In this document: positions 1 through 64,000 of the stretch, piece after piece
Numbering within the stretch: position 1 is the stretch's first letter
Layout of the letters: each line of letters begins with the position of its first letter
NCBI RefSeq assembly: GCF_001610975.1
Contig: NZ_CP013342.1
Location: 310,001-374,000 of the forward strand
From: Sphingopyxis terrae subsp. terrae NBRC 15098
GTDB taxonomy: Bacteria > Pseudomonadota > Alphaproteobacteria > Sphingomonadales > Sphingomonadaceae
DNA length: 64,000 bases
Direction: 5' to 3'
Position numbers and translations under genes: made by a program
The notes under the pieces: model-generated
Database searches by the model: none
What the model was told of the DNA's origin: nothing
What the model saw: only the letters and a program-made list of their open reading frames with translations

Positions 1-34
1 GGCTCCTTCTTTCAGCAACAACCTGTGTACTCCC

Positions 35-101
35 GCGAAGGCGGGAGTCCATCTCCCGTGGCACCCGAATGCGGCGAAAGGAGATGGGTCCCCGCCTTCG
101 C
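35..101. repeat. Imperfect inverted repeat, REP-like
   Basis: Two 22-base arms (35-56 and 80-101) are inverted copies of each other with only two mismatches. Both contain the core GCGAAGGCGGG / CCCGCCTTCGC, and they are separated by about 23 bases. This core is a common intergenic palindromic repeat of sphingomonad genomes (family knowledge). It lies just downstream of the miaB stop codon, so it may act as a 3' mRNA hairpin. The rest of 1-127 shows no gene. Confidence 0.7.
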
Positions 102-127
102 AGGAACACCCAAACTCAAAGCCGGCA

Positions 128-1480
128 CTAGGCCACCGCTTCCATCAACGGCTCGGCCCCGAGGCTGTTGGGCCCGGCCGATGCAATGCGCACATCGACC
201 ATGTCGCCGATCGCCAGCCCCGGCGCCGTCACATGCACCGATTGCAGCCAGGGCGACTTGCCGATCAACTGGCCGTCATGCTTGCCCTTGCGCTCGAGCA
301 GCAGGCGCGTCGCGCGCCCGACCGTCGCTTCGTTGAATGCCTGCTGCTGCTGATTGAGCAGCGCCTGCAGCCGCTGGAGGCGGTCGTTCATCACCGCTTC
401 GTCAATCTGCTCGTCCATCGTCGCCGCGGGCGTGCCGGGGCGGCGCGAATATTTGAAGCTGTACGCCATCGCGTAATTGGTCGCGCGCACGATATCGAGC
501 GTCGCCTCGAAATCGGCCTCATCCTCGCCCGGAAAGCCGACGATGAAGTCACCCGAGATCGCAATGTCGGGGCGCGCCGCGCGAACGCGTTCGATGACGC
601 GCAAATAGCTGTCGACGCTATGGCTGCGGTTCATCGCCGCGAGGATGCGGTCGCTGCCCGCCTGCACCGGCAGGTGAAGGAATGGCATCAGCTTGTCGAC
701 CTCGCCATGCGCCGCGATCAGCCCGTCGGTCATGTCGTTCGGGTGGCTCGTGGTATAGCGGATGCGCTCCAGCCCGCCCTCCCGCGCAAGCTCGCGGATC
801 AGGCCGTCAAGGCCGATCGCCCGGCCCTTGTCATCCTCGCCGTCCCACGCGTTCACATTCTGCCCGAGCAGGGTGATTTCGCGCACCCCGCCCGCGATGA
901 GCGCGCGCGCCTCGGTGATCAGGTCGGCGAACGGCCGGCTGATCTCGGCGCCGCGCGTATAGGGCACGACGCAGTAGGTACAGAATTTGTCGCAGCCTTC
1001 CTGCACGGTCAAAAAGGCCGTCGGGCGCTGACCGCCCGCGCGCTTTGGCAGCGCGCCGAACTTGCTTTCGAGCGGCATGTCGAGGTCGATCGCCTTTTCG
1101 CCGCGTTCGGCGCGCGCGATCAGGTCGGGCAACCGGTGATAGGCCTGCGGGCCGACGACGACATCGACGCTCGGCGCGCGGCGCGCGATTTCGGCGCCCT
1201 CGGCCTGCGCGACGCAGCCCGCGACCGCGATCGTCGGCGTACTGCCGTCCTCGCGCTTCAGCCGGCCGATGTCCGAATAGACCTTCTCGGCCGCCTTTTC
1301 GCGGATGTGGCAGGTGTTGAGCACGACCAGATCGGCATCGGCGCCGTCCGCGGCGGGAACATAACCCTGCGCGCCCAGCATCTCCGACATGCGTTCGCCG
1401 TCATAGACGTTCATCTGGCAGCCGAAGGATTTGACGTGGAAGGTCTTGGCGGGATTTTTGGCGGGGGAGTCGGATGTCAT
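128..1480 (-). CDS. miaB: tRNA-2-methylthio-N6-dimethylallyladenosine synthase MiaB
   Basis: Radical SAM methylthiotransferase that adds the 2-methylthio group to i6A37 of tRNAs reading UNN codons. The N-terminal MTTase domain carries the three auxiliary [4Fe-4S] cysteines ([21 protein letters not shown]). The radical SAM domain has CDKFCTYC (CxxxCxxC), and a TRAM-like domain closes the C-terminus ([17 protein letters not shown] region). The product is 450 aa, a normal family length. The open frame runs 38 codons further upstream, but that part is Arg/Pro-rich and overlaps plsC; the ATG at 1480 (MTSDSPAK) gives the expected N-terminus. It is the last gene of a minus-strand operon with plsC, fur and mucR, 7 bases after plsC. 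Confidence 0.96.
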
Positions 1481-1487
1481 CGGCGCC

Positions 1488-2285
1488 CTATAGGCGATGG
1501 CGGCTGATCGCGGAAGGGTTTGGCGTCTGCGCCATCGCGCCGGCGATCGCGGCGCGCGCGGCCTCGGCCAATAGCTTGCGGTCCGCCTCGGCATCGTTGG
1601 GCAGCGGATCGAGATAATGGATGGTCAATGTGATCGGCCGCTTGCGCGCGAGCAGACGCTTGAAATTGTCGAGGCCCGATTCGGGATCGAGCCACGCAAT
1701 ATCGGGAGCCTCGACCCCATAGTCGAGAAACACCGGCTGCACCTGGAGCGTTGGCGGCGTCGGAATCACCGCCTGCAACAGCGACGGCCGGAATGGCAGC
1801 AAGCCGTCGCCGGGCCCCGTCGTCCCTTCAGGAAACAGCGTCACCGGGCGCCCGCGCGCAAGCGCATTGCGCAGATCGTTCGTCTGATTGTGAATCTCGC
1901 GCTTCGCCTCACGCTGGACATAGATGGTGTGATTCTGGTCGGCGAGCCAGCCGACGAGCGGCGTCGTGCCGACCTCGGCCTTGGACACGAAGGCCGATCG
2001 CGCCGCACCGCCGAGCGCCAAAATGTCGAGCCAGCTGACATGGTTCGACACGAACAGGACATCGCGGCGCAGCCGCGTCCCGGTGGTCGTGACCCGCAAA
2101 CCCGCGATCCAGCCAACCGCGTTCAGAAAGGCCATGACCATCGGCGATGGCCGCCCGATGGCGCGGTAGAAAAGGTGCGGGACGATCAGGAAAAGGAGCG
2201 TCAGCACCATCAGCGCAAGGCGGAAGACCGAGCGCCAGGTGATCCGGGCGCGATCAGTCGCGCTTGCGATCGATGGCGACACCAT
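1488..2285 (-). CDS. plsC: 1-acyl-sn-glycerol-3-phosphate acyltransferase (PlsC family)
   Basis: Membrane-associated lysophosphatidate acyltransferase of phospholipid synthesis. A hydrophobic N-terminal segment (about residues 18-45, [19 protein letters not shown]) anchors it. The catalytic NHx4D motif is seen as NHVSWLD, followed by the FPEGTT motif of glycerolipid acyltransferases. The 265 aa length is typical. Its start lies 32 bases inside the 3' end of the fur-like gene, so translational coupling is likely. Some sphingomonad genomes call this gene an ornithine-lipid-type acyltransferase; the substrate cannot be fixed from sequence. Confidence 0.9.
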
Positions 2286-2679
2286 AAAGCTCCATGCGGT
2301 GATCGACGAGGCGGAAGCCCAGCCGTTCGGCGATCACCTTCTGCAACGCTTCGAGTTCGGGATCGACGAATTCGATCACCTTTCCCGTTTCGACGTCGAT
2401 CAGATGATCGTGATGCGCCTCTGGCGCGGCTTCGTAGCGCGAACGGCCATCGCCGAAATCATGGCGGTCGAGGATGCCCGCTTCTTCGAACAGGCGCACG
2501 GTACGATAAACGGTGGCGATCGAAATGCCGCTGTCGATCTTCGACGCGCGCTCATAAAGCGTTTCGACGTCGGGATGATCTTCGGAATCCGAAATCACGC
2601 GCGCGATGATGCGACGCTGTTCGGTAATCCGCAGGCCCTTTTCATGGCAAAGGGCTTCAAGATCGATGGAACCGGGCAT
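2254..2679 (-). CDS. fur: Fur-family metal-responsive repressor (Fur/Mur type)
   Basis: 141 aa winged-helix metalloregulator. The N-terminal DNA-binding half has the family helix ISIATVYRTVRLFEEAGI, and the dimerisation half has the metal-site motif HHDHLIDVETGKVIEF. Classical Fur has a CxxC structural zinc pair at this point (HLICLxCG). Here both cysteines are absent, as in alphaproteobacterial Fur/Mur proteins that sense manganese as well as iron. The ATG at 2679 gives the standard short N-terminus. It lies between mucR and plsC in the usual sphingomonad order. Whether Fe or Mn is the signal is not visible. Confidence 0.92.
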   Translation of the reverse strand: MPGSIDLEALCHEKGLRITEQRRIIARVISDSEDHPDVETLYERASKIDSGISIATVYRTVRLFEEAGILDRHDFGDGRSRYEAAPEAHHDHLIDVETGKVIEFVDPELEALQKVIAERLGFRLVDHRMELYGVAIDRKRD

Positions 2680-2803
2680 GATGGCCTTTCGTGCAAAGCG
2701 CGCAGGTCGCGTCCTGTTTCTTCAATCTGTATAGGGTCGCCCCGCGCATAGAACAAGGGCGGCGCCCCCCGGCACCGCCCCTGCATTCTGCGCCGTGAAA
2801 AGC

Positions 2804-3244
2804 TCAGACTTTCTTGCGCTTGCGGCCACCGCCGCGTCCCTTGGTGCCCAGGCCGATTTCCTTGGCGAGCGCGCGGCGCCGTTCGGCATAATTGGGAGCG
2901 ACCATCGGATAATCGGCTGGAAGGCCCCACTTTGCGCGATAATCGTCGGGCGTCATGCCATAGTGGGTCATCAGGTGGCGGCGAAGCATTTTCAGCTTCT
3001 TGCCGTCTTCCAGACACACGATATGGTCAGGCTTCACCGACGCGCGGATCGATACCGCGGGCACCGGCTTTTCTTCTTCGACCGCCTTTTCGCCAAGGTT
3101 CGACAAGGCGGTGTGGACGTTGTTGATCAGGATTGCGAGATCTGAAATCGCGACGCTGTTATTGCTGACATGCGCCGCGACGATGTCGGCAGTCAGTGTG
3201 ACGAGCATTTCATTTGTATCGGCAGACTCCGACATGAAACTCAT
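2804..3244 (-). CDS. mucR: MucR/Ros-family transcriptional regulator
   Basis: 146 aa. Residues about 75-125 match the prokaryotic Ros/MucR zinc-finger domain ([55 protein letters not shown]), and the C-terminus is a basic tail ending [12 protein letters not shown]. The second Cys of the finger is an Asp here (CLED), as in some rhizobial Ros homologues. These proteins are H-NS-like global regulators of exopolysaccharide, motility and cell-cycle genes. The ATG at 3244 sits one base from GGGGA; the internal ATG at 3235 (MSESAD) has better spacing and may be the true start. The AT-rich upstream stretch (3245-3347) includes GGGG-N6-CCCC at 3287-3300 and probably holds its own promoter. Confidence 0.93.
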
Positions 3245-3347
3245 TCCCCATATAAAGACCCGGATAATCAGCGATTTGATTATTGGGGGGTTCCTACCCC
3301 GAGGAAATTCATGCCATTTTGGTGGGAATTTCGCAATGCCTCAATTG

Positions 3348-3827
3348 CTAATGATCAGCGTCCTTGACTGGGCGCCGCATCGTAATCGCATCGCGCATTA
3401 CGCCATCGCGCCCGCGATAATAAGCAGGGCGCCGTCCGCACTCCGTAAAACCCGACGCCCGGTAAAGATGAATAGCGTCATTGTCGGCCCGCATTTCAAG
3501 GAAATAGTCTTCGGCGCCTTCGCCCGATGCCCAATTCTGCCAGTCGGTCATGAGTTTTTTTGCGACGCCGCGGCCGCGAAAGGCCGGGTCGACCGCGAGC
3601 AGGAGCAATTCGCTTTCGGGACCGGCGATCCGCGCCGCATAAAAGCCGCACGCCCGCTCCCCGACCCATGCCAGACAGATGCGCGCCGAAGGTAGCGCGA
3701 ACAGCGTCAGCAACTGACCTGCACTCCACGCTTCGCCATAGGCGGGTTCGAACGCCGCATCCATGATCCGCATCGCCGCGTTCAGGTCTGCGACGCGCGC
3801 GGTGGCGATCCGCACTGCCTCGCTCAT
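3348..3827 (-). CDS. rimI: Ribosomal-protein-alanine N-acetyltransferase RimI-like (GNAT)
   Basis: 159 aa GNAT acetyltransferase. The acetyl-CoA pyrophosphate-binding loop is VDPAFRGRGVAKKL (R/QxxGxG/A), followed by FLEMRADNDAIHLYRASGF, the motif typical of RimI, which acetylates the N-terminal alanine of ribosomal protein S18. The gene starts at the ATG at 3827, where its ATGA overlaps the tsaB stop. The tsaB-rimI pairing is conserved across bacteria and supports the assignment. A longer open frame upstream is only the out-of-frame shadow of tsaB. Confidence 0.92.
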   Translation of the reverse strand: MSEAVRIATARVADLNAAMRIMDAAFEPAYGEAWSAGQLLTLFALPSARICLAWVGERACGFYAARIAGPESELLLLAVDPAFRGRGVAKKLMTDWQNWASGEGAEDYFLEMRADNDAIHLYRASGFTECGRRPAYYRGRDGVMRDAITMRRPVKDADH

Positions 3828-4468
3828 GGCGTCGCCATCGGTTTTGCGTCGGGCGCCCGCCCGTAAATGGGACGGGGGTGATCGAACAGGGCTTCCGCCG
3901 GCAGCGCAGGCAGCGCACGCGCGTCGGGCAGCATAACGAGCGCTTCGCCGAAGCCGCGGCGCGCGACGAAAACGTCGGCGCGGTTCCCGACTATCAAGCC
4001 ATCCGCGTTCTCTACGGCGACTTCGGGTAACAGCGATTGAACTGGCCCGCGCGGCGTCAGCTTGGCGCCGAAGGGCTGGACGAACCATTGGCCGTGCCCG
4101 CCCTCCATGACGACGAGCGCGCCGCCTGCCGCCGCAATCGGCGCGGCCGCTGCCGCGGCGACGAGGGCGGGGGTCGAAAAGCCCCGGACCGGGACGCCCC
4201 AGGCCAGTCCCAGCGCGCGCGCCGCTGCGACGCCGATCCGCACGCCGGCAAAGCTGCCGGGCCCGCAGCCCACCAAAATCCCGGCTGCTCGTCCACCGCC
4301 TTGCAGTTCGGCGATCAGGGGGATCAACCGTTCGGCATGACCGCGCCCGATCACCTCGTGCCGCACATCGACGATGCGCGCGCCATCGATCAGCGCGACC
4401 GTGCAGGCCTCGCTGGCACAATCGATGACGAGCCGGAGCGCGTCAGGCGATGCGGTTGAAGCGGTCAA
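3824..4468 (-). CDS. tsaB: tRNA threonylcarbamoyladenosine biosynthesis protein TsaB
   Basis: ASKHA-fold subunit that dimerises with TsaD to make t6A37 of ANN-decoding tRNAs. The N-terminal strand LRLVIDCASEACTVALI and GCGPGSFAGVRIGVAAAR (GPGSFTGLR-like) are diagnostic. The start is uncertain. An ATG at 4513 would give 229 aa but runs 71 bases into the nitroreductase gene. A TTG at 4468 (214 aa) leaves about ten residues before the first strand, closer to the family. No clear Shine-Dalgarno marks either start. It overlaps rimI by 4 bases. Confidence 0.9.
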   Translation of the reverse strand: MTASTASPDALRLVIDCASEACTVALIDGARIVDVRHEVIGRGHAERLIPLIAELQGGGRAAGILVGCGPGSFAGVRIGVAAARALGLAWGVPVRGFSTPALVAAAAAAPIAAAGGALVVMEGGHGQWFVQPFGAKLTPRGPVQSLLPEVAVENADGLIVGNRADVFVARRGFGEALVMLPDARALPALPAEALFDHPRPIYGRAPDAKPMATP

Positions 4469-5036
4469 AGTCCGGCCGCGGGCTGCGCTCGAAGATGCTC
4501 GCCGGATCGCCATAGCCCAGCGTCGAGATGAAATTGCTCTTCACATTCGGCGTATCGGCGAAAAATGCGGCGTCGACAGCGTCATTGTTGAACCCCGACA
4601 TCGGTCCGGTATCGAGCCCGAGCGCCCGCGCGGCCAGGATGAAATAGCCCCCCTGCAGACTGGAGTTGCGGAACGCGGTTGTCGCCGCGTGCGGCGCATT
4701 GCCAGCAAACCAGCTCCGCGCGTCGGTGTGCGGAAACAGTTCGGGCAGATGTTCGTAGAATTCATTGTCCATCGCGATGATCGCAGTGACCGGCGCCTTC
4801 AATATCTTTTCGGCGTTCGCGGGCATCGACAGCGCGGCGAGCTTTTCCTTGGCGGCGTCCGAAACGCACCAGACAATGCGCGCGGGCAGACTGTTCGCGC
4901 TCGTCGGGCCGAATTTCATCAGATCCCAGATCGCGCGAAGCTGCGCGTCCGACACCGGCTTGTCGAGATAGCCGTTGTAGGTACGCGCGGTGCGGAAAAG
5001 CTGGTCGAGGGCGCTGTCGGAAAGCGGCTCGCTCAT
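4443..5036 (-). CDS. Nitroreductase-family protein, RutE/malonic semialdehyde reductase type
   Basis: 197 aa FMN-dependent nitroreductase-fold enzyme. The central FGPTSANSLPARIVW and C-terminal ALGLDTGPMSGF and STLGYGDP motifs match the RutE/HadB subfamily, which reduces 3-oxopropanoate (malonic semialdehyde) in pyrimidine catabolism. No other rut gene is nearby; the gene is embedded in the nifU-tsaB housekeeping cluster, where such nitroreductases are commonly found in sphingomonads. A broader quinone or nitroaromatic reductase role is therefore equally possible. It lies 29 bases downstream of nifU. Confidence 0.87.
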   Translation of the reverse strand: MSEPLSDSALDQLFRTARTYNGYLDKPVSDAQLRAIWDLMKFGPTSANSLPARIVWCVSDAAKEKLAALSMPANAEKILKAPVTAIIAMDNEFYEHLPELFPHTDARSWFAGNAPHAATTAFRNSSLQGGYFILAARALGLDTGPMSGFNNDAVDAAFFADTPNVKSNFISTLGYGDPASIFERSPRPDFDRFNRIA

Positions 5037-5065
5037 CGGGACATACTCCTGTGGCTGGGATCAGA

Positions 5066-5644
5066 TCAGACCGCGTGGACAGCGGTGACTTCGGGAACAT
5101 AATGTTTGAGCAGCGACTCGATTCCGTTCTTGAGCGTCGCAGTCGACGAGGGACAGCCGGCGCAGGCGCCCTGCATCTTCAGATAGACATTGCCCTTGTC
5201 GAACCCGCGATAGACGATGTCGCCGCCGTCGTTAGCGACCGCCGGGCGGACGCGCGTTTCGATCAATTCCTTGATCTGGTCGATGATGTCGGCATCGGCC
5301 GGATCGTCGGCAAAGCCGTCCTCCGCGTCGCCCGGAACGCTGATCCCCGCAGCACTCGCCGGGTTGAACAGCGGCATATCGCCCAGGAAATGATCCATGA
5401 TGATGCCCAGCACATCGGGCTTCGCCATCGACCATTCGGCGCCGGGCGCGATCGTCACCGACACGAAGTCACGCCCGAAGAAGACGCCGCTTACGTCGCC
5501 GAGCGTGAACAATGCCTGCGCCAGGGGCGAGGCTTCGGCCTCTTCGGGGCTGGCAAAGTCGCGGGTTCCCGTTTCCATGACCGGACGGCCGGGCAGGAAT
5601 TTGAGCGTCGCGGGGTTCGGAGTCGGTTCGGTTTCGATCAGCAT
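5066..5644 (-). CDS. NifU-family Fe-S cluster scaffold/carrier (NfuA-like)
   Basis: 192 aa. The N-terminal Nfu_N domain (MLIETEPTPNPATLKFLPG) is followed by a C-terminal NifU domain with KMQGACAGCPSS, whose CxxC pair holds a bridging [4Fe-4S] cluster. Such proteins deliver clusters to client enzymes in the cytoplasm; the radical SAM enzyme MiaB, encoded in the same cluster, is a known NfuA client in E. coli. The ATG at 5644 is the expected start; the frame is open 20 codons further but the extension is Arg/Ala-rich. This is the first gene of the minus-strand housekeeping run. Confidence 0.93.
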   Translation of the reverse strand: MLIETEPTPNPATLKFLPGRPVMETGTRDFASPEEAEASPLAQALFTLGDVSGVFFGRDFVSVTIAPGAEWSMAKPDVLGIIMDHFLGDMPLFNPASAAGISVPGDAEDGFADDPADADIIDQIKELIETRVRPAVANDGGDIVYRGFDKGNVYLKMQGACAGCPSSTATLKNGIESLLKHYVPEVTAVHAV

Positions 5645-5706
5645 GGGTCGCATTTGGGACCGCGCGGCCCTTTGTGCAAGCCGCCGCGCCGCGCTACACG
5701 CCAAAT

Positions 5707-6579
5707 ATGCGCCGTTTCACCCATTTTGCCGCCATCGACTGGTCGGGCGCCCGCGGCGCGCGCCAGCGTGGCATTGCACTCGCCGTGGCGAGCGGCGGGG
5801 CGGCGCCGGTGCTTGTCCGGCCGGGGCATGTCTGGTCGCGCGCGGAGATATTCGACTGGCTCTGCGACGTTGCCGCTCAAGGCATCGACATTCTGATCGG
5901 CTTCGATTTTTCGGCCGCATTCGCCTTTGCCGACCGCCACGCCTATTTCCCCAAATGGTCCGACAGTCCGCCCGATATGCGCGCGCTGTGGGCGCTCGTC
6001 GCGCGCCATGCAGCGGACGATCCGCATTTCGAGGCGCATGGCTTTCTGAACAATGTGGAAGCCCGCCGCCATTTCCGCCATGCAAAGGGCGATGTCGGCG
6101 ACTTGTTCGAGGGCGGTACGGGCCGGCTGCGTATCGTCGAACAGCATCAGCGCGCGACGCGCCAGGCGGCGAGTGTGAGCAATTTCAACCTCGTCGGTGC
6201 GGCGCAGGTCGGCAAGGCAAGCCTGTCGGGGATGCGGCTACTCCACCATCTCGGCGGCGCTCTCCCACTCTGGCCGCTCGATCCGGCGCCCCCGCGCGGC
6301 CCGCTGCTCGTCGAAATCTACACCGCGCTTGCCGCGCGCGCCGCAGGCGTGCCCGCCGGACGCAGCAAGATCCGCGACGGCGCCGCGCTCGACACCGCGC
6401 TCGCGGCGCTCGGCTCGCCGCCGGCGGGGCTTGCGGGCCCGGTCAGCGACCATGCAAGCGACGCGCTGCTCAGCTCCGCGTGGCTTCGCGCGATCGCCGC
6501 CGATACCGCGCCCTGGTCTCCCGCACCGCTCACCCCGACGATCGCGCGCACGGAGGGCTGGACCTTTGGCATAATTTGA
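5707..6579 (+). CDS. Conserved hypothetical protein, RNase H-like fold (DUF429-like)
   Basis: 290 aa, starting at the ATG at 5707. The N-terminus FAAIDWSGARGARQRGIALAV and the later IDILIGFDFSAAFAFADRH each place an Asp at the end of a beta strand, the pattern of DUF429/RNase H-like proteins. A polar C-terminal half contains LLVEIYTALAARAAG and SDHASDALLSSAWLR. Function is unknown. It is divergent from nifU (62 bases apart) and ends just upstream of tRNA-Thr. The family assignment is by pattern only. Confidence 0.75.
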   Translation: MRRFTHFAAIDWSGARGARQRGIALAVASGGAAPVLVRPGHVWSRAEIFDWLCDVAAQGIDILIGFDFSAAFAFADRHAYFPKWSDSPPDMRALWALVARHAADDPHFEAHGFLNNVEARRHFRHAKGDVGDLFEGGTGRLRIVEQHQRATRQAASVSNFNLVGAAQVGKASLSGMRLLHHLGGALPLWPLDPAPPRGPLLVEIYTALAARAAGVPAGRSKIRDGAALDTALAALGSPPAGLAGPVSDHASDALLSSAWLRAIAADTAPWSPAPLTPTIARTEGWTFGII

Positions 6580-6599
6580 CGCAAGGGGCGCGAACGCGC

Positions 6600-6675
6600 G
6601 CCGGCTTAGCTCAGTTGGTAGAGCAACCGCCTTGTAAGCGGTAGGTCGTCAGTTCGAGTCTGACAGCCGGCACCA
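6600..6675 (+). tRNA. tRNA-Thr (anticodon UGU)
   Basis: A 76-base cloverleaf with encoded CCA. The acceptor stem GCCGGCT pairs with AGCCGGC (6600-6606 with 6665-6671), the D-loop is TAGCTCAGTTGGTAGAGCA, the anticodon stem-loop is ACCGC-CTTGTAA-GCGGT giving anticodon TGT, and the T-arm is GTCAG-TTCGAGT-CTGAC. This decodes ACA/ACG. Confidence 0.97.
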
Positions 6676-6681
6676 TCTAAA

Positions 6682-6897
6682 GCGCTGAAATCTGCAGTTT
6701 TTGCCAATTTTCGGCAGTTTTTCTGCTATCACCGTGGTTATCGCCCCCCCCAGATTGTCTCCGTTTGCTCCACCCCATCGCAGGGCACCCAGCTACTGCA
6801 TTTCCGGCTCGTCTCACCGGCACCCGTCACCACAGAGGTCGAGTTTGACACGCGCCGCCATTGGGACCGCGAATTCCGCATGCGCAGCCTCGCCTGA
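6682..6897 (+). other. Gene-poor stretch after tRNA-Thr with a possible coding remnant
   Basis: The 323 bases between tRNA-Thr and the next gene (6676-6998) carry no convincing gene. One frame is open from 6682 to a TGA at 6895-6897 and its last part reads like protein (LLHFRLVSPAPVTTEVEF, then HWDREFRMRSLA), but it has no start codon near a ribosome binding site. It could be the 3' end of a decayed gene left beside the tRNA, a common integration site. This is speculative. Confidence 0.2.
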
Positions 6898-6998
6898 TGC
6901 CCCGATACGGGACGGGGTGAAGCCTCGCTCGCTCCGCAATATCAGGGCAACGTCTGGCGCCCGCGCGCGTTAGGCAAAGAGAATTGGAAAGGAAGACC

Positions 6999-7493
6999 AT
7001 GGTGCGGTTGCTGCTTGTGATGACGTCGGCCCTGTCGATCGCCGCCGCGACGCTTTCGCTGCAATCCTGCGGCGCGAGTGATGTGGAGGCGGCGCCGCCG
7101 GCTGGCCCGCTTAACAATGTCGTGACCCTTCCCGACGGTTCGACGCTCGCCGCCGCCAAGGGCTCGCTTTCGCGCAACATCGCCGAGTGGCTGGCGTCGC
7201 GCGACGGGCAGAAGGGCGAGTTTGCATTTGGTGGCTTCGCCGAGGATCGGCCGATCCTGACGCGCGCAGGCATCGGGCAGGCGGCCGACCTTTCCAACAT
7301 CCTGCGCGCGGCGCCCGCGGCTTCGATGGAAATTGCCGGTGACGCTGGGCAGGCGCGGGCGCTGGCGCATATGCTCGGCGACCGCGGCATAGCGCCTGAT
7401 CGCATGAAGGTGGTTCCGGCGGCTGGACTGGGTAGTGTATGGCTGACGATCGACAGGGGCTCGACCGCCTCGTTGATAACCGCGAAATCCTGA
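6999..7493 (+). CDS. Putative lipoprotein with degenerate OmpA-like domain
   Basis: 164 aa. A signal peptide ends in a lipobox-like ATLSLQSC, so the mature Cys is about residue 22. The following part (LPDGSTLAAAKGSLSRNIAEWL, FAFGGFAEDRPILTRAG, ARALAHMLGDRGIAPDRMKVV) resembles OmpA/YiaD-type sphingomonad lipoproteins with a shortened OmpA-C domain, although the peptidoglycan-binding residues are not recognisable. The ATG at 6999 follows GGAAAGGAAG with good spacing; a TTG 15 bases upstream is less likely. Function is unknown. Confidence 0.6.
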   Translation: MVRLLLVMTSALSIAAATLSLQSCGASDVEAAPPAGPLNNVVTLPDGSTLAAAKGSLSRNIAEWLASRDGQKGEFAFGGFAEDRPILTRAGIGQAADLSNILRAAPAASMEIAGDAGQARALAHMLGDRGIAPDRMKVVPAAGLGSVWLTIDRGSTASLITAKS

Positions 7494-7498
7494 CGGCG

Positions 7499-7879
7499 TC
7501 ATTCGGACCCTAGCGCCCGAAACCAATCGGCATAATCTGTATTTACCGCCATACGGCGATTGAGATCGGGGGCGCCATCCGACCACCACCCCGGTCCGCG
7601 CTCGCCGAGCCCCCGCTTCGCGCGATCGACCGCGGCCCTCGACCGCCGCATGGCGGCGGCGTCCCTCTCCTCGCGCGCCATGCGCACCGCCCGCCGCGCC
7701 GCCATTAGGTCGGAGACAAGACGCGCGCGCTCTTTTTCCGGCAAGTTGGGATTGGACATCCGCCAAAGACGACCGCGGACCACGAAATAACGGCCGTCGG
7801 GCGTCACCGGGTGGTGAAAAGATCGCTCTGGCACGTGCTGCCGCCCTTCCTCCCTCGGCGCAGCCGTCGGCCCGAACAT
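7499..7879 (-). CDS. Conserved hypothetical protein (HPVTPDGRYFVVRGRLWR family)
   Basis: About 126 aa from an ATG at 7879; a GTG at 7834 would give a 111 aa form starting VPERSF. It has no signal or membrane segment. The sequence HHPVTPDGRYFVVRGRLWRM, then a charged helical middle (LVSDLMAARRAVRMAREERD) and ERGPGWWSDGAPDLNRRM near the C-terminus, belongs to a small alphaproteobacterial family seen often as an uncharacterised protein. It is convergent with the preceding lipoprotein gene (5 bases apart) and lies downstream of the DUF1328 gene on the same strand. Confidence 0.75.
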   Translation of the reverse strand: MFGPTAAPREEGRQHVPERSFHHPVTPDGRYFVVRGRLWRMSNPNLPEKERARLVSDLMAARRAVRMAREERDAAAMRRSRAAVDRAKRGLGERGPGWWSDGAPDLNRRMAVNTDYADWFRALGSE

Positions 7880-7981
7880 GAGCTTAGGTGACCGGCGGCC
7901 GAAGGGTCGTGGGCCGCCGGCACCCGTCAGAAAAAGCGGACGAAAGATCGTCCACCCTTCCCGAACCAACGCCCGCGTCGA

Positions 7982-8152
7982 TCAGGGCAACGTGCGGCGA
8001 CCGCGCCCGAACAGAAAGGCGAGGACGAAAAGCACGACGCCGATGACGAGCAGAATTTTCGCAAAGCCGGCCGATAGACCGGCAATGCCGCCAAAGCCGA
8101 GAAGCGCGGCGATCAGCGCGACGACGGCGAAGATAATGGCCCATTTGAACAT
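7982..8152 (-). CDS. DUF1328 small membrane protein (YtjA-like)
   Basis: 56 aa, beginning [20 protein letters not shown]. Two hydrophobic helices (about residues 4-22 and 30-48) are joined by a Gly-rich turn [12 protein letters not shown], and the C-terminus is the short basic GRGRRTLP. This is the DUF1328/YtjA pattern. The function is not known; such genes are commonly stress-induced in alphaproteobacteria. A perfect EcfG-type promoter lies about 100 bases upstream (8255-8279). Confidence 0.85.
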
Positions 8153-8254
8153 GAAATGTCTCCCGCGTTCCGGCCGCGCCGGTCCGCCTCCCCGCGTGCA
8201 GGCGTAGGAGCGGCAAGACGCGCCGTTCGGTCTATCCTTAGTGGATGCTCACCA

Positions 8255-8279
8255 AACGCTGCCGAACCGCGTTGGTTCC
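8255..8279 (-). promoter_or_regulatory. EcfG-type general stress promoter
   Basis: Read on the minus strand, GGAAC (8275-8279), 16 bases, then CGTT (8255-8258). This matches the alphaproteobacterial EcfG consensus GGAAC-N16/17-CGTT exactly. It faces the DUF1328 gene. Confidence 0.7.
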
Positions 8280-8419
8280 GGCCCCAATGCTCTGAATTTC
8301 CTTTCATAACATAGGTTAAGTCGATGTTTTCAAGTGATCTTTCAGGGGAGCAATGGCCGCGGCCGGGCGTCTCCCATGCGCGCCCGCCCCCGAGGGCGAT
8401 CTGAGAAGGAGAGGCCATC

Positions 8420-8581
8420 ATGGCGCAGAATAATCAGCAGGGCGGCAGTCAGCCGAACCAGAACCCCCGGCCAGAATCCCGGCCAGGACGGCGAGCAGAA
8501 AGGTTCGATGCCCCGCACCGACAAATCAAGCTACGCCGACAAGCAGAAGCGCAGAGCCGAGCATATCGAGAAGGGCTATGA
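8420..8581 (+). other. 5' frame of a probably frameshifted gene
   Basis: An ATG at 8420 follows a strong ribosome binding site (GAGAAGGAGAGG). The frame reads MAQNNQQGGSQPNQNP and then drifts into Arg-rich sequence up to a TGA at 8579-8581. Removing one C from the C5 run at 8464-8468 continues it as GQNPGQDGEQKGSM into the ORF that starts at 8508. The natural gene is therefore probably 8420-8792 with a one-base insertion. Confidence 0.55.
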
Positions 8582-8792
8582 AGAGCGCGGGGTGAGCGAT
8601 GAGGAGGCCGAGCGCCGGGCTTGGGCGACGTTCAACAAGGAATCGGGTGGCGGCGACATGTCGGGGTCGGGCCGCGGCCATTCCGACACCCATGAATCCT
8701 CGCGCAAGGGCAGTTCCGGTCAAAGCCCTGAGAAGCGCTCTCACGCGGCAAAGAACGGATGGGAAACTCGGCGCCGCTACGGGAACGGATGA
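8508..8792 (+). CDS. Small hydrophilic protein (annotated elsewhere as plasmid stabilization protein)
   Basis: 94 aa from the ATG at 8508 (MPRTDKSSYADKQKRRAEHI). It is very rich in Lys, Arg, Glu, Ser and Gly, with the segments KGYEERGVSDEEAERRAWAT and KRSHAAKNGWETRRRYGNG. This family is often labelled plasmid stabilization protein in alphaproteobacteria without functional evidence. The ATG has no clear Shine-Dalgarno; the good one lies before the 8420 frame, suggesting that the natural protein has a 29-residue Gln/Asn/Gly-rich N-terminal extension. It lies in a cluster of stress-type genes. Confidence 0.75.
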   Translation: MPRTDKSSYADKQKRRAEHIEKGYEERGVSDEEAERRAWATFNKESGGGDMSGSGRGHSDTHESSRKGSSGQSPEKRSHAAKNGWETRRRYGNG

Positions 8793-8863
8793 GGAGGCGG
8801 ATAAGGATGGAGCGATTGCGGCCTTGCGGACGTTGATCCCATGTCCGTAAAGTGAGTTTGTTC

Positions 8864-9787
8864 ATGATCCAGCCAGCAACGAAAGAAGATGGCCACACGC
8901 ATGGCGCGCATGATCATGCGGCGGGTGCTAGTTCGCGAAGCCTCGCGATCGCTTTGGCGCTGACTGCGCTGTTTCTGATCGCTGAACTCGCCGGAGCCTG
9001 GCTTTTCAACAGCCTCGCGCTCTTATCCGACGCTGCGCACATGTTCACCGATACAGCAGCGCTGGCGCTCGCGCTGGTTGCCGTCCGGATCGGGCGAAAG
9101 CCCGCGGATGCCCGCCGCACCTATGGTTATCGCCGCGTCGAGATCCTCGCGGCAGCCTTCAATGCGTTGCTTCTGCTTGCCATCGCCGCCTATGTGCTCG
9201 TGGCGGGGGCAAGGCGCCTTTTCGCGCCCGAGGATGTCGGCTCGATCGGAATGCTCGCCGTCGCGGCCGTCGGGCTCGCGGTCAATCTCGTCGCCATGCG
9301 CGTCCTCGCGCACGGCGCGCGGGACAGCCTCAATGTCAAGGGCGCCTATCTCGAGGTCTGGGCCGACATGCTGGGATCGCTCGGCGTGATCGGCGCGGCC
9401 GGCCTCATCTGGCTGACCGGCTGGCGCTGGGTCGACCCTCTGGTCGCGATTGCAATCGGGCTCTGGGTAGTTCCGCGCACCTGGATATTGCTGCGCGATG
9501 CCGCCAATATTCTGCTACAGGGCGTTCCGCGCAGCGTCGACCTCGACACTGTCCGCGCGCAAATCCTGGCTTGCGGGGGAGTGGTCGCGGTCCATGAACT
9601 TCATCTCTGGTCGGTCGCCGGGAACGACATGAATTTCACCGCGCATATCGTAACCGCGACGCCTGATGGGCACGGCAGGGTCCGGCGGGAAGTGGCGGAA
9701 ACATTGCAAGAGCAATTCGGCATTACGCACGCGACGCTACAGCTCGAAACGACGGGACGCGCGTGCAAGACGCCCGCGCACCCCTGA
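8864..9787 (+). CDS. Cation diffusion facilitator (CzcD/ZitB-type efflux)
   Basis: 307 aa inner-membrane divalent metal/proton antiporter. The His-rich N-terminus (DGHTHGAHDHA) precedes six transmembrane helices. TM2 carries the metal site HMFTD. The TM5 site, normally HxxxD, reads EVWADMLGS, so Glu replaces His. The cytoplasmic C-terminal domain has VHELHLWSVAGNDMNFTAHI, as in CzcD. The start chosen is the ATG at 8864; a GTG 12 bases upstream is also open. Zn, Co or Cd export is likely, but the TM5 change makes the substrate uncertain. Confidence 0.9.
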   Translation: MIQPATKEDGHTHGAHDHAAGASSRSLAIALALTALFLIAELAGAWLFNSLALLSDAAHMFTDTAALALALVAVRIGRKPADARRTYGYRRVEILAAAFNALLLLAIAAYVLVAGARRLFAPEDVGSIGMLAVAAVGLAVNLVAMRVLAHGARDSLNVKGAYLEVWADMLGSLGVIGAAGLIWLTGWRWVDPLVAIAIGLWVVPRTWILLRDAANILLQGVPRSVDLDTVRAQILACGGVVAVHELHLWSVAGNDMNFTAHIVTATPDGHGRVRREVAETLQEQFGITHATLQLETTGRACKTPAHP

Positions 9788-9913
9788 CGCCTGCCCGAAC
9801 CGGGAGATCATACGCGCCGGGTGGTACGACGGCTATCGCATGTGGGCAAACTCGCCCGACCGGCGGCATCTGCTGGTCCCGCAATTCCGCAGATGGGAGC
9901 TGCGTCGGCGCGG

Positions 9914-11086
9914 CTAGAGTCCCGCTATTTCTCCGCTGTCGATCGCCTTGCGGACGCAGGCCTTTTGCGCCGCGTTCGCCGCAACGGGATCGGTCCGGGC
10001 GAGTTGTTCGGCGGCAAGTTTCGCGCCCGCCATCTGGTCCGCAGGGACAGTCTCGACCGCGACATCCCACCAGTCGCCTATCTGCCAGCTCGGGCCGGAA
10101 ACCGGGCCTTCGGCCGCGATCTTCTCGATGAACAGTTCGACATGCGCCCGGCACGCCGCCGCGTCGAGCCCGGAGCCGGCTTCTGTCCGCGCGGCGACAG
10201 CGGCGCGCATCTCACGATGAGCGCGGTAGCGCGCAAGCAAAGCCAGCCCGTCGATATCGGGCGTGCGGCGCACCGCCAGCGCGGGATCACGGCGGCACAT
10301 CATCTGCGCGGCGTGCCGCGCGAGATCATTGGATGGCGAGGCAAGCTCGGCGCGCCCGAATTTGCGCAGCCGCTTGCCACCCGCAGAGAATTCGCTGCCG
10401 GCGAGCATCTGGACCTGCAAGGCGGCACAGTCGGCGCGATAGGTCGCCAGCATGAAGGCTTCGCCGCGCGGGCCATCGGCAGGCAGGAGAAAGGCCGCGC
10501 CATAGTCGATCTGCCCGCCCCCGCGATCGACCCAGCGCAGATCGAAATATTTGGCGCCGTCGGGCCCAAGCGTGTCGGGCACGGGATTGGCTTGTCCCGA
10601 CCGCGCAACAAGGTCGGCGAGTTCCGCCTCGGTTTCGGCCTCCCCGGCTTCGCCGGCCGCGGCCAAGGCTAGCCGATACTGGCCCTGCGCGGCGTCGGGC
10701 GCGCCGAGCGCAGCATAGGCACGGCCAAGATCGCGATGCCACGCGGGCAGGATGGCGAGCATATGATGACGCGGCGCGACGAGCGTTTCGAGCATGTCGG
10801 CGGCTTCGCGCGCGCGGCCTCCGTCAAGGGCCTGCCGCGCCGACCGCGCCAGATCGGCATCGCGATCGACCTGACTTTGCCCGGAGGGTGGCGGCGGAGC
10901 GGCCAGCGAAGGCGCGGCCGCCGAAATTGCCGTAGCGATCCCGGCCAGCAAAAATCTGCGCGAGGCAAGCGCGCCGATGACGCGCCGTAGCAATGTGCAA
11001 CTCGTCGGGGCGCCAGCGACCTTAGATGTCCGCATATCGATCGACGGTGCGCGCCGCCCCGCAAGAGCCGATACCGCTTTGTCCAT
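9914..11086 (-). CDS. Exported protein of unknown function with TPR-like region
   Basis: 390 aa. The ATG at 11086 follows AGGGGGCGGGC. A basic stretch with SRRFLLAGIATAISAAAPSLA (about residues 42-62) looks like a signal sequence, possibly Tat-like. Residues about 70-150 are Ala-rich helices with a tetratricopeptide feel (LARSARQALDGGRAREAADM, DLGRAYAALGAPDAAQGQY). Residues about 175-230 (KYFDLRWVDRGGGQIDYGAA) are beta-rich, and four Cys occur in the C-terminal half. No family was recognised. It is convergent with the CDF gene. Confidence 0.65.
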   Translation of the reverse strand: MDKAVSALAGRRAPSIDMRTSKVAGAPTSCTLLRRVIGALASRRFLLAGIATAISAAAPSLAAPPPPSGQSQVDRDADLARSARQALDGGRAREAADMLETLVAPRHHMLAILPAWHRDLGRAYAALGAPDAAQGQYRLALAAAGEAGEAETEAELADLVARSGQANPVPDTLGPDGAKYFDLRWVDRGGGQIDYGAAFLLPADGPRGEAFMLATYRADCAALQVQMLAGSEFSAGGKRLRKFGRAELASPSNDLARHAAQMMCRRDPALAVRRTPDIDGLALLARYRAHREMRAAVAARTEAGSGLDAAACRAHVELFIEKIAAEGPVSGPSWQIGDWWDVAVETVPADQMAGAKLAAEQLARTDPVAANAAQKACVRKAIDSGEIAGL

Positions 11087-11304
11087 GCCCGCCCCCTTCA
11101 ACCTTCAAATTCAGCTTCGGGCAAAAGGCCCCGAAGTCAAGAGCGTAGCGAAGATCATCCCAGGCCAGGTCCGTACGCGGATTTCCTATCCTGCGGAGCA
11201 GAACCCCTTGCCTGCCCGGCCGCGGGTCCCGCTGGACAGCCGGGCGTACCGAAAGCGGGATGGAAAGGGCAGCCGGCTGGCGCCCCTTCCCCCCTCTGGC
11301 TCGA

Positions 11305-11913
11305 CTAGAAGCGATAGCCCCCAGCGAACACGACCTGATGGCGCGACGCCTTGAGCCCGGTGCCGACACCGGCATAGCTATATTCGCCATAATCGGAATA
11401 GCGATATTCCAGCCGCCCGAAAATCGGACCCGATACATATTCTGCTCCGCCGCCAAGGCGATAGCCGTCCAGATTGTCGCCCTCGGTGAGGCTGCTCGTG
11501 CCGTCATTATATTTGAGCTTCACCCGGGCATTGGTGTAGCCGCCCTTGGCAAAAAGCAGGACATTGTCGCTGGCCGCAAAGCCGATCCGCGCGCCGACAT
11601 AGAGGTCACGGCCGGTCACGAGCGATGCCCGGTCCCCCGGGACAACGACGTCGGAGACGTTTTCCTCGGCGGTCGAGTCGGAGATCTCGGTTTCGATTCC
11701 GAGGATCGCTCCACCCAGATCGACATCATAGCCGGCGGTCAGGCCATAAGCGAAGCCGCCTTTCGAGCCGCTGTCGCCGTCGAGTTCGAGCTTCACGCTG
11801 TCATAGCCTGCAATGGCGCCGAGCTTGAAACCCGCCAGACCGCTGCTGTCCTGCGCGTGCGCGGGAACCGCGAAAAGCGTTGCGGCAAATGCCGCCGTCA
11901 TCATCTTTCTCAA
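11305..11913 (-). CDS. Outer-membrane beta-barrel protein (opacity/Omp25-like)
   Basis: 202 aa from a TTG at 11913, which lies 6 bases after a perfect AGGAGG; the next ATG (11904) is 15 bases away, so the TTG is preferred. The signal peptide ends AVPAHAQ. The mature part has alternating strands (FAYGLTAGYDVDLGGAILGI, LYVGARIGFAASDNVLLFAK) and ends in an aromatic residue (VVFAGGYRF), the outer-membrane sorting signal. This is the eight-stranded porin-like barrel family. The 236 bases upstream are gene-free and hold its promoter. Confidence 0.85.
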   Translation of the reverse strand: MRKMMTAAFAATLFAVPAHAQDSSGLAGFKLGAIAGYDSVKLELDGDSGSKGGFAYGLTAGYDVDLGGAILGIETEISDSTAEENVSDVVVPGDRASLVTGRDLYVGARIGFAASDNVLLFAKGGYTNARVKLKYNDGTSSLTEGDNLDGYRLGGGAEYVSGPIFGRLEYRYSDYGEYSYAGVGTGLKASRHQVVFAGGYRF

Positions 11914-12174
11914 ATTTTTCCTCCTGTTGACGAGCACTTGGCTCGCGCCCGGAAGAAAAGGCGCAACGAGCTAAGTCAAACTCACTTCGGATATAATTGT
12001 CGATAAATTTTGCTTGTTGCCGTTGCGCCACAATTGCGCGCGATATCTCTGGCGCACGTCGCGGGATCGCCGACACCACATGCACTGTCGATCCGATCGG
12101 ATGAGCATCGCACTATTCGGGCTAGACCGCCCGTCTGCAGTGGATCTGCGTCATTGTCCTAGGGCGACGCAACG

Positions 12175-14361
12175 TCAGCCCGCGGAGCCGCCGATTTCGC
12201 GCAGTGTCCCCGCGTTTGCAAAATAAAGCTCCTCGAACAATGCGGGCGGGACCGGAGGGCCGAACCAGTAACCCTGCCCCTCCTCGCATCCCTGCTCGCG
12301 CAAGAAGGCTGCATCCTCGGCCGTTTCGACGCCTTCGGCGATTACGGAAATGCCGAGACGGCGCGCCATGTCGATCAGCGTGGTGACGATGATGCGCTCG
12401 CGCGGCGCACTACGCACCATCCGGGTGAAGCTCTTGTCGATCTTGATGTGGGTGACGGGCAGCGTGCGGAGCAGGTTGAGCGACGCAAAGCCGGTGCCAA
12501 AGTCGTCGAATGCGAGGTGGACGCCCTGATCGCGCAGTGCACCGAGCTGTTCGACGATCGGTGCTTCGCCCTCGATCAGGATATTCTCGGTGATCTCGAG
12601 TTCCAGTGCACTGGGCGCCAGGCCGCGGCGCGCGCAGACGCCGCGCACCAGCTGCGGCAGATCGCCGGCGCGAAACAGCGACGCCGAGAGATTGATGCCC
12701 ATCCGGAAATCGGGTGCGCGAGCGCGCCAGAAAGCTGCGCAGACGCTGGCCTCCTCGACGACCCAGCGCGCGACCGGCGCGGCGAGCGGCCCGGCTTCGA
12801 GCGCGGCAAGGAACGCGGCGGGCTCGAGCAGTCCGCGCTCGGGATGTTTCCACCGGATAAGGGCTTCGGCCCCGGTGAGCGCACCATCGGCGAGGCAGAA
12901 CTGCGGTTGATAGAATAGACAGAATTCGCCGGCTTCGAAGGCCCGGTGCAATTCGGCGTCATACATGCGCCGTGCGACCGCTTGGGCGCGCAGCGCGGGC
13001 ACATAGACATAACGCGACCCTGGCCCGAGCTGGCGAGCCTGGAACAGCGCCAGTTCGGCGCTGCCGATCAGCGCGTCGGCCTCACCGCCATGATCGGGCG
13101 CGAGCGCGATCCCGACATGGCCCGACAAATGATGTTCGACGCCATCAATATGGATAGGAGCGGCGATCGCTGCAATCATGGCCTCTGCCAGGGCATCGAC
13201 TGCCAGAAGCGCGTCCGCCGCCACAAGCAGCGCAAAGGCAGCGCCGCCGCAACGCGCTGCCATATCGGATTCCTTAACCAGCGTGCCCAGCCGCGTCCCG
13301 ATTTCGCCGAGCACCGCATCGCCCGCTGCCTGACCGAGCGCGTTGTTGACGTCCCCGAAGCCCGCGAGATCGGCGACAAGGAGCGCGTGCGGCGCGCCGG
13401 CGACGGCGGCTTCTGCCAGGCGCGCGCGCAGGAGATTGCGATTGGGCAGGCCAGTGAGCGCGTCATAATTCGCCAATCGGTAGAGCGCGTCATGCTCGGC
13501 CTGCGCTTCGGTCATGTCCCGCACGATCGTGCCGAAATGGATGGCACCATTCTCGAACCAGTGCGACCAGTGAATCTCGCCCGGAAAGCGGGTGCCATCG
13601 GCCCTCACTCCCGTGAGCGGTGTCGCCTCGGTAACCGGCGTGCCCCCTCCGCGGACGCGCGCGATCGCGGCGTGGACGAGCGGATGATCGCGCGGATCGA
13701 TGATGCTGTCGATCGGCTCGCCGATCATCGCCGCGGCATCGTGACCGAACATCATGCTCGCTGCCGCATTCCAGGCGGTTACGCGCGCTCCGGCATCGAA
13801 GCAGATGACCGCATTGGGTGACGTCGAGGCGCTCGCGGCAAAACGATTGGGCCGGGTTGCGGCCTGAACGCCGAGCCGGCGAAGCTCGAGCTTGTCCGAC
13901 ACGAGATCGGCGAGGGCGCGCAATCGCGCCCGGTCCTCGGGCGACAGGCCGGCGCGCGGCGCCGGATCGAGCACGCACAGCGCGCCAAGCGCATGGCCGG
14001 ACGGCGATCTGAGCGCGGCCCCGGCGTAGAAGCGGATGAGCCCCTCGGCGACGAGCGGATTGTCGTGAAAGCGCGGATCGAGCGTCGCATCCTCGACGAC
14101 GAGAATATCCTGGGCATTGATCGCATGCGCGCAGAAGCTCGCATCGCGCGACATGTCGCATGCCCCAACGCCCTCGCTTGCGGCAAAAAAGACATGGTCA
14201 TCGCCGATCATGTTGACGGCAGCCGCGGGACAATCGAAGGTGCGCGCCGCCATTTCGACGATCGGCTGCAGGCCGGGCAAGCCGAGTGCGGGGTCTATCC
14301 CATATTCTGCGAGCGCTGCGAGCCGTCCGACTTCGTCAGCGCTTCGTTCGGGACATCGCAA
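12175..14361 (-). CDS. GAF-PAS-GGDEF-EAL cyclic-di-GMP phosphodiesterase candidate
   Basis: 728 aa cytoplasmic sensor. A GAF domain spans about 20-160 (FCAHAINAQDILVVEDA), PAS about 175-290, GGDEF about 292-455 and EAL about 465-715. The GGDEF signature is degraded to CGGAAF (371-376), so cyclase activity is unlikely. The EAL part keeps EALIRW (about 499), ENILIE and DDFGTG, so c-di-GMP hydrolysis is expected. The start is a TTG at 14361 preceded by GAGAGGAGG; no in-frame ATG lies near. It probably lowers c-di-GMP in response to small ligands or redox state sensed by GAF/PAS. Confidence 0.9.
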   Translation of the reverse strand: MRCPERSADEVGRLAALAEYGIDPALGLPGLQPIVEMAARTFDCPAAAVNMIGDDHVFFAASEGVGACDMSRDASFCAHAINAQDILVVEDATLDPRFHDNPLVAEGLIRFYAGAALRSPSGHALGALCVLDPAPRAGLSPEDRARLRALADLVSDKLELRRLGVQAATRPNRFAASASTSPNAVICFDAGARVTAWNAAASMMFGHDAAAMIGEPIDSIIDPRDHPLVHAAIARVRGGGTPVTEATPLTGVRADGTRFPGEIHWSHWFENGAIHFGTIVRDMTEAQAEHDALYRLANYDALTGLPNRNLLRARLAEAAVAGAPHALLVADLAGFGDVNNALGQAAGDAVLGEIGTRLGTLVKESDMAARCGGAAFALLVAADALLAVDALAEAMIAAIAAPIHIDGVEHHLSGHVGIALAPDHGGEADALIGSAELALFQARQLGPGSRYVYVPALRAQAVARRMYDAELHRAFEAGEFCLFYQPQFCLADGALTGAEALIRWKHPERGLLEPAAFLAALEAGPLAAPVARWVVEEASVCAAFWRARAPDFRMGINLSASLFRAGDLPQLVRGVCARRGLAPSALELEITENILIEGEAPIVEQLGALRDQGVHLAFDDFGTGFASLNLLRTLPVTHIKIDKSFTRMVRSAPRERIIVTTLIDMARRLGISVIAEGVETAEDAAFLREQGCEEGQGYWFGPPVPPALFEELYFANAGTLREIGGSAG

Positions 14362-14792
14362 GGCCGGCCTCCTCTCCCCGCATGATAAGCCATGCTTTGG
14401 TCAAATCGGCGTTAATCAGACCCCCAATAGGTCAATATTACATTGGTAAAGCCAGCGCGATCGCAACCATTTTGGTCTCAATTTTCCCGCCAGCGGCCCG
14501 CGGATGGCGGCGGGGGCGCCGCGCAATGGCGCGGCGCGGATCGCGCGGGTGCAATTTTGGCCCGCCAAGCCTTTAATCTTTGATCTGGCGATCGATACAG
14601 CAAGCAAGGCCGCTGGCGGGAACCCGTCTCGCGGACGCCCCTGCGGCCAGGCACCTCTCCGCTCAACCGCCGCGACATGGAAAATGATGAGGCAGGCTTG
14701 GCCGAACACGAAGCCGCGCCGACGAGCATGCGCAACCATCCTTCGCTTTGGATGGTTCGTGCTTAGGAGCGGGGGCAGAAGAGGAAAGCAGA
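14362..14792. other. Intergenic region, no gene seen
   Basis: 431 bases between the divergent EAL and SDR genes. The left third is moderately AT-rich (promoter side of the EAL gene). The middle (about 14490-14560) is very GC-rich with short self-complementary runs such as GCGCCGCGC. No coding frame with a ribosome binding site, no RNA gene and no clear EcfG promoter was seen. Confidence 0.5.
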
Positions 14793-15728
14793 ATGACCCG
14801 CAAAGCCAAAGCCGGAAAGGTCGGCGAAAACAGCAAGGAGAAGCGCGGCAAGCAGATCGCGGCAGCCAAGCTGCGCAAGCAAGTGGGCGACAGCAAGTCG
14901 ATCGCCGCGCCGCTGGTCGATAGCGAAGCGACGCTGGAGCGCAAACCCGAGTGGGAGCCGCGCTATCGGGGTTCTGATCGCCTGGCCGGGAAGGTCGCGA
15001 TCGTGACCGGCGGCGACAGCGGCATCGGCCGCGCGGTCTGCGCACTCTTCGCGCGCGAAGGGGCCGACATCGCCATCGTCTACAAGTCGAACACGCGCGA
15101 TGCCGAAGCGACGGCCGGGATCGTCGAGGCCGAGGGACGAACCTGCCTGACCATCAAGGCCGATGTCGGGCGGGAAGATGCTGCGGCGAAGATCGCGGAC
15201 GAGACGATCGCCAAATTCGGTCGCATCGACATATTGGTGAACGATGCCGGCGAACAGCATCCCGCCGAGGACATCCGCGACATTTCGGCCGAACAGCTCG
15301 AGCGGACCTTCGCCACCAATATATTCGGCATGTTCTATCTTGTTCAGGCGGTACTACCGCACCTGCGCGCGGGCTCGGCGATCGTCAACTGCACCAGCGT
15401 CACCATGTACCAGGGAAGCGCCGGACTGCTCGACTACAGTGCGACGAAAGGCGCGATCACCGCCTTCACCCGGTCGCTGAGCGAGAATCTCGTCGGCAAG
15501 GGCATTCGCGTGAACGCGGTCGCACCGGGGCCGATCTGGACACCGCTCAACCCGCGCGGCGGCGCGCCCGCCGAAAAGGTCGCGACGTTTGGCGAGAGCA
15601 CGCCGATGAAACGACCGGGTGAGCCCAATGAGGTCGCACCCTGTTTTCTGTTCCTCGCCTGCGAGGACAGCAGCTATATGTCGGGCCAAGTGCTTCACCC
15701 GAACGGCGGCACCATCGTCAACGGATGA
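14793..15728 (+). CDS. Short-chain dehydrogenase/reductase, stress-type (YghA/YdaD-like)
   Basis: 311 aa NAD(P)-dependent SDR. After a Lys-rich 50-residue N-terminal tail come the nucleotide-binding TGGDSGIG, the structural NDAG (NNAG in most), the catalytic YSATKG (Tyr and Lys) preceded by Ser in NCTSVTMYQG, and a C-terminal GQVLHPNGG. The length and N-terminal extension fit the general-stress SDRs YdaD/YghA. The start is the ATG at 14793; the frame opens 15 codons earlier. The substrate is unknown. Confidence 0.9.
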   Translation: MTRKAKAGKVGENSKEKRGKQIAAAKLRKQVGDSKSIAAPLVDSEATLERKPEWEPRYRGSDRLAGKVAIVTGGDSGIGRAVCALFAREGADIAIVYKSNTRDAEATAGIVEAEGRTCLTIKADVGREDAAAKIADETIAKFGRIDILVNDAGEQHPAEDIRDISAEQLERTFATNIFGMFYLVQAVLPHLRAGSAIVNCTSVTMYQGSAGLLDYSATKGAITAFTRSLSENLVGKGIRVNAVAPGPIWTPLNPRGGAPAEKVATFGESTPMKRPGEPNEVAPCFLFLACEDSSYMSGQVLHPNGGTIVNG

Positions 15729-16090
15729 GCGACCCCGCTCTGCCGAGCGCCGCCGTAGGTGGCAGTTGCCCGCCCCTCACTCAAAATATCTACACGAGCC
15801 CCCGTCACTGCGGCGGCGCGCGCAGGACAGCGGTCGGACCATGGCTGATCCAGCGCGTAGAGCCATCTGCGACCAGGCGGCTCACGCAAACAGGCGAGGC
15901 CGGTGCACGCTCTGCGGAGGGGCTGCGTCGCCTAACGCAGCCTCTTACGGACGGATGGGTCTCGGTCGCTCGGTCACCCGTTCGGACTGCAAGCAGACCG
16001 TCGCGCGCGACGCCCATGAAGCTCCCCGAGCCGGCGGGCCCGCAGGCCGGGCCGGTGAGCCAAGGGGTGCTGCACCATGGACGCCAGTGA
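15729..16090. other. Intergenic region, no gene seen
   Basis: 362 bases between the convergent SDR and DUF305 genes. Several frames are open by GC bias only. An imperfect GC hairpin (GGCGGGCCCG / CGGGCCGG) near 16033-16057 could weakly terminate either gene, but it has no T-run. Confidence 0.4.
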
Positions 16091-16681
16091 TCAGCGATCG
16101 ACCATCTTGCTCTGTGAGGGATCCCAGTCACCCGCGTTGAGGTGCCCCTCGAAGTCGGGCACTGGCCGCGCCCGAGCTTCCTCGGGGGTTGCCGCGATGC
16201 CGTGTGCCTCTATGTCGGCGATCAGCCATCTCATCTCGGAGATTTCCTTGCGCTGGGTCCGTATGATCCCGTTCGCAAGCGCGCGCACGCGCGCATCGTG
16301 GATGCGGGCCCGCTCGCTGGTCAGAATGGCGATCGAATGGTGCGGCACCATCGCGGACATATAGTCGGTGTCACCGACGGTTATCTGGCTGCGGACGAGA
16401 AAGAGCGAGCCGGCGAATACGGCCGCCGCGGCGCCGATTATGATCATATTCTTCTGCGAATTACGGTACATTGCGCGCATGAAGCCCAGCATGATCAGCG
16501 CCATTGCGGCGCCCATCACCAAGGTCATCCAGAAACGCGTCTCGCTCCACAGGACATGATCGAGCGCATAGCTATTGAGATACATGAGCCCGAACATCAC
16601 CGCGGTTGAGGTCCCCACCATCGCCATGAAGCGCAGGTAGTTGCCATTGTTCGAGCCGGCTTCATGCTGACTGTGGTTCAT
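16091..16681 (-). CDS. DUF305-domain membrane protein
   Basis: 196 aa. The N-terminal half has four hydrophobic segments (about residues 17-33, 50-68, 80-97 and region). The C-terminal extracytoplasmic DUF305 part has the signature YMSAMVPHHSIAILTSERA, and RTQRKEISEMRWLIADI. The Met/His-rich signature is often linked to copper handling. It is the third gene of a minus-strand run after MarR and DUF1398, so it may be part of the same regulated unit. Confidence 0.88.
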   Translation of the reverse strand: MNHSQHEAGSNNGNYLRFMAMVGTSTAVMFGLMYLNSYALDHVLWSETRFWMTLVMGAAMALIMLGFMRAMYRNSQKNMIIIGAAAAVFAGSLFLVRSQITVGDTDYMSAMVPHHSIAILTSERARIHDARVRALANGIIRTQRKEISEMRWLIADIEAHGIAATPEEARARPVPDFEGHLNAGDWDPSQSKMVDR

Positions 16682-16835
16682 CTTGCGTCTCCTCCGGAGC
16701 CCCCGCAGGAAGAAGCGCGCCGGACGTCACAGGGGTTCCCGCGCCCTGCGACGCGCGGCGCCTTACGCTCGAACAATATCCGAACTCTCCGGCCGGCAGA
16801 GACGGCTTGCGGGCCGTCCTTCGGTGGGCGCCGCA

Positions 16836-17243
16836 TCAGCTATCGAACAGCTCGACATGCGTCTCGGCGGTGCGCCCGTAATAGACCACGCGCCGGCCCA
16901 GGAAGGAGACATGATAGCCGGCGCAGCCGGCCGTCTTGGCCTGCGCACTGAACGCGGCATAGCTGTAGTGGGGCACGTCCGACTGCGCCCAGCGCACCAG
17001 CGCCGCGATGCGCGCGTCATCGAAGCGGGCCGAAACGTCCTCTGAACAGGATGGCATCGCGAGCTCGACGCTGTCGCCGTCGGGGAGATAATAGATCTGC
17101 ATGGCCCGGCGATAGTCGACATCATAGCCTTCGAAACCCGCGTCGATGAGCTTGCCGACAATCTCGGGGAAACTCACGCGTCCGTCGTAAGCAGCGTTTA
17201 GACAATATTCGGCGGTGGCGGTCTGGTCGGCGTGCATGTTCAC
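16836..17243 (-). CDS. DUF1398 family protein
   Basis: 135 aa soluble protein. The pattern VSFPEIVGKLIDAGFEGYDV, YYLPDGDSVEL and GCAGYHVSFLGRRVVYYGR is that of DUF1398, whose function is not known. It starts at the ATG at 17243, 26 bases after the MarR gene, and shares its direction. Confidence 0.85.
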   Translation of the reverse strand: MNMHADQTATAEYCLNAAYDGRVSFPEIVGKLIDAGFEGYDVDYRRAMQIYYLPDGDSVELAMPSCSEDVSARFDDARIAALVRWAQSDVPHYSYAAFSAQAKTAGCAGYHVSFLGRRVVYYGRTAETHVELFDS

Positions 17244-17269
17244 GTCCTTTCGTTCGAAGATCTTTGCGC

Positions 17270-17722
17270 TCAGTCGACAGGAGCGGCCGAGAGGCCGTTC
17301 CGGGCGATCAGCGTCTCTAGAAGGGCGCGCAGCTCGGCGCGTTCGGCATTGCTCATCACCGCAAAAAAATCGGCATCATTGCGATCGGCAAGCGCAGCAA
17401 TCGCATGCACCTTCTGCGCACCGGCCAGCGAGAGCGAGAGGCTGTGGCCCCTTTTATCGGCCGGATTTTCGCGCCGCTCGACAAGGCGCTTGGCAATGAG
17501 CCGGTCGGCGAGCTTGCTGATCGCTCCTCTGGTCATCCCCATCTTCGTGGCAAGTACCGATGGCGCCATCTCGGTCTCATCATAGAGCGAGCGCAGCATG
17601 ACCCATTCGGCGACCGTCACAGCTTCGGCTGCGATCTTGCGCGCGAACTCGTGCGACACTGCGTTCGAGACGCTGCGCAGCAGATATCCGAGATGCGCCG
17701 TCAATTCAGAAACACCGCTCAT
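17270..17722 (-). CDS. MarR-family transcriptional regulator
   Basis: 150 aa winged-helix repressor. The DNA-binding core is APSVLATKMGMTRGAISKLA with the wing VERRENPADKRGHSLSLS; flanking helices form the dimer interface. The ATG at 17722 (MSGVSELTAH) has GGGAG 6 bases before it. A longer frame starts 10 codons upstream but overlaps the predicted operator. It probably controls itself and the downstream DUF1398 and DUF305 genes. Confidence 0.92.
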   Translation of the reverse strand: MSGVSELTAHLGYLLRSVSNAVSHEFARKIAAEAVTVAEWVMLRSLYDETEMAPSVLATKMGMTRGAISKLADRLIAKRLVERRENPADKRGHSLSLSLAGAQKVHAIAALADRNDADFFAVMSNAERAELRALLETLIARNGLSAAPVD

Positions 17723-17755
17723 GGCCGCTCCCTTCGCGGCCCGGTCGCACAATAA

Positions 17756-17771
17756 AGTTTCCTAGTCAACT
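17756..17771. promoter_or_regulatory. Candidate MarR operator
   Basis: AGTT-N8-AACT dyad (17756-17759 and 17768-17771) in an AT-rich pocket 34 bases before the marR start. On the minus strand it includes TTGACT, which could serve as a -35 element. Autoregulation is inferred. Confidence 0.4.
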
Positions 17772-18447
17772 ATATTTGGTGGAGAGGGCGAGGCTGCGAC
17801 TTGGCACGGGTCAGCGACCGCGCCCGGAGGGCGAGCGTTCCCCCAACCGCGTCGGTTGGCGGCGGCGCGGCATCGAGCCCGCGAATGCGCAGAGGTTTGA
17901 TTTCTGTCGGTCGGCTTGGCCAAGGCAGGGGTTCACCGGTCTGCATGCGACCAGCGGAGCGAGCCACGATGCGGGACGCGCGTCGATCTTGTCGCCGGGA
18001 CTCTTCCGATATGCGCCGCAACCGATGCCCGCGAGATCACATGTACGGGCGCGCGCTGGCGGCTCGGCCCCAAGCGTAGGAAGTGCCGTCAAACATCATT
18101 TCGGATCGAACTTGATCTATTTTATGTCGGCCGCCGATCGCTGCGGCTAAGCATCGCCTCCCATTCTGCTGCGCGCGACCCGGAGCAGATGTGAGTCTGC
18201 CTCCAGCTGGCGTAGCCATATTGCCACGGGGGCCGGAAGGGCTTCGCCGAACGCGAAGCCCTTCTTGGCTTATCGTGCCGCCGACATGCGGGCAGCCGTT
18301 CGCTCCGCCAGCATTCCCGCAAGCCAGAATACACCGCCTAAACAAAATGGTGCGATCGACAGGGTGCCGGCCAGATCCGATGCCTCTCCCCAAATTGCCC
18401 GTTCGGCGGTGAATTCAAACGCCCCGGCTGACAGGCGCCGAAGCGGC
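17772..18447. other. Long gene-free stretch with a perfect hairpin
   Basis: No coding frame here has a ribosome binding site and protein-like composition. The one structured element is a perfect 12-bp inverted repeat at 18236-18247 and 18253-18264 (GAAGGGCTTCGC and its complement) with a 5-base loop, followed by TTGGCTT rather than a T-run. It may be an RNA hairpin or a repeat. The rest shows nothing recognisable. Confidence 0.45.
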
Positions 18448-18472
18448 GGAACAATTAGCGCGTGAATTCGTA
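18448..18472 (+). promoter_or_regulatory. EcfG-type general stress promoter (near consensus)
   Basis: GGAAC (18448-18452), 16 bases, then CGTA (18469-18472). One base differs from the GGAAC-N16/17-CGTT consensus. It lies 45 bases upstream of the entericidin start, in the correct orientation. Confidence 0.6.
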
Positions 18473-18517
18473 AGGCGAGGCAGAGGCGCTAGTACGCCTT
18501 GTCACCGGAGAGAGGAT

Positions 18518-18652
18518 ATGAAGAAGCTGCTGACAATTTTCGTGATCAGCGGATCGCTGCTGGTCTTGTCGGCCTGCAACACCGTTGAAGGAGCGGGCAA
18601 AGACATCGAATCGGTCGGCGATTGCGCCGATGGCGTCAAGGGCAACTGCTAG
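18518..18652 (+). CDS. Entericidin A/B family lipoprotein
   Basis: 44 aa. The signal sequence MKKLLTIFVISGSLLVLSAC ends in a lipobox with lipidated Cys20, followed by NTVEGAGKDIESVGDCADGV, the classic entericidin pattern. These tiny membrane lipoproteins are stress-inducible and were described as an antidote/toxin pair in E. coli. GAGAGGATATG supplies the ribosome binding site. Expression from the EcfG-like promoter just upstream fits the stationary-phase role known for the family. Confidence 0.92.
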   Translation: MKKLLTIFVISGSLLVLSACNTVEGAGKDIESVGDCADGVKGNC

Positions 18653-18764
18653 GATTAACGCCGCTTTTGCGAATGCCGCGAACGGAGGCTGCGTCGGTTG
18701 CCGCGCACGGAGCGTGATCGCGTTCGAGTGAAGTTGCTCTGTCGTCAGCCGCGCCGAGACGCCG

Positions 18765-18798
18765 GCGACCCTCGGCGGATACGACCGCCGAGGGTCGC
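18765..18798. repeat. Perfect 14-bp inverted repeat
   Basis: GCGACCCTCGGCGG at 18765-18778 and its exact complement at 18785-18798, with a 6-base loop. No T-run follows on either strand. It sits in the otherwise gene-free 403 bases between entericidin and csbD (18653-19055). It could be a mRNA 3' hairpin for entericidin or a mobile repeat. Confidence 0.6.
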
Positions 18799-19003
18799 CC
18801 ATCCACGCACGCCTTCCTTCCGTCCGCCTGATTGTCGCCTCTCCGCTCGTTCCCGGTTCTGCCGCACCATATTGCCTTGCGCCGCTTATTTGGCTTCCTT
18901 AGCCGACAGCGTCCTTTTCGCTGCCGCTCATCTGCGGCGCGATATCCTCTTCCTGCCAGTGCGTCCGCCGCCTTGCCGCTGCGGTTGACCGCGTTGCCCG
19001 CAC

Positions 19004-19028
19004 AAGAAAAGGCCCGCCGAGGCGGGCC
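19004..19028 (-). terminator. Rho-independent terminator of csbD-like gene
   Basis: On the minus strand, GGCCCGCC-TC-GGCGGGCC is followed by TTTTCTT, 27 bases after the csbD stop codon. Confidence 0.8.
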
Positions 19029-19055
19029 CAGTTTGCCACGGGGTATGGCGGGAGA

Positions 19056-19232
19056 TCAGGATTCGGTGCCGGGCGTGCCCAGCTTGGGCGCCTTGCCATC
19101 TTCGATGCGGCCTTCATTGCGAAGGTCGCGGCCTTCCTGCGCTTTGCGCTTGGCCTCGGGGCTGTCACCATTTTCGTGCAGCTCTTCCTTCACATAGCCG
19201 GCGGCTTCCTTGATCTTTCCTTCGATGCTCAT
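19056..19232 (-). CDS. CsbD-like stress protein
   Basis: 58 aa, MSIEGKIKEAAGYVKEELHE, then highly charged, low-complexity sequence. The N-terminal KIKEAAGYVKEE and small hydrophilic character match the CsbD family, abundant under stress and without a known activity. The ATG at 19232 follows GGAGGACAGC; an ATG 24 bases upstream is in frame but has no such site. This is one of two CsbD-like genes in the window. Confidence 0.8.
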   Translation of the reverse strand: MSIEGKIKEAAGYVKEELHENGDSPEAKRKAQEGRDLRNEGRIEDGKAPKLGTPGTES

Positions 19233-19548
19233 GCTGTCCTCCAATTGATTTGACATCGGATCAACCCATTGAATCAGAGGAAAGTTTCTCTGCGAGCGAG
19301 CAGTATATTTTTGCTTCGGCAGGAAACATTTGCCCGGTGCGGGTGTTGCGCGCGGGCGGCCGAGTGCGCGGGGCGCGACTGGGCCGGGCACGAGGGCGCG
19401 GAAATTCTCGGCGGCTTCGCCGCAATGGTGCGGCGGCAGAAGCAAAGCGATGCGTTCCCGCCTTTTTCTGAAAAGCCGCCCCGCAGCCGTCCTCCGCCTT
19501 GCACCGCCGCTCCTTGCGGCACGATCGCGAATTCTTTGCCTGCCGCGC
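19233..19548. other. Intergenic region, no gene seen
   Basis: The left part (about 19235-19330) is AT-richer than its surroundings and probably holds the csbD promoter. The rest is GC-rich without a supported reading frame. Confidence 0.4.
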
Positions 19549-19573
19549 GGAACATCGAGGCGTCGCGCAAGTT
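19549..19573 (+). promoter_or_regulatory. Possible EcfG-type promoter
   Basis: GGAAC (19549-19553), 16 bases, then AGTT (19570-19573): one mismatch to consensus. It lies 75 bases before the single-domain response regulator. Confidence 0.45.
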
Positions 19574-19648
19574 CCTGAGGAACGCTGACAAATTTGACTC
19601 ATTCTCGTCGCTTCCCATGAGCGCGGGATAGCTTGCTATGGGCTTCAA

Positions 19649-19996
19649 ATGACAAGCAGGATATTGATCGTCGAGGACGACCCGCTGGTGGCGATGATGA
19701 TCGAGGGTTTCCTCGACGCGCTCGGTTGCGAACTTGCCGGCTGCGAAGGAAGTCTGGCCGGCGCTCTCGCGCGCTTGGCATCGCCCGATTTCGATGCGGT
19801 GATCCTGGACGTTCATCTTGCCAATGGCGAGACGAGCGAGGCGGTGGGTAAGGCGCTCTGCGAGGCAGATATTCCCTTTGTCGTCGCGACGGGCGACGGC
19901 GGCGCTGCTCGGTCCGGATTCGGAGAGGCGGCGGTGGTACGCAAGCCTTTTACCCTCGATGCGCTTGCGGCCGCCCTCGCCAGCATTGGCGTCTAG
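19649..19996 (+). CDS. Single-domain response regulator
   Basis: 115 aa CheY-like receiver. The acidic pocket is VEDDP (residues 8-12), the phosphoacceptor is Asp54 (VILDVHLANG), and the switch and catalytic residues are Thr81 (ATGDG) and Lys99 (VVRKPF). There is no output domain, so it acts through protein contacts, as stress and motility single-domain regulators do in alphaproteobacteria. It starts at the ATG at 19649. Its partner kinase is not obvious; the kinase cluster at 21.7-24.7 kb is a candidate. Confidence 0.92.
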   Translation: MTSRILIVEDDPLVAMMIEGFLDALGCELAGCEGSLAGALARLASPDFDAVILDVHLANGETSEAVGKALCEADIPFVVATGDGGAARSGFGEAAVVRKPFTLDALAAALASIGV

Positions 19997-20322
19997 CGGC
20001 ACTTCAGCCTGGCTCCGTCTATCGCGATCCATCCCACGCCGCGCGCCAGCGCCTTCGCGACTGCGGCGGCGGGGCTTCGCGACGATGATCGATCAACCGA
20101 GGAAAAGGACCGACCAGGATCCTTACAGGTACGTCCGCCTTTACCGGCGACGCCTTGCGGCAAATGACGCCATAAGCGGCGTCGACGCGCGACGCTGACC
20201 GACCGATGCGCGAAGCGCTGCGCGCCCGGCAATCTCGATATTGCGCGTTCCGCGATAGCGGCTAGAGCATTGCACATCACAAGCCGAGCGCGCGTCGTCC
20301 GCGGCAAGGAAAGGCATTGATA
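19997..20322. other. Intergenic region, no gene seen
   Basis: 326 bases between the response regulator and the Crp-like gene. No supported frame, RNA gene or terminator was found. Confidence 0.4.
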
Positions 20323-21063
20323 ATGTTCGACCGCGACAAGGCGCCACCCGGCATGGGTGTGTTTCTGGCCAAGCTGCTCAGCCACAGCCTCCTGTCCACC
20401 GAGGACCAGGCGGCGATTGCCGCTCTGCCGCATCGCACGCGGCACCTGGAACCCAATGACTATATCCTGCGCGAAGGCGAGCGATCCGATATCTGCCCGG
20501 TGCTGCGATCGGGCTTTGCTTACCGCCAGAAGACGACCCTCGATGGCGGCCGCGAGATCGTCGCGATCAAGATCCCTGGCGACCCGCTCGATTTCCAGTC
20601 GATGTATCTTCGCACCGTCGATCATAATTTGCAGGCGCTCACCGCCGTTGAACTGACCGTGATCATGATTTCGGATTTCGAGCGGCTCGTGCAGGCCCGC
20701 CCCGCAATCGCGCGCGCCGTCATGGTCGATATACTCATCGAGGCGTCGATCGGTCGCAAATGGCTGCTCAACAACGGGCGCCGCAACGCACTCGCACGGC
20801 TCGCCCATCTTTTGTGCGAGCTCCACTTCCGGTTGGACGACACCCACTGGGGCGGGCTCGACGTGCGCAAAATGCCGCTCACCCAGGAGCAGCTCGCGGA
20901 CGTTCTGGGGCTGACGCCGGTGCATGTGAACCGGACCCTCAAGGCGCTTGAGCGCTCGGGTTCGATCGTCCGCGAAGGTCGCGGGATCCGGATTGCCGAT
21001 CTCGATGCATTGATCGCGGTGGCGGACTTTTCCGATCTCTATCTCCACCGCGATCAGTCCTGA
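20323..21063 (+). CDS. Crp/Fnr-family transcriptional regulator
   Basis: 246 aa. The N-terminal cyclic-nucleotide-binding-like beta barrel (NDYILREGERSDICPVLRSG, REIVAIKIPGDPLDF) is followed by a long helix and a HTH_Crp domain (PLTQEQLADVLGLTPVHVNR, LERSGSIVREGRGIRI). There is no Fnr-type Cys cluster, so it is not an oxygen-sensing Fnr; this subgroup is common in sphingomonads. The ATG at 20323 has AAGGAAAGG before it. Targets are unknown; the closest downstream gene is csbD. Confidence 0.9.
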   Translation: MFDRDKAPPGMGVFLAKLLSHSLLSTEDQAAIAALPHRTRHLEPNDYILREGERSDICPVLRSGFAYRQKTTLDGGREIVAIKIPGDPLDFQSMYLRTVDHNLQALTAVELTVIMISDFERLVQARPAIARAVMVDILIEASIGRKWLLNNGRRNALARLAHLLCELHFRLDDTHWGGLDVRKMPLTQEQLADVLGLTPVHVNRTLKALERSGSIVREGRGIRIADLDALIAVADFSDLYLHRDQS

Positions 21064-21270
21064 TCGGCCGAGGCGCGCGATCCGGACAAGGATTTGCCGT
21101 GCAGCCGCGAGGGGTAAGGCAAGCCTCGCGCCGCCTAGCGCACGCCTGCCAGAGATACGCCTGCCCCGCGCTCACCGCCGCCGAACCCGGTGCGCAACAC
21201 CGCCTCAATTGCTTGCGCCTAACCTATGTTATGTGGCGACTTTTTGAAGCGCGGCCGGTCGGCTTAAGAT

Positions 21271-21296
21271 GGAACAGCTCGCTTGCCCCGCGCGTT
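21271..21296 (+). promoter_or_regulatory. EcfG-type general stress promoter
   Basis: GGAAC (21271-21275), 17 bases, then CGTT (21293-21296): a perfect match to the alphaproteobacterial EcfG consensus, 28 bases before the CsbD start. Confidence 0.75.
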
Positions 21297-21324
21297 GACC
21301 GATCAGACAGAATGGAGACCGATC

Positions 21325-21522
21325 ATGAACAACGATACGATCAAGGGTAATTGGGAGCAGGTCAAAGGCCATGTTCAGAAGAAATGGGGCGAGCTCACGA
21401 ACGACGAGGTCGATCAGATCAATGGCAGCCGCAAGGTGCTCGCCGGCAAGATTCAGGAAAAATATGGCCGCGCCCAGGATGAAGCCGAGCGCGAGATTGA
21501 CGAGTTCGAAAACAGCTACTGA
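21325..21522 (+). CDS. CsbD family stress protein
   Basis: 65 aa, MNNDTIKGNWEQVKGHVQKK, with WGELTNDEVDQINGSRKVL and KIQEKYGRAQDEAEREIDEF. This is the full, canonical CsbD signature (better than the copy at 19.1 kb). CsbD proteins are small, soluble and induced by the general stress response. A perfect EcfG promoter precedes it and a strong terminator follows, so it is a monocistronic stress gene. Confidence 0.93.
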   Translation: MNNDTIKGNWEQVKGHVQKKWGELTNDEVDQINGSRKVLAGKIQEKYGRAQDEAEREIDEFENSY

Positions 21523-21539
21523 CCTCGACGAGGTTCAGC

Positions 21540-21572
21540 AAAGCCCGCGCGGTGCAACTGCGCGGGCTTTTT
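21540..21572 (+). terminator. Rho-independent terminator of csbD
   Basis: AAAGCCCGCGC, 9-base loop, GCGCGGGCTTTTT, 18 bases after the stop codon. Confidence 0.9.
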
Positions 21573-21697
21573 CGTGTCCAAACAGGAACTGGGCGCAATC
21601 TTCGCAAAATTTCAGGCGACCCGACGCGCCGACCGGCACGTCCAACGGCGCCCAACGCCACGCTTGCACCGCCCCGGCCCTTCCCTTGGCAATATGC

Positions 21698-22768
21698 TCA
21701 GATAAAGGGCTCGAAGGCTTTGAGTTCACCAGCCTTGAGGGGCAGCAGGATCCTGGCACGCATTCCCCGTCCGCCCGCCTGGTCAGACTCATAATGCACC
21801 TCGGCGCGGTGGGTACGTGCGATTGCATCGATGAGCTTTGTACCCAGCCCGGTGCCCTGCGCCGGCCCGCCGGCTGAAAAACCAGGCCCGTCATCTTCGA
21901 CGCCGAGTTCAACCATGCCATCGCCGCTCCGGCGCAGAATGATCCTCACTGCGCCGTCTTCGGCGGCCCCATAGGCATATTTGCAGGCATTGCTCACCCA
22001 TTCATTGGCGATCATTCCGAGCGCGACGGCCTTGTCGGTCGCGATCCGCAACGGCTCGGCCTCGGCGCGAACTTCGCGGTGCGCCGCGCCGGTCGACCAG
22101 CTGGCGCCGAGGTCGGCGGCGAGGCCCTCCAGATAGTCGTCCATCGCGACGAATTCGACGTCATTGCTGGTGTAGAGACGGCGGTTCACCTGCGCGACGG
22201 TTGCGATCCGCTGCTGGGTCTTCTTGAGTGCCTCGCGCGCTTCGGGATCGGGGAGTGTCTTCGCCTGGAGCGCGACGAACGACATGATCATCTGGAGATT
22301 GTTCGCGACGCGGTGATTGACTTCCGTCAGCAGCGCCTCGAGCCGCGCGTTGCTGGCCCTGAGCTCCTCCTCGGCGCGCTCGCGATCGCGGCGGAGGCTG
22401 GCGCGTTCAAGGACCTGCCCGAAGGTGCTCGCCAGCAGGTCAAAGAAATCGCTGCCTACCGATTTCACGACATAATCGTCGGCACCCGCCTTGAGCGCGG
22501 CGACCGCGACGCGGCTCTCCTCCGAACCCGTCACATAGACGATCGGCGGACAGCCCGCGACGCGGCGCAGTGCATCAAGCGTCGAGAGCCCGTCCTGCCC
22601 AGGCATGTAATGATCGACGGCGATTAGGTCGAAACGCCCTGCACGGGTCATCATGACCCCCTCGGCCCCGCTTGCTGCCAGGCTGACCTTGAACCCCTCG
22701 CGTTCGAGATTGCGCGAGACGAGGCGGCGGATGCCCTCGTCATCGTCGATATAGAGAATATGCGCCAC
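21698..22768 (-). CDS. Hybrid receiver-HWE/HisKA_2 histidine kinase
   Basis: 356 aa without membrane segments. An N-terminal receiver (DDDEG pocket, phospho-Asp52 in VDHYMPGQDG, Lys102) is followed by a coiled linker, a HisKA_2 dimerisation domain with His152 in LLTEVNHRVANNLQM, and an ATPase domain (NEWVSNACKYAYG N-box, EDDGPGF, GTGLGTKLID). Such REC-HWE kinases relay signals, often into the PhyR-NepR-EcfG general stress pathway. It is the last gene of a three-gene signalling run, 20 bases after the upstream response regulator. Confidence 0.92.
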   Translation of the reverse strand: MAHILYIDDDEGIRRLVSRNLEREGFKVSLAASGAEGVMMTRAGRFDLIAVDHYMPGQDGLSTLDALRRVAGCPPIVYVTGSEESRVAVAALKAGADDYVVKSVGSDFFDLLASTFGQVLERASLRRDRERAEEELRASNARLEALLTEVNHRVANNLQMIMSFVALQAKTLPDPEAREALKKTQQRIATVAQVNRRLYTSNDVEFVAMDDYLEGLAADLGASWSTGAAHREVRAEAEPLRIATDKAVALGMIANEWVSNACKYAYGAAEDGAVRIILRRSGDGMVELGVEDDGPGFSAGGPAQGTGLGTKLIDAIARTHRAEVHYESDQAGGRGMRARILLPLKAGELKAFEPFI

Positions 22769-22788
22769 GCTTGACTAAGCCCTTCCGG

Positions 22789-23238
22789 TCAGGCCTGGTC
22801 GGGATCGGGGACCTGGATCACCGACAGAAAGAGGCCGAGCTGGCGGATCGCATCGGCGAAATTTTCGTAATTCACGGGCTTGGTGATGTAGACATTGCAA
22901 CCCAGATCATAGCAGCGCTGGATTTCGACCTTGTCGTCGGTCGTCGTCAGTACCACGACGGGCGTCCGGCGCAGCGCACTGCCCGCGCCTTTCAGCCGTG
23001 CCAGAATATCGGTCCCGCTCATGTCGGGAAGATTGAGGTCGAGAAGGACGAGCGCCGGACCGTTGCGCGCTGGCCCTTCCGCAGCATCATAGAGAAAGTC
23101 GAGCGCCGACGTGCCGTCGGTAAAGTGATGGATGGCGTTCGAAATGCCGGCGCGGCGGATATTCTTTTCGATCAGCCGGGCATGACCTTCGTCATCCTCG
23201 ATCATCACGATATTTACGGATTGCTGTTGCTCAGGCAT
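22789..23238 (-). CDS. Rcp1-like single-domain response regulator
   Basis: 149 aa receiver: acidic pocket IEDDEGH, phospho-Asp67 in LLDLNLPDMSG, Thr98-100 and Lys120 (YITKPVNYENF). The extended C-terminus (IRQLGLFLSVIQVP) resembles the Rcp1 group that works with phytochrome-like kinases. Its start (ATG at 23238) overlaps the end of the kinase gene by 8 bases, so the two are translationally coupled and almost certainly cognate. Confidence 0.92.
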   Translation of the reverse strand: MPEQQQSVNIVMIEDDEGHARLIEKNIRRAGISNAIHHFTDGTSALDFLYDAAEGPARNGPALVLLDLNLPDMSGTDILARLKGAGSALRRTPVVVLTTTDDKVEIQRCYDLGCNVYITKPVNYENFADAIRQLGLFLSVIQVPDPDQA

Positions 23239-24733
23239 TTTCTTCTCCGCCTTTCCATTCGACCGGCAATGTGAGACGGAAAATCGATCCCTCGTCCAGC
23301 GCCGATTGCACGTCGATCGTGCCGCCAAGGCGATAGGCAAGCGCCCTGGCGTGAGCGAGACCAATGCCCTCACCGGGCTGGTCCTGTGTTCCCGACCTTC
23401 TGAAGAGGTCGAAGATGCGATCATGGTCGCGCGGGTCGATCCCGCGGCCATTGTCCTTTACCTCGACGTATGCCCGTCCATATTCGCATTGTCCGCTGAC
23501 GGCGATCACGCCGGGCCGGTCGGGCTTGAGATATTTGAGCGCATTTTCGATGAGGTTCGAGAGTATCTGTTCGACGGCGAGCCGGTCGTTGACGATCTGC
23601 GGCAAATCGCCGATTTCGAGCCGCGTCCCCGTATCCTGGATGCGATGCTCGAGGCTGTCGGCGATCGTCTTGACGACGAGCCCAAGGTCGAGCCGTTCGG
23701 GCGCCAGCGACCGCCGACCCTGGCGCGACAGATTGAGGATCGCGTTGATGAGCCGGTCCATCTTCTGGGTGGAGCTGCGGATGAAGCCGATCGCTTCGGG
23801 AAGGTCTTCCTCGATCGCGAGGCGGGTCGCGGGATCGGGCGCCTGCCAATTTCCTTCCTCGCTGCGCGCGAGATAATCGGCGATCGCCTTGCGCGCTGCT
23901 TCCAGCTCGGCGGTAAAGCCCATCACATTGACCAGCGGCGAGCGAAGGTCGTGACTGACGATATAGGCGAAGCGTTGGATCTCGGCATTGGCCCGGCTGA
24001 GCTCGGCGGTGCGCGCTTCGACAAGCTCCTCGAGGCTTTCGTTCAAATGGCGAAGCTGTTCGCGCGACAGGCGAAGGTCGACGAGATTGCGGCGAATGAG
24101 AAGAAGCGTGATCGCGGCGACCGCCAGAATGAGCAGCCCGGTGATCAGCAACGTGGTGTTGAATAGCGCCTGCGTGCGCCGCTGCTTGCTTTCGCGCTCG
24201 CGAAGCAGCGCGAGTTCGTGCGCCATCATGGCATCGACCACCCCGCGAACGTCGCGGACATAAGCGACCCCCGTATCGCTCGCAAACCCCTCGACGACCG
24301 CGCGCCGTGCCGCGATGCCGCCGCCGATCGCCTTGCGATTATAGGCGCCATAAGCGTCGATGAGCTTGCGAAGCCGCGCCACGCGCGCCACCTGCTCCGG
24401 ATTGTCCCGGATCAACGCGCCAAGTTCGCCGAGCTGTGCCCGGGCGCTCTCCTCGGCCTTGTCCATGATCGCGGCGAAGCGCGGATCGTTGGTCAACAAA
24501 AGCCCGCGTCTTGCGGTCTCCATCCGCTCATTGGCGCTCGCGAAGGCGCCAAGTCGCGCCTCGACCAGCAGCGTGTGCGAGACGCGCTGGGCAATTTCCT
24601 CATTCTGGCGCTGGGTCCAATAGGTTGCCGCGGCAGCAACGAGCAGCGCGACAAATCCGAGCGCGAGCAGCGCTACGATAGTGCGGCTTGCGCGGCGGTC
24701 GCGTCCGAGCGACGCGATCTTCTTCGATTCCAT
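23231..24733 (-). CDS. CHASE3-domain sensor histidine kinase
   Basis: 500 aa inner-membrane kinase. TM1 is at about 18-38, an all-helical CHASE3-type periplasmic domain at about 40-185, TM2 at about 192-212, then a coiled coil (LNESLEELVEARTAELSRAN), HisKA with His262 (IVSHDLRSPL) and HATPase (NLIENALKY, DNGRGI, GEGIGLAHARAL). It heads a kinase-regulator-hybrid kinase operon on the minus strand. The signal is unknown. Confidence 0.93.
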   Translation of the reverse strand: MESKKIASLGRDRRASRTIVALLALGFVALLVAAAATYWTQRQNEEIAQRVSHTLLVEARLGAFASANERMETARRGLLLTNDPRFAAIMDKAEESARAQLGELGALIRDNPEQVARVARLRKLIDAYGAYNRKAIGGGIAARRAVVEGFASDTGVAYVRDVRGVVDAMMAHELALLRERESKQRRTQALFNTTLLITGLLILAVAAITLLLIRRNLVDLRLSREQLRHLNESLEELVEARTAELSRANAEIQRFAYIVSHDLRSPLVNVMGFTAELEAARKAIADYLARSEEGNWQAPDPATRLAIEEDLPEAIGFIRSSTQKMDRLINAILNLSRQGRRSLAPERLDLGLVVKTIADSLEHRIQDTGTRLEIGDLPQIVNDRLAVEQILSNLIENALKYLKPDRPGVIAVSGQCEYGRAYVEVKDNGRGIDPRDHDRIFDLFRRSGTQDQPGEGIGLAHARALAYRLGGTIDVQSALDEGSIFRLTLPVEWKGGEENA

Positions 24734-24901
24734 AGAGGTTGCCGTCTCCGCGCCGCGAGTGGAGAAGACCCATGGCGAGACCGGACAGATTGCGCAAGCC
24801 CTCGAAAAGCGAACGCAGGAACGCTGGCCGGGCGAACTTAACCTATATCAAACTGCCGCGCCTATCGCCTCTCAGGTTCAATCGACCGAGCGGTGGGCGA
24901 G

Positions 24902-24997
24902 CTACTCCTCGTCCCCGAAGCGTGCCGCGAAAAATATGGCCAGCATGAGCATGATCGCAAATGCGACCAGCCCGATAAAAAGCATCCCCTGCCTCAT
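24902..24997 (-). CDS. Small single-span membrane protein candidate
   Basis: 31 codons: MRQGMLFIGLVAFAIMLMLA then IFFAARFGDEE. One clear transmembrane helix is flanked by a short N-tail and an acidic C-tail. AAGGA lies 8 bases before the ATG. No homologue is known to me. The rest of 24734-25245 holds no other gene and supplies the promoters of the flanking genes. Confidence 0.4.
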   Translation of the reverse strand: MRQGMLFIGLVAFAIMLMLAIFFAARFGDEE

Positions 24998-25245
24998 GCC
25001 GCCATCCTTACCAGACCTAGCCGACCACACAATCGCATTGGATCCGTCTTGCCCGCCGCGATGCCGCTATTGACGAAAGCCCAATGACATCCACTGGTCG
25101 CCGTGCGGCGCTGATGATTTGCTTTTCTATATTTTAGAATGGAAGCGGCAATTTTATCTCACTGTTTAGGATGGTCGCCTCCGCGTAGATCGACTGTACC
25201 CCGAATGATCGGGATCACCGATCTTCCAGAGAAGGAGTGCCACCC

Positions 25246-25905
25246 ATGTCGATCAAAGCCACCCCGACCCCCGCCAAGGCGCTGCTGGATCCCAGCAATC
25301 ATGCGCTGGTCCTCATCGATTTCCAATCGCAGATGGCGTTCGCCACCAAGTCGATCGCACCCGAACTGCTTCGCAACAACGCGGCACTGGTCGCCAATAG
25401 CGCTGCCGGCTTCGCCGTCCCGACCATACTGACCACGGTTGCCGAGAAGAGCTTCTCGGGCCCGATGTTCAGTGAGATCACCGATGCATTTCCGGGGCAA
25501 GCGCTGTTCGATCGCACCAGCATGAACACTTGGGAAGACGCCGCCGTGATCGGCGAAGTCAATCGCATTGGCAAGGAGCGGCTCGTGTTCGCCGGCCTCT
25601 GGACCTCGGTCTGCATCGTTGGCCCCGTGCTCTCGGCGCTTGAACAGGGCTATGACGCCTATGTCATCACCGACGCGAGCGGCGATATCTCGACCGAAGC
25701 GCATGAGCGCGCCGTCGAGCGCATGGTGCAGGCCGGCGCGAAGCCGATCACCTCGCTGCAATATCTGCTCGAACTGCAGCGCGACTGGGCGCGCGCCGAA
25801 ACCTATGACCTCACGACCGGCATCGCTCGCAAATGGGGCGGCGCCTACGGCCTTGGGATCACCTATGCCAAGACGATGTTCGGCGCCTCCGAGGCCTCGA
25901 AGTGA
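25246..25905 (+). CDS. Isochorismatase-family cysteine hydrolase (YcaC-like)
   Basis: 219 aa. The fold signature is HALVLIDFQSQMAF (Asp25) and the nucleophile is Cys123 in GLWTSVCIVGP, with YVITDASGDISTEAHERAV downstream. This is the YcaC/nicotinamidase-like group; the substrate is unknown. The ATG at 25246 follows GAAGGAG. It is the first gene of a collinear seven-gene run; a LysR regulator lies at the far end. Confidence 0.92.
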   Translation: MSIKATPTPAKALLDPSNHALVLIDFQSQMAFATKSIAPELLRNNAALVANSAAGFAVPTILTTVAEKSFSGPMFSEITDAFPGQALFDRTSMNTWEDAAVIGEVNRIGKERLVFAGLWTSVCIVGPVLSALEQGYDAYVITDASGDISTEAHERAVERMVQAGAKPITSLQYLLELQRDWARAETYDLTTGIARKWGGAYGLGITYAKTMFGASEASK

Positions 25906-25973
25906 TTTCACCCGCCGGACCGGAGGGTTGTTGAATCCGGTCCACTCCATCCAAATGCTGAAGGGAATTTGTC

Positions 25974-26810
25974 ATGAGCTATGTAACCACAAAGGACGGC
26001 ACCCAAATCTTCTACAAGGACTGGGGTCCGAAGGACGCGCAGCCGATCGTCTTTCATCATGGCTGGCCGCTGTCGTCGGACGACTGGGACAACCAGATGC
26101 TCTTCTTCCTCGCCATGGGCTACCGCGTCGTGGCGCACGACCGCCGCGGTCATGGCCGGTCGCAGCAGGTGAGCGAGGGTCATGACATGGATCATTATGC
26201 GGCCGATGCAGCGGCCGTGATGGAACATCTCGACCTGCGGAACGCGGTTCATATCGGGCACTCGACGGGCGGCGGCGAAGTCGCAGCCTATGTCGCCCGC
26301 TACGGCATTCCCCAGGGCCGCGTCGCCAAGGCGGTGCTGGTATCGGCGGTGCCGCCGATCATGCTGAAGACCGACCGCTATCCCGGCGGCCTGCCGATCG
26401 AAGTGTTCGACGGAATCCGCAGCGAATTGGCGGCCAACCGGTCGAAATTCTTCCGCGACCTGCCCTCGGGCCCCTTCTACGGCTTCAACCGCGAGGGTGC
26501 GACCGTCATTCCTGCCGTAATCGACAATTGGTGGCGTCAGGGCATGATGGGCAGCGCCAAGGCGCATTATGACGGGGTCAAGGCCTTTTCGGAAACCGAC
26601 CAGACGGAAGATTTGAAGGCGATCAGCGTGCCGACCCTCGTGCTGCACGGCGACGATGATCAGGTCGTGCCGTACAAGAATGCCGGCGTACTCCAGGCCG
26701 AAATCCTGCCGAATGCGACGCTCAAGATCTACGAGGGCTTCAGCCACGGCATGCTGACGGTCAACGCCGACGTCATCAACCCCGACCTGCTGGCCTTCGT
26801 ACAGGCCTGA
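25974..26810 (+). CDS. Alpha/beta hydrolase, non-heme chloroperoxidase type
   Basis: 278 aa. The catalytic triad is visible: Ser97 in GHSTGG, Asp in [11 protein letters not shown] and His in GFSHGM. The N-terminus [20 protein letters not shown] and [15 protein letters not shown] are typical of the cofactor-free chloroperoxidase/esterase group, which also shows perhydrolase activity. It lies 68 bases after the isochorismatase gene. A role in detoxifying a small ester or peracid is inferred from context. Confidence 0.92.
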
Positions 26811-26833
26811 GGCAAATAAGGGAGAACGGACCC

Positions 26834-27082
26834 GTGAAAATCTATCTCGTCTCGCTGGGCGCCGGACTGCTCGCCGGTCTTGTCTACAGCCTGCTCGGTC
26901 TCCGTTCTCCCGCGCCTCCGGTCGTCGCGCTGGTCGGCCTCGCCGGAATCCTGCTCGGCGAACAGATCGTCCCCGTCGTAAAGCGTCTCGCCGATACCAC
27001 TGAACTGGCTCGCTTCGTCCGGGAAGATTGCACACCCCAAGTCCTCGGCGCACCGCCGCCGCGCCGCGAGCATGACGCATGA
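26834..27082 (+). CDS. XapX domain-containing membrane protein (DUF1427)
   Basis: 82 aa from a GTG at 26834 with GGGAGAACGG upstream. The pattern MKIYLVSLGAGLLAGLVYSL, LLGLRSPAPPVVALVGLAGI and LGEQIVP is XapX/DUF1427: two transmembrane helices with a Pro-rich turn. Its role is unknown, but it often accompanies the YtcJ amidohydrolase. Here it overlaps that gene by 4 bases. Confidence 0.88.
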   Translation: MKIYLVSLGAGLLAGLVYSLLGLRSPAPPVVALVGLAGILLGEQIVPVVKRLADTTELARFVREDCTPQVLGAPPPRREHDA

Positions 27083-29010
27083 ACCCGATAACCCGCCGCC
27101 AGGCGCTTGCCGGCGCCGCCACCACCGCCCTTCTCTCATCATCGGAAAGCTTCGCCATGAGCCCCAAGGATCTGATCATCGTCAACGCCAAGGTGACCAC
27201 GCTCGACAAGGGCAATCCCGTCGCCGAAGCGGTCGCGATCCGCGACGGAAAATTTCTGAGCGTCGGCGGTGAGCAGGCGGTCCGCGCCGCCGCCGGACCC
27301 GACGCAACCGTCATCGATGCCAAAGGCCGCCGTCTGATCCCGGGGCTGATCGACAGCCACATCCACGTCATCCGCGGCGGGCTCAATTATAATATGGAAC
27401 TGCGCTGGGACGGCGTGCCGAGCCTCGCCGAGGCGATCGCAATGCTGAAGCGCCAGGCGGAAAACACCCCGCCGCCGCAATGGGTGCGCGTCGTGGGCGG
27501 CTTTACCGAGCATCAGTTCGCCGAAAAGCGCCTGCCGACGCTCGACGAGATCAACGCCGCGGCGCCCGAGACGCCAGTGTTCATCCTCCACCTCTACGAC
27601 CGCGCGCTGCTTAATGCCGCCGCGCTGCGGGCGGTCGGATACACGAAAGACACGCCGAACCCGCCGGGCGGCGAAATCGTCCGCGACGCCGCGGGCAACC
27701 CGACCGGTCTGCTGCTGGCGCAGCCCAATGCGACCATCCTCTATGCGACGCTCGCCAAGGGTCCGAAGTTGCCAGAGGAGTATCAGCTCAACTCGACGAA
27801 GCACTTCATGCGCGAGCTCAATTCATTGGGGGTCACCAGCGTCATCGATGCGGGCGGCGGCTTCCAGAACTATCCCGACGATTACCAGATCATCGAAAAG
27901 CTGCATCAGGATGGCGAGATGACACTGCGCATCGCGTACAACCTCTTTACGCAAAAGCCGAAGGAGGAGCTTAAGGATTTCGCGACCTGGTCGACCCAGG
28001 TTAAACCCGGCGACGGCGACGACACTTACCGCCACAATGGCGCGGGCGAGATGCTCGTCTATTCGGCCGCCGATTTCGAGGATTTCCGCGTCGAACGCCC
28101 CGACATGCCGGCGAACATGGAAAGCGACCTCGAACCCGTCGTCCGCCTGCTCGCCGAACGCAAATGGCCTTGGCGGCTCCACGCGACCTACGACCAGACC
28201 ATCGGCCGCGCGCTCGACGTGTTCGAAAAGGTCAACAAGGATATCCCGCTTCAGGGCCTCAACTGGTTCTTCGACCATGCCGAGACGATCAGCGAGCGCA
28301 ACATCGACCGCATCGCCGCGCTCGGCGGCGGCATTGCGGTCCAGCACCGGATGATGTTCCAGGGCGAATATTTCATCGAACGCTATGGCGCCAAGGCCGC
28401 CGAAGCGACCCCGCCGATCAAGCGGATGATGGAGGCCGGAATCCCCGTCGGCGCGGGCACCGACGCGACGCGCGTTGCGAGCTACAACCCGTGGGTCTCG
28501 CTCTCGTGGCTCGTAACCGGCAAGACGCTCGGCGGTACGAACCTCTATCCCGTCCGCAATCGCCTCGACCGCGAAACCGCGCTGCGCCTGTGGACCGAAA
28601 AGAATACATGGTTCTCGAACGAGGTCGGCAAGAAGGGACAGATCAAGGCCGGCCAGCTCGCCGATCTCGCCTTGCTTTCGGATGACTATTTCAGCGTCGC
28701 CGAAAGCGAGATCGTGCATCTGCGTTCGGTGCTGACCATACTCGGCGGCAAGATCGTGCATGGCGAGGGCGATTATGGCCCGATCGCCCCCACGCTGCCC
28801 AAGCCGATGCCCGACTGGTCGCCGGTCGCGACCTTCGGCGGCTATCATCGCCGGCCCGAAGGCGCGCAGAAGATGGCATCCGCCTGCGGCTGCGCTTCGT
28901 CCTGCGCCGTCCACGGCCATGACCATGCCGCAGCGCTCGGCGCCAACACCCCCGCCGCCGACGTCCAGAGTTTCTGGGGCGCGTTCGGCTGCGGTTGCTG
29001 GGCAGTCTGA
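27079..29010 (+). CDS. YtcJ-type amidohydrolase (amidohydrolase family 3), Cys-rich tail
   Basis: 643 aa metal-dependent hydrolase. The N-terminus has NPITRRQALAGAATTALL, a Tat-like twin-Arg signal. The metal ligand pair is IDSHIHVIRGG, with later HATYDQT, FFDHAETI and GAGTDATRV giving the remaining His/Asp ligands of the TIM barrel. The C-terminus has an unusual metal-site-like extension, CGCASSCAVHGHDHA and FGCGCWAV. These proteins are predicted to be exported; natural substrates are unknown. ATGA overlap with XapX. Confidence 0.9.
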   Translation: MNPITRRQALAGAATTALLSSSESFAMSPKDLIIVNAKVTTLDKGNPVAEAVAIRDGKFLSVGGEQAVRAAAGPDATVIDAKGRRLIPGLIDSHIHVIRGGLNYNMELRWDGVPSLAEAIAMLKRQAENTPPPQWVRVVGGFTEHQFAEKRLPTLDEINAAAPETPVFILHLYDRALLNAAALRAVGYTKDTPNPPGGEIVRDAAGNPTGLLLAQPNATILYATLAKGPKLPEEYQLNSTKHFMRELNSLGVTSVIDAGGGFQNYPDDYQIIEKLHQDGEMTLRIAYNLFTQKPKEELKDFATWSTQVKPGDGDDTYRHNGAGEMLVYSAADFEDFRVERPDMPANMESDLEPVVRLLAERKWPWRLHATYDQTIGRALDVFEKVNKDIPLQGLNWFFDHAETISERNIDRIAALGGGIAVQHRMMFQGEYFIERYGAKAAEATPPIKRMMEAGIPVGAGTDATRVASYNPWVSLSWLVTGKTLGGTNLYPVRNRLDRETALRLWTEKNTWFSNEVGKKGQIKAGQLADLALLSDDYFSVAESEIVHLRSVLTILGGKIVHGEGDYGPIAPTLPKPMPDWSPVATFGGYHRRPEGAQKMASACGCASSCAVHGHDHAAALGANTPAADVQSFWGAFGCGCWAV

Positions 29011-29013
29011 TCG

Positions 29014-29424
29014 ATGAACGCGCCCGCTCCCATCGCCCGCCTGCTTGGCAAGCGCGGCTTCTCAACCCTTGCTGCAGCGCTTCTCACCTTGCCTTATTGG
29101 ACGAGCGGGATCACCAAATTATTCGATATGTCAGGCGCGCTTGGCGAGGCCCGGCATTTCGGGCTCGAACCTGCGATACTCACCGTCATCGCAACAATAT
29201 TCGTCCAGATCGGCGGTTCGCTCCTCGTCATCCTTGGCCGCCAGGCGTGGCTCGGCGCGGGCGCGCTCGGCGTATTCACCGCCGCGGCGACGCTGATCGC
29301 GCATCCCTTCTGGGAGGTCGCCGACCAAATGGCGCGCTTTCACGAGCGTAACAGCTTCCTTGAACATGTCGGACTGATCGGCGGCCTGATGCTCGCCGCG
29401 ATCCTGCGGACGCAAAAATCATGA
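29014..29424 (+). CDS. DoxX-family membrane protein
   Basis: 136 aa with four transmembrane helices. LLTLPYWTSGITKLFDMSGA and AILTVIATIFVQIGGSLLVI match DoxX, a terminal-oxidase-associated or redox-linked membrane family. It starts 3 bases after the amidohydrolase and overlaps the MFS gene by 4 bases, so it is in the same operon. Confidence 0.9.
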   Translation: MNAPAPIARLLGKRGFSTLAAALLTLPYWTSGITKLFDMSGALGEARHFGLEPAILTVIATIFVQIGGSLLVILGRQAWLGAGALGVFTAAATLIAHPFWEVADQMARFHERNSFLEHVGLIGGLMLAAILRTQKS

Positions 29425-30998
29425 CCGACACGGCTTCCCCTCCCCCGCGTCCGCTCGCAAGCCCGCTATTCCGCGCGCTGTGGATTGCCACGGTCGTCTC
29501 GAACATCGGCACCTGGATGCACGACGTCGGGGCGGGCTGGCTGATGACCTCGCTGTCGCCCGATCCGCTGATGGTCGCATTGGTGCAGGCCGCCACAACC
29601 TTTCCGATGTTCGTCCTCGCGCTTCCCGCCGGAGCGCTCGCCGACATCGTCGACCGGCGCAAGCTGCTGATGGGGGCGCAACTGTTCGGCCTAACCGGCG
29701 CGGCAATTCTGTCGGCATTGACGCTCGCGGGTCTGACCGACGCCCGGGTCCTGCTCGCCTTTACCGCCGCCATCGCGATTGGCGCGGCCTTTTCGGCGCC
29801 TGCCTTCCAGGCGATCGTCCCCGAACTCGTGCCAGGACCCGCACTGCAACAGGCGGTCGCGCTCAATTCGCTGGGCGTCAACATCGCGCGCGCGATCGGC
29901 CCCGCGCTCGGCGGCCTGATCATCGCAGCATCCGGGCCGGGCGCAGTATTCGCCGTCAATGCCCTTTCCATCCTCGGCATATTGGTGGTGCTCGCGCGCT
30001 GGCGGCGTGTCGCCCCCGATCGGCACCTGCCCGCCGAGCATATGGTGGGCGCGATGCGCGCCGGCTTGCGCTATGCGCTGCGAGCGCCCGAACTTAAGGT
30101 CGTGCTCGTCCGCTCGGTCGGCTTCTTCCTCTTCGCCAGTGGTCTCTGGGCGCTGCTGCCGATCATAGCGCGCCGCGACCTCGGGCTCGGCCCGCTTGGC
30201 TATGGCGGCCTCCTCACCTTCATGGGATTGGGCGCGATCGGCGGCGCGATGCTGATGCCAAAGCTGCGCGGCACAATGGGCGCCAATGCGATCACCCTCG
30301 CCGCCTCGATCCTGCTCGCCATCGCCATGGCGGGCTTGTCGCAGGCTGCGCAATTCGCGACCGCTGCGGCGGCGTTGTTCGTCGCGGGACTCGCATGGAT
30401 CGCAATGATGGCGTCGCTCAACGGCGGCGCGCAGGCAACGTCGCCGGGCTGGGTCAAGGCGCGCGCGCTCGCCATCTACCTGCTCATTTTCCAGGGTTCG
30501 ATGGCCGCGGGCTCGACCTTGTGGGGATCGATCGCCTCGCACATCGGCGTGCCATCGACCCTGCTTGCGTCCGCCACTTTGCTCGTTGCAGCGAGCCTGA
30601 TCCTCGCCTGGCGCTTTCCGCTCGACCGCGCGAGCGCGCTCGATCTTGCCCCTTCGTCGCATTGGCCTGCGCCACTTGTCGACGGCGCGGTCGAACATGA
30701 CAGCGGACCGGTGCTGGTGACGATCGAATATCACGTCGACCCGGCGAAGCTGTCCGACTTCTTCACCGCAATGCAGGCGATGCGCCGCATTCGCCGCCGC
30801 GACGGCGCAATCCATTGGGGTGTTTACGAGGATACCGCGGCGCCCGGCACAGTGGTGGAAACCTTCACCGTCGAAAGCTGGCTTGAACATCTGCGCCAGC
30901 ATGATCGCGTCACCAACGCCGACCGCGTGCAGCAGGACGCGCTCGCTGCCTTTCTGAACGGCGAGGCGCCAGTCGTGCGCCATTTCGTCACCCGCTGA
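29421..30998 (+). CDS. MFS exporter (MFS_3/EntS type) with C-terminal monooxygenase-like domain
   Basis: 525 aa. Residues about 15-405 form twelve transmembrane helices of the MFS_3 (enterobactin-exporter-like) family, with IGTWMHDVGAGWLMTSL and LPAGALADIVDRRKLLMGAQ. A soluble C-terminal domain (about 430-525: VTIEYHVDPAKLSDFFTAMQ, IHWGVYED) resembles an antibiotic-biosynthesis-monooxygenase-like ferredoxin fold. This fusion recurs in proteobacterial transporters. It probably exports a small aromatic or siderophore-like molecule; the substrate is not known. Confidence 0.88.
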   Translation: MTDTASPPPRPLASPLFRALWIATVVSNIGTWMHDVGAGWLMTSLSPDPLMVALVQAATTFPMFVLALPAGALADIVDRRKLLMGAQLFGLTGAAILSALTLAGLTDARVLLAFTAAIAIGAAFSAPAFQAIVPELVPGPALQQAVALNSLGVNIARAIGPALGGLIIAASGPGAVFAVNALSILGILVVLARWRRVAPDRHLPAEHMVGAMRAGLRYALRAPELKVVLVRSVGFFLFASGLWALLPIIARRDLGLGPLGYGGLLTFMGLGAIGGAMLMPKLRGTMGANAITLAASILLAIAMAGLSQAAQFATAAAALFVAGLAWIAMMASLNGGAQATSPGWVKARALAIYLLIFQGSMAAGSTLWGSIASHIGVPSTLLASATLLVAASLILAWRFPLDRASALDLAPSSHWPAPLVDGAVEHDSGPVLVTIEYHVDPAKLSDFFTAMQAMRRIRRRDGAIHWGVYEDTAAPGTVVETFTVESWLEHLRQHDRVTNADRVQQDALAAFLNGEAPVVRHFVTR

Positions 30999-32356
30999 TG
31001 CGCCACCTCCTGCTCCTCGCCGCGCTCGCGCCCGCAACGGCCTTTGCGCAATCGGTCGAGCAGACCAATTTGCGCTACGACGAGGATTGGTCGCTTCTGC
31101 GCGACGTCCCGCGCGAAGGCTGGCGGCAGCCCAAATATGTGCCGCTCGATGACACGGGCGATGCCTATCTGACCCTCGGCACCGAAGCACGGGCGCGCTT
31201 CGAGGGCTTCGGCAACAATCTGTGGGGCGATCCGCCGGCGCCCGACGATGGCTATCTCTGGCTGCGTGTCATGCCGCATGCGGATCTTCACGCCGGCCCG
31301 GCGCGCGTCTTCGTGCAGGGTATCGCCGGCTATGCACGCGGTGTCGCTGCGGGCAAGGGCCCAGCCGACGAAAGCGGGATCGACCTGTTGCAGGGTTTTG
31401 CCGACGTCCGCGTCGCACTGGGCGGCGCCGGCAAGCTGACACTGCGCGGCGGGCGTGAACTCGTTGCGCTCGGGTCAGAGCGCCTTGTCGGCATCCGCTA
31501 TGGCCCCAATATCCCGCAGGCTTTCGACGGCGTGCGCGCAATCGCGGATATTGGCCCGGTCCGCCTCGACGCATTTCATCTCCGCCCCGTGGCGATCGGT
31601 GCCGGCGATTTCGACGACCGCACGTCAACGACCCGGCGGCTCGACGGGCTTTACGTGACCGTCACGCCCGCCAAGGACATCGGGGTCGACGCCTATTGGC
31701 TGGGATATTCCAATGAAGCCGCGCGCTTTGCCAGTCGCGCCGGGCGCGAGATGCGCGACACATACGGGCTGCGCTTCTTCGGACGCCGCGGCGACCTGGG
31801 CTGGAATTGGGAAGCGATGCTGCAGCGGGGCCACTTCGCGGGCGACCGTATTCGCGCCTGGTCGCTCGCGACCGAAACCAGCTGGAGCTTTCCGCAGGCG
31901 GCCCTGAAGCCGCGCCTGCGCCTTCGCGCAAACATCGCCAGCGGCGACCGCGATGCCACGGACGACAGACTCGGCACCTTCAATGCACTATTCCCGAAGG
32001 GCAAATATTTCGGCGAACTGTCGCCGATCGGGCCGCGCAACATCATCAACCTCCATCCCAGCATCGATTTCGACCTTGGCGATGGGGCGTCGCTCGAACT
32101 CGTCGCCGCACGCTTCTGGCGCGAAAGCCGCGGCGACGGCATCTACGACATACCGGGCGGCCTCATCCGTCCCGCTGGCGGCAGCGAAGCGCGCCACATC
32201 GGCGACCAGCTGGAAATTTCGGTTGCTTGGCAAGCGACGACGCTTCTGTCCTTCGCCGCCTCGCTCTCCGCCTTTCGCCCCGGCTCTTATATCCGCGACA
32301 CGGGACCAGCCCGCACGATCCAAATGGTTGGAGCCGAGGCAATGCTGAAGCTCTAG
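30998..32356 (+). CDS. Alginate-export family outer-membrane porin
   Basis: 452 aa. A signal peptide ending AFAQ is followed by a large beta-barrel pattern (GTEARARFEGFGNNLWG, YLWLRVMPHADLHAGPARVF, LTLRGGRELVALGSERLVGI). This matches the alginate_exp family (AlgE-like barrels, here without other alginate genes). TGATG links it to the MFS gene, suggesting that the barrel is the outer-membrane partner of the exporter or supplies uptake of its substrate. Confidence 0.87.
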   Translation: MRHLLLLAALAPATAFAQSVEQTNLRYDEDWSLLRDVPREGWRQPKYVPLDDTGDAYLTLGTEARARFEGFGNNLWGDPPAPDDGYLWLRVMPHADLHAGPARVFVQGIAGYARGVAAGKGPADESGIDLLQGFADVRVALGGAGKLTLRGGRELVALGSERLVGIRYGPNIPQAFDGVRAIADIGPVRLDAFHLRPVAIGAGDFDDRTSTTRRLDGLYVTVTPAKDIGVDAYWLGYSNEAARFASRAGREMRDTYGLRFFGRRGDLGWNWEAMLQRGHFAGDRIRAWSLATETSWSFPQAALKPRLRLRANIASGDRDATDDRLGTFNALFPKGKYFGELSPIGPRNIINLHPSIDFDLGDGASLELVAARFWRESRGDGIYDIPGGLIRPAGGSEARHIGDQLEISVAWQATTLLSFAASLSAFRPGSYIRDTGPARTIQMVGAEAMLKL

Positions 32357-33282
32357 AGATCGATCATCCCGGCAAGCTCGGCGTCATCCTGTCCGAGCTC
32401 GACAAATTGTTCGAGCAGCCACAATGCCGCCGGGCCGGGCGGCGTGTCACGGCGCCAGACGCCCGCAAAGCGATAGGTCCCTCCTGGATGATCGGGCATC
32501 GCAAGCTGGATCAGCGTTCCCGTGACAAGATCGGACTCGATCATCGGCAGCGGCATATTGCCCCAGCCTATGCCTTCGCGCAGCAACGCGTGCTTGGCGC
32601 CGAGATCGGCAAGTCGCCAGGTCTTGGGACTCATCACCGAATAGTCGCGCCCCTCGGTGAACCGCGATCGGTCGGTCAGGACAAGCTGCGTATAGTCGCG
32701 TCCCGCGCCCGGCGGGATACGTTCCATCCGGCTAAGCGGGTGGTCAGGCGCGGCGACCGGGACCATTGGGATCGATCCCGCCGCTATGCATTCGACCCCC
32801 TCGACCCCGGCGGCCAGCGGCCCCGATATGCCAAGGATCGCCTTGCGATCGAGAACCATTGCGGTAATCGCCCCGAGCGCTTCGACATGAAGCCGCAGCT
32901 GCACCGTCGGGAACTCGGCCGCAAAAGCACGCAGCACCTTGCCGAGCCTTTCGGACGGCAGCATCACGTCGACCGCGAGATCGACCTCGGCCTCCAAGCC
33001 GTCGAGCATCCCCTTTACCTTGGCGCGCAGGCCATCGATACCGACGGAAATCGCGCGAACTTCCGACAACAGCGCGCGGCCCGCGACGGTGAGCTGCGGT
33101 TTGCGCGTTCCCTCGCGTTCGAAGAGCGTGAGGCCGAGCTGCGCCTCAAGATTGGAAATACCGTAGCTGATCACCGAAACCGCGCGATTGAGCTGACGAC
33201 CCGCCGCCGCGAAGCTGCCCGTGTCGACGATAGCAAGGAAGATGCGAAGCTGGTCCAGCGTCGGGGTGCCGGGATTGTTCAC
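32353..33282 (-). CDS. LysR-family transcriptional regulator
   Basis: 309 aa from a GTG at 33282 preceded by GAGGAAG. The N-terminal HTH (PTLDQLRIFLAIVDTGSFAA, LNRAVSVISYGISNLEAQLG) and substrate-binding domain (residues about 90-300) are standard. Longer upstream frames lie across the intergenic region and the pirin gene and are rejected. It converges with the porin gene (4-base overlap at the stop codons) and is divergent from the first pirin (111 bases apart). It is the likely regulator of the whole island. The ligand is unknown. Confidence 0.9.
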   Translation of the reverse strand: MNNPGTPTLDQLRIFLAIVDTGSFAAAGRQLNRAVSVISYGISNLEAQLGLTLFEREGTRKPQLTVAGRALLSEVRAISVGIDGLRAKVKGMLDGLEAEVDLAVDVMLPSERLGKVLRAFAAEFPTVQLRLHVEALGAITAMVLDRKAILGISGPLAAGVEGVECIAAGSIPMVPVAAPDHPLSRMERIPPGAGRDYTQLVLTDRSRFTEGRDYSVMSPKTWRLADLGAKHALLREGIGWGNMPLPMIESDLVTGTLIQLAMPDHPGGTYRFAGVWRRDTPPGPAALWLLEQFVELGQDDAELAGMIDL

Positions 33283-33393
33283 TTTTCCACTTCCTCGAAC
33301 AGTTCGATGCAATTTATCCCACTGAACCAAATGGCGGGCAATGTCTAAAAGCTTTTCAACGGCAGCCACCCCGGCGCGCCCTGGAGACACAAA

Positions 33394-34092
33394 ATGATCG
33401 AACTTCGCCCTTTCGACAGCCTTGGAGGCGCCAATCACGGCTGGCTCGACGCCAAGCATCATTTCTCGTTCGCGGGCTATCACGATCCCGCGCGCACCAG
33501 CTGGGGCAATTTGCGCGTCTGGAATGACGACACGATCCAGCCGCAAACCGGCTTCCCGCCGCATCCGCACCGCGACATGGAAATCATCACCTATGTCCGC
33601 GAAGGCGCGATTACGCATCAGGACAATCTCGGCAACAAGGGCCGTACCGAAGCCGGCGACGTGCAGGTCATGAGCGCCGGAACGGGTATCCGCCATTCGG
33701 AATATAATCTCGAGGACGTCACCACGAAGATCTTTCAGATCTGGATCGTTCCGACCCGCAGCGGCGAAGCGCCGCAGTGGGGCGCCAAGCCTTTCCCCAA
33801 GGGCGAACGCTCGGGCAAATTCGTCACGCTCGCCTCGGGCTACGACAATGACAATGACGCGCTGCCGATCCGCACCGACGCGCGCGTCGTCGGCGCGACA
33901 CTGCGGGCCGGCGAGACGGCCGAATATCCGCTCGGCAAGGACCGCAAGGCCTATCTCGTCCCGGCGAGTGGCGCGGTGCAGATCGACAACCTCCGCGTGA
34001 ATGCACGCGATGGAGCCGCAATCAGCGATGTGGACATATTGCGCGTAACAGCGATCGAGGACAGCGAGATCGTCCTCGTTGACGCAGCATGA
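33394..34092 (+). CDS. Pirin-family bicupin protein
   Basis: 232 aa. The N-terminal cupin carries the metal motif FPPHPHRDMEIITYV and IRHSEYN, giving the His, His, His, Glu ligands of pirin (YhhW-type quercetinase-like). The C-terminal cupin is degenerate. Pirins of this group act as iron-dependent redox sensors or quercetin dioxygenases. It starts the divergent pair opposite the LysR gene. Confidence 0.92.
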   Translation: MIELRPFDSLGGANHGWLDAKHHFSFAGYHDPARTSWGNLRVWNDDTIQPQTGFPPHPHRDMEIITYVREGAITHQDNLGNKGRTEAGDVQVMSAGTGIRHSEYNLEDVTTKIFQIWIVPTRSGEAPQWGAKPFPKGERSGKFVTLASGYDNDNDALPIRTDARVVGATLRAGETAEYPLGKDRKAYLVPASGAVQIDNLRVNARDGAAISDVDILRVTAIEDSEIVLVDAA

Positions 34093-34145
34093 CGACAGGT
34101 TGGAGCGTCGCCATCGCGGCGGCGCTCCACCCCAGGAGAAAATAG

Positions 34146-34844
34146 ATGATCCAGTTCAGGGATCGCGGCGCGCGTGGTCGTCACCAAGGCGGCCAGATCG
34201 ACGCCCATCACAGCTTCTCCTTCGCTGACTATAACGACCCAAGGCATATGGGATTCCGGGCTCTTCGCGTGCTTAACGAAGACCGCGTCGTCCCCGGCGC
34301 TGGCTTCCCCGAGCACGGCCATCAAGACATGGAGATCGTGACAATCGTCCTGAAAGGTGCCGTTGTGCATCGCGACAATCTGGGCAACAATGCGATCATT
34401 CGCGCGGGCGAGGTGCAGCGGATGAGTGCCGGCACCGGCATCCGGCATAGCGAGCGCAACCCCAGTACCGACGAACCCACCCATCTGCTCCAGATATGGA
34501 TTATTCCGGCCGAGGCTGGCGGCGCGCCTTCTTACGAACAAAGGTCGTTTGCCGACGACGGTGCGCGCAACCGCTGGGTCACGATAGCAAGCGGTGATGC
34601 GCGCGACGAATCGCTGACGCTGCGGCAGGACGCGGTGATGGACGTCGCGCGCCTTGACGACCGCCATATCCTAATGCGCTCGCTCGACCCGACACGCGGC
34701 TATTGGGTTCAAGTCGTCGCAGGAATCGTCAGCCTCAACGGAACCGAAATGCGTGAAGGCGACGGCGCCGCGGTCACTTCGGAAGACAGACTTGCGATCG
34801 AAGCGGAAACCGACGCGGAGGTGCTGCTAATCGATCTACCTTGA
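34146..34844 (+). CDS. Second pirin-family bicupin protein
   Basis: 232 aa, the same length and architecture as the preceding pirin, from which it presumably arose by ancient duplication. The ligand set is intact (FPEHGHQDMEIVTIVLKG, GIRHSERNP). Identity to the first pirin is moderate by eye. It starts 54 bases downstream, with AGGAG upstream, so the two are co-transcribed. Confidence 0.92.
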   Translation: MIQFRDRGARGRHQGGQIDAHHSFSFADYNDPRHMGFRALRVLNEDRVVPGAGFPEHGHQDMEIVTIVLKGAVVHRDNLGNNAIIRAGEVQRMSAGTGIRHSERNPSTDEPTHLLQIWIIPAEAGGAPSYEQRSFADDGARNRWVTIASGDARDESLTLRQDAVMDVARLDDRHILMRSLDPTRGYWVQVVAGIVSLNGTEMREGDGAAVTSEDRLAIEAETDAEVLLIDLP

Positions 34845-35265
34845 CCCGTACGGTACGCCGAAGCCCCGATCACAGCAAGGAAAATGACCATGTGGTCAAG
34901 CATCGACCCCGCCGACCGAGCGGCTCCTGTCGACTTCGACTGGCTCTTCCCCGCAGATCTTCAGCGTGTATTCAACGCGCGTGACGCCGGACTGCGGGCC
35001 GCTGCAATTAAGACATCAATGTCGCGGAGCCGATAATGTTCGAGGCTGATGCCTTGCGATCTGCTCCCGAGGCCGACGGCGTCTACCACCACGGCATAGG
35101 GGCAATGCTCGGGCATGCGGGACCCCTATCCACTCCGCATATGGTGACGGGAAAGGGATGTCGGCGAAATAGTCCACGGCAAAATAGCTCGCCTTTGAAT
35201 AGTGCTGAACTCAACGGTCTAACTCCCCGCTCTGCCAGATGCTCTATCACCGTCGCGCCCTGGCC
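34845..35265. other. Gene-poor stretch with overlapping small ORFs
   Basis: No confident gene. On the plus strand a 50-codon frame (34884-35036, with AAGGAAA upstream) ends TAATG into another short frame (35037-35269). On the minus strand a 51-codon frame (34961-35116) reads MPEHCPYAVVVDAVGLGSRS and ISLEHYRLRDIDVLIAAARS, which looks the most protein-like of the three. Codon composition does not separate them. At most one is real, and it may be a remnant. Confidence 0.3.
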
Positions 35266-36522
35266 CTAGGACCGCGCTTCGCGCCATTTGATGGCCCGTC
35301 CGATCGTACCGCCCTGCACGATGACCGAAAAGAGAACCGCAATATAGGTTGCCGCGAGAATATAGGGGCGCTCCGGGCCGTCCGGCAGGCCGAGTGCGAG
35401 GGCGATTGATATGCCGCCGCGCAGCCCGCCCCAGATCAGCGTAATCGGCGCCAGCCTGCCCAGCGGGAGCAAGGTTCGCATCACGCCCAGAGGGGCCAGC
35501 ACGGACAGGCAGCGGGCGGCAAATATGAGCGGAATCGTGAGTGTACCCAGCAGAATAATCCGCGTGTCGGAGGGAATGGTAACGACCTCAAGCCCGATCA
35601 GCAGAAACAGCAGCGCGTTCAGAATGTCGTCGATCAGACTCCAGAATTTGAGCAGATAATCGCGCGTCATGTCACTCATCGCGTGCGCGACGCCGTGGTT
35701 GCCGATGATGAGCCCCGCGACGGCCATCGCGACTGGACCGCTGACGTGCAGCTGGCTGGCAAGAGCGTAGCCGCCCATCACCACTGCGAGGCTGATCATT
35801 ACCTCGGTCTTATACTCATCGATAGACTGCATGGCCCTGAAGGCTGTCCAGCCGATGACAAGGCCCAGAAGAATCCCGCCGCCCGCCTCGGCCACGAACA
35901 TCCGCAGGGCGTGCGGCGGCGAAAGGGGGGCGCCGCTTGCCGCTGTAGCAAGTAGAATCGCGAATATCACGACTCCCACGCCATCGTTGAACAGGCTTTC
36001 CCCCGCCACGGTCGCCTGCAGCGTGGGTGGAACGTCGGTTTCGCGCAGGACACCCATGACGGCGACCGGGTCGGTCGGGCTGATGAGCGCCCCGAAAACC
36101 AGGCACCAGATCAGGGGTATGGCGATACCCATCCAGCCGGAAAGCAGGTGAAGTCCGGCACCGACGAGCGCCGTCGAAAGAAGGACGCCGATCGTCGAAA
36201 GCGCCAATATTGCCCAGCGCCCCCTGCGCATTTCGGTCCAGTCGACATGGAGCGCGCCCGCGAACAGCAGGAAAGAGAGCATCCCGTCCATCAGCGCTGC
36301 GTGGAAATCAATGCCGGCGATAAATTTCACGATTTCGTCCGCCACCGATGGCCCTGACAGCAAACGGTCGAGCGCGACGACGAGAAGCGACGCAACGGCG
36401 CCCATGATTGTCAGGCCTATACTGGTCGGCAGGCCGATGAAGCGGTGATTGATATAGGCAAGCGCCGCCGCGAGGACGATCAGGATTGCCGCCGCATCAA
36501 AGGGCGTGATGACGAAGCTCAT
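35266..36522 (-). CDS. Cation:proton antiporter (CPA1, NhaP/NhaK type)
   Basis: 418 aa inner-membrane protein with about twelve hydrophobic helices. SPTDPVAVMGVLRETDVPPT and GESLFNDGVGVVIFAILLAT (the ND motif of the CPA1 ion site) are diagnostic. The ATG at 36522 (MSFVITPFDAAAI) is chosen; the frame extends over the next gene but with an improbable Arg/Ser-rich composition. It exchanges Na+ or K+ for protons. It lies 46 bases after the DUF2254 gene in the same direction. Confidence 0.93.
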   Translation of the reverse strand: MSFVITPFDAAAILIVLAAALAYINHRFIGLPTSIGLTIMGAVASLLVVALDRLLSGPSVADEIVKFIAGIDFHAALMDGMLSFLLFAGALHVDWTEMRRGRWAILALSTIGVLLSTALVGAGLHLLSGWMGIAIPLIWCLVFGALISPTDPVAVMGVLRETDVPPTLQATVAGESLFNDGVGVVIFAILLATAASGAPLSPPHALRMFVAEAGGGILLGLVIGWTAFRAMQSIDEYKTEVMISLAVVMGGYALASQLHVSGPVAMAVAGLIIGNHGVAHAMSDMTRDYLLKFWSLIDDILNALLFLLIGLEVVTIPSDTRIILLGTLTIPLIFAARCLSVLAPLGVMRTLLPLGRLAPITLIWGGLRGGISIALALGLPDGPERPYILAATYIAVLFSVIVQGGTIGRAIKWREARS

Positions 36523-36568
36523 CGGGTCCCTTCCTTTCTTGCTGTCCGCTGCGGCCGTTGCACCGCTT

Positions 36569-37846
36569 CTATTTGTCGGGCAGCGCGTCGACCCAGGCCG
36601 CGCGTTTCTTGAGGCGGTCGAAATCATGGTCGAACATCCCGGCCTTGCCTGCCCGTTCGAGCGCCCGCGCCGCGTGCGACCGCGCGCAATCTGCATAAAG
36701 CGCCCGATTGTTCCTCGCCAGCGCCTCGAGGGCGAACTGGAGGCGCATCTGGACTTCGACCAGTGCCGCACCGTCGCGGGCGATCGGATTGAAGAAATCG
36801 TCGAAGAGGTCGCGCGCTGCCAGATCATGGGCGTGAAGCCTCTCGAAACAGGGCTCCTGTGGCTCGGACCGGGCATCGCCATAGGCGAGCATGACCCGCA
36901 GCCCGGCACCGATGACTTCGATTGCGGTGCCCGGGTCGTTGACCGCGGGCGACAAGGCTCGCGACGCGATTTCGGAGAGTACGATCAGCCCGAAGCGCGG
37001 ATCCTGATCATATTCGCGATCGGCACCAATGGTGATGCATTTGGCGATCCGGGCGGCGCAGTCATCGTGCGCGGGCGGCGACACGTAGGCGACGGGGCGC
37101 GCGGCATGAACGAAGGATCCCGCGACAACGTCTATATGAATGGTAACGCCGGCATCGGCGGCGATGTCGGCGAGCGCGGCCATGTCGATGTGCCGAACAT
37201 AACCGACGTCCGGGCACATAACTTCGGACGCGCCATAAGGGATCATCATCCAGGGCCGCGCCCCGAGGCGCGGGCGGTTCCCCCATTGCCCCGCAGGCGC
37301 TGTCGCGGCCTCTTCGACACGCTTGATCGTGTCGCCTACGCGCCCGAACTTGCCCAGTTGCTCGATCCAGCGCAGCAGGGTGCCGGCAATGATCAGGAGG
37401 ACGGCAAGCGTGGCGCCGAACAGGATGATGCGGCCCTTGTCGCTGTAGAAGCCGGCGGCAATGCCGATGATCCCCACGATGCTGAAGAGGAAACTGCCGA
37501 TGAAGGTCGCGAGCGTGTTTTGCGCGACAGAATCGCTCAGCAGCAATTTGGTCGACCGAGGGGTGACGTTAGCCGCCGCCGCCGAATAGGCCGACACCAT
37601 GACCGAAAGCGAAAAGGTCGTCACCGCCAGCATGCTCGAAGCGAGGATATCGAGGATATTGCCGACCGAGCCTGCCGCCAGAGTGAGGTTGAAGTCATAG
37701 GGGATCAGGGGCTCGGCTATCGCGGCGAGCACCGCAGTTGCTACCGCCGCGAGGCTGAACATTGCCGCGCGGACCCATATCTGCTTCCTGAACTGGCGCA
37801 GCAGCCAGCTGGTCCGGCCGATGAACGGCCCGTCGAGCGGCATCAT
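36569..37846 (-). CDS. DUF2254 membrane protein
   Basis: 425 aa. Four transmembrane helices in the first 160 residues (SLAAVATAVLAAIAEPLI, LAVTTFSLSVMVSAYSAAA, TFIGSFLFSIVGIIGIAAGF) precede a large soluble domain with ASRALSPAVNDPGTAIEVIG, the DUF2254 signature. Function is unknown, often found with ion transporters. It shares direction with the antiporter and CDF genes. Confidence 0.9.
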   Translation of the reverse strand: MMPLDGPFIGRTSWLLRQFRKQIWVRAAMFSLAAVATAVLAAIAEPLIPYDFNLTLAAGSVGNILDILASSMLAVTTFSLSVMVSAYSAAAANVTPRSTKLLLSDSVAQNTLATFIGSFLFSIVGIIGIAAGFYSDKGRIILFGATLAVLLIIAGTLLRWIEQLGKFGRVGDTIKRVEEAATAPAGQWGNRPRLGARPWMMIPYGASEVMCPDVGYVRHIDMAALADIAADAGVTIHIDVVAGSFVHAARPVAYVSPPAHDDCAARIAKCITIGADREYDQDPRFGLIVLSEIASRALSPAVNDPGTAIEVIGAGLRVMLAYGDARSEPQEPCFERLHAHDLAARDLFDDFFNPIARDGAALVEVQMRLQFALEALARNNRALYADCARSHAARALERAGKAGMFDHDFDRLKKRAAWVDALPDK

Positions 37847-37930
37847 TATGGCCTTCCGAACGCCGTGGCAGCGTGCCGTGTGGGCGGATATTGCACCTTC
37901 ATCCTCCTGTCGCTGCTGCCGTTCCCTCGG

Positions 37931-38923
37931 CTATCGGGTGGAGGGAGCGCTGCCGGTATTGGTAGCACAGGCGGACGCCGACTGCATCAGCCGCGCATCC
38001 TCGCGCCGTTCAGGCCGGATGTAGATGGAGCTGATGTCGGGGGCGGCCGCCTTGAGTTCGGCCTCGATCGCCGCGATGAGCGTCTCAGCGTCGCCCATGC
38101 GCAAGTCATCCTCGAAATCGACGCTCACCGCGACGAATATCGCCTTTGGCGCGGTGTGAATGGTGCGGACATGGTTGACAGCACTGACGCCCGCACGCGC
38201 GCCCACCGTCTGCTGGATCATGGCAATCAGCGCCGGATCGGCGGCTTCACCGATCAATAGCCCTTTCGCTTCGCGGGCCAGCAGCGCGGCAACTGCGGCG
38301 AGGATGAGGCCGATCGCGATCGATGCGGCCCCATCGATCCGCGCATCGCCGGTCGCATGACTGAGCCAGACTCCTGCCGCGGCGATGAGGAGCCCGGCAA
38401 GCGCCGCGCTATCCTCGAACAGGACGATGAAGGCCGCGGGATCCTTTGACTGCCGGATCGCCTGCCACCAGCTGCGTCCGCCGCGCCCGGCATCGAAAGC
38501 CCGCACGGCCAGCGCCCAAGATGCACCTTCGAGCAGGAAGGCAATCGCGAGTACGATATAGTTTATCGCGGGATCGCGAAGCGGAGCAGGAGCGCGGATA
38601 TGGATCCAACCCTCGTAGATCGACATGCCCGCGCCCGCCGCGAAGATGAGGATCGCCACCACGAACGCCCAGAAATAGAGTTCGCGGCCGTAGCCGAAGG
38701 GATGGCGGGCATCGGGCGAGCGGCTCGCCCGGCGCTGGCCATAGAGCAGCAGCATCTGATTGCCGCTGTCGACGAGCGAGTGAATGCCTTCGGAGGCCAT
38801 CGATGAGGACCCGGTGATGGCGGCGGCGACCAATTTGGCCGCAGCGATGCCAAGATTGGCGAAGAGCGCGCCAAAGAGCACGATATTCGCCTTTAGATGA
38901 CGAAGGGAAAGCGTGTTACTCAT
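37931..38923 (-). CDS. CDF-family cation efflux protein (second copy)
   Basis: 330 aa. Six transmembrane helices; the metal sites are SMASEGIHSLVDSGNQ (TM2) and IVLFEDSAALAG (TM5, with Asp in DSAA). A cytoplasmic beta-alpha domain contains VNHVRTIHTAPKAIFVAVSV. It belongs to the YdfM/FieF-like branch rather than to the CzcD branch at 8.9 kb and has no His-rich N-terminus. Mn or Fe may be the substrate. It lies 84 bases upstream of DUF2254. Confidence 0.9.
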   Translation of the reverse strand: MSNTLSLRHLKANIVLFGALFANLGIAAAKLVAAAITGSSSMASEGIHSLVDSGNQMLLLYGQRRASRSPDARHPFGYGRELYFWAFVVAILIFAAGAGMSIYEGWIHIRAPAPLRDPAINYIVLAIAFLLEGASWALAVRAFDAGRGGRSWWQAIRQSKDPAAFIVLFEDSAALAGLLIAAAGVWLSHATGDARIDGAASIAIGLILAAVAALLAREAKGLLIGEAADPALIAMIQQTVGARAGVSAVNHVRTIHTAPKAIFVAVSVDFEDDLRMGDAETLIAAIEAELKAAAPDISSIYIRPERREDARLMQSASACATNTGSAPSTR

Positions 38924-38973
38924 CGGTCCACCCCGACGAGCATCGACGGCCTGACTGTCAACATATCCCGCGA

Positions 38974-41370
38974 TCAGGGCAGCGCATAGGCCACGACCTC
39001 ATCACCGACGGGTGTCTCCATGAAATGATGGCCACCGGCATAGATCACGAGATACTGTTTGCCATTGGCTTCATAGGTCATCGGCGTCGCCTGCCCGCCT
39101 GCGGGCAGCACGTCGGACCAGAGCGTTTTTCCGGTCGCAAGATCGATTGCCCGGATCAGATTGTCGGTAGCCGCCGCGACGAAGATCAGACCGCTCGCCG
39201 TCACCACGGCGCCGCCATTGTTCGGCGTGCCGATGGTAACGGGCAGCATCGAGGGGATGCCGAACGGACCGTTGGTTCGGGCGGTGCCGAGCGGGCGGTC
39301 CCAGATCGTCTTGCCGGTCGCGATGTCAATCGCGCGAATGCCCCCATAGGGAGGCTGCTTGCACAGCAGCCCTGTAAAGGGCAGCCGCCATCCGGCGTTG
39401 ACGTCGATCGCATAGGGAGTATGCGCCTGGGGATCGCCTGCCCCTTCGGCTCCGCCGATATTGCCGCGTGCCTGATCGCGCGGTGCCCAACCCATTTCAT
39501 TTGCTTTGCGCCGCGGCACGAGGCGGACATAGTTGGGCATGTCGTTATAATTGGCAACGATCACCCCGCGCGCGGGATCGACAGCGACCCCGCCCCAGTC
39601 CGTGCCGCCGTTGTAGCCGGGATATTCGATCGAGCGCCGCATGCTTTCGGGAGGCGTGTAAAAGCCCTTGTAGCTCGCCTGGCGGAACTGGATACGGCAG
39701 ATCATCTGGTCGATCGGCGACATGCCCCACATATCCTTTTCGGTAAGGTCGGGCTTGCGCAGCGTGTGCCAGAGCGACACGATCTGCGTCGGCGCGCGAT
39801 CCTTGGGCTCGACGCCGCCGCCGGGCGCCCTGATCGTCCCGATCGGGGTCAGCGGCTTGCCCGTTCGCCGGTCGAGCACGTAGATGTCGCCCTGCTTCGA
39901 CGGCAGCACGATCGCTGGCACGGTTCCGGTCGCCCCCGGATAATCGATCAGTGTCGCCTGCGCACCGAAATCATAATCCCACACGTCCTTCTTGACCGCC
40001 TGGAAATGCCAGCGCGGCTTGCCCGTCGTTACGTCGAGCGCGACGAGCGAGGTTGCAAATTCATTCTCCGCGGGGCGCCGCAGGCTCGAATAATAATCGG
40101 CCGCGGCATTGCCCATCGGCAGATAGACGAGGCCAAGAGCTTCATCGGCCGAAGCGATCGTCCACATGTTCGGGGTTCCCCGCGCCCATGTTTGGCCTGC
40201 GGGAGGATAGCCGTCCCAATCGGGATGCATCATGTCCCATGCCCATTTGAGCTTGCCGGTTACCGCGTCGAAGCCGCGGATCACACCCGATGGTGCCCAG
40301 CGGTCCTGTCCGTCGAGCACCTGGTGCCCGGTCACCACGACCCCGCGCACTATCGTCGGTGGCGAGTTGATCGAGACATAGCCCGGGGGCGTGTTCCCCA
40401 TGCCGATTTTGGTATCGAGCTGACCGTTCGCGCCGAAATCCTGGCAGGGTCTGCCGGTGGCGGCGTCGAGGGCGAAGAGCCGCGCGTCAAGCGTTCCGAA
40501 GATGATCCGCCGCGCGCAGGGCTGACCGGCAGCTGCTGTCGGAACGGCATAATAGCTCACGCCGCGGCAAGCCGCTGTATAGGGGATTGCATCATCGGGG
40601 ACCTTCGGGTCGAAACGCCATCGCTGCTTGCCGGTCGCCGGGTCGAGCGCCATGACGATATTCTTCGGTGTGCAGATGTAGAGGCTGTCGCCAATCTTGA
40701 GCGGCGTATTCTCCGCGCCATAAGTCCCTTTGGCGGCGCTGGACGGTAGATCGCCGCTATGGATCGTCCAGGCGCGCTTGAGCGTGCCGACATTGGCGGG
40801 CGTTATCTGTGCGAGCGGCGAATAGCGACGCGCGCTTTCGGTGCCGCCATAGGCAGGCCAGTCGACCCCGGTCTGCATGAGCGCCGGGTCGGTCATCGCC
40901 ATCCGGCTCGCCGGCAACGGCCCGAGCGGGCGCGATGCATTCAGCCAGCCAAGGGTGGCGCCGCCTGTGGCCAGCAGGAGAAGGACGAGCCCGCTTCCTG
41001 CAAGCGCAAATCGCCAGCGCCGGGGCCGCGCCGACAGCGCGGCCATCGCGAACAGCACAGCGACAAGGAGCACGGCCGGCGCGACGACGCGCGGTACGAG
41101 CGCCCAGCCGTTGCCGCCCACTTCCCAGAACGCCCAGAGCAGCGTGAACAGCATGACGGCGCCGTAAAGCCAGCCGCCAAGCATCCGCCCGCGCATCAAG
41201 AGCAGGCCCGCAGCCAGCATTGTAGCGCCTGTGGCAAGATAATAGAGGGACCCGCCGAGCAGCGCGAGCCAGAGCCCTCCTGTCACAAGCACAAGCGCAA
41301 TGAGTGTCAGGAGCGCGCCGACGAAGAGCGCGATAAGGGGAGCCGGAAAAAGCGTGCGGAAGCGGATCAT
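38974..41370 (-). CDS. Membrane-bound PQQ-dependent dehydrogenase (glucose dehydrogenase type)
   Basis: 798 aa. Five N-terminal transmembrane helices (about 10-140, e.g. LFPAPLIALFVGALLTLIAL) anchor an eight-bladed periplasmic quinoprotein (DWPAYGGTESARRYSPLAQI, GDSLYICTPKNIVMALDPAT, KKDVWDYDFGAQ, GGHHFMETPVGDEVVAYALP). This is the Gcd/GDH family, which oxidises sugars or polyols and passes electrons to ubiquinone. The ATG at 41370 follows AAGGA. No pqq biosynthesis genes are in the window, so PQQ must be made elsewhere or imported. Confidence 0.93.
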   Translation of the reverse strand: MIRFRTLFPAPLIALFVGALLTLIALVLVTGGLWLALLGGSLYYLATGATMLAAGLLLMRGRMLGGWLYGAVMLFTLLWAFWEVGGNGWALVPRVVAPAVLLVAVLFAMAALSARPRRWRFALAGSGLVLLLLATGGATLGWLNASRPLGPLPASRMAMTDPALMQTGVDWPAYGGTESARRYSPLAQITPANVGTLKRAWTIHSGDLPSSAAKGTYGAENTPLKIGDSLYICTPKNIVMALDPATGKQRWRFDPKVPDDAIPYTAACRGVSYYAVPTAAAGQPCARRIIFGTLDARLFALDAATGRPCQDFGANGQLDTKIGMGNTPPGYVSINSPPTIVRGVVVTGHQVLDGQDRWAPSGVIRGFDAVTGKLKWAWDMMHPDWDGYPPAGQTWARGTPNMWTIASADEALGLVYLPMGNAAADYYSSLRRPAENEFATSLVALDVTTGKPRWHFQAVKKDVWDYDFGAQATLIDYPGATGTVPAIVLPSKQGDIYVLDRRTGKPLTPIGTIRAPGGGVEPKDRAPTQIVSLWHTLRKPDLTEKDMWGMSPIDQMICRIQFRQASYKGFYTPPESMRRSIEYPGYNGGTDWGGVAVDPARGVIVANYNDMPNYVRLVPRRKANEMGWAPRDQARGNIGGAEGAGDPQAHTPYAIDVNAGWRLPFTGLLCKQPPYGGIRAIDIATGKTIWDRPLGTARTNGPFGIPSMLPVTIGTPNNGGAVVTASGLIFVAAATDNLIRAIDLATGKTLWSDVLPAGGQATPMTYEANGKQYLVIYAGGHHFMETPVGDEVVAYALP

Positions 41371-41568
41371 CGCCAGTCCTTCTTGTGGGGCGCGTATAAA
41401 GCACCGGACGCGCGGCAGGGCGGCCGCATCGCGCACCCCGACAAGGCAGTAACACGCCGCAGCGCCGAACGATGCGTCGCGCCGAAGTAAATGTTGCGCG
41501 GGCGGGCCTCCCCCGCGACCGCGCCGCCGACAGATATTCAGGGGCGGGCATTATTCTGGGAGACCTAG

Positions 41569-41735
41569 GCCGTGTTGACAAAAGGGATTCCCAAGCCCGC
41601 CTCCTTCTGATTCAAGACTGCTTTTGAGGAGCAGTCATGGGTCGCGGGGATTTGTCGGATGCGGAGTGGGAACTGATCGGGCCACTGCTGCCGCCTGAGC
41701 GCGGCCGTTGGGCGCGGCCCGCGGGCGATAACCGG
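41569..41735 (+). mobile_element. IS5-family insertion sequence remnant (left end and transposase start)
   Basis: Starting next to CTAG at 41565-41568, the end GGCCGTGTTGACAAA resembles an IS5/IS427-type terminal repeat. At 41637 an ATG with GAGGAGCAGTC in front begins MGRGDLSDAEWELIGPLLPP and ERGRWARPAGDNR, the N-terminus of IS5-family transposases. Identity stops at about 41735, where the sequence passes directly into the MHYT gene in antisense. The rest of the element is absent. Confidence 0.8.
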
Positions 41736-42463
41736 TCGGTCAGCAGCCGATCGAGAAAGGCGCCAATAAGCACGAGGCCGATAAGCGCGATCGTCGCGAC
41801 GACGGTTGCGGCGACGAGCCAGCCATCGCCGGTTCCGGCCGCCGGAGGCCCGCGGGCCGGATCGGGCACGAGCAAGGTCGCCGACATGGCGGTAAAATGC
41901 AGCAGCAGCACCGCCGCGACCGCCAGCGACGCGGGCAGCAGGATACGCCATTTTTCCTTGAGCTTGCCGAACAGCCAGAAGGCAGCGACAAATATCATCG
42001 CGGTAAGCACGAAGGCAGCGGCGATCGCCGGCCAGTCGTATTGCACCGCGACCGGCGCATCGATCGCGGCCATCCCGGCAAAATGCATCGCTGCGACCCC
42101 GATTGCCGCCATCAAGCCCGCCATCCCGCTCGCGGCGGGCCGAAATTCCCTGCCGAGAACAAGAAAGGCCGACCAGAAGGCGAGGATCGCAATGACGACC
42201 GAAGTTGCGGTCATCCCGGGCGCGAAACGCAGCGGGACCGCGCCGCGATAGGCCAGCATGGCAATGAAATGGGTTGCCCAAACGCCGACCCCGGCGGCCA
42301 GCGCGGCGATCGCGAGCCATTGACGCCGCCGGGCATCGACGCAGTCGAGCGATCGGCCGAGCAGGAGGAAGATCGCGGCGCTCCCCAATATCCAGACAAA
42401 AGCCGCGAGAAGGACGAGCCGCATGTCATGCTCGCCTGAAATGCATTCGAGAACCTTGAACAT
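41612..42463 (-). CDS. MHYT-domain membrane protein, 3' end replaced by IS remnant
   Basis: 283 aa as it stands. Seven transmembrane helices carry the repeated MHYT-like motifs ATHFIAMLAY, AMHFAGMAAI and LLHFTAMSAT, predicted to bind copper and sense O2, CO or NO. The native coding sequence appears to run to LDRLLTDR; the last 40 or so residues (LSPAGRAQRPRSGGSSG onward) are antisense transposase sequence. The starting ATG is at 42463 (MFKVLECISGEHDM). Whether an output domain (such as GGDEF/EAL) was lost cannot be known here; stand-alone MHYT proteins also exist. Confidence 0.8.
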   Translation of the reverse strand: MFKVLECISGEHDMRLVLLAAFVWILGSAAIFLLLGRSLDCVDARRRQWLAIAALAAGVGVWATHFIAMLAYRGAVPLRFAPGMTATSVVIAILAFWSAFLVLGREFRPAASGMAGLMAAIGVAAMHFAGMAAIDAPVAVQYDWPAIAAAFVLTAMIFVAAFWLFGKLKEKWRILLPASLAVAAVLLLHFTAMSATLLVPDPARGPPAAGTGDGWLVAATVVATIALIGLVLIGAFLDRLLTDRLSPAGRAQRPRSGGSSGPISSHSASDKSPRPMTAPQKQS

Positions 42464-42817
42464 CGAGCTGCCCCTTTCACAAGGCGTCCGGCTTGCCTGC
42501 AAAGCGGTAAATCGCCTTCTAGCAGCAGCGCGCGAGACTGGTCCGAATTGAATGTTTGCCGCGCGCTCCCAATCAAAAATGCAGGTTGATTGCTTGCCCA
42601 TGTCGATTTGCCGGTGGGTCGGCGCGCCGGGCTGGCGTGGAGTTGGGAACCGCGATCCTGCCATTATGGACGCAAAAGCCGGTCTCCCTGCGCGGCAAGC
42701 GGACAATGGCTTTAACGGGACTGCAGACGAAATTTTTCGGCTGCGATGTCACAGTCTGCCTCTCTCCCTCGTCAAGCAGGTGATGCCGCCACCGGCTCGA
42801 CAGGAAAGGATGATGAT
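42464..42817. other. Intergenic region, no gene seen
   Basis: 354 bases between the divergent MHYT and AhpD-like genes. No frame has support; a ribosome binding site AGGAAAGGATG immediately precedes the AhpD-like start. Confidence 0.4.
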
Positions 42818-43264
42818 ATGAAGCGCTTGAACTGGTCCGAAGTCGCTCCCGCCGGAGCCAGGGCATTCTTCGGCGTGCATCAGTATGTGACAAACAGTAG
42901 CGCGCTTCCTGCAGAATTGATCCACCTGGTCTTCCTCAGGGTTTCCCAGATCAACGGCTGCGCGCATTGCATCGATCTGCACACGCGAGACCTTCTCCAG
43001 ACCATGCCGGTCGACAAGGTCGCTCTGCTTCCCGTGTGGGAAGAAGTCCCTCACCTTTTCCCGGAACAATATCGCGCAGCGCTCGCTTGGGCGGAAGAGG
43101 TCACGCGCATCAGCGAGACGCATGCGTCCGACGCAGCCTATGCCGCCGCGTCCGCCGCATTCGAGGCGAAAGATCTTGTCGATCTGACAATCGCGATCGC
43201 TGCAATGAACGCCTTCAACCGGCTGGGCGCGCCCTTTCGCCTCCCGGTGGCGGCGAAGCCCTGA
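42818..43264 (+). CDS. Carboxymuconolactone decarboxylase/AhpD-family protein
   Basis: 148 aa. The AhpD-type redox motif is CAHCIDLH (CxxC plus His) in a helical fold, with LPAELIHLVFLRVSQINGCA before it. Such proteins act as alkylhydroperoxidases or thiol-dependent reductases. The ATG at 42818 follows AGGAAAGGATGATGAT. A longer upstream frame has no ribosome binding site. Confidence 0.9.
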   Translation: MKRLNWSEVAPAGARAFFGVHQYVTNSSALPAELIHLVFLRVSQINGCAHCIDLHTRDLLQTMPVDKVALLPVWEEVPHLFPEQYRAALAWAEEVTRISETHASDAAYAAASAAFEAKDLVDLTIAIAAMNAFNRLGAPFRLPVAAKP

Positions 43265-43327
43265 GCACCGGAACGCAAGCCTGCGAGCCGGCTCCTGGCC
43301 CGCGCTGGCCGAACCGGTCCGATTATT

Positions 43328-43546
43328 TTAGCAGGAAAAGCGGACGCTAGGCCGCTGCGAGCGGAACAAGAGCGCTGCGCCGATGAGCACGAAGCAGAGG
43401 CATAATGCATATTTCCACGCGAAGCGCTGCAGATCGCCCAGCTCGATCCCGAGAAGAGCACATTTCATATAGACCGCCGCGACGAGCGGGCTGGGCCACA
43501 TTAAGGTCACACATCCAGAAACCAATAATTCGACATTTTGTTTCAA
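43328..43546 (-). pseudogene. C-terminal remnant of a CitMHS-type citrate transporter
   Basis: About 70 codons whose middle reads WPSPLVAAVYMKCALLGIEL and GDLQRFAWKYALCLCFVLIG. This resembles the last two helices of CitMHS (citrate-Mg:H+ symporter), where PLVPATYLLxGLAGxELGDHQRF is conserved. Only a TTG start is available and nothing upstream belongs to the transporter. It is therefore a decayed gene end. It sits beside the dicarboxylate system at 43.6-48.2 kb, possibly replaced by it. Confidence 0.5.
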
Positions 43547-43613
43547 TATATTAATGGCTTAGATAGGCTCCGGAAGCCGCGCCACCGTTCCTCCTCCGAT
43601 ACGACAGTCCGAA

Positions 43614-44936
43614 TTACCGTCGATAATCCTTGGCCCTGAGGCCATATTTCGTCAATCGGTCGTAAAGCGTCTTGCGCGGCAGCGACAACCGTTGCTGCAC
43701 CTCGTCCACCTGTCCCTTTGCATCGCGCAGCGCGTCCTCGATCACTGCGCGTTCAAAGCGGGCGACCAATTCACGTAGGCTTTGCGGCTCCGCATTGTAG
43801 GCTGAGCCCTGTGCGATTCGCGTCAGACCAGTGGCGAAGTTGCGCGCAAAGGTGCGCAGTTCGCGTATATTGCCCGGCCAGTCGTGACTCAGCAGATGGC
43901 GCCACTCGGCCTCGCCGAGTTCGCTTGTCTCCAGTTCCAGTTCGGCCTCGAACGCGGCCACAAATTCGCGGAAGAGATCGGGAATATCCTCGCGCCGGCT
44001 GGCCAAATTGGGCAGCGCGATAGCAATGCCGCCGAGCCGGTGGAGCAGTGCGGGATCGAGCGGCCGCGCGCCTTCTCCTTCGCCCGCGCTGCGCGAGATG
44101 GCGATGATACGGACGTCCACCGAACGTGGTCGCTCGGCGCCGATCGCGAGGAAACGGCGCGTGTCGATCAGGCTCAGCAACTGCCCTTTGGCGCGCTCGG
44201 GAATGCTCTCGATCTCGTCGAGAACCAGCGTGCCACCCTGCGCCCGTTCGACGAGGCCCGACCGTGACAGCGCCACCGAAGGATCGCGCCCGAACAGGAT
44301 CAGATTCGCGTCGTCGTGCATCAGAACGCCTGCATCGACGGTCACGAAAGGCCGGTCACGCCGCGGGCTGAGGTCGTGGACCAGCCGCGCGACGAAATTC
44401 TTGCCCACACCCGTCGGCCCGGAGATCACCAGATCAACATCGGCACGCGCCACTTCGGCGATCAGGCGCTGCAGCCGCTCGGCGGTCTGCGAGGAGCCGC
44501 CGATCCGCCGATGCTCCCGCTCGCGCAGCACGTCGCGCAGGCGCCGGTTTTCGAGCACCAGCGCGCGCCGGTCGTGCGCCCGGCGGATCGCATGCACTAG
44601 CCGCGAGACCGAATAGGGTTTGGTAAAAAAGTCCGCCGCACCATTTTTCATCGCCTCGACGGCCATCGCGACATCGCCATGCGCGGTCGTGAAAATCACC
44701 TGCATTTCGGGATCGAGCGCGCGCAGATGGTCGAAAAAGGCGATCCCGTCCATTCCGGGCATACGGATATCGCTGACGATCACGCCGGCAAAGGCGGGGG
44801 TGACGGCACGCAGCGCGGATGGAGCGTCGGCGTGGGCCGACACCTCGAAACCTTCGAGCGTCAGCGCCTGCACCGTCGCCTCGCGCAGCGTCTCGTCATC
44901 CTCGACGAAAAAGATCGTGGGCGGCGCGCCGGTCAT
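43614..44936 (-). CDS. dctD: DctD-like response regulator lacking the GAFTGA loop
   Basis: 440 aa, receiver-AAA+-Fis HTH. The receiver has VEDDE, Asp56 (VSDIRMPGMDG) and Lys106. The AAA+ domain has Walker A GPTGVGKN (173-180) and Walker B GGTLVLDEIES (about 234-244). Between them, where sigma-54 activators carry GAFTGA, the sequence is LFGRDPSVALSRSGLVERA, so the sigma-54 contact motif is missing. The C-terminal Fis helix (VQQRLSLPRKTLYDRLTKYG) is intact. It regulates C4-dicarboxylate uptake with DctB, overlapping its gene by 4 bases. Confidence 0.88.
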   Translation of the reverse strand: MTGAPPTIFFVEDDETLREATVQALTLEGFEVSAHADAPSALRAVTPAFAGVIVSDIRMPGMDGIAFFDHLRALDPEMQVIFTTAHGDVAMAVEAMKNGAADFFTKPYSVSRLVHAIRRAHDRRALVLENRRLRDVLREREHRRIGGSSQTAERLQRLIAEVARADVDLVISGPTGVGKNFVARLVHDLSPRRDRPFVTVDAGVLMHDDANLILFGRDPSVALSRSGLVERAQGGTLVLDEIESIPERAKGQLLSLIDTRRFLAIGAERPRSVDVRIIAISRSAGEGEGARPLDPALLHRLGGIAIALPNLASRREDIPDLFREFVAAFEAELELETSELGEAEWRHLLSHDWPGNIRELRTFARNFATGLTRIAQGSAYNAEPQSLRELVARFERAVIEDALRDAKGQVDEVQQRLSLPRKTLYDRLTKYGLRAKDYRR

Positions 44937-46615
44937 GCGCGCGGGATCGTCATGACGAAGGTCGTCGCGGATGCGTCCGCTTCATAGGCAAGCTCGCCGC
45001 CAAGATCGCGCATGATGTCGCGCGCGATGACAAGTCCGAGGCCGAGGCCGTCGGGCTTGGTCGTCGCGAAGGGCCGGAACAGATCGTCGGCCTGCGCCAG
45101 CGAAAGCGGCGTCCCGCTGTCGATCACGCGCAGACAGACGGCATCTCCCCCTGCCTCGACGGCGACGGTCACCCTGCCCCCTTCTCCGGCGGCATCGAGC
45201 GCATTTTGCAGCAGGTTGACCAGCACCTGTTCGAGCCGGACATGTTCGGCGGCGACGACGACCTGCGTTGCCTCCTCGGGCGGCAGGGCAATGGCGACGT
45301 GCATCGACCGGATGCGATCGCGCAGCAGCAGCAGCGCCCCGTCGATCGCCTCGCCGAGCGGCATTTCGCGGCGGTCGGCGGGTTGCCGCCGGCTGAAGCG
45401 CCGCAGTTCGCCGGTGATCCGCCCGATCCGGTCCGCCAGATCGACGATGCGGGCAAAATTGCCCGACGCCTGCTCGACTTCGCCGGCCGCGAGCATCTTT
45501 TGCCCATTTTCCGCAAAAACCCGCGTCGCAGCGACCGGCTGCCCGATCTCGTGCCCGACGCCGGCCGATATCTGGCCGAGCGTCGCCAGTCGGTTGGCCT
45601 GCGACAGCTGTTCGCGCAGCGTGCGGGTTCGCTCGTCGAGCAGCGCCTGCGCTCGCGCATCGCGGCGGCGGCGCATCACGACGCCCGTCGCAGCAAGGGC
45701 CGCCAGCACCAGAAAGCCGAGCGCGAGCGCCAGCCGCCCGGTCGCCACCGCCGCATCGACGCGCTGCGCCGGATCGGCGAGAAGGTGCAGCACCCATCCG
45801 TCGGGAAGGATCGGCTGCCGCGTGTCGAGCAGCGGGATGCGCACCGCCTCGCCCTCGTTGGGCGAAACGATCGCGAGCGGGCGCAGCGTCCGAATGCCGA
45901 ACTGCCGCAGATCGGCCTCGGCGTCGCGCGCGTAGGCGCTCGCGCCTTGGGCCAGATGAAACCGCCAACGCTCGTCGCTTGCCAACAGCACCACCCCGTC
46001 GCGATCGGTCACATAGACGCGCTGGGCCGTGTCGCGCCAACTCCTCTCGAGCCCGTCGAACTCGACCTTCACTGCCACCACACCCAGCGGCGCGGCGCGC
46101 GTCCCGATGCGCCGCGCGATGTAGAGCCCCGGCTCGCGGCTGACAGTGCCGAGCGCGAACTGGGTGGCCGAGCCGTTGGCGAGCGCATCGTGAAAATAGC
46201 GGCGAAAGGCATATTTCGACCCGACGAAACTGGTCGGCAGCCGCCAGTTGCTCGCCGCGAGCGTCGTGCCGTCGGCGCGCATCACATAGATCGCCGCCGC
46301 CGCCGATTGGCGCGCAAGCGCCTCGAGCCGCCCGTTGAGCGGCGCCACTGAAGCACCGTCGCCCGCGGCCAGCGCGCGCACCTGAGGATCGTCGGCGAGC
46401 GCGATCGGAAGCAGGCTGAACTTGTCGAGCTCGCTGCGCAGGCTCGACGCCAATATCGCCGCATCGTTACGCGCGAGCCCGGCCTGCTCGGACAGCGCGC
46501 GATCGTGCATTACCCGATCGGTGATCGCGACCGCGAGCGCGATGACGAGCAAGGCACATAGCCCCGCAGCCAAGGCCCAGCGCCGCGCGCGCAGATCGAT
46601 TCCCAGCACCGTCAT
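44933..46615 (-). CDS. dctB: C4-dicarboxylate sensor histidine kinase DctB-like
   Basis: 560 aa. TM1 (about 13-31), a periplasmic dCache/PDC sensor (about 35-290, LPTSFVGSKYAFRRYFHDAL, SREPGLYIARRIGTRAAPLG), TM2 (about 296-313), a coiled coil, HisKA with His355 in GVGHEIGQPVAATR and HATPase (LVNLLQNALDAAG, LGLGLVIARDIM). The 'HEIxQPLAATR' style box and SxYxFRxYFxxAL sensor match DctB. The start at ATG 46615 leaves a short cytoplasmic N-tail; the frame opens 20 codons earlier through the operator region. Confidence 0.9.
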   Translation of the reverse strand: MTVLGIDLRARRWALAAGLCALLVIALAVAITDRVMHDRALSEQAGLARNDAAILASSLRSELDKFSLLPIALADDPQVRALAAGDGASVAPLNGRLEALARQSAAAAIYVMRADGTTLAASNWRLPTSFVGSKYAFRRYFHDALANGSATQFALGTVSREPGLYIARRIGTRAAPLGVVAVKVEFDGLERSWRDTAQRVYVTDRDGVVLLASDERWRFHLAQGASAYARDAEADLRQFGIRTLRPLAIVSPNEGEAVRIPLLDTRQPILPDGWVLHLLADPAQRVDAAVATGRLALALGFLVLAALAATGVVMRRRRDARAQALLDERTRTLREQLSQANRLATLGQISAGVGHEIGQPVAATRVFAENGQKMLAAGEVEQASGNFARIVDLADRIGRITGELRRFSRRQPADRREMPLGEAIDGALLLLRDRIRSMHVAIALPPEEATQVVVAAEHVRLEQVLVNLLQNALDAAGEGGRVTVAVEAGGDAVCLRVIDSGTPLSLAQADDLFRPFATTKPDGLGLGLVIARDIMRDLGGELAYEADASATTFVMTIPRA

Positions 46616-46627
46616 CGGCCGATTGAT

Positions 46628-46675
46628 GTGCGAATATCCGCACTTTGTATATCCAAAATATGCGGAAATCTGCAC
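46628..46675. promoter_or_regulatory. Twin dyad operator, probable DctD binding sites
   Basis: Two 16-mers, GTGCGAATATCCGCAC (46628-46643) and ATGCGGAAATCTGCAC (46660-46675), are near-palindromes. They are 12/16 identical to each other, and their centres are 32 bases (about three helical turns) apart. They lie between dctB (starts 46615) and dctA (starts 46814). I see no -24/-12 sigma-54 promoter (GG-N10-GC) in the region. Confidence 0.6.
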
Positions 46676-46813
46676 AAAACTGATAGGAGATCATCGTAAG
46701 CTGTTGTTTTATATAGAGCCGAAGGAAGGCAGCGCGATCGTTGCGCCCGCCGCGAACCATCCTAGAATTCCCGCAACAGCCGGTTCGAGCCGGCGGACAG
46801 GGGACAGGATGGC

Positions 46814-48199
46814 ATGGGGTCGATCAGCATCGCGGCAGATAAAGGCATGGCCGGACGCAAGCGCGTACCGCTCTATCGCCAGCTCTATTTCCAGGTTGTC
46901 GTGGCGATTTTGCTCGGCGCGCTGCTGGGGCATTTCTATCCCGATGCCGGCGAGGCGCTGAAGCCGCTGGGCGACGGCTTCATCAAGCTGGTGAAGATGA
47001 TCATCGCGCCGGTGATCTTCCTGACGGTCGCGACCGGCATTGCCAGCATGAAGGACATGTCGTCGATCGGCAGCGTCGCGGCCAAGGCCTTCATCTATTT
47101 CCTGACCTTTTCGACACTGGCGCTCATCGTCGGCCTGGCGGTCGCCAACATCGTGCAGCCCGGCGCCGGGCTCAACATCGATCCCGCCGCGCTGGATACC
47201 ACCGCAGTCGCGACCTACGCGCACACCGCCGATGAACAATCGCTCGCCGGCTTCCTGCTCAACATCATCCCGACGACGCTGTTCAGCGCGATGACCGACG
47301 GCGAAATCCTGCAGATTCTGCTCGTCGCGATCCTTTCGGGCGTCGCAATCTTCACGACGCGCCCCAAAAGCGACCTCGTGCTCGATCTGCTGACGTCGTT
47401 CAGCGAAGTGATCTTCAAGCTTGTTCACATGCTGATGAAGTTCGCGCCGATCGGCGCGTTCGGCGCGATCGCCTTCACCATCGGCAAGTTCGGGATCGGG
47501 TCGCTTGCCAGCCTCGCGACGCTCGTCGCGACCTTCTACCTCACCTCGCTGCTGTTCGTGATCGTTGTGCTCGGGTTGGTCGCACGCTTCACCGGCTTTT
47601 CGATCTTCGCGCTGATCCGCTATCTTCGCGAAGAGCTGCTGCTGGTACTGGGCACCTCGTCGTCTGAAGCGGCGCTGCCCAGCCTGATGGAAAAGCTCGA
47701 AGTCGCTGGCTGCCGCAAGACGGTGGTCGGGCTCGTCGTGCCGACCGGCTATTCGTTCAACCTCGACGGCACCAACATCTACATGACGCTCGCCGCGCTG
47801 TTCATTGCGCAGGCGACGGGCATCCACCTGTCGCTCGGCGAGCAGCTCGCGCTCGTCCTTGTCGCGATGGTCAGTTCAAAGGGCGCGGCCGGGGTGACCG
47901 GCGCGGGCTTCGTGATCCTTGCCGCGACGCTCTCGGTCGTCCCGTCTGTTCCCGTCGCGGGCATGGCGCTGATCCTCGGGATCGACCGCTTCATGAGCGA
48001 ATGCCGGGCACTCACCAACTTCATCGGCAATGCGGTGGCGACGATCGTCGTCGCCAAATGGGAAAAGGCGCTCGACACCGATCGGCTGGCGGCGGCGATG
48101 GCCGGCACGCCGATGGCGCTGCCGAGCGAGGATAGCGAGCGCCACGAACGCTCCGGCCCGCACAGCCTTGCGATGGCCAAGTCAGGAGAAGGCGCATGA
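46814..48199 (+). CDS. dctA: C4-dicarboxylate transporter DctA
   Basis: 461 aa Na+/H+:dicarboxylate symporter of the DAACS family. [40 protein letters not shown] (Ser-rich hairpin), [20 protein letters not shown] and [18 protein letters not shown] are the family signatures. Uptake of succinate, fumarate, malate. It is divergent from dctBD and heads an operon, overlapping the next gene by 4 bases. Confidence 0.95.
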
Positions 48200-49140
48200 T
48201 CTCGCGGCGGTCAATCCTTGCCGGCAGCGCGGCGCTCGCAGGTGCCTTCGGCGCTGCCGGATCGGCCCCGGCGCTTGCCTTTGCGGTTGAGGAAATTCCG
48301 CTCTGGCCCGGCAAACCGCCGGGGGGCAACGGACCCAGCGGTCCCGAAAAGATCGGCGGCGCGGGGTCCGGCTATGGCGCAGTCTCGAATATCGCGACCC
48401 CGCGGCTGCGCGTCTACCGGCCCAATATCGCCAACGGCCGCGCGGTGATCGTCTGCGGTGGCGGCGGCTATTTCCGTATCCAGCTGTGGAAGGAAAGCAC
48501 GCCCGCGGCGAAATGGCTCCAGCTGCACGGCTATACCGTGTTCGAGTTGATCTATCGGCTTCCGCGCGACGGCTGGGACGCAAGCGCGCCCTTCGCCGAC
48601 GCGCAGCGGGCGATGAAGATCGTGCGCACCCGCGCCGCCGATTTCGGCATCGCGCCCGACCGCATCGGAATCATGGGCATGTCGGCGGGCGGGCACCTCG
48701 CAGGCTTCACTGCGCTGCGGCCCGACCAAAAATTCTACGACGGCACCGATCGTTTCGAAAACGCCCCGGCACGCCCCGACTTCGCGGCGCTGCTCTTTCC
48801 GGTGGTGCAGTTGCGCAAGCCGTTCGACACGACGCGGACGCGGCGCGAGATGATCGGCGAGCATCCGACCAAAGTCGCCGAAGATGCCTGGTCGCTCGAT
48901 ACGTTGGCGAACAGCGACGCGCCGCCGATGATCCTATTTTCGGCATCCGACGATCCGATCGCACCGCCCGGCCATAATCTGTCGCTGTTCCAGGCGATGC
49001 TCGCCAAGGGCGCGAAGGCCGAGCTGCACATTTTCGAGGAGGGCGGCCACGGATGGGGCCTCGGCACGCCCGACCAGATCCTCAGCCAATGGCCCGATCT
49101 GTTCGAAGCCTGGATGACCAGGCGGCCATTCGATCGATGA
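48196..49140 (+). CDS. Secreted alpha/beta hydrolase (BD-FAE/esterase-like)
   Basis: 314 aa. A Tat signal [15 protein letters not shown] leads the protein across the inner membrane. The nucleophile is Ser163 in GMSAGGH, with Asp in SASDDPIAP and His in [19 protein letters not shown] is the oxyanion-hole region. This is the xylan esterase/feruloyl esterase-like group. It lies directly after dctA (ATGA overlap), so it probably releases a compound whose carboxylate is then imported. Confidence 0.9.
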
Positions 49141-49169
49141 ATACAGACAACAGGGGAAGGGAAATATCC

Positions 49170-52100
49170 ATGCGTGCAATCACCATCGCAAAGCTGGCGC
49201 TACTCTGCGGACCGAGCTTGCTTGCGGCGACCGTCGCACAGGCACAGGAACCGCTCACCGCCGAAACCGCGGCGGACCAGAGCGCCGACCAGCCGGCACC
49301 GCCCGCAGACGCGAATGAGGCGATCGTCGTTACCGGCTCGCAGATTCAGGGTGCGAAGATCAACGACGTCCTGCCCGTCACGGTGCTCGACGAAACGGCG
49401 ATCGAAAACACCGGGGCGTCGTCGGGCGACGAGCTGTTCCGGGCGATCCCGCAGGCCGGCACCGTCGCGTTCAACGAACAGAATTCGTCGACCGTCAACA
49501 ATGTCCGCGGCGACGTCGGCTCGATCAACCTGCGCGACCTCGGCACCGGCAACACGCTGCTGCTGATCAACGGCCGCCGGATGACGCTTCACCCCGGTTT
49601 CCAGACCGAACTGCTCGTGCCCGTGGTGAGCTCCGACACCAACGAAATCGCGCCAGGCAGCGTCAAGCGGCTCGAAGTGCTGCGCGACGGCGCGTCGGCG
49701 ATCTATGGCGCGGACGCGGTGGCGGGCGTAATCAACACCGTCCTCAAGGGCGACATGAAGGGCGGCTTCCTCGAAGGCGACTGGCGCGCCTCCGACGGCA
49801 CCAGCCTCTACAGCTACCAGATTTCAGGCGGCTATGGTTTCGACTTCGGCGGCGGACGCGGCAACCTGACCGTCTATGGCGGCTATTTTTATGAGAACGG
49901 GCTATCGAATGCCGCGCGCGACTATGCCGCGGACGATAATCGCCTGCCGCTGGTCGAAGGCACCGATTTCGAAGGCGACGCGTCGTTCAACAATCGCAAC
50001 ACCTTCGGTCCGTTCGGGCAATTCGACATCCAGGGCTCGTCGCCGTCGAGCCGGACGCCGATCGGCGACGATGATTTCTATCTCCAGCCGTCGAGCTTTC
50101 CCGGCTGCAAGATGGACTTCGGAGACGGCCTCTGCGCCCGGAACGGCACGACGCCGACCACGGACGTCCGCTACAACACGATCTACGGTAACAGCCTGAT
50201 CAGCCAGAAGCGTCGCTACAATGCGATGGCGTTGCTGAGTTACGAACTCAGCAACAATGTCGAGGCCTATTTCGAAGGCAGCTTCTACCGGTCGGAAAAC
50301 AACCGTCAGCTCGACGCTTCGGCCATCCTGAGCGCGGTGCCGGTCGGCATTTCGAAAAATGCCTATTGGAACCCGTTCGGCCCGGTCGGCAGTCCCAACC
50401 GCCTGCCCGGCACCACCATCGCCGCGAGCGGTGTGGATGTCATCATGGAGCGCTATCGCTTCGTCGATGTCGGCAATCGCGACGTATCGGTCGACAAGAA
50501 TGTCTATCGTCTCGTCGGCGGGCTGCGCGGCAATATCGGCGCGTGGGACTTCGATACCGGCTTCGTCTATTCCGAAGCGAAGCTCAACGATGTGACGCGC
50601 AACCGCGTGTCGCTCACGCTGATGCAGAACCAGATCAACCTGACGACGCCCGACGCCTATAATCCCTTCAACGGCGGCTGCGTCACCTCCGATCCCGGCA
50701 TCGGCGACTGCACGCCCAACCCCGACTCGTCGATCGATCCCTTCCGTATCGACGTCTACCGCAAGGGCGGTACCAGCCTCGCGCTCGGCGATTTCAAGAT
50801 CAGCCGTAACGATCTGCTGTCGCTGCCGGGCGGCGATCTGGGTATCGCCGCGGGCGTCGAATGGCGCCGCGAAACCTTTTATGACGACCGCGATCCACGG
50901 CTCGACGGGACGATCACCTTCACCGACAGCGTGACCGGCGAAGTCAAGGGCAGCGACGTTGCGGGCACCAGCCCCTCGCCCGATACCAGCGGCTCGCGCG
51001 AAGTCTATTCGGCCTTCGCCGAACTGCTGGTGCCAGTCGTCAGCCCCGAAATGAATATCCCGCTGATCAACCGCTTCGATGTCCAGCTTGCCGGCCGCAT
51101 CGAGCATTTCAAGGATATAGACGAAACCGCTGCGGTGCCGCGCATCGCCGCATCCTGGTCGGTCTTCTCCGGCGTGACCTTCCGCGGCGCCTGGTCGCGC
51201 GGTTTCCGCGCGCCCAATCTGGTGCAGGTCAATGACGCGGGAACGACGCGGTCGAACACGCGCGACGATTTCGTCCTGTGCCAGGCGCAGCTCGAGAAAG
51301 GGCTGATCTCCAGCCTCGGTTCCTGCACCGGCGCGGGCACCATCAGCTATCGTTCGGGAACCGAGAACCTTAAGCCCGAGGACAGCACCAGCATCAATCT
51401 GGGTATCGTGCTCGAACCGCGCTTCATCCCGGGGCTGACGCTGACCGCCGATTACTGGCGCGTCAAGCAGACCGGGCTGGTCGGTACGTTCGGCGATGAC
51501 AATGCCATCGCGCTCGACCTGCTGCGCCGCCTGAACGGCAGCAGCAACCCCAACGTCATCCGCGCCGATCCGACCGCGGAGGACATTGCGCTGTTCACCG
51601 GCACCAGCCTCGCCCCCGCAGGCAAGATCACCCAGGTGCTCGACCCCTATCTCAACCTCGACAGCCGCGTCTCGAAGGGCTGGGACTTCGGCCTGTTCTA
51701 CAAGGTCCCCGATTTCGGGATGGGCAAATTCCGCCTGAGCCTCAACGTCGCGCATCTGATGAGCTTCGTCCAGTCGGCGGGTCCCGACGGTCAGGAAATC
51801 ATCGACGGCATCGCCTCGGGCGTCCTGCCGCTCGACGTTACTGTCGGCGGTCTGGGCGAACTGGTCGAGATCGAGGGTCGCCCGAAATGGCGCGCGACCG
51901 GCGCGATCAACTGGGGAAGCGGCCCGGTCGATATCGGCCTGTTCGGCCAATATACGGGCAAGGTATATGACACGAGCGTGATCCGCGACGTGCTGATCGA
52001 TTCCGACGATCCGAATGCAAACTATTACCCGGTGCACGATCAGTTTACGCTGAACCTCTCGGTCGCCTACACGATAAAGAATGACACCCCGCTCGACGGC

Positions 52101-52235
52101 ACCCGTTTGCGCTTCGCGATCAACAATCTGTTCAACGAAGATCCGCCGCTGGCTGACGAAGATTATGGCTTCTTCAGCAGCCTCTACACCGCGCGCGGCC
52201 GCGTCTTCCACGTCGAGTTGCGCAAGAAGTTCTAG
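49170..52235 (+). CDS. TonB-dependent outer-membrane receptor (no STN domain)
   Basis: 1021 aa. Signal peptide to AQAQ. The TonB box/plug begins about residue 50 (EAIVVTGSQIQGAKINDVLP, LLLINGRRMTLHPGFQTELL, EVLRDGASAIYGADAVAGVI), followed by a 22-strand barrel ending in RVFHVELRKKF. There is no STN region, so it is a transporter rather than a signalling receptor. The ATG at 49170 follows GGGGAAGGGAAATATCC; an ATG at 49137 overlapping the previous gene lacks one. It belongs to the sphingomonad oligopeptide/saccharide class, and the operon suggests a substrate made of ester- or peptide-linked parts. Confidence 0.93.
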   Translation: MRAITIAKLALLCGPSLLAATVAQAQEPLTAETAADQSADQPAPPADANEAIVVTGSQIQGAKINDVLPVTVLDETAIENTGASSGDELFRAIPQAGTVAFNEQNSSTVNNVRGDVGSINLRDLGTGNTLLLINGRRMTLHPGFQTELLVPVVSSDTNEIAPGSVKRLEVLRDGASAIYGADAVAGVINTVLKGDMKGGFLEGDWRASDGTSLYSYQISGGYGFDFGGGRGNLTVYGGYFYENGLSNAARDYAADDNRLPLVEGTDFEGDASFNNRNTFGPFGQFDIQGSSPSSRTPIGDDDFYLQPSSFPGCKMDFGDGLCARNGTTPTTDVRYNTIYGNSLISQKRRYNAMALLSYELSNNVEAYFEGSFYRSENNRQLDASAILSAVPVGISKNAYWNPFGPVGSPNRLPGTTIAASGVDVIMERYRFVDVGNRDVSVDKNVYRLVGGLRGNIGAWDFDTGFVYSEAKLNDVTRNRVSLTLMQNQINLTTPDAYNPFNGGCVTSDPGIGDCTPNPDSSIDPFRIDVYRKGGTSLALGDFKISRNDLLSLPGGDLGIAAGVEWRRETFYDDRDPRLDGTITFTDSVTGEVKGSDVAGTSPSPDTSGSREVYSAFAELLVPVVSPEMNIPLINRFDVQLAGRIEHFKDIDETAAVPRIAASWSVFSGVTFRGAWSRGFRAPNLVQVNDAGTTRSNTRDDFVLCQAQLEKGLISSLGSCTGAGTISYRSGTENLKPEDSTSINLGIVLEPRFIPGLTLTADYWRVKQTGLVGTFGDDNAIALDLLRRLNGSSNPNVIRADPTAEDIALFTGTSLAPAGKITQVLDPYLNLDSRVSKGWDFGLFYKVPDFGMGKFRLSLNVAHLMSFVQSAGPDGQEIIDGIASGVLPLDVTVGGLGELVEIEGRPKWRATGAINWGSGPVDIGLFGQYTGKVYDTSVIRDVLIDSDDPNANYYPVHDQFTLNLSVAYTIKNDTPLDGTRLRFAINNLFNEDPPLADEDYGFFSSLYTARGRVFHVELRKKF

Positions 52236-52239
52236 CGCA

Positions 52240-53442
52240 ATGCGACTGTCCAGCGCCCTGGCGCAGCGCGTCGCGCTTGCGCTGGTCATCGGAGGGACGG
52301 GGGCGTGCAGCGGCACACCCCCGCTTCCGCCGCCCCTCGCCGCCGCGACGGTCGAGCGCGGTTCGGGATGCACGACGAGCACGGTGCGGATCGACTTCGA
52401 TTTCGACGAAGCGCCCGCATCGCGCTGCGTCATCCGGGGCGAGCGATCGTTCACGATATTGATCGGCCCCGAACATGCGCCGCCGATCAACCCGAGCCCC
52501 TGGTACGCCTTCCGCTACCGGGCGAGCGGGTCGGCGGACATTTCGGTCGAACTCGACTATCTTGGCGCGGCGCATCGCTATGCGCCCAAATTGACCGTAG
52601 GCGGCACCGCCACGCCCCTTTCCGCCAGCGTTGCGGCGGACGGGATGAGCGCCACGCTCTCGCTGCCCGCCGGCGAAGGGATCGTCAGTGGGCAGGAATT
52701 GTTCGGCAGCGACCGCTATGATGCGTTGCTCGACCGGCTTGCGGCGCTACCCGCAGCCGAGCGGCTGACACTTGGCGCGTCGCTCGACGGTCGGCTGCTA
52801 TCGGCGGTCCACATCGGCGACACGAAGGCGCCGCGGCTCGTCGTCTTGATCGGACGCGCCCATCCGCCCGAAATTACCGGCGCGCTCGCGATGGATGCCT
52901 TTTTGCGCGCGCTCGCGGACGAGATCGCCGCGGGGCGCGTCGACACCGCAGCGACGCAATTCCTTATCCTGCCCTTGCTGAACCCCGACGGTGTCGCGCG
53001 GGGTCACTGGCGCGCGAACCGCGGCGGCGTCGACCTCAATCGCGACTGGGGCATCTTTTCGCAGCCCGAAACGCGCGCGGTCAAAACCTGGCTTGATCGC
53101 CTGCCCGCAGGCGTGCGCCCGGTCGCCATGGTCGATTTCCATTCGACGCAGCACAGCCTCTTCTATGTGCAGGGCGCCGACGAAACGACGCCCGCGGAGG
53201 AGGCGTTCCTTGCAGCATGGCTTGGCGGGAAGGAGAAGGCGCTGCCCGGCTATCCCTTCACGATCGAACGCCGCAACGCCAACCCCGGCTCGGGCACGTC
53301 GAAAAACTGGTTTCACGCGACCTATGGTATCCCCGCCTTTACCTATGAAGCCGGCGACGAGGCCGACCGCCCCGGAATCGATGCCGCCGGAGAGAAACTC
53401 GCACGCGCCTTTCTGAGCGCACTTCCGCTCCTCGCTCGATAA
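52240..53442 (+). CDS. M14-family metallocarboxypeptidase, lipoprotein
   Basis: 400 aa. Lipoprotein signal with TGACSG (Cys23). An N-terminal beta domain (FTILIGPEHAPPINPSPWYA) is followed by a peptidase M14 domain with zinc ligands RAHPPEITG (HxxE) and the later VDFHST, substrate arginines in RANRGGVDLNRDW, and catalytic Glu in FTYEAGDEAD. This is the PF00246-like arrangement of secreted carboxypeptidases. It is 4 bases after the receptor gene, so a cell-surface peptidase trims the ligand taken up by the receptor. Confidence 0.9.
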   Translation: MRLSSALAQRVALALVIGGTGACSGTPPLPPPLAAATVERGSGCTTSTVRIDFDFDEAPASRCVIRGERSFTILIGPEHAPPINPSPWYAFRYRASGSADISVELDYLGAAHRYAPKLTVGGTATPLSASVAADGMSATLSLPAGEGIVSGQELFGSDRYDALLDRLAALPAAERLTLGASLDGRLLSAVHIGDTKAPRLVVLIGRAHPPEITGALAMDAFLRALADEIAAGRVDTAATQFLILPLLNPDGVARGHWRANRGGVDLNRDWGIFSQPETRAVKTWLDRLPAGVRPVAMVDFHSTQHSLFYVQGADETTPAEEAFLAAWLGGKEKALPGYPFTIERRNANPGSGTSKNWFHATYGIPAFTYEAGDEADRPGIDAAGEKLARAFLSALPLLAR

Positions 53443-53464
53443 TCTTCCGGCGCCGGACGCCGAA

Positions 53465-53492
53465 AGGCCGGTCCGCATCGGCGGACCGGCCT
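53465..53492. terminator. Terminator-like hairpin between convergent genes
   Basis: A perfect 12-bp inverted repeat (AGGCCGGTCCGC and complement) with a 4-base loop, 22 bases after the peptidase gene. It lacks a T-run but sits where both convergent genes would end. Confidence 0.6.
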
Positions 53493-53518
53493 CGGCGACC
53501 GGGAACTGACGCTGGCGA

Positions 53519-53698
53519 TCAGCCCTTGGTTGCGGCCTTCTTTTCGGCCTTCTTCATCTTTTGCGCGTGGTGCGTCGCCTTTTTCGCGGGCTTCGACGTC
53601 GCCGCCTTGGTCGGCGTCGCGTCAGCGGCGAAAGCCGAGCCGCTCACCATGGCGAGCGAAAGGACGGCGGCGGCAGCGAGTTTGCTATAGTTACGCAT
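53519..53698 (-). CDS. Small exported Ala/Lys-rich protein
   Basis: 59 aa. Signal peptide MRNYSKLAAAAVLSLAMVSG ending AFAA, then a basic, low-complexity tail (TPTKAATSKPAKKATHHAQK, MKKAEKKAATKG). ATG at 53698 with GGAGTGG upstream. Periplasmic, function unknown; polymer- or DNA-binding is only a guess. Confidence 0.65.
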   Translation of the reverse strand: MRNYSKLAAAAVLSLAMVSGSAFAADATPTKAATSKPAKKATHHAQKMKKAEKKAATKG

Positions 53699-53970
53699 GA
53701 GACTTCCACTCCTTGACAGTTCAACCACCCGCAATCGGGGGCTGTCAGGGCGGCCGATCCGTTCCAGGGACGGGGGAAACGGTTCGGATCGGCCTTGCCC
53801 GACGACCGATCAATAGACCCGGGGCCCTGCCCAGCCGATGGCGGCGGGATTACAAGTTGGTCATCTGTCGGCGCGCTCAGGTCGCGGCGAGCGACCGCTT
53901 AGCGAGTAGCGCCCGCTGCGGGCTTGCAGGCACCCTTGTCAAAAATCGCCCTCCCGCCTATCGCTCGCGC

Positions 53971-54786
53971 GTGCCTCCCCGGCCCGCGACCAGCGCGCGC
54001 CGCCACCGAAGATTGCGTCCGCTGAACCCTGTTCCAGCCACTCCCTACGTCGAACAGCTCAGCATCGGGGCGGGGCGCCGGCTGTTCGCGATCGGCCTCG
54101 CTGTCCTGATTCCGGCGCTGCTGCTCCTGCTGCTTCTCACCACGGGCCTGGGATCGCTGCCCGACAAGCAGCAGGAACGGATCACCATGGTGAGCCTGGA
54201 AGCCGCCGAAGTCGCCGAGCAAGCACCCGAGTCCGCCAGCAAGGCGCGCGAACAGCAGAAGGAGGCGCCGACGCCGCCGGTGACGAGCCCCCCCGTTCCG
54301 GCGCCACCGCCCACCCCACTGCCGCCACAAGTCCCGCAGCCCGCGACGCCCCCGCAACCACCAGCGCCGCCAGCCACCCCGCCGACGAAACGCATCGGCG
54401 TCCGCCTCAACAGCGGGCAGTCCTTTGGCCCGCCAGACAGCGGCGGGTCGGCGGCATCGCGCGACACGCCGCGCGTGGGGAGCGCTCCAAACGGCGAGCC
54501 GCTTTATGCGGCGGCATGGTATCGCGAGCCGAGCCGCGACGAACTGCGCGGCTATCTGTCCACCGCCAGTGGGCCGGGATGGGGGCTGATCGCCTGTCGC
54601 ACCGCCCCCGAGTTTCGCGTCGAGGATTGCGTCGGGCTCGACGAATATCCGCAAGGATCGCAGATCAACCGCGCGGTGCTGGCGGCGGCGTGGCAATTCC
54701 GCGTGCGGCCGCCGCGGGTCGGCGGGCGCTCGATGGTCGGGGCCTGGGTCCGGATCAGGATCGATTACGGAATCGAACGACCCTAG
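53971..54786 (+). CDS. TonB-like Pro-rich inner-membrane protein
   Basis: About 271 aa from a GTG at 53971; the frame continues upstream without a better start. One transmembrane helix (LFAIGLAVLIPALLLLLLLT) is followed by a Pro-rich linker (PPVPAPPPTPLPPQVPQPAT) and a globular C-terminal domain with two Cys (WGLIACRTAPEFRVEDC). That layout matches TonB, but the classic C-terminal motif is absent. It could energise one of the two receptors, or be a sphingomonad envelope protein. Confidence 0.6.
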   Translation: MPPRPATSARRHRRLRPLNPVPATPYVEQLSIGAGRRLFAIGLAVLIPALLLLLLLTTGLGSLPDKQQERITMVSLEAAEVAEQAPESASKAREQQKEAPTPPVTSPPVPAPPPTPLPPQVPQPATPPQPPAPPATPPTKRIGVRLNSGQSFGPPDSGGSAASRDTPRVGSAPNGEPLYAAAWYREPSRDELRGYLSTASGPGWGLIACRTAPEFRVEDCVGLDEYPQGSQINRAVLAAAWQFRVRPPRVGGRSMVGAWVRIRIDYGIERP

Positions 54787-54802
54787 GGTCTGGCCCCATA
54801 AA

Positions 54803-55636
54803 TCAGGCGAGCGGTTCGCCCGAAATGGTGATGCGGTGCATCAGGCGGCGATGGCCGTGATAATCATTCATCGCATAATGCCAGGTCGACCGGTTGTCCC
54901 AGATTGCCAGCGATCCGGGCGCCCATTGGACGCGGCAATGAAACTGCTCCTGCATCGCGACCTGATAGAGATAGGTGAGCAGCGGCACGCTCTCCTCGCG
55001 CGTCCAGCCGTCGAAATGCAGCGTGAAGGCCGGATTTACGTACAGGATCTCGCGCCCGCTTTGCGGGTGCCGGATCACCACCGCATGCACCGCGCGCGTT
55101 CGTTCCTCATGCCCCTTCAGGTCGACACCCTGATCGGTCTTCGAATAGAGGCCATCGGCGCTGTAGATATGATCGGCCGAGTGGACGGCGCGAAGCGTCC
55201 GCAACATGTCCTTCAGGCCCGGTGACAACGAATCGAAAGCCGCGCCCATCCCCGCGAACAATGTATCGCCGCCGCTGGGCGGAGTTTCGCGGGCGAGCAG
55301 GATGGAGCCCATTGCGGGGATCTGGTCATAGCTGTGATCGGTGTGCCACCCGCCGCCGATATTGGTCTGCTGGCTCTCCGACTTGCGGACCTCCGCAATT
55401 TCCGGGTGCCCGCCATTTGCAGGGAAATATTTGTTGATGTCGATCTCGCCCCAGCGGCGGGCGAAAGCGATATGCTGTTCGGGGGTGAGCGTCTGATCGC
55501 GCACGAAGAGGACGCCGTGCTCGGCGACGGCCTGCCGCAGAAGCCCGATATCCTGCTCGTCGAGATGGTTCAAATCGATCCCGGTCGCTTCGACACCGAC
55601 GTGCGGCGACAGGGGGTGCATCTGTATCGACGTCAT
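54803..55636 (-). CDS. TauD/TfdA-family 2-oxoglutarate dioxygenase
   Basis: 277 aa Fe(II)/2-oxoglutarate-dependent oxygenase. The metal ligands are His98 and Asp100 in GGWHTDHSYD and the distal His near residue 267 (LMHRITISGE). The 2OG-binding Arg is in the same region (GHRRLMHR). Such enzymes release sulfite from taurine or oxidise aryloxy-acids (TfdA). No other sulfonate gene is nearby. The ATG at 55636 has GGGAGAG 5 bases away. It is divergent from a Crp-like regulator. Confidence 0.92.
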   Translation of the reverse strand: MTSIQMHPLSPHVGVEATGIDLNHLDEQDIGLLRQAVAEHGVLFVRDQTLTPEQHIAFARRWGEIDINKYFPANGGHPEIAEVRKSESQQTNIGGGWHTDHSYDQIPAMGSILLARETPPSGGDTLFAGMGAAFDSLSPGLKDMLRTLRAVHSADHIYSADGLYSKTDQGVDLKGHEERTRAVHAVVIRHPQSGREILYVNPAFTLHFDGWTREESVPLLTYLYQVAMQEQFHCRVQWAPGSLAIWDNRSTWHYAMNDYHGHRRLMHRITISGEPLA

Positions 55637-55687
55637 GGAACTCTCCCGCATTATCCCGGCGACGATAGCGCAAACGCTGGCATTCAA

Positions 55688-56362
55688 ATGCCACCTTCGT
55701 TACAATTCTTCATGACGATCGGCGATCAGCTCCGGCAATGCAGATGGTTTTGCCGCTGCGATCCTGCGGTGCAGCAGGCGATCGCCGCCGATGGCCGGCT
55801 GGCAACGCTCGCGCGCGGGCAATGGGTCTATGGCGAGGGGGACATGGCGACCGGCATCGTCATCGTGCTCGACGGGATGCTGCGCCTCGAAGCCGCGGCG
55901 GGGGAAAAGATCGTGCTGGTCGGCATCGCCCGCGCCGGCGACGCCTTCGGTCAGTCGCGCCAGATAGGCGGCGGTCCGCGTATCGTGACCGCGATCGCCA
56001 GCCGGCCGAGCCGCGTCCTGACGATCAGCGACACGATGCTCGACCGGATCGGGCATCGCCTCCCCGCGCTCTGGAAGGCGACGAGCGAACTGGTGTACGG
56101 GCAACTCGACGCCAGCGTGCACGGGCTGGCGCAGATGCTGTCGCTGAGGCCCCGCGGACGCATCGCCGCGCGGCTCCTGACCTTCGCGCGTGACGCCGAG
56201 GTACCGCTCAGCCAATCGGATCTGGCCGAACTCTGCGGCCTGTCGCGCAAGGTCGTGAGCGCTCATCTTGCCGCGCTTGAGCAAGCGGGCGCGATCCGGC
56301 GCGGCTATCGCACCATCCGCCTGCGCGACATGGCTCAGTTAAGCCGTCTGGTCGGTGCTTAG
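55688..56362 (+). CDS. Crp/Fnr-family transcriptional regulator
   Basis: 224 aa from the ATG at 55688 (an ATG at 55712 is possible). The effector domain (LARGQWVYGEGDMATGIVIV, GIARAGDAFG) and HTH (PLSQSDLAELCGLSRKVVSA) are standard, and no Cys cluster of Fnr is seen. The 51 bases to the TauD start must hold both promoters, so it probably controls the dioxygenase and itself. The effector is not visible. Confidence 0.9.
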   Translation: MPPSLQFFMTIGDQLRQCRWFCRCDPAVQQAIAADGRLATLARGQWVYGEGDMATGIVIVLDGMLRLEAAAGEKIVLVGIARAGDAFGQSRQIGGGPRIVTAIASRPSRVLTISDTMLDRIGHRLPALWKATSELVYGQLDASVHGLAQMLSLRPRGRIAARLLTFARDAEVPLSQSDLAELCGLSRKVVSAHLAALEQAGAIRRGYRTIRLRDMAQLSRLVGA

Positions 56363-56375
56363 CAGACCCGAATCC

Positions 56376-56407
56376 CAAAAAAGAAGGGCGCGCCCGAAGA
56401 CGCGCCC
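56376..56407 (-). terminator. Rho-independent terminator of the second TonB receptor
   Basis: Minus-strand GGGCGCG, 8-base loop, CGCGCCC, then TTCTTTTTT, 23 bases after the receptor stop codon. It may also end transcripts from the convergent Crp gene. Confidence 0.75.
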
Positions 56408-56429
56408 GAGGCGGAGCGGCCGTGCCGGA

Positions 56430-59400
56430 TCAGAACCGCTTGGTGACGTTGAATCCGATGATCCGGGGGTCGAGCGTGAAGATATTCGCGCTCAGCCCGG
56501 TGTCGTCGCTGTTGGTAAAGGTGTTTGTGATCGGCGTGTCGTTGAACAGATTCTTGACATAGAGTTGCACTGCGAACTGCGATTTCGGTCGCTCGATCGT
56601 GATCGCCAAATTGGCGTTGTCCCAGGCGCGAAGCCGATCATATTCGGTGTTGTATATGCGCGCATAGCTTTTCGCCTGGCGATAATAGTCGCCGCGCAGC
56701 GTGACATTCCATTCGCCGGCAAAGACCGTGTATTGCGCGCCGATATTGAAGGTATAGCGCGGTGAATTGGGAAGTTCTTTTCCGCTGAGGTCCGCATAAA
56801 AGCCGCGCCCGCCATTCGGCGCGTCGATCAGCGGGTCATAGGTAAAGCCAAGGAACTGGTCCCAGCGCAAATTTGTCTCGACATTCGGGTTGAAGCTGCC
56901 GTAGCGCGCCGACCCCGCACAAAGCGCCGAGAGCATGAAGTCCCCGAGCCCGCCCGGCCCCGCAAAGAAGGATGAGAGGATCGCCTCGACCTTGTCCTTG
57001 GGCGCGATGCAGTTCGACGGCACACCGAGCTGTGGACGCACGACGACCCAGTCGGGATTGCCCTGCGTTCGGTTCATCACGTCGATCGACTGCTCCCCCT
57101 TGCCGATCCGCGTGCGCAGATAGCCGAAGTTGGAATCGACACGGAAGTTGCGCGAAGGCTGCCACGCCGCTTCAAGCTCGAGTCCCCAGGTCGTCGCGTC
57201 GAAATTTTCGTTGAGCGAGATGCGATCGACGATCTGAGAGACCTGATAGTCCTTGTATAGATTGAGGAATGCGGTCGCGTTGAGCATGACCTTGCCGCCG
57301 GCGAGACTGTTCTTCATCCCGATCTCGAACGCATTGACATATTCGGGCTCGAAGGTTTCGGCGAGCGGCTGGTACTGGATTACCTTCGGGTCGATGTCGA
57401 CGCGTGGCGGATTGGAGCCCCCACCCTTGTAACCACGCGAATAGGACGCATAGACCAGCGTGTCGTCGGTGAACGACGTCTGCGGCGACCAATCGACGAC
57501 AAGACGACCGGTGAAGGCATTCCATTCCTGGTTGATCGGCGGAAGGGCCGGATAGCCGCGACTTACGCGGCCGCCGCTCGAGGGGCCGCTTTCGGTTCCG
57601 AATTTGAACCCACCGAGCAAAAGCTGGCTCGGAATCGGGGTCGAACGCTTGCGGTCGTTGGTATAGCGCGCGCCGGCAGTGATCTTCACATCATCGGCGA
57701 TCTGCCAATAGGTTTCTCCGAACAGCGCCCATGAGCGCGTCTGCACGACATTCTTGCTGCGGAAATAATTATGGCCCTCGCCGTTGATCTGGTCGATCGG
57801 ATTGGGATCGACATAGACGCATTCGCGAAATTCGTTGCCTGCATCGCAATTGCGGGTGCCCGTCCCGATCTCGCCGGGCGCATCCTCGCGATTGTAGAAA
57901 TATTCGGCGAGCAGGCTGAACAGGTTGCTGAACACATAATAGTCGTCCTGCGATTTGAAGTTCAGCGCATTCGCTCCCACGCTAAAGTTGAAGGGGCCGC
58001 TGAAATCGGACTGAAGCCGGAGTTCCTGCGTCCACTGACTGTTCCGCGACTGGCTGACGTCGACGGCGAGCATCCGGTCGGATGGACCAAGCTGCGGATC
58101 GGTGTAGACGCCGCCGGGCGTCGGCCCCGGTATGTTGTTCGGTCTGCCGAGCACGTCGACGAGCCGCGGGTCCAGTGAATCAGCGAAGACCGGAGCAGAG
58201 ACGAAGCGGTTGTAATCCTGCGACGAATAATAGCGATCGCGCGCATAGGCGGTTTGCGACACCAGCTTGAGATCGCCGAGACCGGCCTCCAGATTGAGCT
58301 GGAAGACGTCGTTTTTGGCGCGAAATACAGGATCGTAGCTTGTCGAAATTTCGCGCAGATTGCGCGATTGATTGATCCCTGCGTAGGGATCGGACAAATT
58401 GTTGACGATCGGCACCGGCGCCAGGCCCAAGACGGGATCGGGCAGCAGCCCGACGTCGATCAATCCCGCTGTGTAATAAAAGGCAAAGCTGGTCGCGTTC
58501 GGTGCGCCAAAGGCAGCCTCGCTGTAGAGCGATCCCGGAAGGCACCCCTGGCTCAGCTTGCCGCGAAGATGATCGGGAACCGGGGTATCGCCGACCATTT
58601 CGGGGCCGGGATCGCGGGTGCAAAGCTGCTTGCCAGTCCGCGATCGCCGATCCTTCTCCTGGAAATGCTGCCAGACGAAATTCGCCTTCAGGTTATCGCT
58701 CGGCTCCCACTGCGCCGACAGGCGCGTCGACCACAGATCGCGGTCGTTGACGTGACGATTGGTAAAGCTGTTGTAGTCGAAGCCTTCGCGCTTCGTCATG
58801 GCCGCGGCGCCGCGGATCGCGAACCGGTCGCCCAGCGGGATGTTCAGCATCCCGTTGAGGCGCATCGTCCCAAAGCTGCCCACCTCGGCCTTCGCCAGAC
58901 CCTCGAAGCTGTATTTCGGCATTGCGGTGATAATATTGACGACGCCTCCCGTTGCGTTGCGGCCATAGAGGGTACCCTGTGGGCCGCGCAGCACCTCGAC
59001 GCGTTCAAGGTCGAAAAACTCCTGTTCGAACAATCGATTGCGGATCAGCGGCGTATTGTTGAAGCTTACCGCGACGGCCGGGTCGCTCGACGCGGATATC
59101 GCTTTGGTCCCGATCCCGCGGATCGTGAAATCATAGCCCGAAAAATTGCTCTTCGAAAAATTGACGTTGGGCACCGCGCGAACGAGTTCGGCCCCTCCTT
59201 CGACCTTCTTGTCGTCGAGTGCCCGCGGCGTGAAGGCACTGATCGCAATCGGAACGTCGATGATCTTTTCCGCACGCTTCTGGGCGGTGACGATGATTTC
59301 ATTGTCGCCGTCGGTCACCGCCGCGGCGGTCGGGGTCTCGTTTCCCACAGGCTGCACGACGAAAATATTGCCCTCACGGCGATAGCCCAGCCCGGTTCCG

Positions 59401-59675
59401 CGGAGCAGCACGCGCAACGCGGTTTCGGGATCGGACCGGTCGCTATATCCGCCGCTGCGCTTGCCGTTGACGATCATAGCGTCGGCCATGATTGTCATGC
59501 CGCTCTGTAACCCGAAATCCCGCAGCGCGCGGCCCAGCGGCTGGGCGGGAATCTTGTAGCTGGTCGCTTTGTCCTGTCCCTCGCGCGCCTGCGCCGTGCC
59601 GACCGATAGCGCGAGGCATCCGATGGCGACCCCGCTCAGAAAAATCTTGCGCAACCCACATGCCCGAAATTGCAT
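56430..59675 (-). CDS. TonB-dependent receptor with STN signalling domain
   Basis: 1081 aa. After a signal peptide (AVGTAQA-type end) the STN domain (SYKIPAQPLGRALRDFGLQS, LLRGTGLGYRREGNIFVV) transmits substrate binding to FecR. A plug with EIIVTAQKRAEKIIDVPIAI, EVLRGPQGTLYGRNATGG and a long barrel ending FNVTKRF follow. Receptors of the FecA/FpvA type with STN pair with FecI/FecR encoded upstream (here divergent at 60.0-61.5 kb). The ligand is not visible; many sphingomonad members take up plant or microbial aromatics or polysaccharides rather than siderophores. Confidence 0.94.
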   Translation of the reverse strand: MQFRACGLRKIFLSGVAIGCLALSVGTAQAREGQDKATSYKIPAQPLGRALRDFGLQSGMTIMADAMIVNGKRSGGYSDRSDPETALRVLLRGTGLGYRREGNIFVVQPVGNETPTAAAVTDGDNEIIVTAQKRAEKIIDVPIAISAFTPRALDDKKVEGGAELVRAVPNVNFSKSNFSGYDFTIRGIGTKAISASSDPAVAVSFNNTPLIRNRLFEQEFFDLERVEVLRGPQGTLYGRNATGGVVNIITAMPKYSFEGLAKAEVGSFGTMRLNGMLNIPLGDRFAIRGAAAMTKREGFDYNSFTNRHVNDRDLWSTRLSAQWEPSDNLKANFVWQHFQEKDRRSRTGKQLCTRDPGPEMVGDTPVPDHLRGKLSQGCLPGSLYSEAAFGAPNATSFAFYYTAGLIDVGLLPDPVLGLAPVPIVNNLSDPYAGINQSRNLREISTSYDPVFRAKNDVFQLNLEAGLGDLKLVSQTAYARDRYYSSQDYNRFVSAPVFADSLDPRLVDVLGRPNNIPGPTPGGVYTDPQLGPSDRMLAVDVSQSRNSQWTQELRLQSDFSGPFNFSVGANALNFKSQDDYYVFSNLFSLLAEYFYNREDAPGEIGTGTRNCDAGNEFRECVYVDPNPIDQINGEGHNYFRSKNVVQTRSWALFGETYWQIADDVKITAGARYTNDRKRSTPIPSQLLLGGFKFGTESGPSSGGRVSRGYPALPPINQEWNAFTGRLVVDWSPQTSFTDDTLVYASYSRGYKGGGSNPPRVDIDPKVIQYQPLAETFEPEYVNAFEIGMKNSLAGGKVMLNATAFLNLYKDYQVSQIVDRISLNENFDATTWGLELEAAWQPSRNFRVDSNFGYLRTRIGKGEQSIDVMNRTQGNPDWVVVRPQLGVPSNCIAPKDKVEAILSSFFAGPGGLGDFMLSALCAGSARYGSFNPNVETNLRWDQFLGFTYDPLIDAPNGGRGFYADLSGKELPNSPRYTFNIGAQYTVFAGEWNVTLRGDYYRQAKSYARIYNTEYDRLRAWDNANLAITIERPKSQFAVQLYVKNLFNDTPITNTFTNSDDTGLSANIFTLDPRIIGFNVTKRF

Positions 59676-59927
59676 GCTTCCTCTCCCTAGCCCATGTTCC
59701 GCGGGTCTTCCCGCTAGATGCGACGGAGTTCCCTCCCGTCATATGCTAGACGCCCATCCCCTTGTTTCGGGGGGATGAGTGCGTGATAATTTTCAACGAT
59801 GTTAATGTTAACAACGCACCAACGCATGATAAAATTGTACAATTATGGTTATTTGCTCCCCCCTCTCTTCGCGCGCGGGCGTCTATCTTAACGAGCCTTG
59901 CCCCGGTTTGCCGGGTGAGGAGGAAAA
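59676..59927. promoter_or_regulatory. AT-rich divergent promoter region with dyad
   Basis: The segment 59780-59860 is strikingly AT-rich for this genome and lies between the receptor and fecI genes. It contains GTTAA-TG-TTAAC (59801-59812) and the 12-mer GATGTTAATGTT (59798-59809). Promoters of both sides are expected here. Confidence 0.5.
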
Positions 59928-60017
59928 ATGGATTGGACCGATAGCTCAATGACGGCGATGAAGGCGATCAACGCGCAATGCCTTTGCGGGCGCCCCTGCC
60001 GAGCGGGCACGGTCTGA
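59928..60017 (+). CDS. 29-residue leader ORF coupled to fecI
   Basis: MDWTDSSMTAMKAINAQCLC, then GRPCRAGTV. The ATG has a perfect GAGGAGGAAAA upstream, and its TGA (60015-60017) ends one base before the ATG of the sigma factor. The sigma gene has no Shine-Dalgarno of its own, so ribosomes probably reach it by coupling. Three Cys (CLC..C) hint at a possible metal-sensing leader peptide. No homologue known. Confidence 0.6.
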   Translation: MDWTDSSMTAMKAINAQCLCGRPCRAGTV

Positions 60018-60018
60018 C

Positions 60019-60531
60019 ATGGGCGTGCCGCGCCCTGACCAGGACCTGGAGGCGTGGATGCACGCCTATGGTCCGGGATTGCGGCGCTATTTCCGGCGGC
60101 GGGTCAACGACGGGGACGTAGATGATCTGGTGCAGGACGTATTTCTGCGCCTGCAGGCGGCTCAGTTCGGAACGCCAGTGGAAAATGTCGAAGGCTATCT
60201 GTTCGCGACCGCGCGGAATGTGCTGATCAGCCGCTACCGCAAACAGGCGCGCAGCAGCGCGGTCCTCCAGGCGGCATGGGCGGACGGCGTCGAAGAGGCC
60301 GACCAGCTTTCGCCCGAACGCATTGCGATCGGCCAGGAGGAATATCGCCGCGTGGTGGCGGCGATCGTCAATTTGCCTCCACGGGCGCGACAGGCGTTCG
60401 AATTGCACCGGTTCGAACATCTGACCTATCAGGCGATTGCGCAGCGCATGGGGATCACCAAGGATTCGGTGAAGGAATTGATGCACCGCGCGCTGGTCAG
60501 GATTGCCGAAGAAATGGAGGCCGAACTGTGA
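60019..60531 (+). CDS. FecI-like ECF sigma factor
   Basis: 170 aa. Region 2 (about 15-75) has RRYFRRRVNDGDVDDLVQDV with VEGYLFATARNVLISRYRKQ; region 4 (about 115-160) has LPPRARQAFELHRFEHLTYQ and ITKDSVKELMHRALVRIAE. There is no anti-sigma overlap motif other than the adjacent FecR. It starts at 60019. The set sigma-FecR-STN receptor is a cell-surface signalling cascade that controls receptor expression. Confidence 0.93.
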   Translation: MGVPRPDQDLEAWMHAYGPGLRRYFRRRVNDGDVDDLVQDVFLRLQAAQFGTPVENVEGYLFATARNVLISRYRKQARSSAVLQAAWADGVEEADQLSPERIAIGQEEYRRVVAAIVNLPPRARQAFELHRFEHLTYQAIAQRMGITKDSVKELMHRALVRIAEEMEAEL

Positions 60532-61523
60532 GCGCCACCGACCATGGCAATCGCGCGGCCGCGCGTTCGGAAGCCGCGCATTGGCTGAACCTGCATCTTG
60601 CCGGCGACATGACGGTCGACGACGAACGCCGCTTTCACGAATGGCTCGATCATTCCGACTTGCATCGCGACGTCTATCGCCGGGTCGAACGGGCGTGGGC
60701 GCTTGCGGGCGCCGCTGCCGACGATCCCGCGTTCGCAGCGTCGCGCGCGGAGCCGGACATCGACGACAGACCGTCTTCACGCCCTATGGGCTGGTGGATG
60801 GCGATCGCGGCGTCGATCTTGCTTATGGTCGCCGCAGCTTTTTTGGCGCCGCCGCTGATGCGCGGCGAACCGGCGCAGCTTGCTCAGACATTCCGTACAG
60901 AAACCGGACAGCGCAGCACCGTCACCCTACCCGACGGGACGGTGGTAACGCTCGATTCCGAAACCGACATGCGGTTTCAGGAGCGCGGTGGCCGGCGCTT
61001 GGTCGAACTGATCGGCGGCCGGGCCTTTTTCCGGGTCGCGCACGACAAATCGCGTCCCTTCATCGTTCATGCGAACGGCAAGAGCGTTCGCGCCGTCGGC
61101 ACAGCCTTCGAAGTCAGCCTCGATGGCGGCAATGTCGTCGTGGTTCTGGCCGAGGGTAAGGTGCGCGTCGAGGAGAGCGCCTCAGGGACCGGTGATGGCG
61201 CCGATATGGTCCCCGGTCGCAAGCTGACGATCGGGACCGATCGCAATTGGACCCTGCGGCGTGTCGATGTCAGCAAGGAAACGAGCTGGACCGAAGGTCG
61301 CCTCGTCTTCATGCAGGACCCGCTGGCCGAGGCGGTTGACCAGATGAACCGCTATTCAATCCGCAAGCTGACGTTCGCAAACGGCGTGGTGCCGGATCGC
61401 CGCATTGTCGGCGTGTTCGAGGCGGGCGACGTCGACGGGTTCGTCAAGGCCATGGAACTCAACGGCATTGCGCATCGCGTGTCGACATCCGACGATAGCA
61501 TCCTGCTCGCGGCTGGCCCCTGA
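60528..61523 (+). CDS. FecR-like anti-sigma factor/signal transducer
   Basis: 331 aa from a GTG at 60528 overlapping the fecI stop (GTGA). The cytoplasmic N-terminal part has HEWLDHSDLHRDVYRRVERA, the FecR_N pattern; TM at about 88-107 (GWWMAIAASILLMVAAAFLA); the periplasmic FecR domain has GQRSTVTLPDGTVVTLDSET and GRAFFRVAHDKSRPFIVHAN, ending with a STN-contacting C-terminus. It holds the sigma factor until the receptor binds its ligand. Confidence 0.93.
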   Translation: MSATDHGNRAAARSEAAHWLNLHLAGDMTVDDERRFHEWLDHSDLHRDVYRRVERAWALAGAAADDPAFAASRAEPDIDDRPSSRPMGWWMAIAASILLMVAAAFLAPPLMRGEPAQLAQTFRTETGQRSTVTLPDGTVVTLDSETDMRFQERGGRRLVELIGGRAFFRVAHDKSRPFIVHANGKSVRAVGTAFEVSLDGGNVVVVLAEGKVRVEESASGTGDGADMVPGRKLTIGTDRNWTLRRVDVSKETSWTEGRLVFMQDPLAEAVDQMNRYSIRKLTFANGVVPDRRIVGVFEAGDVDGFVKAMELNGIAHRVSTSDDSILLAAGP

Positions 61524-61539
61524 CCCCTGGATACTGACC

Positions 61540-62175
61540 CTAGTCCTCGGCCAGCCCCAGAAAGCCGGGAGACAGGAACAGCGGCAGAAAGCGGGTGACG
61601 AGATCGCGCATCGCATCATCCTTCTGGCCCAGCATATCGCGTAGATAGGGGCCGATCACCGCATCGCCGAACGCGCTGACAGCTACCATCAGCACTGCGG
61701 CGCGGACGCGCTCGCGCGCGGCGGCATCCTTCGACTGACCGAGGATCGCGGTGACGAGCGAACCGACCGCTTCGCGGATCGGCTCGAGGCGGCCGACATC
61801 GCCCGACAGAACGATCCACGCCGCGAGCGGCCCGGCGCCGCCCTTGTCAAAGGCATCGAAAACATTATCGGTAATCGTGCGCGGCGCCGCATCGTCGGTT
61901 TCCAGCAGGTCGACGACATTATCCAGCGCGCCCGTCAGATCCTGGATCATCGATCCCATCAGCGCCGATTGCAGACCCGCCGCTGAACCGAAATGATGCA
62001 GCACATTGGCGTGCGACATGCCGATTGCTTCGCCGACGTTGGCAAGCGTCACGGCACCCGGACCGCCGTCGAGCAGCAGACGACGCGCCGCGGCCAGCCC
62101 TTCTTCGCGCACCTCCGCGCCCGATCGCTTGCGGCGTTTCGGGGCGGGCCGCGCCATCTTGTACATTCGCGCCAT
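61540..62175 (-). CDS. TetR-family transcriptional regulator
   Basis: 211 aa. HTH residues VTLANVGEAIGMSHANVLHH with the preceding basic KRRKRSGAEVREEG arm; the C-terminal helices form the ligand pocket. The ATG at 62175 has GGAGGAAAG in front. It is divergent from the metal-dependent hydrolase gene and convergent with fecR (16 bases). Probable repressor of the divergent gene. Confidence 0.9.
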   Translation of the reverse strand: MARMYKMARPAPKRRKRSGAEVREEGLAAARRLLLDGGPGAVTLANVGEAIGMSHANVLHHFGSAAGLQSALMGSMIQDLTGALDNVVDLLETDDAAPRTITDNVFDAFDKGGAGPLAAWIVLSGDVGRLEPIREAVGSLVTAILGQSKDAAARERVRAAVLMVAVSAFGDAVIGPYLRDMLGQKDDAMRDLVTRFLPLFLSPGFLGLAED

Positions 62176-62313
62176 CGCTCTTTCCTCCACCTGCGGTCCA
62201 CATGGCCTTAGACCAATGTACGCAAGCGAAACAGCCTTCCGATCGGCTTCCGAAAAAGCCGTTCTGAAACAGGATAGTAGCATCTCTTGCGAATGGCGAA
62301 TATTTGCATTATA

Positions 62314-62331
62314 AACATTGATGTTAATGTT
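62314..62331. promoter_or_regulatory. Candidate TetR operator
   Basis: AACATT-GATGTT-AATGTT: a 6-bp inverted repeat around a 6-base spacer in the AT-rich divergent promoter (62176-62352). The GATGTTAATGTT part recurs exactly at 59798-59809. Confidence 0.5.
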
Positions 62332-62352
62332 GATGATTCGCAGGAGCTGTTC

Positions 62353-63210
62353 ATGACCCTCGATACGCCCACGCCTCCTGATCTCAGGATCGAGAAGCGC
62401 GACATGAAGTTCGGCCGCGAGCAGGCCCCGCCGCGCTGGTGGCACAGCGGCGACCCCGGTCGCACCGCCTTTTTCAACGCGCTGTCGTCCACCTTCCCTG
62501 TCGGCGAGAAATTCTTCATGACATCGGTCCGGCAGTATCGCGAAGGCACGCCGCAGCCGCTGCGCGGCCAGATCGACGATTTCATCTATCAGGAATCGAT
62601 GCATTCGCGCGAACATGTCGTCTTCAATCGCCAGGCCGAAGATGTCGGTTACGACATCGCCCCACTCGAAGAACGCGCGCGCCGGACGATCGCATGGGCG
62701 AAACAGCGCCCGCCGCTCCAGCAATTGGCGGCAACCTGCGCACTCGAACATTTTACCGCGACGCTGGCGCATGACGCGCTCGCGAATCCCGGGCATCTGG
62801 GCGGCGCGAGCGAGGAAGCGCGGCGTTTGTGGCGGTGGCACGCGATCGAGGAAATCGAGCATAAGGCGGTCGCCTACGACACCTATCTTCATGCAACGCG
62901 TGACATGATGCCGCTGCGGCGCTGGTTGAAGCGCTGCGCCGTCATGGGCGTTACGACTTTGCGCTTTCACTATGTGATTTTCCGCAATACCGCAGATCTG
63001 TTGCGGCAGGACGGGCGCAACGACTGGACGACGTGGCGGCACTTGCTCGCCTATCTCTATGGAAGGCACGGCCTGATGCGGCATCTGCTCAAAGGTGTGG
63101 TCGGCTATATGCGGCCGGGCTTTCATCCCTGGCAGCACGACGACCGCCCCCTCCTGGCCGAAGCGCTCGCTTTGCTGAACGCGCCCGCGAGCCGGGAGCA
63201 GGCGGCATGA
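62353..63210 (+). CDS. Metal-dependent hydrolase (PF10118-like)
   Basis: 285 aa helical protein. The metal-binding pattern is ESMHSREHVVFNRQ, CALEHFTATLAHD and WHAIEEIEHKAVAYDTYLH, giving several Glu/His pairs typical of the PF10118 predicted metal-dependent hydrolases (ferritin-like fold). The activity is unknown. AGGAG 7 bases before the ATG at 62353. It overlaps DUF2147 by 4 bases and is divergent from TetR. Confidence 0.85.
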   Translation: MTLDTPTPPDLRIEKRDMKFGREQAPPRWWHSGDPGRTAFFNALSSTFPVGEKFFMTSVRQYREGTPQPLRGQIDDFIYQESMHSREHVVFNRQAEDVGYDIAPLEERARRTIAWAKQRPPLQQLAATCALEHFTATLAHDALANPGHLGGASEEARRLWRWHAIEEIEHKAVAYDTYLHATRDMMPLRRWLKRCAVMGVTTLRFHYVIFRNTADLLRQDGRNDWTTWRHLLAYLYGRHGLMRHLLKGVVGYMRPGFHPWQHDDRPLLAEALALLNAPASREQAA

Positions 63211-63632
63211 GCCGCCGCGCGATTGCGATGGGCCTCGCTGCCGCCGCCGCTCTTGCCCCCGCAAGCGCCATGGCTGCCGATCCCGTTGGGCTGTGGGCGA
63301 CGGGCAGCGAAGGCGGACGGGTCGAAATCTATCGCTGCGGCGCGGCGCTATGCGGCAAGGTGGTCGATGCAAAGCGGCTGCGCGCCAATCCCGATCTGCG
63401 CGACGTGCGGAACGGCGATCCCAAGCTGCGCCAGCGTCGGTTGATGGGGCTGGTCGTGCTCCAGAATTTCAAGGGCGGCCCGTCCCAGTGGAAGGGCGGC
63501 CCCGTGTACGACCCCGAAACCGGCGACGGAGCGTCGCGCGGCGAACTGCGACTGCTCGGCAACGGCAAGCTGGAAGTGAAGGGCTGCCTCGCCTTTTTCT
63601 GTCGAACCAAGACGTGGACGCGGCTTAACTAG
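63207..63632 (+). CDS. DUF2147 secreted protein
   Basis: 141 aa. Signal peptide MSRRAIAMGLAAAAALAPAS ending AMAA. The mature part DPVGLWATGSEGGRVEIYRC and GGPVYDPETGDGASRGELRL, ending CRTKTWTR, is the DUF2147 pattern of periplasmic beta proteins. Four Cys could form disulfides. ATGA overlap with the hydrolase gene puts both under TetR control. Confidence 0.9.
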   Translation: MSRRAIAMGLAAAAALAPASAMAADPVGLWATGSEGGRVEIYRCGAALCGKVVDAKRLRANPDLRDVRNGDPKLRQRRLMGLVVLQNFKGGPSQWKGGPVYDPETGDGASRGELRLLGNGKLEVKGCLAFFCRTKTWTRLN

Positions 63633-63664
63633 CGCGGCTGCGCATTACTATCGGCTCCGGACGC

Positions 63665-64000
63665 TCATTCGATCTCGAACGTCAGATTGTGGATGCCGAT
63701 TTCGCCGTCGCAATGGTTGCAGGCAACGATCATCCGAAGGTCGTGGCCGCATGGCTTGTGCGTCAGGATCAGCGGCGGGCCGCGTTCGTCGGAAAACCAG
63801 CGGTCGCCCCACTGGAGCAGCGCCAGCAATACGGGATAAAGGTCGCGGCCCTTTTCGGTCAGCCGATATTCGACGCGGTCGGCGTGCGCCGAATAGGGAA
63901 TGGTGCGCAATATGCCCTGCCGGATCAGCCGTTCGAGGCGGCCGGTCAGGATATTGGTCGCCATCAACGTGTCGCGCTGAATGTCATCGAAGCGGTTGAT
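63665..64000 (-). CDS. HxlR-family transcriptional regulator, truncated by the window edge
   Basis: The frame is open to the last base of the window. The visible C-terminal 111 residues include MATNILTGRLERLIRQGILR and RVEYRLTEKGRDLYPVLLAL, the winged helix of HxlR regulators. The distal part has CGHDLRMIVACNHCDGEI, with four Cys. These sense aldehydes or redox stress. The N-terminal third is missing. Confidence 0.9.
   Translation of the reverse strand: MNRFDDIQRDTLMATNILTGRLERLIRQGILRTIPYSAHADRVEYRLTEKGRDLYPVLLALLQWGDRWFSDERGPPLILTHKPCGHDLRMIVACNHCDGEIGIHNLTFEIE

Follow-up and report, generated by a model that had tools for sequence, protein, structure and literature searches.

A ten-gene island of Sphingopyxis terrae subsp. 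terrae NBRC 15098 carries one and the same site, CTTTTC-N9-GAA-N14-TTATC, before both of its halves: ahead of a run of seven collinear genes and in the gap between a LysR-type regulator and a pair of pirin genes. This arrangement is reported here for the first time. Sequence evidence and analogy with known regulators suggest that the island is probably a single regulon, made up of two transcription units under the control of the island's LysR and directed against quinol/quinone-type aromatic electrophiles, with a logic resembling that of YhaJ and BexR. Coordinates below refer to the window, the whole stretch of 64,000 nucleotides that was analysed.

Gene content and organization of the island

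ORF calling and Pfam searches placed all ten genes as the preliminary description had them, that is, seven collinear genes, then a LysR gene converging on them and two pirin genes that diverge from it. Its ten family assignments also hold in Pfam, the "porin" being an Alginate_exp protein (PF13372). The features are:

25122-25158, + strand: predicted LysR operator 1, CTTTTC-N9-GAA-N14-TTATC (exact match; 87 bp 5′ of the isochorismatase ATG)
25246-25905, + strand: isochorismatase-fold hydrolase, YcaC-like (PF00857, 83 bits; mechanical GTG start 25237)
25974-26810, + strand: haloperoxidase/esterase-type α/β hydrolase (448 bits to 1a88 and 1zoi)
26834-27082, + strand: XapX/DUF1427 small protein (PF07235, 109 bits; TIGR03510 above cut-off)
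27079-29010, + strand: YtcJ-type amidohydrolase with Tat-like N terminus (PF07969, 453 bits)
28882-29007, + strand: Cys/His C-terminal tail of the amidohydrolase, beyond the Pfam domain (motifs in homologues)
29014-29424, + strand: DoxX-family protein (PF07681, 50 bits)
29421-30998, + strand: MFS_3 transporter (PF05977, 613 bits, residues 11-523)
30998-32356, + strand: AlgE-type outer-membrane barrel, Alginate_exp (PF13372, 243 bits)
32353-33282, − strand: LysR-type regulator (PF03466 and PF00126; GTG start chosen in this analysis)
33282-33318, + strand: predicted LysR operator 2, CTTTTC-N9-GAA-N14-TTATC (exact match; abuts the LysR start codon; 75 bp 5′ of pirin 1)
33394-34092, + strand: pirin 1, YhhW-like (PF02678/PF17954)
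34146-34844, + strand: pirin 2, YhhW-like (PF02678/PF17954)

Four junctions had been described as lying inside or touching stop codons, which the measured distances confirm. XapX and amidohydrolase genes overlap by 4 bp, DoxX and MFS genes by 4 bp, MFS and barrel genes by 1 bp, and the barrel gene and the convergent LysR gene by 4 bp; the gaps are 3 bp between amidohydrolase and DoxX, 23 bp between hydrolase and XapX, and 68 bp between isochorismatase and hydrolase. The mechanical ORF of LysR extends to 33696, and the GTG start at 33282 was preferred.

The isochorismatase-fold protein is alignable to 1yac, including the LID and TSVC stretches, and misses the YcaC equivalog NF041461 (130 bits against an NCBIfam cut-off of 310). 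The protein previously called a chloroperoxidase is an α/β hydrolase equally close to an esterase: it scores 448 bits to both chloroperoxidase L (1a88) and esterase 1zoi, and its full-length match with the aligned nucleophile elbow GHSTGGG suggests the cofactor-free haloperoxidase/esterase type. XapX passes both curated cut-offs (TIGR03510 and PF07235) and is predicted to contain two helices, its AlphaFold2 model being weak (pLDDT 67.6, pTM 0.30). Pirin 1 gives 177 bits to both 6uts and YhhW (1tq5), with HPHRDME and IRHSE aligned, and pirin 2 gives 209 bits to the same two structures and 89 bits to YhaK (2vec); full-length matches to YhhW that include the cupin His/Glu stretches point to the YhhW type for both. 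MFS_3 (PF05977) bears the Pfam label "transmembrane secretion effector", which we take to denote an exporter type.

The predicted LysR operator and its targets

The pattern CTTTTC-N9-GAA-N14-TTATC occurs exactly twice in the 3.98-Mb genome, both times inside the island. Scanning the window with up to two mismatches gave three matches against 0.14 expected, a number reached by none of 100 shuffles. Each site comprises a T-N11-A LysR box within TTC-N9-GAA, with a second element, ATTTTATC in most cases, at constant spacing after it. Because predicted operator 2 touches the start codon of LysR itself, autoregulation is likely. Scanning for the sigma-70 consensus gave three promoters elsewhere, against 1.5 expected, and none at the two operators.

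The position of operator 1 is conserved in loci L019-L021, L023 and Caulobacter L049 and, with one mismatch, in L024 of S. meliloti; that of operator 2 is conserved in L019-L022 and further relatives. Among 40 chosen relatives' loci, the site is found at no more than one mismatch in 29 and is absent in 11. The exact pattern yielded 23 sites in 19 of the 199 genomes of the family, compared with none for the reversed-pattern control. Nineteen of them precede genes of recognizable type: pirin (10), isochorismatase operon (4), haloperoxidase (2), WrbA (2) and DoxX-nitroreductase (1); the remaining four loci have no labelled gene. One column left free by the pattern is T in all 19 functional sites, and two further columns agree in 17 of the 19. 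LysR matches at E ≤ 1e−70 are present in 68 of the 199 genomes. Functional exact sites were found in 15 of these 68 (53 being without one) versus none of the other 131. In genomes G193 and G084 the site lies 5′ of the isochorismatase operon and LysR is on a different contig.

Both WrbA proteins (NAD(P)H:quinone oxidoreductase) exceed the NCBIfam cut-off, and a Flavodoxin_2/azoreductase-like gene adjoins pirin in five loci; the azoreductase-like and nitroreductase-like proteins score below their NCBIfam cut-offs. As far as sequence can tell, the earlier proposal of an inducible set under LysR is supported, since the same site precedes both units, is otherwise absent from the genome in exact form and travels with LysR across genomes. 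The accompanying suggestion of an aromatic or quinone stressor gains indirect support from relatives' sites before WrbA and before DoxX with a nitroreductase-like gene, from the azoreductase-like gene beside pirin and, by analogy, from the hydroquinone response of YhaJ described in the accessible part of the literature (PMC5031710).

Recurrence of the XapX core

Neighbourhoods were counted around 80 XapX loci, the best 80 of 128. Homologues of the isochorismatase and of the amidohydrolase were each present in 76 of these 80 loci, haloperoxidase and DoxX each in 55, and MFS in 49. For 19 control ORFs, picked by length from the rest of the window, the counts were zero of 80 in 11 cases and 3 to 28 of 80 in the other eight, the top ones being two-component genes (28, 23, 19 and 17), whose high counts presumably stem from common receiver and kinase domains. 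Pfam was consulted for nine of the 19, two of which gave no family, and also for 22789-23451. Because of these neighbourhood counts, the grouping around XapX can be regarded as beyond chance.

The preliminary description had held that finding the same genes scattered in relatives would speak against it. Among the best 80 of 128 loci the core stays together (isochorismatase and amidohydrolase in 76 each), whereas LysR and pirin lie apart, a close LysR homologue (phmmer >400 bits) being near the cluster in only six. In 31 of the same 80 there are response-regulator genes belonging to a single recurrent family, and 25 have AraC genes. Since 74 loci are without a close LysR and response-regulator and AraC genes recur, the XapX core may serve in something other than a quinone response. 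All six loci with a close LysR have the site at no more than one mismatch, five of them exactly, compared with one of the 74 others, a contig ending just past XapX. Seven sphingomonad stretches carry the XapX cluster together with LysR (L210, L211, L213, L215, L216, L220 and L226), and four of them (L210, L211, L215 and L216) have the site at no more than one mismatch 5′ of the isochorismatase gene, the other three being without it.

XapX is present in 15 of the 199 family genomes, the amidohydrolase (E ≤ 1e−100) in 47 of 398 sampled genomes of the phylum, and XapX or amidohydrolase clusters were found on rhizobial (symbiosis) and Pantoea plasmids. The best reading of these data is that a LysR-pirin regulon captured a separately mobile XapX-amidohydrolase cluster.

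The amidohydrolase and its Cys/His tail

The amidohydrolase has a twin-arginine motif at its N terminus (MNPITRRQALAGAAT), suggestive of Tat-type export. Residues H94, H96, H368, H400 and D462, which match the HxH, H, H, D pattern of YtcJ (PF07969), are invariant across 41 homologues and are presumably metal ligands. Likewise invariant are C609, H612, F632, G634, G637, C638, C640 and A642 of the tail. The motif F[WF]GxxGCxC[WF]A plus one residue forms the C-terminal end of all 65 full-length homologues examined, and a CxC..C..HxHxH stretch is present in 60 of the 65. A tail profile gave 32 matches in 28 of 30 genomes, every one at amidohydrolase coordinates. Tat export does not extend to all homologues: by a mechanical criterion RR precedes the core in 28 of the 65, and three homologues of family f49 begin without a signal. 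In the AlphaFold2 model pLDDT is <50 over 591-631 and 633-643, too low to locate the tail within the structure; the top matches of a fold search were 3igh and 3icj, two uncharacterised metal-dependent hydrolases. Selenocysteine, considered for amidohydrolase frames in G359, G468 and G556 (one TGA each), was rejected because the TGA precedes the amidohydrolase start, at the end of the upstream reading frame.

A bolder idea, which we consider unlikely, is that XapX and the tailed amidohydrolase constitute an undescribed periplasmic detoxification enzyme. Activity would depend on the CxC..C..HxHxH...F[WF]GxxGCxC[WF]A tail, which would serve as a metal or thiol site and be loaded in the cytoplasm ahead of Tat export, and XapX would anchor the amidohydrolase to the membrane or act as its partner. 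The target would be a quinone- or amide-type toxin handled by no known family, and the module would be wired to differing sensors, in this genome to a LysR having exactly two operators.

Proposed function and alternative explanations

In the proposed regulon, LysR would occupy CTTTTC-N9-GAA-N14-TTATC at both places, upstream of the seven-gene run and between its own gene and pirin 1, and would activate both promoters on binding a quinol, a quinone or some related aromatic electrophile. The pirins may oxidise the compound or open its ring, and the haloperoxidase/esterase and the isochorismatase-fold enzyme may hydrolyse the products or an acylated form. Once exported by the Tat route, the amidohydrolase would work in the periplasm, where its Cys/His tail may bind a metal and membrane-bound XapX may be its partner. 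DoxX would act at the membrane, and MFS_3 and the outer-membrane barrel would move residues out.

A rather unlikely alternative is a catabolic island assimilating a plant or fungal aromatic amide or ester, in which the barrel admits the substrate, the periplasmic amidohydrolase cuts the amide, the cytoplasmic hydrolases cut the ester or lactone, and the pirins open the ring, the products entering central metabolism. One operon does hold three hydrolases and a barrel, the plasmids named above are rhizobial and Pantoea ones, and DUF1427 was listed in 2005 as confined to plant-associated Proteobacteria among the genomes then known, according to the accessible text of that report (PMC554113). However, Pfam finds no CoA ligase, beta-ketoadipate enzyme or ABC importer among the ten island proteins, MFS_3 is presumably of exporter type, and the other site targets of relatives are quinone reductase and DoxX-nitroreductase genes.

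It is improbable, in our view, that the island answers some other electrophile or oxidant (such as isothiocyanates, peracids, hypochlorous acid or nitrosative products) and that the quinone link is secondary. Isochorismatase-fold enzymes do occur in isothiocyanate resistance (SaxB), and haloperoxidases of this type are able to make peracids. Facing a fungus, P. fluorescens In5 raises an α/β hydrolase, pirins, azoreductases, glutathionyl-hydroquinone reductase and a DoxX protein together, but this set, as given in the accessible part of the report (PMC5557065), itself includes quinone-acting enzymes. Neither peroxiredoxin nor OsmC was found among 18 representatives scanned, a subset of the recurrent families. 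It is very improbable that the XapX operon and the LysR-pirin pair are unrelated neighbours that merely touch, for although the two halves frequently occur separately (XapX in 15 and LysR in 68 of the 199 family genomes), the same rare site precedes both, is not repeated exactly anywhere else in the genome and is paired in the same way in Sphingopyxis, Caulobacter and other relatives. Six of the ten island proteins were also compared with PADLOC for anti-phage defence, giving no match at 1e−5.

The quinone-responsive regulon, our preferred reading, offers a way into a widespread set of core enzymes that is found in clusters on plasmids of symbionts and plant associates and whose function is absent from the papers found. 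The accessible open-access literature yielded no function for any XapX/DUF1427 member or for the amidohydrolase, and no paper treating this cluster as one unit. The sphingomonad LysR has few targets, some of them in families of known chemistry, and a precise predicted operator; therefore its inducer, and hence the class of substrate, is testable. The amidohydrolase tail offers a second specific peculiarity that can be tested.

Comparison with YhaJ and BexR

The accessible parts of the published reports describe E. coli YhaJ as governing pirins and the DoxX gene yqjF in response to hydroquinone (PMC5031710), its regulon comprising yhaK, yhhW, yqjF, ygiD and ybiJ. Its box is TCA-N7-TGA (TCAAATTTTTTGAAGA in yqjF), mutation of which weakens hydroquinone/DNT induction of yqjF, yhaK and yhhW, among others (PMC5031710, PMC11739112). 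In E. coli, yhaJ is divergent from the pirin gene yhaK, with yqjF near by, and in the window LysR (32353-33282, −) is likewise divergent from pirin 1 (33394-34092, +). Both boxes share a TC-N9-GA core and serve several promoters, and YhaJ acts on two pirin genes and a DoxX gene, among others, both window pirins being YhhW-like. In contrast, XapX, amidohydrolase and isochorismatase genes are not among the targets in those accessible parts, and the 12-kb yhaJ region comes no closer to the complete CTTTTC/GAA/TTATC pattern than four mismatches. The two regulators are 28% identical, and the window LysR is hardly nearer to YhaJ than to PunR (83.2 versus 81.3 bits in BLAST and 82.5 versus 64.5 bits in phmmer). 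In a tree of 48 LysR sequences it falls in its own clade of 18 (100/99), YhaJ being in a sister group of eight with PunR and azoreductase-linked LysRs; orthology with YhaJ is not supported by this tree, a weak test given its long branches. LysRs from 12 genomes of family f44 show 25-36% identity.

P. aeruginosa BexR, another LysR, raises PA1202-PA1205 when expressed ectopically, namely a hydrolase, a redox protein, an NADPH-dependent FMN reductase and a pirin, together with the hydrolase PA2698, numbered beside the amidohydrolase PA2699 (accessible parts of PMC2796861 and PMC8402870). The Tat signal of PA2699 has been demonstrated by experiment, its function not being shown in the accessible text of that paper (PMC4899797). 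The window amidohydrolase similarly belongs to PF07969 and has a twin-arginine N terminus, and a homologue in locus L169 is identical to the published PA2699 signal at 18 of 26 residues. As far as those accessible parts describe it, the BexR system differs in having its parts spread over separate loci, in the bistability of bexR and in taking in virulence genes; the likeness lies in a LysR that raises a pirin, an FMN reductase with quinone reductase activity and two hydrolases, one of them numbered beside PA2699.

Gene content of the island and recurrence of its core

The ten genes of the island are real, with order, strands and tight junctions as in the preliminary description, according to gene calls, Pfam matches and junction distances. 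Two of its names call for caution: the "chloroperoxidase" is an alpha/beta hydrolase to which an esterase is equally close, and the "porin" is an outer-membrane barrel of the AlgE type. Among the matches listed, the nearest named relative of XapX is from Sphingopyxis terrae (93%), and in a sequence comparison with solved structures both pirins come closest to E. coli YhhW. The host genome comprises 3.98 Mb in two contigs. A group of sensor/response-regulator genes, three in all and with a CHASE3 domain in one, occupies 21698-24733, stopping about 500 bp short of the island's first gene.

Using XapX as bait in a contig search, we collected the best 80 of at least 128 confirmed relatives, a sample biased toward close XapX proteins, with up to 10 kb per side (some loci are shortened by contig ends) and homologues detected by phmmer at 1e-5. 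In these best 80 loci, isochorismatase and amidohydrolase homologues were each present in 76, and hydrolase and DoxX each in 55; 49 loci had an MFS match, 27 a barrel and 24 a LysR homologue, however distant, while each of the two pirin queries matched in 12. Nineteen control ORFs were taken from elsewhere in the window: 11 had no homologue in the 80 loci and eight had homologues in 3 to 28; the controls with the highest counts were two-component genes, which are frequent near XapX in other loci too. Reverse seeding with the 30 best-scoring amidohydrolase loci of a phylum draw in which 47 genomes matched (1.5-kb flanks; window included) retrieved isochorismatase in 22, XapX in 17, MFS in 13, DoxX in 11 and hydrolase in 8. 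Comparable sets occur on annotated plasmids: S. meliloti pSymA has hydrolase, XapX, amidohydrolase, DoxX, MFS, metallo-hydrolase and alpha/beta hydrolase genes, and in Pantoea the set consists of XapX, amidohydrolase, DoxX, MFS, alpha/beta hydrolase and pirin. Based on the counts from both seeds and the annotated plasmids, the core is a real recurrent gene set. Its distribution across the family is uneven: it occurs in 15 of 199 genomes and in one of the four sampled from the genus. On Sphingobium plasmid pBSY17_1 (L275:1-1666, 15052-16491) the cluster lies between transposase genes, adjoined by a winged-helix regulator gene.

Predicted operator and likely history of the probable regulon

When the two island upstream regions were compared, a single element common to both emerged, CTTTTC-N9-GAA-N14-TTATC, with constant spacing and a T-N11-A LysR box inside it:

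25122-25158, predicted LysR operator before the operon
33282-33318, predicted LysR operator in the LysR-pirin gap

These are the only exact copies in the genome. Allowing up to two mismatches gives 29 matches versus 19 for the reversed pattern; therefore, only exact copies are informative. Across 199 family genomes, 23 exact copies occur in 19 genomes and the reversed pattern has none. For 19 of these copies the gene immediately downstream is a target: pirin (10), the isochorismatase operon (4), haloperoxidase (2), WrbA quinone reductase (2) or DoxX with a nitroreductase-like gene (1). For the remaining four, no gene on the 3-kb locus carries a label. If the pair from the window is left out, 17 of 21 precede these targets. 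Columns left free by the pattern are also conserved among the 19 placed sites (T 19, A 17, T 17, A 16, C 15, C 15). Since the window and the Sphingopyxis, Caulobacter and S. meliloti loci were the source of the pattern, they are not independent evidence, and some of the 199 genomes may share species with those loci. A further exact copy lies inside the Caulobacter segnis cluster, before the MFS gene (L049:12616-12652).

The LysR is commoner than the XapX cluster (68 versus 15 of 199 family genomes), and in relatives it usually adjoins a divergent pirin, in many cases with a site in the gap. Exact sites directly before a target gene occur in 15 of the 68 LysR-bearing genomes versus none of the other 131. 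In two genomes (G193, G084) the site precedes the isochorismatase operon and LysR is on a separate contig, while three XapX-bearing genomes (G001, G095, G139) without a LysR match at E<=1e-70 yielded no exact site. This distribution suggests that the LysR-pirin module likely gained extra targets, the XapX cluster among them, via operators that arose upstream of these genes. Not every locus fits such a history of operator gain: 11 of 40 chosen relatives' loci have no site at up to one mismatch, and three of seven stretches with both XapX and LysR (L213, L220, L226) have none before isochorismatase. The island is very probably one LysR regulon.

In genomes of another family (f44: L260, L262, L264-L266, L268-L270, L272, L274), a LysR about 31-34% identical to that of the window adjoins an azoreductase-like gene.

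C-terminal tail of the amidohydrolase

The Amidohydro_3 match extends to residue 561, and the final 80 or so residues have no domain match. We gathered 65 full-length homologues from the 80 XapX loci (best of at least 128; length 600-720, score over 500). All 65 end in F[WF]Gx[LFM]GCxC[WF]A plus one residue, and 60 contain C-x(1,2)-C-x(2,4)-C-x-[VILM]HxHxH. A tail profile applied to 30 genomes selected from the 47 matched 32 places in 28 of them, every one at amidohydrolase coordinates. It missed G465 and G569, where the sole YtcJ relatives (47% and 38% identity, respectively) have a match that breaks off short of the tail. The tail is likewise absent from two further copies (G403, 47%; G512, 59%, match stopping at residue 614). 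It resembles a metal or thiol site, but the structure model gave it no shape. The Tat route would suit a factor inserted before the protein is exported. The amidohydrolase PA2699 is reported as a demonstrated Tat substrate, with the signal lost in plant-associated pseudomonads (PMC4899797), and some homologues in relatives lack a signal.

Three homologues of family f49 (L278-L280) begin without a signal peptide; the in-frame TGA flagged for them precedes their start. Escherichia albertii plasmids (H27, H28) carry partial matches (query 154-643 in two pieces and 154-480) without an annotated gene, perhaps gene remnants.

Targets of the probable regulon and comparison with YhaJ and BexR

Both WrbA proteins preceded by a site score above the NCBIfam equivalog cut-off. 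In five loci a Flavodoxin_2 protein adjoins pirin; the one representative scanned is azoreductase-like but below the cut-off. For the nitroreductase-like protein the sole match is to a reductase model, also below the cut-off. We infer the chemistry of the island: by analogy, it may be read as a regulon for quinol/quinone-type electrophiles. Such a LysR-pirin regulon is the best-supported mechanism, which we favour with moderate confidence.

In P. aeruginosa, ectopic BexR is reported to raise PA1202-1205 and PA2698, and the authors suggest small-molecule detoxification (PMC2796861). A later paper, contradicting this activation, gives PA1202-1205 as up in bexR deletion mutants (PMC4051601); in another data set PA2698, PA2699 and PA1202 increase jointly (PMC8402870). 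In the E. coli genome, yhaJ is divergent from the pirin gene yhaK, with the DoxX gene yqjF near by. YhaJ is described as controlling yhaK, yhhW and yqjF, with hydroquinone as an inducer, and in a yhaK mutant the inducing activity lasts longer (PMC5031710). The window LysR is 28% identical to YhaJ, which the tree places in a sister group; thus, orthology is not supported, but the island would work like the YhaJ regulon.
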